From IMG/VR virus record IMGVR_UViG_3300044612_000489, positions 1 through 27,873 of that record: a stretch of DNA of 27,873 nt; one strand, written 5' to 3'. Shown here in pieces: positions 1 to 27,873 of this stretch. Below the pieces are notes generated by a model. It did no database searches, was not told the DNA's origin, and saw nothing but the letters and a program-made list of their open reading frames with translations. This DNA comes from a virus. The position numbers and the translations under genes were made by a program. The stretch's first letter is position 1. Each line of letters begins with the position of its first letter.

Positions 1-726
1 GAAAACTTATTAAAGGAAATTGCACCGAAGGAATGGCTATTGGAAAAAGCGGGCATTGATATTACCAAATATCAGACCGTTGCACCTGTGGCACAACAAG
101 CACAATTTGCAGACGATTTCAGCGCCTTTTATGACTTCGGCGAAACAAAGGACGGATTCAATGTTTGGAAGCAAAAAACACGCTTTAACGACGATTCTGA
201 ATATCAAATGTTTGCAGACGTAAGCCAATTACAGGCAAACGTACTTGATTTAATATCAAAGGACAAAAGAGTAACGCCGGACGTATTGGCTACAACACTT
301 GACCAAAACCCCGATACAATTTCATTGGTTATAAAGGATTTAATTGACAAAGGATATATTACTTCAAATGAATATACAATTGGCGAAGGTATTGACGGAA
401 ATACAATAATTGAACATACTTTAACAGAACCAATTGGCAATATTTTAACAAAGATTCAGCCACAAACAAAGGAATTGTTAATTCGTTATTCTTACGAATG
501 GAAAACAGGTTTTTCAAATAGCGACAAAAAAACAAGCCGCCCGTTTTGTGTTGCTTTATTAGATGCAAATAAAATGTATTCACGTTCAGAAATTGAATCA
601 ATAAGCACACGTTTAGGATATTCCGTTTGGGATAGGAAGGGCGGTTGGTACACAGTACCGGGAACGAACGAACACGAAGCAAGTTGTCGCCACCAATGGG
701 TTTCAAACATAGTAACAAGAAAATAG
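1..726 (+). CDS. Phage head protein, C-terminal part (SRPFC...CRH domain); 5' end outside window
   Basis: The frame is open from base 1, so this is the last 241 residues of a longer protein. A helical stretch in the middle (LDLISKDKRVTPDVLATTLDQ) looks like a small winged-helix. The C-terminal part has the pattern SRPFC (nt 534-548), then LGYSVWDRKGGWYTVPG and CRHQW near the end. I know this Cys/Trp/His-rich ending from phage head proteins of the Mu gpF / XkdF-associated type, including C-termini of XkdF-like proteins in Bacteroidota phages. The next gene starts one base after the stop and is a connector protein, which supports a head-assembly role. It may belong to the same gene type as the partial gene at 27597, but a direct circular join of the window ends is out of frame. 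Function beyond head-associated is not established. Confidence 0.6.
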   Translation, partial: ENLLKEIAPKEWLLEKAGIDITKYQTVAPVAQQAQFADDFSAFYDFGETKDGFNVWKQKTRFNDDSEYQMFADVSQLQANVLDLISKDKRVTPDVLATTLDQNPDTISLVIKDLIDKGYITSNEYTIGEGIDGNTIIEHTLTEPIGNILTKIQPQTKELLIRYSYEWKTGFSNSDKKTSRPFCVALLDANKMYSRSEIESISTRLGYSVWDRKGGWYTVPGTNEHEASCRHQWVSNIVTRK

Positions 727-727
727 A

Positions 728-1315
728 ATGAGCAAAAACACATTATTTATATCAGTACAGACAATTAAGGACAGAACCGGGTTACACGCTAACGTGGACG
801 AAAAATTGGTTTTGCCTGAAATTAAGACCGCGCAGGATATGTATATTTTACCCGCTTTGGGTTCAGCATTGTACAATGAATTGCAAGCTGCGGTTGTTGC
901 AAATACATTTACGCAATTACAAACAACTTTATTAGACGATTACCTTGTTGACTGTTTGATATATTTTGTTATGTCAGAACTTCCGCAAGGTTTATCATAT
1001 CAGTTTTACAATAAGGGTTTAATAAGAAAAACAGGTGAAAATCAAGAAAGTCCGTCAATGCAGGATATGATTGACGTTGCAAATAGATACCGCGCACGCG
1101 CTGAATTCTATAAACAAAGACTTATAAAATACCTAAAACAAAACAATGCTTTGTACCCAAATTATTTAAACTTTGGTTCAGGCATTGATTCAATCAAACC
1201 TGACAACGAAGGATATTCTGTTTCAATGTGGTTGGGGGATAATGGTTGTTGCGGGGACGGGGATAGCAGAAAAAGCTTTGAAGAACGTTATCAGGGAAAC
1301 ATTGGTTGTTGTTAA
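728..1315 (+). CDS. Head-tail connector (adaptor) protein, DUF6712-like
   Basis: A 195-residue protein opening with LFISVQTIKDRT...NVDEKLVLPEIKTAQDMYILPALG, the pattern of the helical connector (gp6-like) proteins of Bacteroidota phages, DUF6712 from memory. These proteins form the ring between portal and tail completion proteins. The family-typical middle helices follow (DDYLVDCLIYFVMSELPQGLSY), then an Arg/Lys-rich helix (NRYRARAEFYKQRLIKYLK). The C-terminus is Cys- and Gly-rich (GDNGCCGDGDS and a final GCC), which may be a disordered tail. It sits between a head gene and a tail-completion gene, as expected for a connector. ATG follows the previous stop by one base. The family assignment is from remembered pattern, not from a search. 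Confidence 0.65.
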   Translation: MSKNTLFISVQTIKDRTGLHANVDEKLVLPEIKTAQDMYILPALGSALYNELQAAVVANTFTQLQTTLLDDYLVDCLIYFVMSELPQGLSYQFYNKGLIRKTGENQESPSMQDMIDVANRYRARAEFYKQRLIKYLKQNNALYPNYLNFGSGIDSIKPDNEGYSVSMWLGDNGCCGDGDSRKSFEERYQGNIGCC

Positions 1316-1318
1316 TAT

Positions 1319-1447
1319 ATGAGTAAACAAGTAACTATTAAAAACCAAAATAAGCTTAAAGTTTATTTGGAAAAAGCAAAAAAGAATGACATTAAACCAA
1401 ATAGTCAAAGAACTGACAACGATAGGAAACCAACACGAACAAATTGA
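1319..1447 (+). CDS. Small basic protein (42 aa), possible
   Basis: ATG at 1319 opens a 42-residue Lys/Arg/Asn-rich frame that fills the 70-base gap between the connector gene and the next gene, then overlaps that gene by 62 bases in another frame. Genes here are otherwise packed with almost no gaps, which is the main argument that this gap is coding. No domain is recognisable, and the overlapped half may be coding by chance. Low confidence. Confidence 0.35.
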   Translation: MSKQVTIKNQNKLKVYLEKAKKNDIKPNSQRTDNDRKPTRTN

Positions 1448-1835
1448 TTTTGTTTATTTTGGGGACGTTTGGGAACGTTTGAGCAATGGCGAAGTAACCT
1501 ATCCTGCAATGTTTTTTACATTGACAGGTGCAAGTTATGGCGCAAAAGAAATTGGTTTTTCATTTAGTCTTTATTTTATGGACAGAATGTTAAATGAAGA
1601 AACAAACGAAACTGAAGTTTTATCGGATATGACACAGGTTGCCGGTGACATAGTTGCACAATTACGTTACCCTGAAGATTACCAAATTGTGACTTGGACA
1701 TTGAACCAAAATTTACCAATTACTTTTTACACAGAAAGCGACCCTGATTATTTAGCAGGTGTAAAATTAGATATTACGTTGACAGTACCATTTATTAACA
1801 ACAGGTGCGAAGTGCCTTCAAATTATACTTTTTAA
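1386..1835 (+). CDS. Tail completion / terminator-like protein
   Basis: A 149-residue protein (MTLNQIVKELTTIGNQHEQIDFVYFGDVWERLSNGEVTYP...). The features VYFGDVWE, TYPAMFFTL, a hydrophobic beta strand (FSFSLYFMDRM) and LSDMTQVAGDIVAQL, ending in beta strands (GVKLDITLTVPF), match a protein family found just after the connector in Bacteroidota phages. By position and fold pattern it is likely the neck or tail-terminator protein capping the tail tube. Its stop overlaps the ATG of the tail fibre gene (TAATG at 1833-1837), suggesting coupled translation. The role is inferred from gene order. Confidence 0.5.
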   Translation: MTLNQIVKELTTIGNQHEQIDFVYFGDVWERLSNGEVTYPAMFFTLTGASYGAKEIGFSFSLYFMDRMLNEETNETEVLSDMTQVAGDIVAQLRYPEDYQIVTWTLNQNLPITFYTESDPDYLAGVKLDITLTVPFINNRCEVPSNYTF

Positions 1836-3724
1836 TGGAATCCAAAAAAATTAATCAATTAGCGACAGAACTTGCGCCTGATTTATCAGATTTAACAATT
1901 ATAGGCGACCCAACAACCGGAATAAGTAAAAAAATTACGCTTTCACAAATGGCGTCTTTGTTTACAGGTACAGTTGAAGAATACGCAAACCTTGCGGCAT
2001 TCCCTTTGGTTGGTGTTGCTGACACTATTTACATTGCCTTAGATACAAACATTTTGTATCGTTGGAATACAGGTACAAGCGCATACGTTGAATTGTCACC
2101 AAACATTGTATCTTCTTTGGTGTTTAATGACGCCAATGGATTTGACGGAACTATTAATTTAGTCGGTTCAGTTGCGACCTTAACAATTACGACTGCATTA
2201 ACAACGGGTTCAGTTGGATTTATAGGTGCTTCAGGTGCTTTATTACAAGACAACGCAAACTTCTTTTGGGACGATACTAATAACAGATTAGGTTTAGGTA
2301 CAAATGCGCCAACAACTGCATTGGACGTTTTCGGTTCAGGAATTATTGGACGCATAAACGGAACTTCAACAAACAATGCTTATTTAGGTTTTTCAAGTGC
2401 GGGAACTAATAAGTGGTCAGTTGGCAATGTTCAGTCAGACCATAGATTTAGAATATTTAGCGAAGCAAATAGTGCTGAATTAATTTCAGTTTTACAAACA
2501 GGGGAATTTGGAATTGGTATTGCAAACCCATTAACAAAGCTACATATTGACGGCGGCGCAACTGCTTTAATTGCAAATTTAGACGCTGACGTTTCTGTTG
2601 CAAAAAGTATTAGTTTTCGTTCAGATAATAGTACAAGAATAAATTTAGAAGTTTCAGGGACAGAATCAGGTTCAAATGCAGGTGCAAACTTTTTTATAAG
2701 AAGATATTCAGACGCAGGTGCTTTAATTGATACACCTTTGACAATTACACGTTCAACAGGTTTAGTTACAATACCAAATTTATCTTTTACTACTTTAACA
2801 GGTATTGTTCCTATTGCAAATGGTGGTACAGGTTCAGCTACTCAAAATTTTGTTGACTTAACTACAACACAATCAATAGGAGGCGCAAAAACATTTACAG
2901 GAGCATTGAATATTAATTTAACTTTAGCTGCATCTGCTATTAATTTAGTAAATACTTCGACAAATAATATTTATACTACATATTCAAATGCAAGTAATAA
3001 TACTTATATAGGATTAGTTAGTAATAATGGCGTAGTTCAAACTAACAACGATTTTGAAGTTTATACAGGTGCATCATATACAAAGAGATTTGCCATAGCC
3101 TCAACAGGAGCAGCTACATTCTCAAGTAGTGTAACGTCAACTAAATTAAATGTAAGTGGTGCAGGTGGTGGAACGGGTCAAAATGCAATTAGTTTTAGTT
3201 CTACCGGTTTTGCTAATGAATTCTATTTATATAATGGAAATACACCTTCTGCTTTTGGTTTTACTTTATATGATATAACGAATGCTGCTTATAGATTTAC
3301 AGTGTCAAACGCAGGTAATTTTTTAATAGGAACAACTACTGATAATGGATATAAATTAAATTGTAATGGTCAGCCAGGTGCTAATGGATATACTGCTTGG
3401 ACTAATTATTCGGATTCAAGATTAAAAGAAAATGTAACTGATTTAGATGCTACTAATATATTAGATAAAATTTGTGCAATTAGACCAATAACATATAACT
3501 ATAATGAGTTATCAGGTTTTGATGAAGATACAAGAGCAAGAAGAATTTCAGGATTTATAGCACAAGAATTAATGGAGGTATTCCCTGAAATGGTTGGTAC
3601 AATTAAAAAAGAAGATGTAGAGTATTACGATACTAACTTATCTAATTTAAACTTGTACTTAGTAAAAGCAATACAAGAACAACAAGCACAAATAGAAGAA
3701 TTAAAATCATTAATAAATAAATAA
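1835..3724 (+). CDS. Tail fibre / receptor-binding protein with C-terminal S74 intramolecular chaperone
   Basis: A 629-residue fibre. I place the start at ATG 1835, which overlaps the previous stop; the frame is open a little further upstream, but the sequence from MESKKINQLATEL onward looks like a fibre N-terminus. Repeated beta motifs of the type GLGTNAPTTALDVFG and EFGIGIANPLTKLHIDG are present, then an IANGGTGSATQNFVDLTTTQ collar motif common in phage fibres. The last ~110 residues are a peptidase S74 endosialidase chaperone: YSDSRLKENVTDL, with the Ser-Asp pair used for self-cleavage in this family, then PITYNYN, GFIAQELMEVFPEMV and a final coiled coil. It trimerises the fibre and is normally cleaved off. 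The distal half is clearly AT-richer than the proximal half (11 of 60 G+C at 2941-3000 against 27 of 60 at 1981-2040 by hand count). Confidence 0.85.
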   Translation: MESKKINQLATELAPDLSDLTIIGDPTTGISKKITLSQMASLFTGTVEEYANLAAFPLVGVADTIYIALDTNILYRWNTGTSAYVELSPNIVSSLVFNDANGFDGTINLVGSVATLTITTALTTGSVGFIGASGALLQDNANFFWDDTNNRLGLGTNAPTTALDVFGSGIIGRINGTSTNNAYLGFSSAGTNKWSVGNVQSDHRFRIFSEANSAELISVLQTGEFGIGIANPLTKLHIDGGATALIANLDADVSVAKSISFRSDNSTRINLEVSGTESGSNAGANFFIRRYSDAGALIDTPLTITRSTGLVTIPNLSFTTLTGIVPIANGGTGSATQNFVDLTTTQSIGGAKTFTGALNINLTLAASAINLVNTSTNNIYTTYSNASNNTYIGLVSNNGVVQTNNDFEVYTGASYTKRFAIASTGAATFSSSVTSTKLNVSGAGGGTGQNAISFSSTGFANEFYLYNGNTPSAFGFTLYDITNAAYRFTVSNAGNFLIGTTTDNGYKLNCNGQPGANGYTAWTNYSDSRLKENVTDLDATNILDKICAIRPITYNYNELSGFDEDTRARRISGFIAQELMEVFPEMVGTIKKEDVEYYDTNLSNLNLYLVKAIQEQQAQIEELKSLINK

Positions 3725-3725
3725 A

Positions 3726-4022
3726 ATGAAAAAAATAAAATCAGTACAAAGTTGGGTTAATGGTCAATCAATTCAAGCAACACAATTTCAATTAAGAGCA
3801 ATTAATGTAGAATTAGAAAATTCTGCAAATTTTTATTATGGTTTATTTTCTGAAAATAATGAACAATTATCAGCAGGTAATTTATCAATGGACGGCAAAG
3901 AATATCAAGATTGGCAAAATGACCAATACGCGTGGGATTGGGCAGCTTCTAAACTAAATTTAGAATTATTACCTGAAGTAATTGAAGAAAAAGAAGTAAT
4001 TTTAGAACCTAAAACAATATAA
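3726..4022 (+). CDS. Small tail-fibre-associated protein (98 aa), unknown function
   Basis: Starts one base after the fibre gene and shares its AT-rich composition, so it probably moved together with the distal fibre. Visible features are a beta-like N-terminal half (IQATQFQLRAINVELENSANFYYGLFSE), a Trp-rich middle (YQDWQNDQYAWDWAASKLNL) and an acidic tail (LPEVIEEKEVILEPKT). I do not recognise a named family. A fibre-assembly or fibre-tip role is a guess from position only. Confidence 0.6.
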   Translation: MKKIKSVQSWVNGQSIQATQFQLRAINVELENSANFYYGLFSENNEQLSAGNLSMDGKEYQDWQNDQYAWDWAASKLNLELLPEVIEEKEVILEPKTI

Positions 4023-4023
4023 T

Positions 4024-4164
4024 ATGATTACGTTAAACGAACAACAATTAACAGAACTAAACCAATTTTGTCAAGAACTTCCAACAAAATACGGAGTGCC
4101 TTTATTACAATGGTTTAAGCAAATTCAAGACGAACAAGCACCAAAAGAAGAAGAAAAAAAATAA
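4024..4164 (+). CDS. Small hypothetical protein (46 aa)
   Basis: ATG at 4024 directly follows the previous stop, and the TAA overlaps the next ATG (TAATG at 4162-4166). The protein is a short charged helix (MITLNEQQLTELNQFCQELP...PLLQWFKQIQDEQ) ending in a Glu/Lys tail. Tight spacing on both sides is the evidence that it is real. Function unknown. Confidence 0.6.
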   Translation: MITLNEQQLTELNQFCQELPTKYGVPLLQWFKQIQDEQAPKEEEKK

Positions 4165-4343
4165 TGACACCGCATAGCAATCAAGCCGACATAGGCACAG
4201 GAATAAGCGTTTTAAGCGCTATTGTAAGTATTTCAACAATTCAACCGGTTGTCACATTATTTGCCGGTTTGATTGCTATAATTTCGGGTATAATGGCAAT
4301 TCGTTATTATTACAACGCAACTAAAAAGGTTAAAAATGATTAA
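4164..4343 (+). CDS. Small membrane protein, holin candidate (59 aa)
   Basis: This 59-residue protein has a short polar N-terminus (MTPHSNQADIG) and a long hydrophobic stretch from about residue 12 to 50 (GISVLSAIVSISTIQP, then VVTLFAGLIAIISGIMAIRYYY), best read as two transmembrane helices around a Pro turn, followed by a basic tail (NATKKVKND). Size, topology and place at the head of the lysis cassette fit a holin, which would form the inner-membrane lesion releasing or activating the endolysin. Its end overlaps the next gene by 8 bases. Another two-helix candidate lies at 5834, so which one is the holin, or whether one is an antiholin, cannot be told from sequence. Confidence 0.55.
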   Translation: MTPHSNQADIGTGISVLSAIVSISTIQPVVTLFAGLIAIISGIMAIRYYYNATKKVKND

Positions 4344-4887
4344 AAATATTGTAATTGCAATTTTATTGGTTGTGGTTGCTTTATTTTTATTTTCAGATTC
4401 TTCATACAATGGCGGTTCTGTAACCATTGTACGTGACACAGTTTACCAACAGAAAACTTTTACAAAGTATAAAAAAGGAAATGATATACATTCATATACC
4501 ATTTTAACGGATTCCGTACAGATTCCTGTACACGACACAATTCGCATTTTATCCGATTATAGCCGCAAATATGCGTATTCAGATACGATTCAAATTGATA
4601 CGAACAATGTCGTATATATTCAGGATACAATAAGCCAAAATCGTATTTTAGGGCGTGGATTTAGCGCCAAATTAAGCGAAAAGACTATAATTGAAACGCG
4701 CACAATTACACCAAAGGTTAAAAATGCACTTTATTTAGGCGTATTAGCTGATTTAAGACAGGATAAAAGTTTGGACAACTTGGGTGTTGGTTTAATATAT
4801 AAGGTCAAAAACAAGGCTTTAATTGGCTTAAATTTAAAAACAGGTGAATCTGTGAAATATGGCGTTGGATTCTATTTAAAATTATAA
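4336..4887 (+). CDS. Membrane-anchored protein of the lysis region (183 aa), unknown function
   Basis: A single N-terminal membrane anchor (IKNIVIAILLVVVALFLF, residues 2-19) precedes a beta-rich, Thr/Asp/Val-rich domain with repeated patterns such as VRDTVYQQK, VHDTIRIL, YSDTIQIDT and IQDTISQ, ending in strands with alternating small residues (LYLGVLADL, LGVGLIYKV, VKYGVGFYLKL). Bacteroidota phages often carry such an anchored DTV-repeat protein near the lysis genes; DUF6808 is the family I would compare first. It probably sits in the inner membrane with its bulk in the periplasm. A role in envelope disruption is possible but not shown. The last two strands look like outer-membrane barrel hairpins. 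Confidence 0.55.
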   Translation: MIKNIVIAILLVVVALFLFSDSSYNGGSVTIVRDTVYQQKTFTKYKKGNDIHSYTILTDSVQIPVHDTIRILSDYSRKYAYSDTIQIDTNNVVYIQDTISQNRILGRGFSAKLSEKTIIETRTITPKVKNALYLGVLADLRQDKSLDNLGVGLIYKVKNKALIGLNLKTGESVKYGVGFYLKL

Positions 4888-4898
4888 TATGTAATAGA

Positions 4899-5201
4899 AT
4901 GGCAACAAGCAAAAAATTAGACGTTTCAGCAAACCCCCTTCCAATAAGCTTCAAAGATTTTAGTAAAAACCCTGTGGTTGGCACTATGTTTTTGGTAATT
5001 ATTGGAATTTCTGTTTTATATATTGACATTCGTGGAACTTTTAACAATCAAATTGAAGGACAGGGTCGCAAGATTGAAAAATTAGAAAATCGTGTTGACA
5101 TTGTCAGCGACGCCTTGCGCCGTTGCGATTCTTCTTTGGCTTCAGCAACAACTAAACTTTCAACCTTAGAACAATTGGGTAAGATTCAAAAAATTAAATA
5201 A
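4899..5201 (+). CDS. Inner-membrane coiled-coil protein, i-spanin-like (100 aa)
   Basis: Residues about 25-44 form one transmembrane helix (PVVGTMFLVIIGISVLYIDI). After it comes a long heptad-type helix (NNQIEGQGRKIEKLENRVDIVSDALRRCDSSLASATTKLSTLEQLGKI). An inner-membrane anchor followed by a periplasmic coiled coil is the topology of Rz-type i-spanins. The stop overlaps the ATG of the next gene, which encodes an exported coiled-coil protein, so the two may be partners that span the periplasm during lysis. Sequence similarity to a known spanin is not claimed; this rests on topology and position. Confidence 0.5.
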   Translation: MATSKKLDVSANPLPISFKDFSKNPVVGTMFLVIIGISVLYIDIRGTFNNQIEGQGRKIEKLENRVDIVSDALRRCDSSLASATTKLSTLEQLGKIQKIK

Positions 5202-5518
5202 TGAAATATTTATTTATTATATTCTTATTTGGCTGCACAGTTTCAGCGCAAAAAACAAGCGAAGAAGCTGAACAAGAACGTGAGTTTCAACAACTTATGT
5301 CAAAAGTGACTGAAACAAATAACAAGTCAGTACAGGTTCAAAAGGCAGCAAGTAAAAAGGAAGCTGAATTAGTTACAAAAGCAGTTGCAACAATTGTTTC
5401 AATGAAGGGCGAAATTAAAGATTTAAAAACTGAATTAAATGAAGTTAAAAGCAAGTTGGATTCTGTTGCTATTGATACCGGTGGCAAATTTATGTTATTG
5501 CCAATATCCAATTACTAA
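5201..5518 (+). CDS. Exported coiled-coil protein of the lysis cassette (105 aa)
   Basis: The N-terminus is a clear signal peptide (MKYLFIIFLFGCTVSA) with predicted cleavage after VSA and before Gln17. Cleavage before Gln is the Bacteroidetes Q-rule, known for this phylum's signal peptidase I substrates. LFGC at 9-12 is a poor lipobox because of Phe at -2. The mature part is highly charged and helical (KTSEEAEQEREFQQLM..., MKGEIKDLKTELNEVKSKLDSV), a likely coiled coil. It starts at the stop of the 4899 gene and its last 80 bases overlap the next gene in another frame. It could be the outer partner of a two-component spanin, though a lipid anchor is not evident. Confidence 0.55.
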   Translation: MKYLFIIFLFGCTVSAQKTSEEAEQEREFQQLMSKVTETNNKSVQVQKAASKKEAELVTKAVATIVSMKGEIKDLKTELNEVKSKLDSVAIDTGGKFMLLPISNY

Positions 5519-5834
5519 AAAGATTGGTGAAGACACGGTTGTTATAATGACATTAAAACAGGGCGAACAAATTAATAAAACTTTTAATAAGTTTGGTCAG
5601 GATTTAGGTTTAACAAAGGATAGTTTAAAAATAAAACGCGCGCAATATGATAGCTTATTCAATACAATATCTTTGGTCAAAGATTCGTTCTATGATTGGA
5701 AATGGAAATATGAAGCAAATAGAAACACTTATTACGCAAGAGAAACCGAAGTCCAAAAAGACAAAAAGTACGACTTCGCACAAAAAATAATTTTAATAGC
5801 AATAATAGTTTTACAATTTCAAAGTCTAAAATAA
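5439..5834 (+). CDS. Exported protein with C-terminal membrane helix, u-spanin-like (131 aa)
   Basis: ATG 5439 lies inside the previous gene, and the first 80 bases code in two frames. The resulting N-terminus is a convincing signal peptide (MKLKASWILLLLIPVANLCYC) with Gln22 as likely first mature residue. The middle is charged and helical (TLKQGEQINKTFNKFGQDLGLTKDSLKIKRAQYDSLF), and the C-terminus is a membrane helix (FAQKIILIAIIVLQF, about 113-127). Exported N-terminus, helical middle and C-terminal membrane anchor is the layout of a unimolecular spanin, but neither Cys19 nor Cys21 sits in a normal lipobox, so a lipid anchor is uncertain. The gene ends at the ATG of the next. Confidence 0.6.
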   Translation: MKLKASWILLLLIPVANLCYCQYPITKKIGEDTVVIMTLKQGEQINKTFNKFGQDLGLTKDSLKIKRAQYDSLFNTISLVKDSFYDWKWKYEANRNTYYARETEVQKDKKYDFAQKIILIAIIVLQFQSLK

Positions 5835-6049
5835 TGAAACAATTTTTTACAGAAGACAATGGTCGGTTTAGTATGAAACGTCTTTGCGGTCTTATGTGCG
5901 TAGTTGCGTTATGCGTTACTATGTATCATAATAGCTTTAGCGAGTTATCAAAAGCACCAAGCGAGGCATTGGTTTACGCAGTTGCAAGTTTAGCATTTGG
6001 TTGTTTAGGATTGACAACGGCAGAAAAAATATTTAAGAAAAATGACTAA
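5834..6049 (+). CDS. Two-helix membrane protein, holin candidate (71 aa)
   Basis: The opening KQFFTEDNGRFSMKRLCGLM is a pattern I know from small membrane proteins annotated as holins in Bacteroidota phages. Two transmembrane helices follow, about residues 17-32 (LCGLMCVVALCVTMYH) and 45-63 (ALVYAVASLAFGCLGLTTA), with a basic end (EKIFKKND). The gene is two steps upstream of the endolysin and overlaps its neighbours at both ends (ATG at the previous stop; 8-base overlap with 6042). Of the two holin candidates in this cassette this one is nearer the endolysin. Confidence 0.6.
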   Translation: MKQFFTEDNGRFSMKRLCGLMCVVALCVTMYHNSFSELSKAPSEALVYAVASLAFGCLGLTTAEKIFKKND

Positions 6050-6128
6050 TTATGAAAAAAGGGTGCTAATTTCAATTGGCATTTTATATATAACAACATT
6101 ATTTTATTTATTTAATTGTATTTTATGA
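6042..6128 (+). CDS. Tiny single-helix membrane peptide (28 aa)
   Basis: ATG 6042 overlaps the end of the holin candidate and its TGA (6126-6128) overlaps the ATG of the endolysin (ATGA at 6125-6128). The product has a charged start (MTNYEKR) followed by an unbroken hydrophobic helix (VLISIGILYITTLFYLFNCIL). Without it there would be a 75-base gap in an otherwise gapless cassette. It could be an antiholin or pinholin-like peptide; nothing more can be said. Confidence 0.4.
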   Translation: MTNYEKRVLISIGILYITTLFYLFNCIL

Positions 6129-6589
6129 AGTTAAGTGAACATTTAGATTTGTCAGAAGTTATTAGAAGCGAAAGCGCAAAACGCAATGGTATTTCAAATA
6201 TGCCAACTGAAGCACATATTGCCAATTTTAAACTATTGGCTGAAAAGGTATTTGAACCAATACGCAATCATTTTCGTTGTCCAATTCATATTTCAAGCGG
6301 GTACAGAAGTTTAGAATTGAATAAATGTATTGGCGGTGCAGCAACAAGTCAGCATTGCAGCGGTGAAGCAATTGATATTGATATGGACGGCTCACCAAAT
6401 AATGTGACAAATAAAATGATTTTTAATTATATTAAAGACAATTTGGAATTTGACCAAATGATTTGGGAATTTGGGAACGATAGCAACCCCGATTGGGTTC
6501 ACGTTTCCTATGAAAGCACAGGGAAACAAAGAAAGCAAGTTTTAAAAGCATATAAAGAAAGCGGAAAAACACACTACAAAACCTATTAA
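6125..6589 (+). CDS. Endolysin, M15 zinc peptidase (154 aa)
   Basis: A D-Ala-D-Ala carboxypeptidase / L-Ala-D-Glu endopeptidase type M15 domain that cuts peptidoglycan stem peptides. The zinc ligands are visible: His77 in TSQHCSGEAIDIDMD, Asp84 in the same motif, and His126 in DWVHVSYE. The family-typical SSGYRS and N-terminal LSEHLDLSEVIRSESAKRNG are present. I use ATG 6125, which overlaps the stop of the small peptide, rather than a TTG at 6116. There is no signal peptide, so export would depend on a holin. Length is normal for the phage M15_3-type enzymes. Confidence 0.9.
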   Translation: MKLSEHLDLSEVIRSESAKRNGISNMPTEAHIANFKLLAEKVFEPIRNHFRCPIHISSGYRSLELNKCIGGAATSQHCSGEAIDIDMDGSPNNVTNKMIFNYIKDNLEFDQMIWEFGNDSNPDWVHVSYESTGKQRKQVLKAYKESGKTHYKTY

Positions 6590-7335
6590 TGACAAACACA
6601 AACCTAAAAACAAAACGCCGCAGACTATTTTTTGACATTGAAACTTCACCGAACATTGGTTTGTTTTGGGAAGCAGGGTATAAAAAAAATATAGATTATT
6701 CAAACATAATTCAAGAACGTGCAATTATTTGTATCTGTTATAAATGGGAAGATGAAAAAGAAGTTTATTCGCTTAATTGGGACGCAAAGCAGAATGACAA
6801 ACGTATGCTTGAACAGTTTATTGAGGTTACAAATATTGCTAACGAAATGGTCGGTCACAATGGGGACAAATTTGACTTGGCTTGGATACGAACAAGGTGT
6901 TTGTTTCACGGTATATCAATGTTTCCTAAATATACAACCATTGATACGTTAAAAGTTGCCCGTCAAAAGTTTAGATTTAATTCTAATAGGTTGAATTACA
7001 TAGCTGATTTTTTAGGTTTAGGTCAGAAAATAAAAACAGAATACAGTCTTTGGAAGGATATACTTTTGCGCAAAGACAAAGTTGCAATGGAAGCAATGAT
7101 AAAATATTGCAAAAAAGACGTTGTTTTGCTTGAAAAAGTTTTTAAATTGTTAAACAATCATATTGAACCAAAAACGCATTATGGCGTTATATTTGGCGAA
7201 GACAGGGGAACGTGTCCCGAATGTGGGTCAGACGATTTGATTAAAAATAATAAAGTCGTGACCGCAACAGGATTGACCCGAATTCAATACAAGTGCAAAA
7301 CTTGTAATAAATTTCATTCTAAAACCGACAAATAA
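6589..7335 (+). CDS. 3'-5' exonuclease (DnaQ/RNase H-like, DEDDy) with C-terminal zinc ribbon
   Basis: A 248-residue protein. Exo I is FFDIETS (Asp16, Glu18), Exo II is GHNGDKFDLAW (Asp96) and Exo III is IKYCKKDVVLLEKV (Tyr173, Asp177), the complete catalytic set of a DEDDy exonuclease. A C-terminal zinc ribbon follows with CPEC (Cys209, Cys212) and CKTC (Cys236, Cys239). This arrangement is known in phage nucleases that act in replication, recombination or host DNA degradation. It starts at the end of the endolysin gene (ATG overlaps the TAA) and begins a run of small early-type genes. Confidence 0.85.
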   Translation: MTNTNLKTKRRRLFFDIETSPNIGLFWEAGYKKNIDYSNIIQERAIICICYKWEDEKEVYSLNWDAKQNDKRMLEQFIEVTNIANEMVGHNGDKFDLAWIRTRCLFHGISMFPKYTTIDTLKVARQKFRFNSNRLNYIADFLGLGQKIKTEYSLWKDILLRKDKVAMEAMIKYCKKDVVLLEKVFKLLNNHIEPKTHYGVIFGEDRGTCPECGSDDLIKNNKVVTATGLTRIQYKCKTCNKFHSKTDK

Positions 7336-7539
7336 ATGAGCAAAATTCTATATACTATTATTGACGATTTGTTGGCGCGTGAAGACAAAGGAATAAAAGA
7401 ATACGGAAAAACAATGGATAGGTCGGATTTGACCGAATTGGATTGGTTGCAGAATGCCTATGAAGAAGCTTTGGATTTAAGTATTTACTTAAAAAAACTT
7501 ATAAATATTAAAAAAAATGAAAATGCCAAAAGGTTTTAA
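7336..7539 (+). CDS. Small helical protein, possibly MazG/NTP-PPase-like (67 aa)
   Basis: The segment KEYGKTMDRSDLTELDWLQNAYEEALDLSIYLKKLI follows a pattern seen in many small phage proteins: Tyr-Gly, a Leu-Asp-Trp-Leu helix, then AYEEALDxxxYLKK. The acidic EEALD helix resembles a metal-binding helix of all-alpha NTP pyrophosphatases, but the protein is too short for a full enzyme, so this is a tentative relation. ATG is immediately after the exonuclease stop. Confidence 0.6.
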   Translation: MSKILYTIIDDLLAREDKGIKEYGKTMDRSDLTELDWLQNAYEEALDLSIYLKKLINIKKNENAKRF

Positions 7540-7705
7540 TAAATGGACGCTTCAGCAACAAGAAGAATATTTTATTAAAAGACTTCAGGAATTGTACGAT
7601 ATTGAAAGCGACTTGAAAAGAAATTTGGCAAAGATTCGCGGGGGAAATAGACTGAATTTTAGTGAAATAGAACGTCCGGACGAAATACTTTTAAAAGGTT
7701 TATAA
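7517..7705 (+). CDS. Hypothetical protein (62 aa)
   Basis: Overlaps the previous gene by 23 bases; a second in-frame ATG at 7523 would shorten the overlap. The product is a helical, charged protein (WTLQQQEEYFIKRLQELYDIESDLKRNLAKIRGG) with no recognised domain. The stop overlaps the ATG of the next gene (TAATG), which supports it being translated. Confidence 0.55.
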   Translation: MKMPKGFNKWTLQQQEEYFIKRLQELYDIESDLKRNLAKIRGGNRLNFSEIERPDEILLKGL

Positions 7706-7965
7706 TGGAAGAACAAAAACCACACATTGAACCTGAAGTTTCTGAAGAAGCCATTGAATGGGAAGAAGCGGAAACAACTACGCGTGGCGATTTAATTAGC
7801 TGCGCGTATTATGCTTATAGCACAGTTGAAGACATTGATTTGACGTTACTTTCAAGAATAGAAGCAAACAAAATACGTCGTATTAGAAGACAATCATTAG
7901 ACATTATTGCCGAAGTTATTGGCGAAATGCACGCCGAAATATTTGATTTAGGCGAAGAAGACTAA
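7705..7965 (+). CDS. Hypothetical acidic protein (86 aa)
   Basis: An acidic N-terminal third (EEQKPHIEPEVSEEAIEWEEAE) precedes a helical part (GDLISCAYYAYSTVEDIDLTLL, NKIRRIRRQSLDIIAEVIGEMHAEIF). No family is recognised. It is the last gene before the 145-base regulatory gap at 7966-8110. An AT-rich near-palindrome, ACTAAAATTTTTAGT, overlaps its stop, but it has no G+C stem and is a weak terminator at best. Confidence 0.6.
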   Translation: MEEQKPHIEPEVSEEAIEWEEAETTTRGDLISCAYYAYSTVEDIDLTLLSRIEANKIRRIRRQSLDIIAEVIGEMHAEIFDLGEED

Positions 7966-7995
7966 AATTTTTAGTAACTAAATTATTTAGCAATT

Positions 7996-8026
7996 ACCGT
8001 TCATCATTTTATTTGACCGTTCGTCA
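7996..8026 (+). promoter_or_regulatory. Tandem operator-like direct repeat, ACCGTTCATCA / ACCGTTCGTCA, 20-bp period
   Basis: ACCGTTCATCA at 7996-8006 and ACCGTTCGTCA at 8016-8026 lie exactly 20 bp (about two helical turns) apart. The same pair, also at 20 bp, occurs upstream of the promoter at 19.0 kb (18961-18991). The second copy starts 18 bp upstream of the TTTG (-33) element. Position and phasing suggest a binding site for a dimer or two adjacent monomers of a regulator; the protein is unknown. Confidence 0.7.
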
Positions 8027-8033
8027 CCTTTTA

Positions 8034-8065
8034 TTTGGTTGGTATGTGTATAACCTGTATATTTG
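8034..8065 (+). promoter_or_regulatory. Bacteroidota-type promoter (TTTG / N20 / TATATTTG)
   Basis: TTTG at 8034-8037 and TATATTTG at 8058-8065 match the -33 TTTG and -7 TAnnTTTG elements of Bacteroidota primary-sigma promoters, with a 20-base spacer in the known 19-21 range. Transcription would start near 8072, giving a leader of about 38 bases that ends AAAACCAAC-ACAA before ATG 8111. It probably drives the replication operon. Confidence 0.75.
8045..8053 (-). promoter_or_regulatory. DnaA box (TTATACACA on the minus strand) inside the promoter spacer
   Basis: TGTGTATAA on the plus strand is the reverse complement of TTATACACA, a full match to the TTATNCACA DnaA box. It lies between the -33 and -7 elements. 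The phage encodes its own DnaA domain-IV protein at 10297, so autoregulation by it, or control by host DnaA, is possible. The second promoter has a two-base insertion (TGTGTATATAA) that breaks the box. A single 9-mer can arise by chance. Confidence 0.4.
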
Positions 8066-8110
8066 TTGTATAATAGTTCTTTATTTATTCATTCATTAAA
8101 ACCAACACAA

Positions 8111-8299
8111 ATGAAAAAGACAACAACAGGTTTCAAAGAAACTAAAAAAATTTGGAATCAACAACCATTTCTTGAAAAGCTTTTATTCTTAATGAACCAA
8201 TTTAAAATTTCACAAGATGAAGCTGAAAGGTTAGCCAAATTAGAATTTGATAAAATAGCAATTGGCTACAAATATCAAATTTATCTATTTTTAAACTAA
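8111..8299 (+). CDS. Small first gene of the replication operon (62 aa)
   Basis: I place the start at ATG 8111, downstream of the promoter and leader, not at the upstream TTG in the same frame. The product is a basic, helical protein (GFKETKKIWNQQPFLEKLLFLMNQFKISQDEAERLAKLEFDKIAIGYKYQIYLFLN). The segment ISQDEAERLAKLEF resembles a small helical repeat, but no family is recognised. It is followed by the CAGGGGTGCG hairpin, the same arrangement as at the 19.0-kb promoter. Confidence 0.6.
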   Translation: MKKTTTGFKETKKIWNQQPFLEKLLFLMNQFKISQDEAERLAKLEFDKIAIGYKYQIYLFLN

Positions 8300-8306
8300 A
8301 AAAAAT

Positions 8307-8335
8307 CAGGGGTGCGTCTGTAACGCACAATTTTT
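8307..8335 (+). promoter_or_regulatory. CAGGGGTGCG hairpin with T-run before the second gene
   Basis: GTGCGT (8312-8317) pairs with ACGCAC (8323-8328) around a 5-base loop, followed by AA and five T (8331-8335) that directly touch ATG 8336. A near-identical copy lies at 19394-19422, also after the first gene of a promoter-proximal pair. It looks like a short intrinsic terminator or attenuator, or an RNA element controlling translation of the next gene. Confidence 0.6.
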
Positions 8336-8548
8336 ATGACTATAACAAACGAAACAATTGGCGAATTGTATTTAAGAAACACAAACCGCGCCGCAGATTA
8401 TGCAGGTACTTTGGGATTCAGTCGTGGAACTTTAAGTTTAATTTTAAAGTATGTCAAAGAAAATGACATTGAACGTATTGAAAGCCTTGCACACGAAGCA
8501 TTAGAAGAAATTGAAAACGTATTTATTAAACATCAAATAAATTTATAA
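8336..8548 (+). CDS. Small helical protein, possible DNA-binding (70 aa)
   Basis: The stretch AADYAGTLGFSRGTLSLILKYVKEND could be a helix-turn-helix (helix, GFS turn, RGTLSLILKYV recognition helix), followed by an acidic helix (DIERIESLAHEALEEIENVF). If so this would be an early regulator. The ATG directly follows the T-run of the hairpin, leaving no space for a ribosome-binding motif, which is tolerated in Bacteroidota. The stop overlaps the next ATG. Confidence 0.6.
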   Translation: MTITNETIGELYLRNTNRAADYAGTLGFSRGTLSLILKYVKENDIERIESLAHEALEEIENVFIKHQINL

Positions 8549-8802
8549 TGAATCATTTACACGAATTGGACAAACTTCGTAACAATGTTAGTTACTGCGA
8601 ATGGCTTTTTGATATTAGCACCGCATCAAATGCACGTAAAAGGTTGGAAATGGTAAAAAATGCACGTCAAGATTTAAAGGAATTTAAAGCAAAGTATTTC
8701 CCGCATTTATTAGTTCAGCCAAAAAATCCATTCCCGGCAATACCTTTTATTTCAATGTCAGAATGGACAGAAAAATTTGAAGAATACGGAGATATGTATT
8801 AA
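8548..8802 (+). CDS. Hypothetical protein (84 aa)
   Basis: Helical N-terminal two thirds (HELDKLRNNVSYCEWLFDISTASNARKRLEMVKNARQDLKEFKAKYFPH), then a Pro-rich linker (PKNPFPAIPF) and a short end (SMSEWTEKFEEYGDMY). No domain recognised. It sits just upstream of the ERF gene, and its start overlaps the previous stop. Confidence 0.6.
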   Translation: MNHLHELDKLRNNVSYCEWLFDISTASNARKRLEMVKNARQDLKEFKAKYFPHLLVQPKNPFPAIPFISMSEWTEKFEEYGDMY

Positions 8803-8825
8803 ATTTATAAACCTAAAACAAACCT

Positions 8826-9446
8826 ATGAAATTAGTAAAAATTCAGGCGGAATTAAAAGCGCCCAAAGGACAATTAAACAAATTCGGCAATTATCGTTAC
8901 CGCAGCGCCGAAGATATTATTGAAGCGGTAAAACCAATACTTCACAAACACGGTTGCGCGCTACTTATTAGCGACGAAATTGTGCAGGTTGCTGACCGCG
9001 TATATGTAAAAGCGACGGCAATGATATTTGATGAACAACACGTTGACTTTCAATTTAGGTCGCACGGTTGGGCGCGTGAAGAAGAAGTAAAAAAAGGAAT
9101 GGACGCCGCACAAATAACAGGGTCAGCTTCTTCGTATGCCCGCAAATATGCCCTAAACGGACTGTTTGCAATTGACGATACCAAAGACGCAGACGCAACA
9201 AACGAACACAAAGACGAAGTCGGGAATGACAGACGTTTATATTTGTTAACCTTGTTGGAATCCACGACATACGAAGAACAGGCAAAAGAAAAGTTGGCAG
9301 TACGTATTGAAGCAATAACAACAAATGAATCATACGACAAAGCTTTATTAAACCTGCAATCAAACCAAATACAGGACAAAGACCGTATTGCAATGGGTAT
9401 GAATTATAATCAAACAGACATTAAGAAAACAACAAAAAGAAAATAA
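8826..9446 (+). CDS. erf: ERF-family single-strand annealing recombinase
   Basis: A 206-residue ERF protein. The N-terminus APKGQLNKFGNYRYRSAEDIIEAVKPIL (residues 12-39) and the core QITGSASSYARKYALNGLFAIDDTKDAD (96-123) are the two conserved ERF blocks. These proteins form rings that anneal complementary single strands in phage recombination and genome circularisation or repair. The C-terminal third is variable and ends in a basic tail (KKTTKRK), as in relatives. It lies in the replication operon with an SSB-like gene and the initiator downstream. Its stop overlaps the next gene's ATG (TAATG). Confidence 0.88.
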   Translation: MKLVKIQAELKAPKGQLNKFGNYRYRSAEDIIEAVKPILHKHGCALLISDEIVQVADRVYVKATAMIFDEQHVDFQFRSHGWAREEEVKKGMDAAQITGSASSYARKYALNGLFAIDDTKDADATNEHKDEVGNDRRLYLLTLLESTTYEEQAKEKLAVRIEAITTNESYDKALLNLQSNQIQDKDRIAMGMNYNQTDIKKTTKRK

Positions 9447-9841
9447 TGCGCGAATATACCATTGAAGAATTAACGAGCAAAGCGGAACGAATGTTGGACT
9501 TTTTACAGAAGCCATTGCCTAAAAATGACACTCCTGATTATCACGATTCATTAATTAAACGTTTAGATACTTTAAATATTGCAATGACACAATCAGGGGA
9601 ATACAGAACCGCCGCAGAATATAAAATTGAATGCGTAATTGACGGGGAAATTGGCGACAAAATCGGTGAAATAATGGACGGCAAACTTGCAACGTCAACT
9701 GTCAATATGTGGATAAAAAGCAAGGCGCGCGAATGGTCAAGAATAAAGAACGCATTTGACAGAATAAACGCTTCTTCAGTTCACCAAATAGACGCCATTC
9801 GTTCAATTCTCAGTTGGGAAAAAGCTAAAATAAACCTATAA
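9446..9841 (+). CDS. Conserved hypothetical protein of the ERF region (131 aa)
   Basis: A helical protein with LTSKAERMLDFLQKPLP, a central TQSGEYRTAAEYKIECVIDGEIGDKIGEIMDGKLATSTVNMWIKSKAREWSRI and an Arg/Ser-rich C-terminal helix. I remember similar proteins beside ERF in Bacteroidota phages but know no function. The translational overlap with erf suggests joint expression, perhaps a recombination accessory protein. Confidence 0.6.
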   Translation: MREYTIEELTSKAERMLDFLQKPLPKNDTPDYHDSLIKRLDTLNIAMTQSGEYRTAAEYKIECVIDGEIGDKIGEIMDGKLATSTVNMWIKSKAREWSRIKNAFDRINASSVHQIDAIRSILSWEKAKINL

Positions 9842-9843
9842 AA

Positions 9844-10059
9844 ATGAAACAAGAAACCTATCAAGATTTAGAAATTGGATTGCAAAATTTGCTTCCAATG
9901 GAACGACAAATGTTATTAGCTGAAGTGTACCATTATTGTTGGTATGCACCTGAAGCTTATACAGAAATAAAAGCATTCTTAAAAAAGTGGGAAAAAGAAT
10001 GTGAATTTAAAGCCGTATTTTTTAAACAGGAATCAGAAGATTCCACAAACCAAATATAA
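9844..10059 (+). CDS. Hypothetical protein (71 aa)
   Basis: Starts three bases after the previous stop. Helical with several aromatic residues (LLPMERQMLLAEVYHYCWYAPEAYTEIKAFLKKWEKECEFKAVFF) and an acidic end. No recognised domain; placed between ERF and an SSB-like gene. Confidence 0.6.
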   Translation: MKQETYQDLEIGLQNLLPMERQMLLAEVYHYCWYAPEAYTEIKAFLKKWEKECEFKAVFFKQESEDSTNQI

Positions 10060-10060
10060 A

Positions 10061-10294
10061 ATGTCAGAAGTAAAAAAAGAATCAATCGGTGCTTGGAAAC
10101 GTACAACACCAAAGGGTGAAGTAATTAATTTCACAATAAACGGTCAACGTTATAATATGTGGGTAAATGGTTATAAAGACAAACCTGCGCAACCTGACTT
10201 CAAAATATATGAAGACAATTATATTGCACCAACAGATACAAAACCACAATCAAAACCGGATTTTAAACCATTGTCAGAAGACGATTTATTTTAA
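10061..10294 (+). CDS. Small SSB-like / DUF736-like protein (77 aa) with acidic C-terminal tip
   Basis: ATG 10061 follows the previous stop by one base. An upstream start in the same frame would overlap the previous gene by 59 bases and lies in poorer context. IGAWKRTTPKGEVINFTINGQRYNMWVNGYKDKPAQPDFKIYED resembles the single OB-like domain of DUF736-type proteins, with the Gly-Ala-Trp start, the KGEVINFTINGQ strands and the PDFKIY end. A Pro/Lys-rich linker then leads to PLSEDDLF. An acidic tip ending in Phe is how bacterial SSB recruits partners, so this protein may bind single strands or mimic the SSB tail. This is an inference. Confidence 0.55.
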   Translation: MSEVKKESIGAWKRTTPKGEVINFTINGQRYNMWVNGYKDKPAQPDFKIYEDNYIAPTDTKPQSKPDFKPLSEDDLF

Positions 10295-10296
10295 TT

Positions 10297-10728
10297 ATGA
10301 ATGAAGAACTAAAAAACGAATTGGTGCAATGTTATAAAAACAGTTTATCAAGCTTAAAAATGATTCATAAAACGTTAGTAAGTGCGAAAGTTATAACAGA
10401 AGATTTTGCAGTTAGTAAAGGCGCAACAGACATTAAACCGCACAGATTGATTGAATTAGTACAGGACGTATTTGAAGCAGACGTTTTGGCTAAGAATAGG
10501 AAACAGGGTACAATCTTTGCGCGTAAAGCAAGTGCATATATTTTAAGGAAATATACACAATTGTCTTTAAATGAAATTGCACCTTTAATTGGGGTCGGTG
10601 ACCATACAACAGTTATTTACAATATTCAAACTGCTTCAGATTTAATTGACACAGAAGATTGGTACAAAGAAAAAATTGACCAAATTGAAGAAGATATTGA
10701 AAGTTTTAATAACTTTGTAAGGAAATAA
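10297..10728 (+). CDS. DnaA domain-IV-like DNA-binding protein (143 aa)
   Basis: Residues about 68-112 (RKQGTIFARKASAYILRKYTQLSLNEIAPLIGVGDHTTVIYNIQTA) match the C-terminal domain of DnaA: the helix ARKASAYILRKYT, the SLNEIAPLIG turn, and the signature DHTTV (102-106) that contacts DnaA boxes. No AAA+ ATPase domain is present; the first 65 residues are a short helical extension. It could direct replication proteins to DnaA-like boxes or regulate the operon: an exact DnaA box lies in the promoter at 8045-8053, and the replication initiator with its iterons is the next gene. Confidence 0.8.
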   Translation: MNEELKNELVQCYKNSLSSLKMIHKTLVSAKVITEDFAVSKGATDIKPHRLIELVQDVFEADVLAKNRKQGTIFARKASAYILRKYTQLSLNEIAPLIGVGDHTTVIYNIQTASDLIDTEDWYKEKIDQIEEDIESFNNFVRK

Positions 10729-10733
10729 GTAAA

Positions 10734-10821
10734 TGCGTTATGCAACAACGCAGTATCAAATATATTGGGTCAAGGGTTTTACAGGTAGTTGCATTGCCTG
10801 TTTGCCTGCGACCCTTTTTTT
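10734..10821 (+). promoter_or_regulatory. Two hairpins plus T7 upstream of the replication initiator (attenuator or terminator candidate)
   Basis: This 96-base gap (10729-10824) holds TGCGTT / AACGCA (10734-10739 with 10747-10752) and a compound hairpin: GGGTC (10767-10771) with GACCC (10810-10814), enclosing ACAGG (10781-10785) with CCTGT (10797-10801). Seven T (10815-10821) follow, three bases before ATG 10825. AAGGG (10772-10776) could instead pair with CCCTT (10812-10816), giving two exclusive folds. Like the CAGGGGTGCG elements, a hairpin and T-run sit right before a start codon. Confidence 0.5.
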
Positions 10822-10824
10822 AAT

Positions 10825-11514
10825 ATGGCAATATTTAGAAAAATACACGTCAGCTTTTGGAAGGACGAATTCATTGAAAGTCTAACACCTGAACAGAAGT
10901 TTTTTTATTTGTATTTAATGACAAATGACCGGACAACGCAATGCGGCATTTATGAAATTACAATAAAACAAATGTGTTATGATACCGGGTACAATGAAGA
11001 CACAATTAAAAAGCTGATTGAATTCTTTACAAAATGCGGAAAAATTAAGTATTCTTTGGCTACAAAAGAAATTGCAATGAAAAATTGGGCGAAATACAAT
11101 GATTCAACTTCGCCAAAGGTAAAATCCTGCATAAACAAAGAACTTCTGAAGGTAAAAGATACAGTATTGATACAGTATGCATACAGTATGGATACACATA
11201 CGCAAGAAGAAGAAGAAGAAGAAGAAGAAGAAGAACAAGAAAAAGAACAAATTGATAATAAAACTTTGTTTTTAGATAAAATTGAACCTTTTAAGGGTTT
11301 ATTGGGGGAATCATACCAAGAATTTATTGATTATTGGTGCGAATCTTCAAAAAGTGGTAAATTGCGTTACCAAGCAGAAAAATTTTTTGACGTAAAACGC
11401 CGGGTTAATACTTGGCTTCAAAACAAATTAAAGTATGGAAATACAAAAAATACTGACCCAACCGCTTCAAGTCGCAAAAGAATGCAAGACTTACAAAATT
11501 GGGTTAATAGCTAA
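10825..11514 (+). CDS. Replication initiator / replisome organiser (229 aa)
   Basis: I place the start at ATG 10825, after the T-run, not at an upstream TTG. The N-terminal domain (MAIFRKIHVSFWKDEFIESLTPEQKFFYLYLMTNDRTTQCGIYEITIKQMCYDTGYNEDTIKKLIEFF) is the winged-helix replication initiator type used by many phages (phage replisome organiser / DnaD-N-like). After residue ~105 comes a linker with ten consecutive Glu, then a C-terminal domain (FKGLLGESYQEFIDYWCESSKSGKLRYQAEKFFDVKRRVNTWLQNK) of the kind found on such initiators. The linker-coding DNA contains 11-bp iterons and a (GAA)10 tract, so the origin may lie inside this gene. The last 80 bases overlap the next gene. Confidence 0.8.
   Translation: MAIFRKIHVSFWKDEFIESLTPEQKFFYLYLMTNDRTTQCGIYEITIKQMCYDTGYNEDTIKKLIEFFTKCGKIKYSLATKEIAMKNWAKYNDSTSPKVKSCINKELLKVKDTVLIQYAYSMDTHTQEEEEEEEEEEQEKEQIDNKTLFLDKIEPFKGLLGESYQEFIDYWCESSKSGKLRYQAEKFFDVKRRVNTWLQNKLKYGNTKNTDPTASSRKRMQDLQNWVNS
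11159..11250 (+). other. Putative replication origin: 11-bp iterons plus purine-rich tract inside the initiator gene
   Basis: ATACAGTAT occurs at 11159-11167, 11170-11178 and 11181-11189, an 11-bp period, followed by a degenerate copy GATACACAT at 11191-11199. Because 11 is not a multiple of three, the copies are read in different codon frames and the protein here (DTVLIQYAYSMDTHT) shows no repeat, so the repetition is at DNA level. An almost pure purine tract follows ((GAA)10, 11206-11235, then AAAAAG). Iterons followed by a strand-asymmetric tract within the initiator gene is the arrangement of lambda ori in gene O. Confidence 0.6.
11206..11235 (+). repeat. (GAA)10 trinucleotide tract
   Basis: Ten in-frame GAA codons encode ten Glu in the linker of the replication initiator. 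Such a tract is prone to slippage by whole codons, which would change linker length without breaking the gene. It also forms the purine-rich side of the putative origin. Confidence 0.85.
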
Positions 11515-12178
11515 CGAAGACCTGCCAATTGTTGAAGCTTTTAAAGGCGACAAATTAAACTTGGCTTCACCTGTTATTATAAGGGAAAATTTAGCCTATA
11601 TTTTTACATTAATAGGTTTAACCCGTTTACCGGACAAAATGGAATTGGAAGTTATTGAAGATTATATTCGTACAACATATCCATATTTTACGGTTCAGGA
11701 AATGCGAATAGCTTTTAAAATGGCAGTTCAAGGTCGTTTTGAGTGCAATACAGACCACTACGAAAAGTTTTCACCAAAGTATATATCCCAAATAATGAAC
11801 GCCTACAAAGCCAAAGCAAACGAAATACGCAAGAATTTACCGCCGCCACCCGAAACACCTGTGAAACAATTAACAGACGAAGAAATTGTTGAATTTACAA
11901 AAAACGATTGGCTGACAGGTAAGCGTCAAGACTTTAACCGTGTTTTTAATGCTGACAAAGTATTTTCAATCCTTTTAAGACAGGGTAAATTAAAATTTAC
12001 ACCCGAACAGATATTGGAAACGATTAAGGTTGTACGTGAAGACAATTTATACAGACTTAACCGGTTGAATCCATTGGAAGCCAAAGAGTTTACCAAAAGG
12101 GTTAAAAACGAAGACTTTATTGAATCACAATGTAAAAAATTAGCATTAGTCAAATATTTTGAAAATTTATCAAATTAA
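11435..12178 (+). CDS. Replication-associated protein, helicase-loader-like by position (247 aa)
   Basis: Starts at ATG 11435 inside the initiator gene, so about 80 bases code in two frames. The opening MEIQKILTQPLQ is a pattern I associate with Bacteroidota phage proteins that follow the initiator. The body is helical (ENLAYIFTLIGLTRLPDKMELEVIEDYIRTTYPYFTVQEMRIAFKMAVQGRFE, then FSPKYISQIMNAYKAKANEIRKN), with a Pro-rich linker (LPPPPETPVKQ) and a second helical half (WLTGKRQDFNRVFNADKVFSILLRQGKLKFTPEQI). Coupling to the initiator suggests a helicase-loading or replisome role. No catalytic motif, including Walker A, is visible. Confidence 0.6.
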   Translation: MEIQKILTQPLQVAKECKTYKIGLIANEDLPIVEAFKGDKLNLASPVIIRENLAYIFTLIGLTRLPDKMELEVIEDYIRTTYPYFTVQEMRIAFKMAVQGRFECNTDHYEKFSPKYISQIMNAYKAKANEIRKNLPPPPETPVKQLTDEEIVEFTKNDWLTGKRQDFNRVFNADKVFSILLRQGKLKFTPEQILETIKVVREDNLYRLNRLNPLEAKEFTKRVKNEDFIESQCKKLALVKYFENLSN

Positions 12179-12344
12179 ATATACGCACTACGGAACTTTG
12201 AAATATTGTTATACAGACAATTTTATTGACTTTTATGCCAATTATCCTGAAGTCAAAACAAAAGAAAATAGGTTATTATTTACAAAACAATTTTATGAAA
12301 AAGTGCAACAGGTGCAAAAAGAACTTGGATTGGGACAAATATAG
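12159..12344 (+). CDS. Hypothetical protein (61 aa), TTG start
   Basis: This frame fills the gap after the loader-like gene. It has no ATG; TTG 12159 overlaps the previous gene by 20 bases. The product looks like a normal folded protein (YQIKYTHYGTLKYCYTDNFIDFYANYPEVKTKENRLLFTKQFYEKVQQVQKELG), with beta strands then helices. Its last 50 bases overlap the zinc-finger gene. The unusual start makes it uncertain. Confidence 0.4.
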   Translation: MKIYQIKYTHYGTLKYCYTDNFIDFYANYPEVKTKENRLLFTKQFYEKVQQVQKELGLGQI

Positions 12345-12456
12345 GAAGGACAGACGTAACGCTGACGGGTATTATGGTTATTGCAGAATATGCAGTAAAG
12401 AAAAAACCGAAATATATAAAAACAAAATTAAAGAAGGTACAATAAAAGCATTTTAA
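12295..12456 (+). CDS. Small zinc-finger protein (53 aa)
   Basis: I place the start at ATG 12295: MKKCNRCKKNLDWDKYRKDRRNADGYYGYCRICSKEKTEIYKNK. Two CxxC pairs (CNRC and CRIC) about 25 residues apart around a conserved DKYRKDRRNADGYYGYC segment are the pattern of the small treble-clef zinc fingers that often stand before or in place of phage HNH nucleases. It lacks the His residues of an active HNH. It ends at the ATG of the next gene. Confidence 0.6.
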   Translation: MKKCNRCKKNLDWDKYRKDRRNADGYYGYCRICSKEKTEIYKNKIKEGTIKAF

Positions 12457-12771
12457 ATGGACATATCCGCAAACGACCTTACAAAATGGGCGAAGACAAA
12501 CCTTGAATTAATTGGTTGGCGTTTAAATAGGGTTAACAATATACCATTTGGAAAACGAAAAGGTACAGTTCAAAAAGGTTGGGCGGACATACAAGGTTAT
12601 ACTGAAAAAGGTGTATATGTAGCGGTTGAAGTTAAAAAGATTGGCGACAAACTAAGCAAAGAACAAAGGGAACGATTAAAAGATATTTTTGAATGTGGTG
12701 GGATTGTCTATATTTGTACTGAAGTAGAAAACAAACCTGCTTTAATTGAATGGTCAAAAATAAAATTTTAG
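12457..12771 (+). CDS. VRR-NUC / PD-(D/E)XK nuclease (104 aa)
   Basis: The core KGWADIQGYTEKGVYVAVEVKKIGDKLSKEQRERLKDIFECGG has the restriction-fold signature: Asp44 in WADI, Glu58-Val-Lys60 in the EVK motif and Gln70 in the following helix. This matches stand-alone phage VRR-NUC proteins, thought to act on branched or flapped DNA during replication and recombination. The following strand (GIVYICTE) is also present. Its end overlaps the next gene by 22 bases. Confidence 0.8.
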   Translation: MDISANDLTKWAKTNLELIGWRLNRVNNIPFGKRKGTVQKGWADIQGYTEKGVYVAVEVKKIGDKLSKEQRERLKDIFECGGIVYICTEVENKPALIEWSKIKF

Positions 12772-13250
12772 CTGAATTTTGGGACTTAAAAGAAGTCAAC
12801 GAAGCATTTGGCAAAATGCAACCTGAAGAATTGCGGTATGACCTGAAGGCAGAAGTTTTTTTAGTTCTTTGTGAAATGGACGAACAGAAGTTAATTGGAT
12901 TGTATGAACGAAACGAATTAAGATTTTATATTGTGCGAACAATGTTAAATATGATTAAAAGCGACAGAAGTACATTTTATAAAAATTACCGCAACCATAT
13001 TGAATTTGTTGCGTCTGATTTGAACAGGGAAATTAAACGTATAAATGACGAACCAACGGATTTGATTGATAAATTGGAAAAGAATTTGGAAGGTTTACAT
13101 TGGTACAATAAGGAAATATTAAAACTATATGCAATTGATTTTAAAAAGAATGCAAAAGAACTAAGCAGAAAAACAGGCATTCCATATATGTCAATTGTTA
13201 GAACTATAAATAAAACCAAAAAACAAATGAAACAAAACATACGCAAATGA
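12750..13250 (+). CDS. Sigma-factor-like regulatory protein (166 aa)
   Basis: The N-terminal half (ELRYDLKAEVFLVLCEMDEQKLIGLYERNELRFYIVRTMLNMIKSDRSTFYKNYR) resembles sigma-70 region 2: DLKAEVFLVL corresponds to the DLxQEVFLxL helix, and the next helix to the core-binding and DNA-melting region. The C-terminal helix-turn-helix (NAKELSRKTGIPYMSIVRTINKTKKQMKQNI) resembles region 4 or an ArpU-type activator. Such proteins in Bacteroidota phages are usually called sigma-like. It is a good candidate for the late or middle regulator and for the protein recognising the ACCGTTCATCA repeats. Confidence 0.65.
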   Translation: MVKNKILAEFWDLKEVNEAFGKMQPEELRYDLKAEVFLVLCEMDEQKLIGLYERNELRFYIVRTMLNMIKSDRSTFYKNYRNHIEFVASDLNREIKRINDEPTDLIDKLEKNLEGLHWYNKEILKLYAIDFKKNAKELSRKTGIPYMSIVRTINKTKKQMKQNIRK

Positions 13251-13486
13251 TTTTATCAATTTTAACCGCAGTCTGTGCATCACTATTTATTAACGATATA
13301 CATAACCTTCCCTTTAAATGGAAAGCGAATTTCAAGCCATTTAATTGCGGAAGTTGCTTGGCTGCGTGGCTTGCACCAATACACTATTTCGCACCTGAAT
13401 TAATACAAAATATTACTTCGTGCATATTTATTGCCGGATTTTTAGCACCTGTTGTTTCAAAATTAATATGGAATTTATGGAAATAA
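13247..13486 (+). CDS. Small membrane protein with CGSC motif (79 aa)
   Basis: Hydrophobic segments at about 2-16 (ILSILTAVCASLFIN) and 56-75 (ITSCIFIAGFLAPVVSKLI), with a middle stretch KWKANFKPFNCGSCLAAWLAPIHYFAP. The CxxC motif inside FNCGSCLAAWL occurs in a family of small Bacteroidota phage membrane proteins of unknown role. It overlaps the sigma-like gene by 4 bases (ATGA at 13247-13250). Confidence 0.6.
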   Translation: MILSILTAVCASLFINDIHNLPFKWKANFKPFNCGSCLAAWLAPIHYFAPELIQNITSCIFIAGFLAPVVSKLIWNLWK

Positions 13487-13803
13487 AACAAGAACACCGC
13501 GACTTTTTAGACGCTAATATTAACAATTACGAAAGCGCGCAAAATGGATATATCCGAAATTTGGATTTACCCGAACTTCAAATGTACGAACACATTTACC
13601 GTTTATATTTAGACCCTAATTTTTTATTGTCTGTTTGGTGCGGCGCTTGTAAGTTTGATATGATTATGCGTTTATACAATTGGTATGTGGCACAACCTAA
13701 ACAAGTTGAACCTAAACCAATACGTGAACAATTTGAAACAGTTGTAAATGCAATTGAAAAAGAAATAAAGAAACGCGGACGTAAACCAAAAGCAAATGGC
13801 TAA
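13477..13803 (+). CDS. Conserved hypothetical protein with basic RGRKPK tail (108 aa)
   Basis: Start chosen at ATG 13477 (MEIKQEHRDFLD), with 13468 as an alternative; both overlap the membrane protein gene. A helical body with ELQMYEHIYRLYLDPNFLLSVWCGACKFDMIMRLYNWY contains another CxxC (CGAC). The C-terminus KEIKKRGRKPKANG is AT-hook-like, so DNA contact is possible. The pair of neighbouring genes with Cys pairs recurs in related phages as I remember them. Confidence 0.55.
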   Translation: MEIKQEHRDFLDANINNYESAQNGYIRNLDLPELQMYEHIYRLYLDPNFLLSVWCGACKFDMIMRLYNWYVAQPKQVEPKPIREQFETVVNAIEKEIKKRGRKPKANG

Positions 13804-14275
13804 TTTTATACACCCAACCGCCATAATTGGCGACAACGTTATTTTAGGCGACAACAACTACATTGGCGCTTTTTGTATTATTGGCGACCCCGCAGAACAT
13901 AAAAAATATTGGGGTCAAGAAAAAGGCAAAGTAATTATTGGAAACAATAACATTGTTACCGGATTGGTTACAATTGACGCCGGAACTGAACTGCCAACTA
14001 TTATTGAAGACGGTTGTTTTATTATGAAACACGCGCATATCGGTCACGATTGCCGAATAATGAATAATGTAACAATAAGCTGCGGCGCAAAGATTGGGGG
14101 TCATTCAATTATAGGTGAAGGTTCAAACATTGGATTGAACGCAGTATTGCATCAATTCAGTATAATAAAAAGGGGTTGTATGATTGGCGCAAGCGCTTTT
14201 TTCAAAGGTGAATCAGAACCCGAAATGAAATATGCCGGTGTACCTGCAAAATATCTTTCATCAAATAAAAAATAA
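13796..14275 (+). CDS. LpxA-like hexapeptide-repeat acyltransferase (159 aa)
   Basis: Left-handed beta-helix hexapeptide repeats run through the protein (HPTAIIGDNVILGDNNYIGAF, VIIGNNNIVTG, and later repeats with VTISCGAKIGGHSIIGEGSNIGLNAVL). KHAHIGHDC at 78-86 matches the LpxA active-site segment, with His84 at the place of the catalytic His. It is shorter than LpxA (about 260 residues) and lacks the C-terminal helical domain; it ends MKYAGVPAKYL like sugar acyltransferases. It likely transfers an acyl group to a nucleotide sugar or glycan. It is the first gene of a four-gene glycan-type cassette. Confidence 0.8.
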   Translation: MANFIHPTAIIGDNVILGDNNYIGAFCIIGDPAEHKKYWGQEKGKVIIGNNNIVTGLVTIDAGTELPTIIEDGCFIMKHAHIGHDCRIMNNVTISCGAKIGGHSIIGEGSNIGLNAVLHQFSIIKRGCMIGASAFFKGESEPEMKYAGVPAKYLSSNKK

Positions 14276-14281
14276 AAAACA

Positions 14282-14872
14282 ATGAATGAATTTGATAAAT
14301 GGCGCGAACGCTACGATACAATGACAATTGATGAACAAATAGTTTATCATAATGAATTAGAAGCACGTTATCCTGAACAAAATCATTATAACTATGATAA
14401 CGTTAAGGAAGCATTATTGCTTTGTAATAAACCAATAGTTTTAGAATTTGGAACTTGGAAGGGCGATTTAGCTAAACAAGCTATGCAAGACTTTAACATA
14501 TTAGATTGGTATGGAATAGAAATTTGCGAAGCTGCAATTCGTTCAACTAAATGCAAAGAAGTTAATTACATTAAGCCTACAAAATTTGATTGGTTTAAAG
14601 ATAAAAGAACAATAAAAGCCGATATTATCATAGCAACACATTTTATTGAACATTTAAGTAACGACCATTTTGAACAGTTAGCTAAATATTGCAAAGGGGT
14701 TAAATATATACATTTTGAATCCCCGTTGACAAACGACGGGAATAATTGGGTTGGTTACGAGGGTACACATAAACTAACAATAGGTTGGAATAAAATAAAC
14801 GAAATAATGAAACAAAACGGATTTAGTTTAATTATTGATAAACCTGAAAGCAAAACCTATGACCAAACTTGA
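14282..14872 (+). CDS. SAM-dependent class I methyltransferase (196 aa)
   Basis: Motif I is PIVLEFGTWKGDLAKQAM (51-68), the glycine-containing SAM loop; Glu80 (YGIEI) is placed to bind the ribose; and IIIATHFIEHLSNDHFEQLA (115-134) is the strand-4 motif. The rest is a typical seven-strand methyltransferase pattern ending in KINEIMKQNGFSLIIDKPES. No DNA-methylase NPPY or DPPY motif is present, so a small-molecule or glycan substrate is more likely. It lies between an acyltransferase and two glycosyltransferases. Confidence 0.75.
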   Translation: MNEFDKWRERYDTMTIDEQIVYHNELEARYPEQNHYNYDNVKEALLLCNKPIVLEFGTWKGDLAKQAMQDFNILDWYGIEICEAAIRSTKCKEVNYIKPTKFDWFKDKRTIKADIIIATHFIEHLSNDHFEQLAKYCKGVKYIHFESPLTNDGNNWVGYEGTHKLTIGWNKINEIMKQNGFSLIIDKPESKTYDQT

Positions 14873-14887
14873 TTCAAATATTAGAAA

Positions 14888-15577
14888 ATGAATATAGCCG
14901 TAATTTTACTAAACCTAAACAGAAACCATTTAGCAAAACGCGTTGTTGACCAAAATTTTAAAAATGCGGGACACAATGCGGATTGTTTTTTGGTTGACAA
15001 TGGCAGCGACGAAGTGCCGTATGACATTTACAATTGGACAAATTGCAATGTTTCAACAAAGAAACGCGGTATTTCCGCAGGTGTTAACGCCGGTTTAAAT
15101 ATGACACGCGCATACGACGGGGTATGTTTATTAGCAAATGACATTCTTTTACCTGATAATTGGTTGTCAAATTGGGTTATGTTTGCAGAACGTGTATCAA
15201 AAACGGGCATTATTGGCATACATTGTGTTGAAGATTTGCCACCATTGGTTGACGGAATTCATAAAACACACGTGCCATTTGGCGATAATTTTATAACAAG
15301 GGAATTGATTGACACTATTGGTGGTTACAATACAGAATACGACCCGTATGGAATGCAAGACCGCGATTATGCCGAACGCGCAATAATTGCAGGATTTACA
15401 AACTATTACATACCTGATTTACGTTCTGAACATATTGGACACGACGTTGGAAATGGTACAGAATACCGACAAATGAAGGACGAAAGTTTACAACGCGCAC
15501 AGGCAGTTTGGGAAAAATACCAACCAATTTACCATACAGAAAAAAAAATTTATGCGGATTTTAGCAATAACAAGTAA
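14888..15577 (+). CDS. Family 2-like (GT-A) glycosyltransferase (229 aa)
   Basis: The nucleotide-binding start AVILLNLNRNHLAKRVVDQNF, then FLVDNGSDE (35-42), RGISAGVNAGLN (60-71) and LLANDILLPDNW (81-92) are the GT2 pattern. Asn-Asp at 84-85 stands where the metal-binding DxD normally lies. The acceptor-side GGYNTEYDPYGMQDRDYAERAIIAGF (around 143-168) contains the ED/QD motif. It would add a sugar to a glycan in the cytoplasm. It has no membrane segment. The end overlaps the next glycosyltransferase by 26 bases. Confidence 0.85.
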   Translation: MNIAVILLNLNRNHLAKRVVDQNFKNAGHNADCFLVDNGSDEVPYDIYNWTNCNVSTKKRGISAGVNAGLNMTRAYDGVCLLANDILLPDNWLSNWVMFAERVSKTGIIGIHCVEDLPPLVDGIHKTHVPFGDNFITRELIDTIGGYNTEYDPYGMQDRDYAERAIIAGFTNYYIPDLRSEHIGHDVGNGTEYRQMKDESLQRAQAVWEKYQPIYHTEKKIYADFSNNK

Positions 15578-16559
15578 AACAAGCGGGGTCGCTTACCATA
15601 GAATCATAATGCCAATAGTCAATATGCAAAAAGATTATTGTTTAATGACCGATACATTAAGCGAAGAAACATTTGAAGGCAATTACGATATTGTCGTTAT
15701 GAATAGAATGTTGGCTAATATAACACCTGAACAAATGGACGCTTGGCGTACAAAGTACGGTTTTAAATTAATTGTTGACAATGACGACTATTGGTATTTA
15801 GACCCTTCGCACATTTTACACGAACGATATGTTTTAAATAATGTTAGTCAGCAAATTATAGATTGGATTCGTATTGCCGACCTTTGCACAGTTACGCACG
15901 AACGATTAGCTGAAGAAGTAAAGCCATACAATACCAATATTGAAATTGTGCCAAATGCTATTCCTTACGGCGAAGAACAGTTTAAGGATTTTAAAAAAGA
16001 TTCAGACCTTGTTCGTTTATTTTGGTCAGGTTCGGGAACGCACGGCAAAGACTTGGAAATATTACGTAACCCAATGAAGCGTATTAATTTTCCTGTACGT
16101 ACAGTTATTGCCGGATTCAATGAAGGCGAAAAGCCAATTTGGGACGGAATGATTTGTGCATTTACCAACGGACTAAAACTAAACCCAACTATTTACAATT
16201 TTAATCAGGTTACCGAATATATGGCAGCCTATGCGGATTCAGATATTTCATTAATACCATTAATTGATTCAAAGTTTAATTCAATGAAGTCTAATTTAAA
16301 GGTACTTGAAACCGCAGCAAAGAAAAACCCCGCCATTGTCAGTAACGTACACCCGTACAAAGGATTTTATCCCGCCTGTCACGTCAATAGCCAAAAGGAT
16401 TGGTACTATTGGATAAAACTATTAACCAAAGACCCTGACGCCCGTAAAAGCTACGGAAACGCTTTATACGACTATTGCAATAAGAACTTCAATTTACACG
16501 AAGTAAATAAACACCGATTCGCTATTTATAAAAAACTAATAGGCAATGCCGGTAATTAA
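15552..16559 (+). CDS. GT-B (family 4-like) glycosyltransferase (335 aa)
   Basis: Two Rossmann-like halves are visible: MRILAITSKTSGVAYHRIIMPI with a first domain to about residue 150 (LIVDNDDYWYLDPSH, CTVTHERLAEEV, EIVPNAIPYGEEQF), then VRLFWSGSGTHGKDLEIL and the C-terminal donor-binding region SDISLIPLIDSKFNSMKSNLKVLETAAKKNPAIVSN. The Ser-Met-Lys-Ser ... Glu pattern matches the E-x7-E-type donor site of GT4 enzymes. Such proteins are known in marine and freshwater phages, usually with a GT2 neighbour. It overlaps the genes on both sides. Confidence 0.8.
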   Translation: MRILAITSKTSGVAYHRIIMPIVNMQKDYCLMTDTLSEETFEGNYDIVVMNRMLANITPEQMDAWRTKYGFKLIVDNDDYWYLDPSHILHERYVLNNVSQQIIDWIRIADLCTVTHERLAEEVKPYNTNIEIVPNAIPYGEEQFKDFKKDSDLVRLFWSGSGTHGKDLEILRNPMKRINFPVRTVIAGFNEGEKPIWDGMICAFTNGLKLNPTIYNFNQVTEYMAAYADSDISLIPLIDSKFNSMKSNLKVLETAAKKNPAIVSNVHPYKGFYPACHVNSQKDWYYWIKLLTKDPDARKSYGNALYDYCNKNFNLHEVNKHRFAIYKKLIGNAGN

Positions 16560-16965
16560 ATGTTCAAACGGGAAATATAGAATTGGCAACGGTTCTTGTA
16601 TATACCAAACAGAAGAAAAAGCGCAAAGCGTATGGGCGGCAATACGTGTTTCAATGGTTGACAGTTATAACGACTATCCACAGGCAGCAAGGGTAAACGC
16701 ACAAAGAGCAATAAACATACGAAACCAATACGACCGTAATTGCGGAACGCCTGTTGGTTGGGCGCGCGCTAACCAATTAGCAAAAGGCGATAACATTACA
16801 AGGGACACAATTGCAAGAATGTCGTCTTTTGAAAGGCACAGGGAAAATTCAAAGGGTGACCCAAAAACAGATTGTGGCGCTTTAATGTGGTTGGCTTGGG
16901 GTGGCGACGAAGGTGTTGAATGGGCGCAAAAGAAACTCAAACAAATAGATGAAGAAACACACTAA
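16546..16965 (+). CDS. Conserved phage protein with SYNDYPQAA...GGDEGVEWA domain (139 aa)
   Basis: A short N-terminal unit (VIKCSNGKYRIGNGSCIYQTEEKAQSVWAAI) is joined to the domain SYNDYPQAARVNAQRAINI...GTPVGWARANQLAKGDNITRDTIARMSSFERH...DCGALMWLAWGGDEGVEWAQKKLKQID. I recognise this second domain from many phages, where it is found alone or joined to head-related and protease-type proteins; its function is not known to me. Here it precedes the packaging genes. It overlaps the glycosyltransferase (14 bases) and the HNH gene (17 bases). Confidence 0.7.
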   Translation: MPVIKCSNGKYRIGNGSCIYQTEEKAQSVWAAIRVSMVDSYNDYPQAARVNAQRAINIRNQYDRNCGTPVGWARANQLAKGDNITRDTIARMSSFERHRENSKGDPKTDCGALMWLAWGGDEGVEWAQKKLKQIDEETH

Positions 16966-17206
16966 AATTTATCTTGATTATTTTGGCTACGGTTTAGAAG
17001 ACTTTATTCCCTGCGAAGTATGCGGACAAAAAGCAGTTGACATTCACCACATAGACGCACGGGGAATAGGGGGAACGAAAAAACAAGATACGATTGACAA
17101 TTTACAAGCTTTATGCCGGTACTGTCACGTTGTTATGGGCGACACAAAGACACATTATCAATATTTAAAGGACATTCACAATAAATTATTAAATGGCAAA
17201 GGTTAA
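16949..17206 (+). CDS. HNH endonuclease (85 aa)
   Basis: Zinc-binding CEVC (Cys22, Cys25), the catalytic DIHHID (His33, His34), Asn51 and the second zinc pair LCRYCH (Cys56, Cys59, His60) give a full HNH motif. Small HNH proteins beside the terminase genes are needed for packaging in phages such as HK97, where they help the large subunit nick or cut DNA, and the place here fits. It overlaps the next small gene by 14 bases. Confidence 0.85.
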   Translation: MKKHTKIYLDYFGYGLEDFIPCEVCGQKAVDIHHIDARGIGGTKKQDTIDNLQALCRYCHVVMGDTKTHYQYLKDIHNKLLNGKG

Positions 17207-17315
17207 ACAAGACAGTCGCAAAGTATCATTCGGTAAAAGAAAGTGCGGACACGCGAAAAAAAGCTTTAACAAACACAATCCACGACCAAAGGCGTACAAA
17301 GGTCAGGGAAGGTAA
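17193..17315 (+). CDS. Small basic protein (40 aa), conserved in Bacteroidota phages
   Basis: ATG 17193 opens a 40-residue Lys/Arg-rich protein (AKVKQDSRKVSFGKRKCGHA, KSFNKHNPRPKAYKGQGR). The SRKVSFGKR start and YKGQGR end are a pattern I remember from tiny proteins of many Bacteroidota phages. It probably binds nucleic acid. It lies between HNH and the small terminase. Confidence 0.65.
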   Translation: MAKVKQDSRKVSFGKRKCGHAKKSFNKHNPRPKAYKGQGR

Positions 17316-17334
17316 AACTGTGTTCAAACTGTGT
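17315..17334 (+). repeat. Direct repeat AAACTGTGT x2 (11-bp period) before the small terminase
   Basis: AAACTGTGT occurs at 17315-17323 and 17326-17334, in the only non-coding gap of the packaging cluster. It is a possible small-terminase recognition site, but two 9-base copies are weak evidence. Confidence 0.35.
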
Positions 17335-17338
17335 AATT

Positions 17339-17710
17339 ATGGCAAAAAATATATCGGGTTTAAAACCATTCAAAGCGGGCGAAGATTCAAGACGCAACTT
17401 AGAAGGGCGACCAAGAAAATACGTTAGTCTATTAAAAGAACAAGGCTACAAATTAAACGAAATAAACGATTCAATTCAGGCGTTAATGTCAATGACCCCA
17501 AAGGAATTGGAAGCGGTCACAAAGAACCCGGACGCAACTGTGCTTGAAATGACTGTTGCAAAGGCAATCACTAAGTCAATGAATAATGGCAGTCTTTATT
17601 CAATGGACACGCTTTTGTCCCGTGTTTACGGTAAACCAAAAGAACAGGTTGACGTTCAACAGGATTCACGAATTGAAGTTGTATTTGTTGACGGCAAAAC
17701 AATTTTGTAA
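17339..17710 (+). CDS. Small terminase subunit candidate (123 aa)
   Basis: The N-terminus GLKPFKAGEDSRRNLEGRPRKYVSLLKEQGYKLNEIND resembles the DUF5681-like and TerS-like starts (FKPGxSxNxxGRP). A helical middle (QALMSMTPKELEAVTKNPDATVLEMTVAKAITKSMNNGSLYSMDTLLSRVYGKP) and a C-terminal strand (RIEVVFVDGKT) follow. It lies directly upstream of the large terminase with 23 bases between. It would bind the packaging start site and stimulate the motor. Small terminases are poorly conserved, so this rests on position and pattern. Confidence 0.7.
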   Translation: MAKNISGLKPFKAGEDSRRNLEGRPRKYVSLLKEQGYKLNEINDSIQALMSMTPKELEAVTKNPDATVLEMTVAKAITKSMNNGSLYSMDTLLSRVYGKPKEQVDVQQDSRIEVVFVDGKTIL

Positions 17711-17733
17711 TATAAACGGCGTATCTTTACATT

Positions 17734-18885
17734 ATGCGCATTGAGTTACCAACACCACATATTAACCAAAGGCAAATATTGGATTCCAATAAACGTTTTA
17801 TTGTCGTTATGTGCGGACGTCGTTTTGGTAAGTCAGAACTTTCACAAATACTTGGAATCACAGAAGCTTTAAAAGGCGGGTCAGTTGCATACGTTACACC
17901 GACATACGGATTGGCACAGGTATTCTTTGAACGCTTGACAAAGACATTGCCATTTAAAAACAATATTTCAAAGCTTAAAATCTATTGTCCCAACGAAGGT
18001 TCAATTGAATTCTTTACAGGTGAAAGGTTGGACAACTTGCGCGGTCGTAAATTCCATTTGGTTATTATTGACGAAGCAGCTTTTATTTCAGACCTTGAAG
18101 ACGGTTGGTCAAATAGCATACGCCCAACCCTGACCGATTACGAAGGGCGTGCGGTTTTCCTTTCAACACCACGCGGTAAGAACTTTTTTTATTCCCTGTT
18201 TATGAAGCAGGGCGAAAACGATTGGCAAAGTTTTAAATTTAGCACCTATGACAACCCGCATATAAACCCCCGTGAAATAGACGACGCCCGAATACAATTA
18301 CCTGAAGTCGTTTTTAATCAGGAATACTTAGCAGACCCCGCAGAAAATAGCGCCAACCCTTTTGGGAACGCATTTATTAGACGTTGCATAAAACCATTAT
18401 CAGCACAGACAATTGTTTGTTACGGGATTGACCTTGCAAAGTCTGTTGACTTTACTGTTATCATTGGTTTAGATAAAAGCGGAAACGTGGCTTATTTTGA
18501 CCGCTTCCAATTGGATTGGCATAACACTAAGGAAACCATAAAAAGATTGCCGCCTGCGCCTATAATCGTGGATTCAACGGGTGTTGGCGACCCGATACTT
18601 GAAGACTTATTGCGCGAAGGTGTAAACATTGAAGGTTTAAAGTTTACAAGTCAAAGCAAACAACAATTAATGGAAGGTTTAGCTTCAGCCATTCAACAGG
18701 CTAAAATCGGATTTCCTGAAGGGGTTATTGTGGACGAATTAGACGTGTTTGAATATCAGTTCACCGCAAACGGTGTAAGGTATTCAGCGCCGTCCGGATT
18801 CCACGACGATTGCGTTGTTGCATTGGCTTTGGCTTGGCAAAATCACGCAGTTAAACGTGGCAATGGTCGTTACGCCTTTGCTTAA
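17734..18885 (+). CDS. terL: Terminase large subunit (383 aa)
   Basis: A complete packaging motor. ATPase: Walker A CGRRFGKS (27-34), Walker B LVIIDEAAF (109-117, Asp113-Glu114) and the coupling motif STPRG (144-148). Nuclease: RNase H-like acidic residues Asp233 (GIDLAKSVDF), Asp280 (VDSTGVGDP) and Asp358/359 (HDDCVVALALAW). Length is at the short end for the family, as in many Bacteroidota phages. It is the last gene before the structured gap at 18886-19073. No Shine-Dalgarno motif is seen. Confidence 0.93.
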   Translation: MRIELPTPHINQRQILDSNKRFIVVMCGRRFGKSELSQILGITEALKGGSVAYVTPTYGLAQVFFERLTKTLPFKNNISKLKIYCPNEGSIEFFTGERLDNLRGRKFHLVIIDEAAFISDLEDGWSNSIRPTLTDYEGRAVFLSTPRGKNFFYSLFMKQGENDWQSFKFSTYDNPHINPREIDDARIQLPEVVFNQEYLADPAENSANPFGNAFIRRCIKPLSAQTIVCYGIDLAKSVDFTVIIGLDKSGNVAYFDRFQLDWHNTKETIKRLPPAPIIVDSTGVGDPILEDLLREGVNIEGLKFTSQSKQQLMEGLASAIQQAKIGFPEGVIVDELDVFEYQFTANGVRYSAPSGFHDDCVVALALAWQNHAVKRGNGRYAFA

Positions 18886-18958
18886 TCAATCACAAAAGTT
18901 GCTTTATTAGACAACTTTGAGCCGCAAATGATTCATAATCGGCTCATTTATGATTGAT
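18885..18958 (+). other. Three-way-junction-forming sequence after terL (possible terminator or structured site)
   Basis: ATCAATCA (18885-18892) is complementary to TGATTGAT (18951-18958), enclosing two adjacent perfect hairpins: AAAGTTG / CAACTTT (18895-18901 with 18912-18918) and GAGCCG / CGGCTC (18919-18924 with 18940-18945). There is no linker between the two hairpins. ATTTA follows the GC hairpin, a weak T-tract. It may end the packaging transcript, but the eight-pair outer helix is more than a terminator needs. Confidence 0.55.
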
Positions 18959-18960
18959 AA

Positions 18961-18991
18961 ACCGTTTATCCTTATTATTTACCGTTCATCA
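18961..18991 (+). promoter_or_regulatory. Tandem operator-like direct repeat, ACCGTTTATCC / ACCGTTCATCA, 20-bp period
   Basis: ACCGTTTATCC at 18961-18971 and ACCGTTCATCA at 18981-18991, exactly 20 bp apart as in the first promoter region. The second copy starts 38 bp upstream of TTTG, against 18 bp in the first region. The difference is 20 bp, so the helical face is kept. Confidence 0.7.
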
Positions 18992-19018
18992 CAATTTTAG
19001 AAAATACTTTGCCAAATG

Positions 19019-19051
19019 TTTGGAATGTGTATATAACCTGTTATATATTTG
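19019..19051 (+). promoter_or_regulatory. Bacteroidota-type promoter (TTTG / N21 / TATATTTG)
   Basis: TTTG at 19019-19022 and TATATTTG at 19044-19051 with a 21-base spacer match the Bacteroidota primary-sigma promoter. ATGTGTATATAACCTG in the spacer nearly repeats the first promoter's spacer (two extra bases). The leader ends AAAACCAAC-GTT before ATG 19074. It probably drives the small genes and, if read through, the tail chaperone. Confidence 0.75.
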
Positions 19052-19073
19052 TGTAAACAATAAAACCAACGTT

Positions 19074-19382
19074 ATGCAAAACTTCACATTAAAATTCGGA
19101 AAGTACAAAGGGTTGCAATTTTTAAGCACACCCGTTTCTTATCAAAATTGGTTATTAAAACAGGATTGGTTTAAAATGCCTGTGGTTTTAACTGAAATGC
19201 AACAAGCACAAAAAATGGTTAGCCAATATGCCAATAAATTAAAAGGTTGGAATGGCTATTCAAAATCAGGTGCAGTAGCTTATGATAATATGTTTGAAGC
19301 TGAAAAAGCTATGGACGCAGCTTATTATAATGATTCAGACCCTTCTTCACCACGTTGGAATGGTGAATATAACTTTTTATAA
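19074..19382 (+). CDS. FGKYKG-motif protein, DUF3820-like (102 aa)
   Basis: I place the start at ATG 19074, just after the leader. The N-terminal segment FTLKFGKYKGLQFLSTPVSYQNWLLKQDWF is the FGKYKG...YLxWL module known as DUF3820 or the small C-terminal domain of some exonuclease X-like proteins. A helical linker and an acidic, aromatic end (AAYYNDSDPSSPRWNGEYNFL) follow. As the first gene after the second promoter it takes the same position as the 62-aa gene after the first. Confidence 0.65.
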   Translation: MQNFTLKFGKYKGLQFLSTPVSYQNWLLKQDWFKMPVVLTEMQQAQKMVSQYANKLKGWNGYSKSGAVAYDNMFEAEKAMDAAYYNDSDPSSPRWNGEYNFL

Positions 19383-19393
19383 CCTATCCCCCG

Positions 19394-19422
19394 CAGGGGT
19401 GCGACTGTCCAACGCACATTTT
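19394..19422 (+). promoter_or_regulatory. Second copy of the CAGGGGTGCG hairpin with T-run
   Basis: CAGGGGTGCG, one changed base, CTGT, two extra bases and AACGCACA then TTTT repeat the element at 8307-8335. GTGCG (19399-19403) pairs with CGCAC (19413-19417) around a 9-base loop. An alternative CCCC/GGGG pairing just upstream (19390-19399) would compete. It lies between the first and second genes, as in the first copy. Confidence 0.6.
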
Positions 19423-19435
19423 AAAACTTACAACT

Positions 19436-19588
19436 ATGCCAAACAAATTAAAAACACCACAGGAAAAACATTTAGAATTATTAGCTGCCCGTCAAAAGCA
19501 ATACGCCAAAGATTCTTTGGGTATGGGTTGGTTCTTTGCTATTATTGCCGGCGCTTTATTGTTAACCGCTTTAATTGAAAACCTATAA
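19436..19588 (+). CDS. Small single-helix membrane protein (50 aa)
   Basis: A basic, helical N-terminus (MPNKLKTPQEKHLELLAARQKQYAKDS) precedes one transmembrane helix (GMGWFFAIIAGALLLTALIENL, residues 29-50). It starts after the hairpin and is followed by the next gene after one base. Function unknown. Confidence 0.6.
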   Translation: MPNKLKTPQEKHLELLAARQKQYAKDSLGMGWFFAIIAGALLLTALIENL

Positions 19589-19589
19589 T

Positions 19590-19760
19590 ATGCCATATTC
19601 AACTTGCTGCGGCGCACATACAAACTTTGATGAAATTGGGATTTGTCCGGATTGCTTAGAGCATTGCGACTTTGAAGACGACGACGACGAAGAAGAAGTT
19701 GCACAGGACGAACAGACAGAAAACCAAATTGACCAAACTAAAATTGACCAAAATGCCTAA
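19590..19760 (+). CDS. Small zinc-finger-like acidic protein (56 aa)
   Basis: ATG 19590 gives MPYSTCCGAHTNFDEIGICPDCLEHCDFEDDDDEEEV. The Cys pairs TCCGAH and CPDCLEHC form a rubredoxin-like or zinc-ribbon pattern I know from small phage proteins, then an acidic tail of Asp and Glu follows. The role is unknown; protein-protein contact or nucleic-acid mimicry by the acidic tail is conceivable. Confidence 0.65.
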   Translation: MPYSTCCGAHTNFDEIGICPDCLEHCDFEDDDDEEEVAQDEQTENQIDQTKIDQNA

Positions 19761-19914
19761 TTACTACGAACTAAAACAAACGACTTTAATGGAATTGGAA
19801 ATTGAAGGTTTAATTGAAAAGATTAAACAACTTGAAATAAGTTTAGGAATTAAAGAATTGGAAGTTAAACAATTAAAAATGCGTATATTAGCATTGTCAG
19901 ACATTAACCAATAA
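19753..19914 (+). CDS. Small coiled-coil protein (53 aa)
   Basis: ATG 19753 overlaps the previous stop by 8 bases. Almost entirely one heptad helix (ELEIEGLIEKIKQLEISLGIKELEVKQLKMRILAL). No further clue to function. Confidence 0.55.
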   Translation: MPNYYELKQTTLMELEIEGLIEKIKQLEISLGIKELEVKQLKMRILALSDINQ

Positions 19915-19920
19915 TACTTT

Positions 19921-20280
19921 ATGATAACAAATTTTGAATACCTTACAAGGGAAATGACCGACGAAGAAAAGAAGTTAGTGCCAATTCTGATAAAAGGATT
20001 TAGCACCAAGACAAAAGAAACGCCAATTAAAGCGCCTGAAATAGTACAGGCAATTAATGACAAACGCGAAAGCTTAGGTTTAAAAATAAACTTTTCTGAA
20101 GTCAGGTTGCGAAAAATAGTTAACTTTATAAGGGCAGAAGGCATATTGCCGTTAATAGCGACGTCAAACGGTTACTATTGCAGCAATGACAAAGAAGAAA
20201 TAAAGAACCAAATTGAAAGCTTAACGCAACGCGCAGAAGCAATAATGTCAAGCGCTAACGGACTTAATAAATTTATATAA
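19921..20280 (+). CDS. Winged-helix-like conserved phage protein (119 aa)
   Basis: The segment KAPEIVQAINDKRESLGLKINFSEVRLRKIVNFIRAEGILPLIATSNGYYCSNDKEEIKNQIESLTQRAEAIMSSANGL is a pattern conserved among Bacteroidota phages: FSExRLRKIVNxIRxxGIxPxIATSxGYY looks like a winged helix whose wing is the ATSNGYY turn, followed by a long helix. It may bind DNA and regulate the genes around it, so it is a further candidate for the protein acting at the tandem repeats nearby. Confidence 0.6.
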   Translation: MITNFEYLTREMTDEEKKLVPILIKGFSTKTKETPIKAPEIVQAINDKRESLGLKINFSEVRLRKIVNFIRAEGILPLIATSNGYYCSNDKEEIKNQIESLTQRAEAIMSSANGLNKFI

Positions 20281-20281
20281 T

Positions 20282-20440
20282 ATGAAAGAATTAATTGAAC
20301 TTCGCGAATGGGTTGAGCAACAATGCAAAACAGGTCAGCCGTTTAGCTGCGCAGACGTTTTAAATAAAATTGACGAAATGTGCGAAACTGACGACGATAT
20401 TGATAATCTTTTACTAACTTCGTGCTATGAAATGGAATAA
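20282..20440 (+). CDS. Small hypothetical protein (52 aa)
   Basis: ATG 20282 starts one base after the previous stop and the gene overlaps the chaperone gene by 14 bases. The product is acidic and Cys-containing (ELREWVEQQCKTGQPFSCADVLNKIDEMCETDDDIDNLLLTSCYEME). No family recognised; tight packing supports it. Confidence 0.55.
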   Translation: MKELIELREWVEQQCKTGQPFSCADVLNKIDEMCETDDDIDNLLLTSCYEME

Positions 20441-21101
20441 TTTAACCCTTTGGCAGTACCAACAATTAATGCCTATAATTACCAACCCTGAAAAGGATTG
20501 GACAGAATTAGACAAAGAAGTAAAACAATTGGCGGTAATTAGCGGACTGACTGAATATCAGATTGACAGTTTAAGCATTGAAACATTAAAAGAAATGCGC
20601 CAAGACTTGGCATTTTTAGACGAACCAATTGAAGGTAAACCGGTTGACTTTATTGTTGTCAATGGCAGACGTTACCGAATGAATTACGATATTAAGAATA
20701 TGCCGGCGGCACGTTACATTGAAAGCAAGGTATTCAGCAAAGACACATTGGGAAACCTGCACAAAATAGCTGCGTCAATGGTTATACCGCAAAAGAAGAC
20801 TTGGTTTGGCAAATGGGTTGACGACAAATACGACGCAAGCAAGCACGAAGACTATGCTGCGGATATGCAAGAAGCTAACTTTATACACGTTTATCATTCG
20901 TTGGTTTTTTTTTATCAAGTTTACAGAAATTGGATAGAAGTTTCGCGGGACTATATGAAAGCGGAAATGATGAAAGCGGGAATGACGGCGACGCAAGCGG
21001 ATTCGGTGGTGTTGCTTTTATGCGAATCTACGGGTGGCATTATACCGCCAAGCTTGTTGCCGAACACGAAAATATCAGAAATTCAGAAGCTTTTGAAATG
21101 A
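20427..21101 (+). CDS. Tail assembly chaperone-like protein (224 aa)
   Basis: The N-terminus MKWNNLTLWQYQQLMPIITNPEKDWTELDKEVKQLAVISGLTEYQIDSLSIETLKEM and the middle GRRYRMNYDIKNMPAARYIESKVFSKDTLGNLHKIAASMVIPQKKTWFGKWVDDKYDASKHEDYAADM match a widespread Bacteroidota phage family located upstream of the tape measure gene. By position, and because a -1-frame gene overlaps its end, I read it as the G-like tail assembly chaperone that holds the tape measure during tail polymerisation. The function is inferred, not shown by motif. Confidence 0.6.
   Translation: MKWNNLTLWQYQQLMPIITNPEKDWTELDKEVKQLAVISGLTEYQIDSLSIETLKEMRQDLAFLDEPIEGKPVDFIVVNGRRYRMNYDIKNMPAARYIESKVFSKDTLGNLHKIAASMVIPQKKTWFGKWVDDKYDASKHEDYAADMQEANFIHVYHSLVFFYQVYRNWIEVSRDYMKAEMMKAGMTATQADSVVLLLCESTGGIIPPSLLPNTKISEIQKLLK
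20905..20913 (+). other. T9 run with in-frame slippery heptamer T TTT TTT (possible -1 frameshift)
   Basis: In the chaperone frame the codons are GTT TTT TTT TAT, so T TTT TTT can slip -1. The -1 frame is open from here through the overlapping gene that ends at 21184. Slippage would fuse the first 162 chaperone residues to that frame, through a low-complexity stretch (ESGNDESGNDGDASGFGG). Confidence 0.35.
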
Positions 21102-21184
21102 AGACTTTGGAGTTTTTGAATACAATGGCGTATTTAAAGTCAAAAAACGCATACGATAGAGAAGAAGCAAAGCGTAATAGATAG
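21020..21184 (+). CDS. Overlapping -1-frame small protein, T-like chaperone partner (54 aa)
   Basis: The segment MRIYGWHYTAKLVAEHENIRNSEAFEMKTLEFLNTMAYLKSKNAYDREEAKRNR looks like a real folded protein and resembles small genes that follow this chaperone in related phages. ATG 21020 is a possible independent start, 82 bases before the chaperone stop and in the -1 frame. Alternatively it is made only as a frameshift extension of the chaperone, like the lambda G/T pair. It ends 30 bases before a strong terminator. Confidence 0.6.
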   Translation: MRIYGWHYTAKLVAEHENIRNSEAFEMKTLEFLNTMAYLKSKNAYDREEAKRNR

Positions 21185-21214
21185 TTGGTTTTATGTTATG
21201 AGTAAATGAAGAAG

Positions 21215-21238
21215 ACCCCGTTTTTTAGCGGGGTTTTT
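21215..21238 (+). terminator. Intrinsic terminator
   Basis: ACCCCG (21215-21220) pairs with CGGGGT (21229-21234) around an 8-base loop, followed by a T-run to 21238. This is the strongest terminator in the window. It separates the small-gene and chaperone unit from the tail genes. The flanking gap (21185-21278) holds nothing else convincing. Confidence 0.85.
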
Positions 21239-21278
21239 CTATTGGCGGTATTTAGAGTTGAAATAGCTATTTATTTGT

Positions 21279-22007
21279 ATGAGTGAAGCCAAAGCACAGG
21301 CGAAAGCATTAAAGGAAGGGTTTTTAAAAACAATCGGCGACCAATACAACCTTATTGACCCGACCGAATTTCCTGTGGCTGAACAAATGCTAATGTTTTA
21401 CGGTAAACAGTTCAACGACGAAGTACAAAAGAATTTGAGCAAAAGCGGTTCAATTGCTTCAGGTAAGATTGGGGATTTGGTTGTACCAAAGGTCAACAAG
21501 TTTGGCAACAATTATGAAATGTGGTTGGGATATGACAAAGACAATCCTGCTTCAGTTTATTATAAGTTTATAAACAAGGGCGTTCGTGGTGTTGGCGGTG
21601 AAAATGCAAGACCTAAAAAGGTTGCTTCAGATTCCCCGTATCAATATAAAACACCTTACCCAAATAAGAAAATGGCAACGTCAATTTTGCAATGGTACAG
21701 ATTAGGCAAAGCAAAAACGACAAATGAAACACAGACAAAGAAGTTAAGCAAGACACAAAGGAAAAGTAAAAAGCTTAAAAATGCAGTAAATAAAGCACCT
21801 TCATTAAAAACATTGGCATACGCTACGGCTGCGGCAATTAAAAGGGACGGTTTACGTACAACTTCGTATTTTGACAAAGCAATTAAAACGGTATTTAATA
21901 AAGAATTCTTTGAAACAATGGCAGTTGCCTTTGGCGGTGACGTTCAGCTTCAAATTAGACAAATAGGAAATAAAATAGAATCAAGCAATGGCAATAACAG
22001 TAAATAG
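21279..22007 (+). CDS. Neck / tail-completion protein, HK97 gp10-like pattern (242 aa)
   Basis: A basic protein with an N-terminal helix, a middle stretch with beta strands (NYEMWLGYDKDNPASVYYKFINKGVRGVGG) and then helices. A central YYxxxINKGVRG segment recalls the FVDKGVKGT-type turn of gp10-like tail-completion proteins, where a Gly-rich loop follows the strand. Later sequence is Lys-rich (KKLSKTQRKSKKLKNAVNK). It is the first gene after the terminator. The family link is tentative and the role is taken from position. Confidence 0.5.
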   Translation: MSEAKAQAKALKEGFLKTIGDQYNLIDPTEFPVAEQMLMFYGKQFNDEVQKNLSKSGSIASGKIGDLVVPKVNKFGNNYEMWLGYDKDNPASVYYKFINKGVRGVGGENARPKKVASDSPYQYKTPYPNKKMATSILQWYRLGKAKTTNETQTKKLSKTQRKSKKLKNAVNKAPSLKTLAYATAAAIKRDGLRTTSYFDKAIKTVFNKEFFETMAVAFGGDVQLQIRQIGNKIESSNGNNSK

Positions 22008-23202
22008 TCAACCGGCTACATATCCAAGTATGCACGAAGACCTTTGGTTTGTAGCTTCTTCAACAAATGTTGGGGTGACAAACTTTAAATTTGTGTACGA
22101 CGTATATATTGACGGCGCACAGGTAAGCAGAAACAAAGTATTCCCTGCACCAAGTGGCGAAGGTAGTTACGGCGTATTTAACGCGTCACCAATGGTGCGC
22201 GCATACGTAACCAATTACTTTGAACCTTCAGGTACAACGGTTTTAATGGCTTCAAATGACAAAATAAAAGTTGACTATCAAGTGCGCATAGGCGAAGAAG
22301 TAAGCGGTGCAGTTGTTGCAAACTTGGCTTCAGGTTCTTATTCAGCATACAACTATTATGCGCCATTATTCGGGGATATATTCACAGAAAATGGCGAAGT
22401 ACCTTTGGTATTGTCAAGCTATTATGACAATTTATTGATTGAAAATTACACGGACGATTGGTTAAGTGACCGCGACAATGGGGATATACCTATTGAATAC
22501 GGCGACCAATTTTTTATTACATTCTTAAAGATTACAGGCGGGACATATAAACTTTGGGTTCAGCCGACAAATGAAGACGGAACTTTTGGAACTGCGGTAA
22601 GCGGCGGAATTACAATGACCGGACAATTTAACTTATTTAATTTCCAAGCTGCGGCAATCAATGCTTGGGCGGGTTCAACAATAATCACAGAAAACACATA
22701 CGGATACAATGTTTATATTACGCTTGGCGCAGCCGTTACAAGGGTTTTACGATTCAGGCAAGTATGTAACCCAAAGTACAGACAGTATAACCTTCATTTT
22801 CTCAATAGACTTGGTGGATATGATACAATGGCATTCAGATTGGTTAACAAAAGAAGAAGCCAATTTGAACGGTCTTCATACCGACGCAATCCTTATCAAT
22901 TATCAGGTAGTCAAATGACAAATATTGATACGTACAACAAATACAATGAAACTACGTACAACTTCGCAATTCAGCATACTGACTTTTATATGTTGACTTC
23001 AGATTGGGTTAATGACCAAGATTATGCTTGGCTTGCTCAATTAGTTGCGTCACCAATTATTTATATGGAAGTACAGGGCGCATTTTTCCCTGTAACAATT
23101 AACAACACAAACTATCAATACAAATACAAGGTTGCTGACCAATTATTTAATTTTGATTTAGAAGTTGAAGTTGGTAAATATTTAAACAGTCAATACAGAT
23201 AA
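21988..23202 (+). CDS. Tail structural protein (404 aa)
   Basis: Beta-rich throughout (ITVNSQPATYPSMHEDLWFVASSTNVGVTNFKFVYDVYIDG, WVQPTNEDGTF), then YNLHFLNRLGGYDTMAFRLVNKRRSQFERSSYRRNPYQ, a motif block I recognise from conserved Bacteroidota phage tail proteins, and a final YKYKVADQLFNFDLEVEVGKYLNSQYR. It overlaps the previous gene by 20 bases and touches the next. It is possibly a distal-tail or tail-hub component, but the exact place in the tail is not shown. Confidence 0.6.
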   Translation: MAITVNSQPATYPSMHEDLWFVASSTNVGVTNFKFVYDVYIDGAQVSRNKVFPAPSGEGSYGVFNASPMVRAYVTNYFEPSGTTVLMASNDKIKVDYQVRIGEEVSGAVVANLASGSYSAYNYYAPLFGDIFTENGEVPLVLSSYYDNLLIENYTDDWLSDRDNGDIPIEYGDQFFITFLKITGGTYKLWVQPTNEDGTFGTAVSGGITMTGQFNLFNFQAAAINAWAGSTIITENTYGYNVYITLGAAVTRVLRFRQVCNPKYRQYNLHFLNRLGGYDTMAFRLVNKRRSQFERSSYRRNPYQLSGSQMTNIDTYNKYNETTYNFAIQHTDFYMLTSDWVNDQDYAWLAQLVASPIIYMEVQGAFFPVTINNTNYQYKYKVADQLFNFDLEVEVGKYLNSQYR

Positions 23203-25280
23203 TGATTAGAACCGAAATTTATATTGAAAATCAATTGATTGATTTGTTGCAAGATATTGGGACAAACTTTACATATTCTATTGACGACGTAAACGACTTC
23301 GGTAGTCGTAATACTTCTTTTAGCCGTACAATTGCAATTCCTGCAACGTCAAGAAACAATAAAATATTAGGGTTTGCTTTTGATTTAGGAACTTCAACAG
23401 AATATAATGCGGAATTGCCTAACGTAAATGCAAACTTTACACCTGCGCAATCTGCTAAATGCGAAGTATTTATTGATAAAATACAGATATTTAAAGGCGT
23501 TATTCGCATACTTGAAATAGTATCAAATAATGGCACAACAGAATATCAATGCGCCGTATTTGGTGAATTAGGCGGCTTTATTACGGAGTTAGGAAATAAG
23601 CGTTTGGAAGACTTGGATTTTAGCGAATACAACCATACTTGGAATGTGACAAGTATAACAAACAGTTGGAACACAATTAACGGTTCAGGTTATTATTATC
23701 CATTGATTGATTACGGCGACGTTTCAAATAATAAAGACGATTTCAGCGTTTATACGTTCCGACCGGCTTTGTATGTAAAAGAATATATTGAAAAAATATT
23801 TGAAGGCACAACTTATACTTTGAATTGCGACTTTTTCAATACAGACTTTTTTAAGAAACTTATTATCCCAAACAATAGTCAGGGAATTCAGGGTACAAAC
23901 GACCAATTCATACTTGCAACTATTGCAGCAACTAAAACAATTTTAAACAGTAACACACCAACCGCAAGAAACATTGATTTACCTTTTGATAATACGACTT
24001 TACTTAATTTTACGGAAAATGGAAGCAAGAGTGTATTTACTTATACTGACGGTACAAAGACTGTGCGCGCAGTGGCTTCAATAAATGGAGTATATCAAAC
24101 AGACGCCGCTTCTTCAATAACCGCTACTTTATACGTTGCAGGTGTTGCAGTTCAGACTTTAACGCAACCAACTTTTTCAGCAAATAACCCTTATTCATTC
24201 AGTTTTGATTGGACAGGAAATATTGATAATACAAATACAGTTTATATAAATATAAGCGTTCCCGTTACTGCAAATACTTATATTGTAACAATAACAAGCG
24301 CAAATTTTAATTTTAGTCAATTAGCTGCGCAATTAGCAACTGTTGCTTATAATGGTACTGTTTCAATAAATAACAATTTACCAAAAGGAATATTCCAAAA
24401 GGATTTCTTTTTAAGTATTGTTAAAATGTTTAATATGTACGTTTATCAAGATAACATAAACGACAAACAAATAAATATTGCACCGTATATTGATTTTTAT
24501 TCTGATTCCGTGACTAATTCTTTGGATTGGTCACAGAAAATTGATATGGCTTCAACATTATCAATTAAACCAATGTCACAATTGAATGCGCGTTATTATT
24601 CCTATAAATATACGCCCGATTCGGATTACTACAACGACAACTATTTGAAAAAGTACGGTCAATCATACGGCGACTTTATTTATGATTCCGAATTTGACTT
24701 TGTAAAAGATACGGCTTCAACACAAATTATATTTGCGCCTTCTGTATTATTTCAACCACAGAATCACGCACACGTTGATAAATATTATACAACAATTTTT
24801 AAATTGTCAAATAATAATTCGCAGGAAGATTCAATGGATTCTGTTATTCGTATTTTAATGGCTAAAAAATTGACTATTGACCACACTTGGCATATAAAGT
24901 CAGGGGAAACGGGCGGCGGTTCAAATTTAGCTAATTTAAACGTTTACGGATATGCGGGACATATAGACGACCCAACCAACCCGACTGTTGACTTAAATTT
25001 TGGCGCACCAAAGGAATTACAATTTCCTGCGTCAACTTACCCAACAAATAATCTTTTTAATACATATCATTTGCCGTACATTTTAGAAATTACGGATATG
25101 GAATCAAAACTTTTGACGTGTCGTGCTTACTTAAATACGCTTGACATATATAATTTAGATTTCAGCAAATACATTTGGATAAATGGCGTATTGTTTAGAC
25201 TTAATAAAGTTGAATCTTACGACCCTTTGGCATATAGAACAACACAAATTAGTTTACTTAAAGTAATAAAAACGAATTAA
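23202..25280 (+). CDS. Tail tip / baseplate-hub-like protein (692 aa)
   Basis: The N-terminus MIRTEIYIENQLIDLLQDIGTNFTYSIDDVNDFGSRNTSFSRTIAIPATSRNNKILG is the conserved start of a large Bacteroidota phage tail protein family. Many beta segments follow, with a middle insertion of Thr/Ala/Val-rich beta repeats (around 300-370) that could be a carbohydrate-binding or immunoglobulin-like insertion, and the end returns to a conserved fold (MESKLLTCRAYLNTLDIYNLDFSKYIWINGVLFRLNKVESYDP). Position before the tape measure suggests a tail-tip or hub role. Start and stop abut both neighbours. Confidence 0.6.
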   Translation: MIRTEIYIENQLIDLLQDIGTNFTYSIDDVNDFGSRNTSFSRTIAIPATSRNNKILGFAFDLGTSTEYNAELPNVNANFTPAQSAKCEVFIDKIQIFKGVIRILEIVSNNGTTEYQCAVFGELGGFITELGNKRLEDLDFSEYNHTWNVTSITNSWNTINGSGYYYPLIDYGDVSNNKDDFSVYTFRPALYVKEYIEKIFEGTTYTLNCDFFNTDFFKKLIIPNNSQGIQGTNDQFILATIAATKTILNSNTPTARNIDLPFDNTTLLNFTENGSKSVFTYTDGTKTVRAVASINGVYQTDAASSITATLYVAGVAVQTLTQPTFSANNPYSFSFDWTGNIDNTNTVYINISVPVTANTYIVTITSANFNFSQLAAQLATVAYNGTVSINNNLPKGIFQKDFFLSIVKMFNMYVYQDNINDKQINIAPYIDFYSDSVTNSLDWSQKIDMASTLSIKPMSQLNARYYSYKYTPDSDYYNDNYLKKYGQSYGDFIYDSEFDFVKDTASTQIIFAPSVLFQPQNHAHVDKYYTTIFKLSNNNSQEDSMDSVIRILMAKKLTIDHTWHIKSGETGGGSNLANLNVYGYAGHIDDPTNPTVDLNFGAPKELQFPASTYPTNNLFNTYHLPYILEITDMESKLLTCRAYLNTLDIYNLDFSKYIWINGVLFRLNKVESYDPLAYRTTQISLLKVIKTN

Positions 25281-27568
25281 TGGCAACAGAAGAAGTAATT
25301 GGTTTTAAGGTAACTTCAGATACCGCAAAGGCAACAGAAGACGTACAAAAATTAGACAAAGCATTTACCGAAACTGACAATTCGGTTAAAAGTTTAAGAA
25401 CCCAAATGAAGGAAGCGCAGGCACAGGTTGGCTTAATGGCTGACAAGTTTGGTGCAACTTCAAAAGAAGCAGTTAACGCAGCCAAAAAAGCCGCTGAATT
25501 AAAAGACCGTATTGGTGACGCAAAAGCATTAACAGACGCGTTTAACCCTGACGCAAAGTTTAAAGCGGTTGCTTCTTCTTTGGCAGGTGTTGCCGGCGGA
25601 TTTAGTGCGCTTCAGGGTGCAATGGCATTATTTGGAAATGAGAATAAAGACGTTGAAAAAGCTTTATTAAAGGTAAATGCTGCAATGGCATTGTCGCAAG
25701 GTTTACAGGCAGTCGGTGAAAGCGTGGATTCATTTAGACAATTAGGCGCAGTAATTAAAAGTACAACAGTATTTCAAGAATTAAATACTGCGGCAACAAA
25801 AACGGCTGCATTTGTACAAAAGGCATTTGGCATAGCGACAGTTGAAACAAGTCAAGGGTTTAAAGTTTTAAAAGGTGCAATTATTGCCACAGGAATTGGT
25901 GCTTTGGTTGTCGCTTTGGGTTTGGTAATAAATAACTTTGATGCAATTTCAGATTGGATAAAGAAAAGCCCTTTGGGCGGTTTTGCAAAAGGTGTAGGTG
26001 ATTTAGTAACGCAATTTACAGACTTTGTTGGAATTACAAGCGAAGCAGAACGTAATTTAATAAAACTATCTGCGGCAAATGCAAGAGCAAATGAAGATAT
26101 TGAAAACCGTATTAAAATATTAAAGGCGCAAGGCGGTTCTGAAAAGGAAATATACGAACTAAGTAAAAAAAGAGTTGAAAATGAATTAAATGATATAAGA
26201 AACGCAAACAAGCTTAAAAAAGAATTTTCAGACGAAGACCAAAAAAAGATGCGCGATTTAAAAACCGAGCAATTAGTTTTAACGGCTGAATATAATAAAA
26301 AGACGGCTGACGCAAATGCAAAAGCAGGTGAAGAAGCTAAAAAGAAACGTGACGAAGCAAATAAGCAAGCCATTGAAGATAAAAAGACGGCTGATAAAAT
26401 GCTTATTGATTTACAGAACGAAAAGGCATTGGCTGAAATTACTTCTGAAGACGACAAAGCAAAGAAGCAAGCTGAAATAAATTACAATGCACGTATTGCT
26501 GAAATTGACGCTTTAAAAGTTGACATAAAAACAAAGAACGAACTTAAAAAAATAACTGAACAAGCTTACCAATTAGAAGTAAAAGAAATTGACGACAAGG
26601 TAAAAGAAAAGCGCGCTGAAAATGATAAAAAGTTTGAAGAAGAATTGCAAACGACATTATCAGAAGCACGTATTGCTAAATTCAAAGAAGGTAAGGAAAA
26701 AGAAGTTGCTGCATTAGAAGAAGCTTTGATTGCTGACACAAAAAAGATTTTAGAAAATGCAGATTATACAGAAATTCAGAAAAAAGTTCTTATTGCTGCA
26801 TTAAAAGAAAAACACGGTGCAGAACTTGGCGAAATAGATGCTAAATATGAAAAGGAAGCTGACGACAAAGAAAAAGAACGTTTAAATTCTGTTATAAACA
26901 ATGAAAATTTATCTTTTAAAGCAAGAAAACAAGGGGTTGACGAAGCGTTAGCATTAAATAAAAAATTATTTGCAGAAGGTAAAATTGACAGTATTGAATA
27001 TACTAAAACTGAAAAAGAATTATCTGATACAAGAATTGAAATTGGTAAAAAAGAAGCTTCTATGCGTGCAGAAAATGCACAAAAAATTAGTTCTACATTA
27101 AAGAACGCTGCAAAGGCTATTGGTGAACATACAGTTGCCGGTAAGGCTGCGGCAATTGCTGCGGTGACTATTGATACTTATATGTCAGCAACGGCGGCAT
27201 TTAAGTCGTTAGCGGGAATTCCTGTTGTCGGTCCGGTTTTAGGTGCGGTTGCTGCGGCTGCGGCAATCGTTGCAGGTTTAAAGAATGTAAAAGCAATCTT
27301 AGCCGTTAAAACGCCAAACGTACCTGCGGGAAGTTCTGAACCGGGATTTGTTGACATACCAAGTCCGGGCGCACCTTCAACCGGTGGCGCAATGCCAAGT
27401 CTTGGCGGTGGTGGCGGTGCTGCACCAAGTTTAGGTGGTGGCGGTGGTGGTGGCGGAAATGGTGGCGGTGGTGGCAATAATGCAATTCGTGCATACGTTG
27501 TTGAAAGCGATATTTCAGGTTCACAAAGACGAGTTCAGCAAATTGAGAACCAAGCAAGATTTGAATAA
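25280..27568 (+). CDS. Tail tape measure protein (762 aa)
   Basis: The N-terminal part (DTAKATEDVQKLDKAFTETDNSVKSLRTQMKEAQAQVG) is a helical tape start. Hydrophobic segments lie at about 198-218 (IIATGIGALVVALGLVINNF) and near 645-695 (AAAIAAVTID... VGPVLGAVAAAAAIVAG), between which lies a long Lys/Glu/Ala-rich coiled coil. A Gly-rich linker (27405-27480) then leads to NNAIRAYVVESDISGSQRRVQQIENQARFE, the conserved C-terminus of Bacteroidota tape measures. It sets tail length: at about 0.15 nm per residue the tail would be roughly 110 nm, that is a siphovirus. The hydrophobic parts probably take part in DNA entry through the inner membrane. Confidence 0.88.
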   Translation: MATEEVIGFKVTSDTAKATEDVQKLDKAFTETDNSVKSLRTQMKEAQAQVGLMADKFGATSKEAVNAAKKAAELKDRIGDAKALTDAFNPDAKFKAVASSLAGVAGGFSALQGAMALFGNENKDVEKALLKVNAAMALSQGLQAVGESVDSFRQLGAVIKSTTVFQELNTAATKTAAFVQKAFGIATVETSQGFKVLKGAIIATGIGALVVALGLVINNFDAISDWIKKSPLGGFAKGVGDLVTQFTDFVGITSEAERNLIKLSAANARANEDIENRIKILKAQGGSEKEIYELSKKRVENELNDIRNANKLKKEFSDEDQKKMRDLKTEQLVLTAEYNKKTADANAKAGEEAKKKRDEANKQAIEDKKTADKMLIDLQNEKALAEITSEDDKAKKQAEINYNARIAEIDALKVDIKTKNELKKITEQAYQLEVKEIDDKVKEKRAENDKKFEEELQTTLSEARIAKFKEGKEKEVAALEEALIADTKKILENADYTEIQKKVLIAALKEKHGAELGEIDAKYEKEADDKEKERLNSVINNENLSFKARKQGVDEALALNKKLFAEGKIDSIEYTKTEKELSDTRIEIGKKEASMRAENAQKISSTLKNAAKAIGEHTVAGKAAAIAAVTIDTYMSATAAFKSLAGIPVVGPVLGAVAAAAAIVAGLKNVKAILAVKTPNVPAGSSEPGFVDIPSPGAPSTGGAMPSLGGGGGAAPSLGGGGGGGGNGGGGGNNAIRAYVVESDISGSQRRVQQIENQARFE

Positions 27569-27596
27569 ACGATAAATTAAATAAAATAAACTATTT

Positions 27597-27873
27597 ATGG
27601 GTATGAATACAGATTTACCAATTTATATGTTGGACATAACAGACGACATTGAAGACGATTCACAGGTTGACTTCATTGCATTGGTTGACCGTCCGGCAAT
27701 TCAAAAGAATTGGAATGCATTTAATAAAACACAGAAATTTGAAATTGTTAATGAAGACCGTCGCATTATTTCGGGCGCTATTATGTTGGCTGACACGCCA
27801 ATTTTTCGTTCTGACGTTACTTATGGCGACTACTATGTGGCTTTTAGTCGTGATACTATTCTTAAAATTGTAC
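27597..27873 (+). CDS. XkdF-like head protein / putative protease, N-terminal part (3' end outside window)
   Basis: ATG 27597 begins 92 complete codons up to the window end. LPIYMLDITDDIEDDSQVDFIALVDRPAIQKNWNAFNKTQKFEIVNEDRRIISGAIMLADTPIFR...YGDYYVAFSRDTILKIV is the start of the XkdF-like putative serine protease domain: the VDFIALVDRPAI, RRIISGAIMLADTPI and YYVAF blocks are diagnostic in my recollection. These proteins act in phage head formation, likely as scaffold or prohead protease. An A-rich 28-base gap follows the tape measure stop. Only the first part of the domain is visible. Confidence 0.75.
   Translation, partial: MGMNTDLPIYMLDITDDIEDDSQVDFIALVDRPAIQKNWNAFNKTQKFEIVNEDRRIISGAIMLADTPIFRSDVTYGDYYVAFSRDTILKIV

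Follow-up and report, generated by a model that had tools for sequence, protein, structure and literature searches.

Two distant promoters in the window (the whole stretch of 27,873 nucleotides analysed here, from a virus of Bacteroidota) carry tandem ACCGTTYRTC pairs, at 7996/8016 (P1) and 18961/18981 (P2), with a period of exactly 20 bp. Their sequence makes a strong case for predicting that each pair is a LytTR-type direct-repeat operator, and we consider it reasonably likely that this operator serves a host-encoded activator of the LytTR family. The elements of both promoters are as follows.

7996..8006, + strand: P1 operator, distal half-site ACCGTTCATCA; 7997-8005 is CCGTTCATC, which is also the AlgR site of rhlI (PMC4064291)
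8016..8026, + strand: P1 operator, proximal half-site ACCGTTCGTCA; 8017-8025 is CCGTTCGTC, the AlgR consensus (PMC4064291)
8034..8037, + strand: P1 -33 element TTTG, 9 nt past the 9-bp LytTR core of the proximal repeat
8058..8065, + strand: P1 -7 element TATATTTG, predicted start site 4-5 nt downstream
18961..18971, + strand: P2 operator, distal half-site ACCGTTTATCC (sequence match)
18981..18991, + strand: P2 operator, proximal half-site ACCGTTCATCA; 18982-18990 is CCGTTCATC
19019..19022, + strand: P2 -33 element TTTG, 20 bp farther from the operator than that of P1
19044..19051, + strand: P2 -7 element TATATTTG (sequence match)

The four repeats and the 20-bp spacing of both pairs agree with the original prediction, as do the distances from the proximal repeat to TTTG, which are 18 bp at P1 (8016 to 8034) and 38 bp at P2 (18981 to 19019). 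The -33/-7 spacers are 20 bp (TTTG 8034) and 21 bp (TTTG 19019). TTTG and TAnnTTTG with about 20 bp between them form the consensus of the Bacteroidota primary (sigma-A) promoter (PMC6847099), the same assignment that had been made from the sequence, and P1 and P2 are predicted promoters that fit this consensus. Both operators are direct repeats located wholly upstream of the -33 element; an operator of the CI/Cro phage repressor type, which needs palindromes overlapping the promoter, was therefore rejected.

No further exact ACCGTTYRTCM match was found beyond these four half-sites across the 27,873-base record and, in the proposed search of the rest of the genome, no other exact ACCGTTYRTC pair. 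By chance, the base composition of the record predicts 0.08 single half-sites and ~1e-7 pairs at period 20. The 11-mer alone with up to 2 mismatches was seen 9 times against 6 expected, which is not significant by itself, and the weight of the observation rests on the exact pairing, the promoter position, and the conservation.

Similarity to LytTR operators

Sites of AlgR in Pseudomonas aeruginosa include the core CCGTTCGTC, CCGTTCATC at rhlI, and CCGTTTGTC at algD RB3 (PMC4064291). The half-sites of the window are these sequences or combinations of them. AlgR is a LytTR response regulator, and its sites frequently occur singly or at large distances from each other, whereas those of the virus always form an exact 20-bp tandem pair on a Bacteroidota promoter. 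LytTR operators have been described as two 9-mers 11-13 bp apart that lie 4-11 bp upstream of the -35 box, and a Bacteroides example ends in TATCTTTG (PMC6193735). The layout of P1 (9 bp - 11 bp - 9 bp - 9 bp - TTTG) agrees with these published operators. The distance from the LytTR core to TTTG is 9 nt at P1, inside the 4-11 bp range, and 29 nt at P2, and several relatives have intermediate helical steps.

Operators of the LytTR Regulatory System (HdrR/BrsR type; Bacteroides thetaiotaomicron, B. ovatus) likewise place two direct repeats at a distance of about two helical turns. They sit 4-11 bp before the -33/-35 box, and those of Bacteroides precede TATCTTTG. In contrast to that system, which autoregulates an adjoining LytTR gene, the phage has the operator without a LytTR gene, and its P2 operator is one extra 20-bp step away.

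Conservation and gene content in related phages

Related phages were picked by their terminase (terL) rather than by the motif, and their records are mostly fragments. The P2 pair is present at the homologous place after terL in 64 of the 78 relatives, with period 20 in all 64, and the P1 pair is present in all 11 relatives whose sequence covers P1 (11/11). The suggested search of related phages found this arrangement to be conserved. The genes relevant to this comparison are listed below.

8111..8299, + strand: first gene after P1, 62 aa, seldom conserved (in 3/55 TTC-type terL-selected loci)
8826..9446, + strand: ERF recombinase gene of the P1 (replication) operon (Pfam PF04404, E 2e-39; in 16/55 TTC-type loci)
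17734..18885, + strand: terminase large subunit, terL (PF03237 over cutoff)
19074..19382, + strand: first gene after P2, 102 aa, seldom conserved (in 3/55 TTC-type relatives)

P2 lies directly behind terL in all relatives used. Its first gene (19074..19382) has weak similarity to QSregVF_b (Pfam E 0.0016, below cutoff), and the terS-like neighbour of this gene is present in 54 of 55 TTC-type relatives. The pattern is that of a constant switch with changing cargo, in which the predicted promoters would drive small, quickly replaced genes while the neighbours stay. Complete relatives have a third operator-promoter, P3 (G013 10245, G030 25156, G045 24668), which is located on the opposite strand and reads small genes among those of the capsid region. 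The window lacks P3, since its record is fragmentary. By eye, the window also shows clustered sugar/acyl-transferase-like, methyltransferase-like, and glycosyltransferase-like genes at 13796-16559, within a small phage.

In a subclade with ~85% terminase identity both half-sites switch together to ACCGCTTATC, and other members have lost the pair and retained the -7 box. We sought a matching P1 variant in the ACCGCTTATC subclade, as expected for a coupled change at P1 and P2, and this idea was rejected, since P1 has no operator there and only P2 has one. Because this subclade retains the P2 operator only, P1 and P2 are not strictly coupled. The earlier view that two Bacteroidota-type promoters share one operator is supported. 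The operator is also dispensable, as one subclade lost it entirely and another kept only that of P2. Isolated relatives were sought, with weak matches only (Elizabethkingia phage TCUEAP1 at 24%).

Spacing between operator and promoter

To describe the geometry, we used 54 AT-rich sites deduplicated at 85%, nearly all of them viral, 40 of which have a -7 box. Distances from the first repeat to the -7 box cluster at 62-64, 70-72, and 80-84 (Rayleigh R 0.78 at period 10); the p-value of this clustering is limited by homology, as the deduplicated promoters are not all independent. These ~10-bp steps across the deduplicated promoters support the earlier view that the helical phase is preserved. At homologous P1 promoters, one subclade has a distance of 62/64 and another one of 81/82, a two-turn shift, and shifts of ~20 bp in the operator-to-box distance occur at both homologous P1 and homologous P2. 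Several promoters of the 62-64 class are without a -33 TTTG, which would be expected if the -33 contact were replaced by an activator. Judged from the sequences, ~10-bp phasing together with absent -33 boxes is the signature of a putative activator touching RNA polymerase from one helix face.

Two other readings of the repeats bear on this geometry. Since AlgR acts as both activator and repressor (PMC4064291), a host LytTR regulator might bind the pair and repress or silence the phage promoters, and the subclade in which the operator was lost and the promoter retained is compatible with escape from such silencing. We regard repression as unlikely. The sites are upstream of the -33 box and never over -33/-7, they are helically phased, some of the promoters have no -33 box, and a harmful site would hardly be kept in 64 of 78 relatives. 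It is more improbable still that the repeats act as iterons in replication or as packaging sites instead of as a transcription operator, although direct repeats of ~20 bp do lie beside the replication operon and beside terL; there are only two copies per place and two or three places per genome, their position is fixed relative to the promoter and helically phased, and identical pairs precede ordinary genes in bacteria. An operator for a LytTR-family activator remains our preferred reading of these pairs.

Operator pairs in cellular genomes

Hosts seldom have the exact pair. We found it in 5 of the 395 Bacteroidota genomes, compared with none for the reversed control, and the exact AT-rich form has four matches in 84,980 species genomes; with 2 mismatches, the counts were 32 versus 18 for the control. 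A broad host regulon was rejected given this rarity in Bacteroidota genomes, and a host regulon would be small, degenerate, or limited to unsampled lineages because the exact pair is rare in hosts.

Where the exact pair does occur, it is linked to LytTR genes. A PF04397 (LytTR) gene is located within 4.3 kb of it, a limit chosen after the data were seen, in six of nine independent cellular genomes versus 0.11 expected (P ~5e-11). Genomes with such a gene are G054, G401, G077, G158, G052, and G053, and none was found near the pair in G389, G649, and G1170. G051 was left out of the nine, as it has the same locus as G052 on a contig that stops short of the LytTR gene. A held-out check of the linkage in two other phyla yielded two new genomes (G649 and G1170), both without a LytTR gene nearby. 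Variant pairs (ACCGCTTATC and GCCGTTCGTC) adjoin LytTR genes in G136 and G139, and that of G089 is likewise beside one. Several host sites immediately precede genes that encode secreted or outer-membrane proteins.

At the Clostridia MAG loci L204 and L205, an exact tandem pair is found just behind an AgrC-like histidine kinase gene and ahead of genes that encode small, possibly secreted proteins. In the L205 genome (G052), the pair is 1.4 kb from a LytTR gene. A multi-copy 21-bp array of ACCGTTCGTCCAARCCGTCAA is present in G649 (C1:34759-34894), with no LytTR gene nearby.

Candidate regulators of the phage promoters

PF04397 was not detected in any of the 97 operator-bearing or related viral records, and an HMM built from the LytTR domains of hosts, which recovered all host controls, matched none of 15,935 viral ORFs (best E 0.42). 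The idea of a phage-encoded LytTR protein was rejected, as none was found in these records. As these phages have no detectable LytTR gene, we infer that the LytTR activator is provided by the host, and a host-encoded origin is probable from the sequence evidence.

The candidates originally proposed were a sigma-like protein (12750), a winged-helix-like protein (19921), and a possible HTH protein (8336), all encoded by the phage. None of these follows the state of the operator. The winged-helix-like protein is retained in relatives without the operator as well, and the possible HTH protein is absent from several phages with three operators. A host regulator is likelier than these proteins because the half-sites are of the LytTR/AlgR type and the phage does not encode this family. 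The small proteins of 8336-8548 and 19921-20280 belong to PHROG families 2119 and 2113, respectively, and the latter is kept in nearly all relatives.

The sigma-like protein deserves separate mention. Within the window group it is strongly conserved (17 records), and the model of 12750-13250 is all-helical with modest confidence, its best structural matches being nearly all sigma factors; these matches are not significant (best E 0.025). That it reads the repeats is highly unlikely, since relatives with an intact, a switched, and a lost operator show equal identity (81/81/81%, with 77% in L188), and a direct repeat that lies 41-91 bp ahead of the start is not one that a sigma factor would recognise.

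A phage-encoded regulator of another family might also read the pair and coordinate the phage operons. The exact pair is far commoner in viral contigs than in cellular genomes, and each phage holds only two or three pairs, all at promoters, which has the look of a private phage regulon. We nevertheless judge this possibility rather unlikely. Protein clustering at the BLAST level revealed no family common to all operator-bearing phages, and no candidate family links the Bacteroidota-type with the GC-rich groups. In sequence, moreover, the pair belongs to a cellular family already known, to whose genes it is linked.

With a host-encoded LytTR-family activator, each pair would be one operator bound by a dimer of a LytTR-family (AlgR/AgrA/LytR-type) protein, with its two direct-repeat half-sites separated by two helical turns and placed ahead of the -33 region in a promoter of the Bacteroidota sigma-A type. 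The reader, probably a response regulator, would recruit the host RNA polymerase to P1, P2, and (in complete relatives) P3 during infection, and phage transcription would then hinge on the signalling state of the host. If right, this links the gene programme of uncultured phages, in a readable way, to a host signalling family that is abundant in Bacteroidota, predicts host genes required for infection, and shows a regulator-free way to coordinate phage operons. A search for prophage relatives returned none in the 395 Bacteroidota genomes, and host assignment by prophage search or tRNA gave no result.

Wider distribution of the tandem site

The tandem pair is present in at least 119 viral stretches compared with 11 for the complement-pattern control. 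About half of these stretches are AT-rich Bacteroidota-type phages with period 20, and the remainder are mostly GC-richer records with period 21, some of which have sigma-70-like or sigma-54-like elements downstream. The presence of this tandem site at promoters of other types in GC-rich viral contigs points to a broader phenomenon.

Some phage promoters are known to rely on transcription factors of the host, the phage DNA carrying sites for the cellular regulator. The same principle would apply here; in our partial search of the literature, we found neither a LytTR-family example nor any report of LytTR-type operators in phages, and a search for the bare repeat sequence returned nothing relevant. 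It is conceivable, if still somewhat doubtful, that phages of several bacterial groups, unrelated to one another, have each independently put promoters under host LytTR-family signal regulators, tying their expression to two-component or cell-density signalling. If true, the coordinated half-site changes from ACCGTTCATC to ACCGCTTATC would record switches between host regulators.

Sigma-54-like elements follow the pair at 6 of 52 sites, versus 0.13% of random positions. At viral loci with GC-rich or mixed composition (L026, L038, L045, L065, and L090), 21-bp pairs are followed by a sigma-54-like TGGCA-N-TTGC; a combination of LytTR with sigma-54 would be unusual.

Follow-up and report, generated by a model that had tools for sequence, protein, structure and literature searches.

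A short RNA element, almost certainly an H-type pseudoknot, recurs between the genes of unrelated bacterial viruses

A repeated RNA element behind the first genes of two operons in a 27.9-kb virus contig (the whole stretch of DNA analysed here, hereafter the window) is almost certainly an H-type pseudoknot, judging from how its bases vary together across a family whose members span 22-28 nt. Hundreds of unrelated bacterial viruses carry the predicted pseudoknot, and it is missing from the hosts sampled.

The window holds exactly two copies, both read directly from its sequence: CAGGGGTGCGTCTGTAACGCACAATTTTT at 8307-8335 (copy 1) and CAGGGGTGCGACTGTCCAACGCACATTTT at 19394-19422 (copy 2; Table 1). 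The preliminary description had called these 29-mers near-identical, and so they are once a 2-nt loop insertion is allowed in copy 2; 14 of the 15 leading bases are the same, and the ungapped match is 71% over 35 nt. Divided by structure, copy 1 reads CAG-GG-GTGCG-T-CTG-TAA-CGCAC and copy 2 CAG-GG-GTGCG-A-CTG-TCCAA-CGCAC, so that both contain a conserved core of 22-24 nt, CAGGGGTGCG-N-CTG-U(CC)AA-CGCAC. As had also been pointed out, each copy follows the first small gene of a promoter cassette, with a TATATTTG box and a AAAACCAAC leader ahead of that gene, and the T-run of copy 1 directly abuts the ATG at 8336. The box fits the Bacteroidota -7 element, TAnnTTTG. The third copy that had been thought worth searching for was not found in the window: with 3 mismatches allowed there were 3 hits where 0.46 are expected, and the last of them, which has 3 mismatches, is unrelated. 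Ordinary, knot-free folding gives only a hairpin of 5-6 bp with modest z-scores, which are weak because the knot is invisible to such folding. Copy 1 scores as terminator-like on account of its AATTTTT. The CCCCC run ahead of copy 2, retained by most relatives of that site, could form an alternative fold competing with the pseudoknot. A gene for an Erf-like ssDNA annealing protein (phrog_155, E 6e-45) lies downstream of copy 1, at 8826-9446.

Table 1. Positions of the two predicted pseudoknots and of neighbouring features in the window
Feature	Position	Strand	Basis or remark
Predicted pseudoknot, copy 1	8307-8328	+	sequence; family covariation
Copy 1, stem 1	8307-8309/8318-8320 (CAG/CTG)	+	sequence; family covariation
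Copy 1, loop 1	GG 8310-8311	+	sequence; family covariation
Copy 1, stem 2	8312-8316/8324-8328 (GTGCG/CGCAC)	+	sequence; family covariation
Copy 1, loops 2 and 3	T 8317; TAA 8321-8323	+	sequence; family covariation
AATTTTT tail, from copy 1 to ATG	8329-8335	+	not conserved in the pseudoknot family
Predicted pseudoknot, copy 2	19394-19417	+	sequence; family covariation
Copy 2, stem 1	19394-19396/19405-19407, plus possible G19393-U19408	+	sequence; family covariation
Copy 2, loop 1	GG 19397-19398	+	sequence; family covariation
Copy 2, stem 2	19399-19403/19413-19417	+	sequence; family covariation
Copy 2, loops 2 and 3	A 19404; TCCAA 19408-19412	+	sequence; family covariation
CCCCC run 5' of copy 2	19388-19392	+	could pair with GGGG 19396-19399
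Operon 1, first small gene (62 aa)	8111-8299	+	stop codon 7 nt before copy 1
Operon 1, second gene (70 aa)	8336-8548	+	ATG at 8336 abuts T-run of copy 1
Operon 2, first small gene (102 aa)	19074-19382	+	stop codon 11 nt before copy 2
Operon 2, second gene (50 aa)	19436-19588	+	downstream of copy 2
TATATTTG promoter-like box, operon 1	8058-8065	+	sequence; same box before orthologue in L049
TATATTTG promoter-like box, operon 2	19044-19051	+	sequence; same box in L080
AAAACCAAC leader, copy 1	8098-8106	+	sequence
AAAACCAAC leader, copy 2	19062-19070	+	sequence

Across the family, stem 1 has 3 bp (NAG/CUN'), or 4 bp with a longer loop 3, and stem 2 reads nnGCG/CGCn'n'. The GG that makes up loop 1 and the AA that ends loop 3 are invariant, and loop 2 is a single variable base. 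We scanned the IMG/VR collection with the partner of one base at a time left open; some of the counts for the core and its variants, from three scans, are lower bounds. Five base pairs covary and, among the matches listed, the free partner was complementary in 316 of 316 cases (20+121+124+51). Among these same listed matches, a first base other than G in stem 2 pair 1 had a complementary partner in 20/20 (A-U 16, U-A 2, C-G 2), a first base G in stem 1 pair 1 was matched by C in 121/121 (55 independent clusters), a base other than T in stem 2 pair 2 was complemented in 124/124 (C-G 123, A-T 1; 47 clusters), and a second base G in stem 1 pair 2 faced C in 51/51 (18 clusters). The optional fourth pair of stem 1 (pair 0) is present at 115 of the 121 sites with a long loop 3 (95%), 13 times as G-U, and all Watson-Crick types are seen there; at sites with a 3-nt loop 3 the same position is mostly U-U or A-U. 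The inner GCG/CGC pairs, the loop GG and the loop AA are fixed, and scanning the collection for changes in pairs 3 and 4 of stem 2, or in the second G of loop 1, gave no hit at any of them.

The same fold emerges from a set of 188 clusters that share no 14-mer in their 60-nt flanks. Loop 3 is 3 nt long in 67 of these sites, at least 5 nt in the rest and never 4, and it follows stem 1, with 3 nt beside 3 bp and at least 5 nt beside 4 bp; this dependence of loop length on stem length points to H-type geometry. When nine pairs including both crossing stems are counted, 99.4% of cells are paired, and covariation is 0.434 compared to 0.144 in shuffled alignments (0/500 shuffles) and at most 0.064 when slid. 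Since the patterns behind the 188 clusters fixed part of the core, it is the free-partner scans that carry the weight. Even orthologous sites vary in keeping with the fold: before homologues of the second gene of operon 2, L216 has GAG/CTC where the others have CAG/CTG, and L030 has a short loop 3 where the others have a long one. The two marks of an H-type pseudoknot, crossing stems with covariation and loop lengths matched to stem lengths, are both found, and covariation favours the knot over an extended hairpin. The preliminary description had proposed folding the element with covariation across related phages and had taken it to be a hairpin plus T-run. A conserved structured RNA was right, but the conserved unit is the pseudoknot of 22-24 nt, not a terminator hairpin, and the T-run varies across the family.

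The exact pattern CAGGGGTGCGNCTGTN{0,8}CGCAC was found in at least 118 viral stretches in IMG/VR against a few expected. A version with the narrower gap N{0,4} matched 11 times in 257 Gb of bacterial contigs; about half of these matches are background-like, and several lie on short or contaminant-like contigs or are without the AA. A relaxed pattern gave 31 hits in 395 Bacteroidota genomes and about 41 from reversed-pattern control columns, which places Bacteroidota chromosomes at background level. Annotated carriers, found by BLAST against annotated phages, include Microbacterium phage Pumpernickel, Corynebacterium phages PSonyx, BFK20 and phi674, Mycobacterium phages of Bclasvirinae and Pclasvirinae, and Stephanstirmvirinae of E. 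coli and Klebsiella, among them the K-12 phage Bas62 (JohannJBalmer). The element also lies between genes in a microvirus (after VP1) and in the crAss-like phage cr1_1, and the copy of Klebsiella phage 05F01 overlaps a gene annotated as hypothetical. BLAST also gave weak hits in phages of Synechococcus, Rhizobium and P. aeruginosa, which fall inside coding sequence and look like chance. Most of the approximately 100 records examined have one or two copies, located between genes on the coding strand and, with the exception of one record, on one strand per record. Four loci (L043, L072, L280 and L314) have two family pseudoknots 0.2-0.8 kb apart in one phage. Close relatives of the window keep the element (L054/L061, L074, L080). 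The duplicated regulatory cassette proposed in the preliminary description holds insofar as the element is repeated at equivalent places of two operons together with promoter and leader; the element itself is phage-wide and no private duplication.

For 181 clusters with an upstream ORF, the core lies 5-9 nt after the stop codon in 116 and at most 4 nt after it in 4; the distance from the stop codon to the first paired base almost never falls below 5 nt and has its mode at 6. The distance distribution starts at 5 with a 3-bp stem 1 and, bar those four sites, at 6 with a 4-bp stem 1, and annotated mycobacteriophage genes show similar spacing. The next ATG is found 6 to more than 100 nt downstream of the core. 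Many pseudoknots stand before a tRNA, ending 1-7 nt from it, or sit inside tRNA arrays: the core is followed by a tRNA after 3-6 nt in L134, L262, L077 and L228, within a few nt in cr1_1 and, judged by eye, after about 1-8 nt in L150, L192 and L194. L150 has its pseudoknot between tRNAs with no convincing ORF. In phi92, phAPEC8 and Bas62 the final tRNA of a cluster precedes the pseudoknot by about 50 nt. The genes upstream are diverse, SSB-like at only some sites. In Stephanstirmvirinae, a structured segment of about 50 nt (GCCAGCGGU...GCCUAGUUCCUUC) is conserved between the last tRNA or gene and the knot (L401:1449-1500, L402:1447-1500, L136:1445-1501); it is possibly a small RNA with the knot as its 3' part.

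Some relatives provide a natural experiment. L049 has a homologue of the second gene of operon 1 (67% identity), and L080 has one of the second gene of operon 2 (90%); both homologues stand directly behind a TATATTTG promoter, with no first gene and no pseudoknot. The remaining homologues found all have the knot, except for one partial match in L026, and in relatives of operon 2 the first gene differs while the knot and the second gene stay. The pseudoknot is thus absent where no gene precedes, an observation that is only suggestive, because there are two cases and most of the loci were fetched for holding the core. The 19074-19382 slot itself, with unrelated first genes among close relatives and a constant second gene, is hypervariable, and such a slot behind the second promoter is a good place to seek anti-defence genes. 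The preliminary description had also suggested a possible translational switch. A switch acting on the second gene does not agree with the wide range of distances to the next ATG, nor with promoter-adjacent orthologous second genes that do without the element.

The element appears to be an unannotated and undescribed cis-acting viral RNA pseudoknot, and the chance that its function sets it apart as a class of its own is a real one. No family in Rfam 15 covers the core near its gathering score, hits elsewhere being tRNAs or far below gathering scores, and the open-access literature, searched by sequence and topic (preprints and subscription papers being outside this scope), yielded no description of it. 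The T4-type gene 32 pseudoknot is, according to a 2010 review, possibly the only viral pseudoknot in translation autoregulation (PMC3014915). This translational operator of T4/T2 gene 32 mRNA is likewise a compact H-type fold in a phage message (PMC3014915); however, it lies 67 nt upstream of the start of one gene, has gp32 as its ligand and occurs only in some T4-like phages, whereas our element has a different sequence, stands behind stop codons or ahead of tRNAs and is shared by unrelated phages. Autoregulation by SSB was also rejected, as diverse genes precede the element where the operator stands upstream of the SSB gene that it controls. The xrRNAs of eukaryotic RNA viruses (coremin/xrRNA-C, flavivirus, luteo/tombusvirus) are similarly short folds; they too have invariant loop bases, occur in 3' UTRs and between genes, and share the roadblock idea (PMC10520033). 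Nevertheless, they face 5'-3' exonucleases in eukaryotes and have no sequence relation to the phage pseudoknot; coremin consists of two hairpins with a spacer (consensus GUCCGAAGACGUUAAACUAC), a different sequence and topology. T7 RNase III sites and REP elements, which act as 3' stabilisers, are also intercistronic, are left at 3' ends and protect upstream messages, but they are plain hairpins without a conserved sequence across phages. The BWYV and MuLV frameshift and readthrough pseudoknots resemble our element in H-type geometry and spacer length, but it has no slippery site, frame lock or extended product. ToxI-type RNA antitoxins are small RNA pseudoknots of phage relevance too, made as tandem repeats with a toxin gene, whereas the phage element occurs as single intergenic copies, one or two per genome, whose consensus is the same from host to host. 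Lambda nut and HK022 put sites are short RNAs, one or two per genome, after the first gene of early operons; they have other folds, and the operon position of the phage pseudoknot varies, being near the 5' start in the window, unlike in BFK20.

From the fold, the distribution among phages and the spacing we infer, tentatively, that the pseudoknot may be a mechanical boundary that keeps the upstream RNA intact at its 3' end, probably by resisting 3'-5' exonucleases. It would remain folded while a ribosome occupies the stop codon; downstream cleavage would be carried out by RNase P at a tRNA 5' end or by other endonucleases in A/U-rich spacers; the pseudoknot would then halt 3'-5' exonucleases, and the upstream message would persist as a separate stable RNA. 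The hard-edged spacing suggests a knot that has to remain folded just beyond a ribosome on the stop codon; the placement next to tRNAs and the sites free of ORFs suggest that its job is not strictly translational, and host independence suggests that the target is either the fold itself or a universal enzyme. Since the block would lie in the RNA fold, such a boundary would work in any host. If cleavage downstream, such as that by RNase P at a tRNA, were followed by a block to 3'-5' exonucleases, most of these observations would be accounted for. Nonetheless, one or two copies per genome are few for a general mRNA stabiliser, the intrinsic terminator that can occur 15-45 nt downstream of the pseudoknot in Stephanstirmvirinae (L136, L402) should already protect the 3' end, and an exonuclease block between the tRNAs of L150 could hinder trimming of the upstream tRNA. 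It is tempting to speculate further that the element is a universal RNA roadblock, the bacterial-virus counterpart of xrRNAs, one self-sufficient fold that partitions polycistronic phage transcripts into stable units in any host and has spread over bacterial phyla by exchange between dsDNA tailed phages and an ssDNA microvirus; taken jointly, these propositions are conceivable but doubtful.

The spacing to the stop codon would equally be expected of an element that faces the ribosome, which is the main rival of a 3' boundary. The pseudoknot would then sit at the mRNA entry of a terminating ribosome, where it would keep 70S ribosomes that have finished termination from sliding on into the following cistron or tRNA, or would affect termination and reinitiation. 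The first paired base 5-6 nt past the stop codon, with a hard edge that tracks stem length, matches the spacer of recoding pseudoknots; the absence of the knot where no gene precedes agrees with this idea, and coremin xrRNA, another compact viral roadblock, also blocks scanning ribosomes (PMC10520033). We nevertheless regard it as unlikely, given sites without an upstream ORF (L150 between tRNAs, phi92 and phAPEC8 after tRNA clusters). Alternatively, the element might serve the RNA downstream of it by marking or protecting its 5' end, either against 5'-3' exonucleases in the manner of an xrRNA or as a processing site, and so replace a promoter at internal genes. L080 and L049 do have a promoter where relatives have the pseudoknot, with a similar short leader to the ATG, and mycobacterial hosts possess RNase J. 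However, to our knowledge enterobacteria, the hosts of phi92, phAPEC8 and Bas62, have no classical 5'-3' exoribonuclease, a strict distance to the upstream stop codon would not be expected, and the 5' end of a tRNA is made by RNase P anyway, all of which makes a 5' boundary improbable. There is a similarly small chance that the element is a binding site for a conserved phage or host protein, or a trans-acting decoy RNA like the pseudoknotted ToxI antitoxins. The invariant GG, GCG/CGC and AA and the low copy number would suit either, but the same core is found in phages of Bacteroidota, Actinomycetota and enterobacteria, its neighbourhoods showed no gene in common, and a decoy would not need stop-codon spacing.

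A role in transcription, either as an intrinsic terminator or attenuator (the latter proposed in the preliminary description) or as an antitermination RNA of the nut/put kind behind an operon's first gene, seems very unlikely. Both window copies do occupy such a place, comparable to that of lambda nutR behind cro. As a terminator or attenuator the element was rejected: copy 1 alone resembles one, the T-run is not conserved and GC-rich members are without it, covariation is that of a knot, and many members stand before tRNAs or inside tRNA arrays. Furthermore, real terminators occur separately downstream, and the BFK20 copy lies about 1.3 kb before the annotated operon end. Recoding at the end of the upstream gene (stop readthrough or frameshift), to which the 5-9 nt spacer and a TTTAAAC before the stop codon at copy 1 might point, is mostly refuted and has next to no probability, with slippery heptamers at 11/160 sites versus 4.5% of control gene ends, spacing that is not frame-locked (65/49/46) and a median extension past the stop codon of only 14 codons.

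One short RNA with a fixed core in very different phages implies that phages share an RNA-handling problem which a single fold solves in Bacteroidota, Actinomycetota and enterobacteria. Because unrelated phages carry this apparently undescribed pseudoknot and the hosts sampled do not, it probably does a general job in the handling of viral messages. With Bas62 of E. coli K-12 and M. smegmatis phages among the carriers, its function is directly testable. The succession of stop codon, about 6 nt and pseudoknot offers a new annotation marker and, if the block of exonucleases or ribosomes is true, the element would be a very small portable part for bacterial mRNA control. Two gene neighbourhoods may be recorded in addition. 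An RtcB-like RNA ligase gene is found near the pseudoknot in both L134 (Pumpernickel) and L403 (PSonyx). In L025 (1-1100, - strand), a DUF932-like gene (phrog_1221) has pseudoknots on both sides that differ in stem sequences, GAG..CTC with a GCGCG stem before the gene and CAG..CTG after it.
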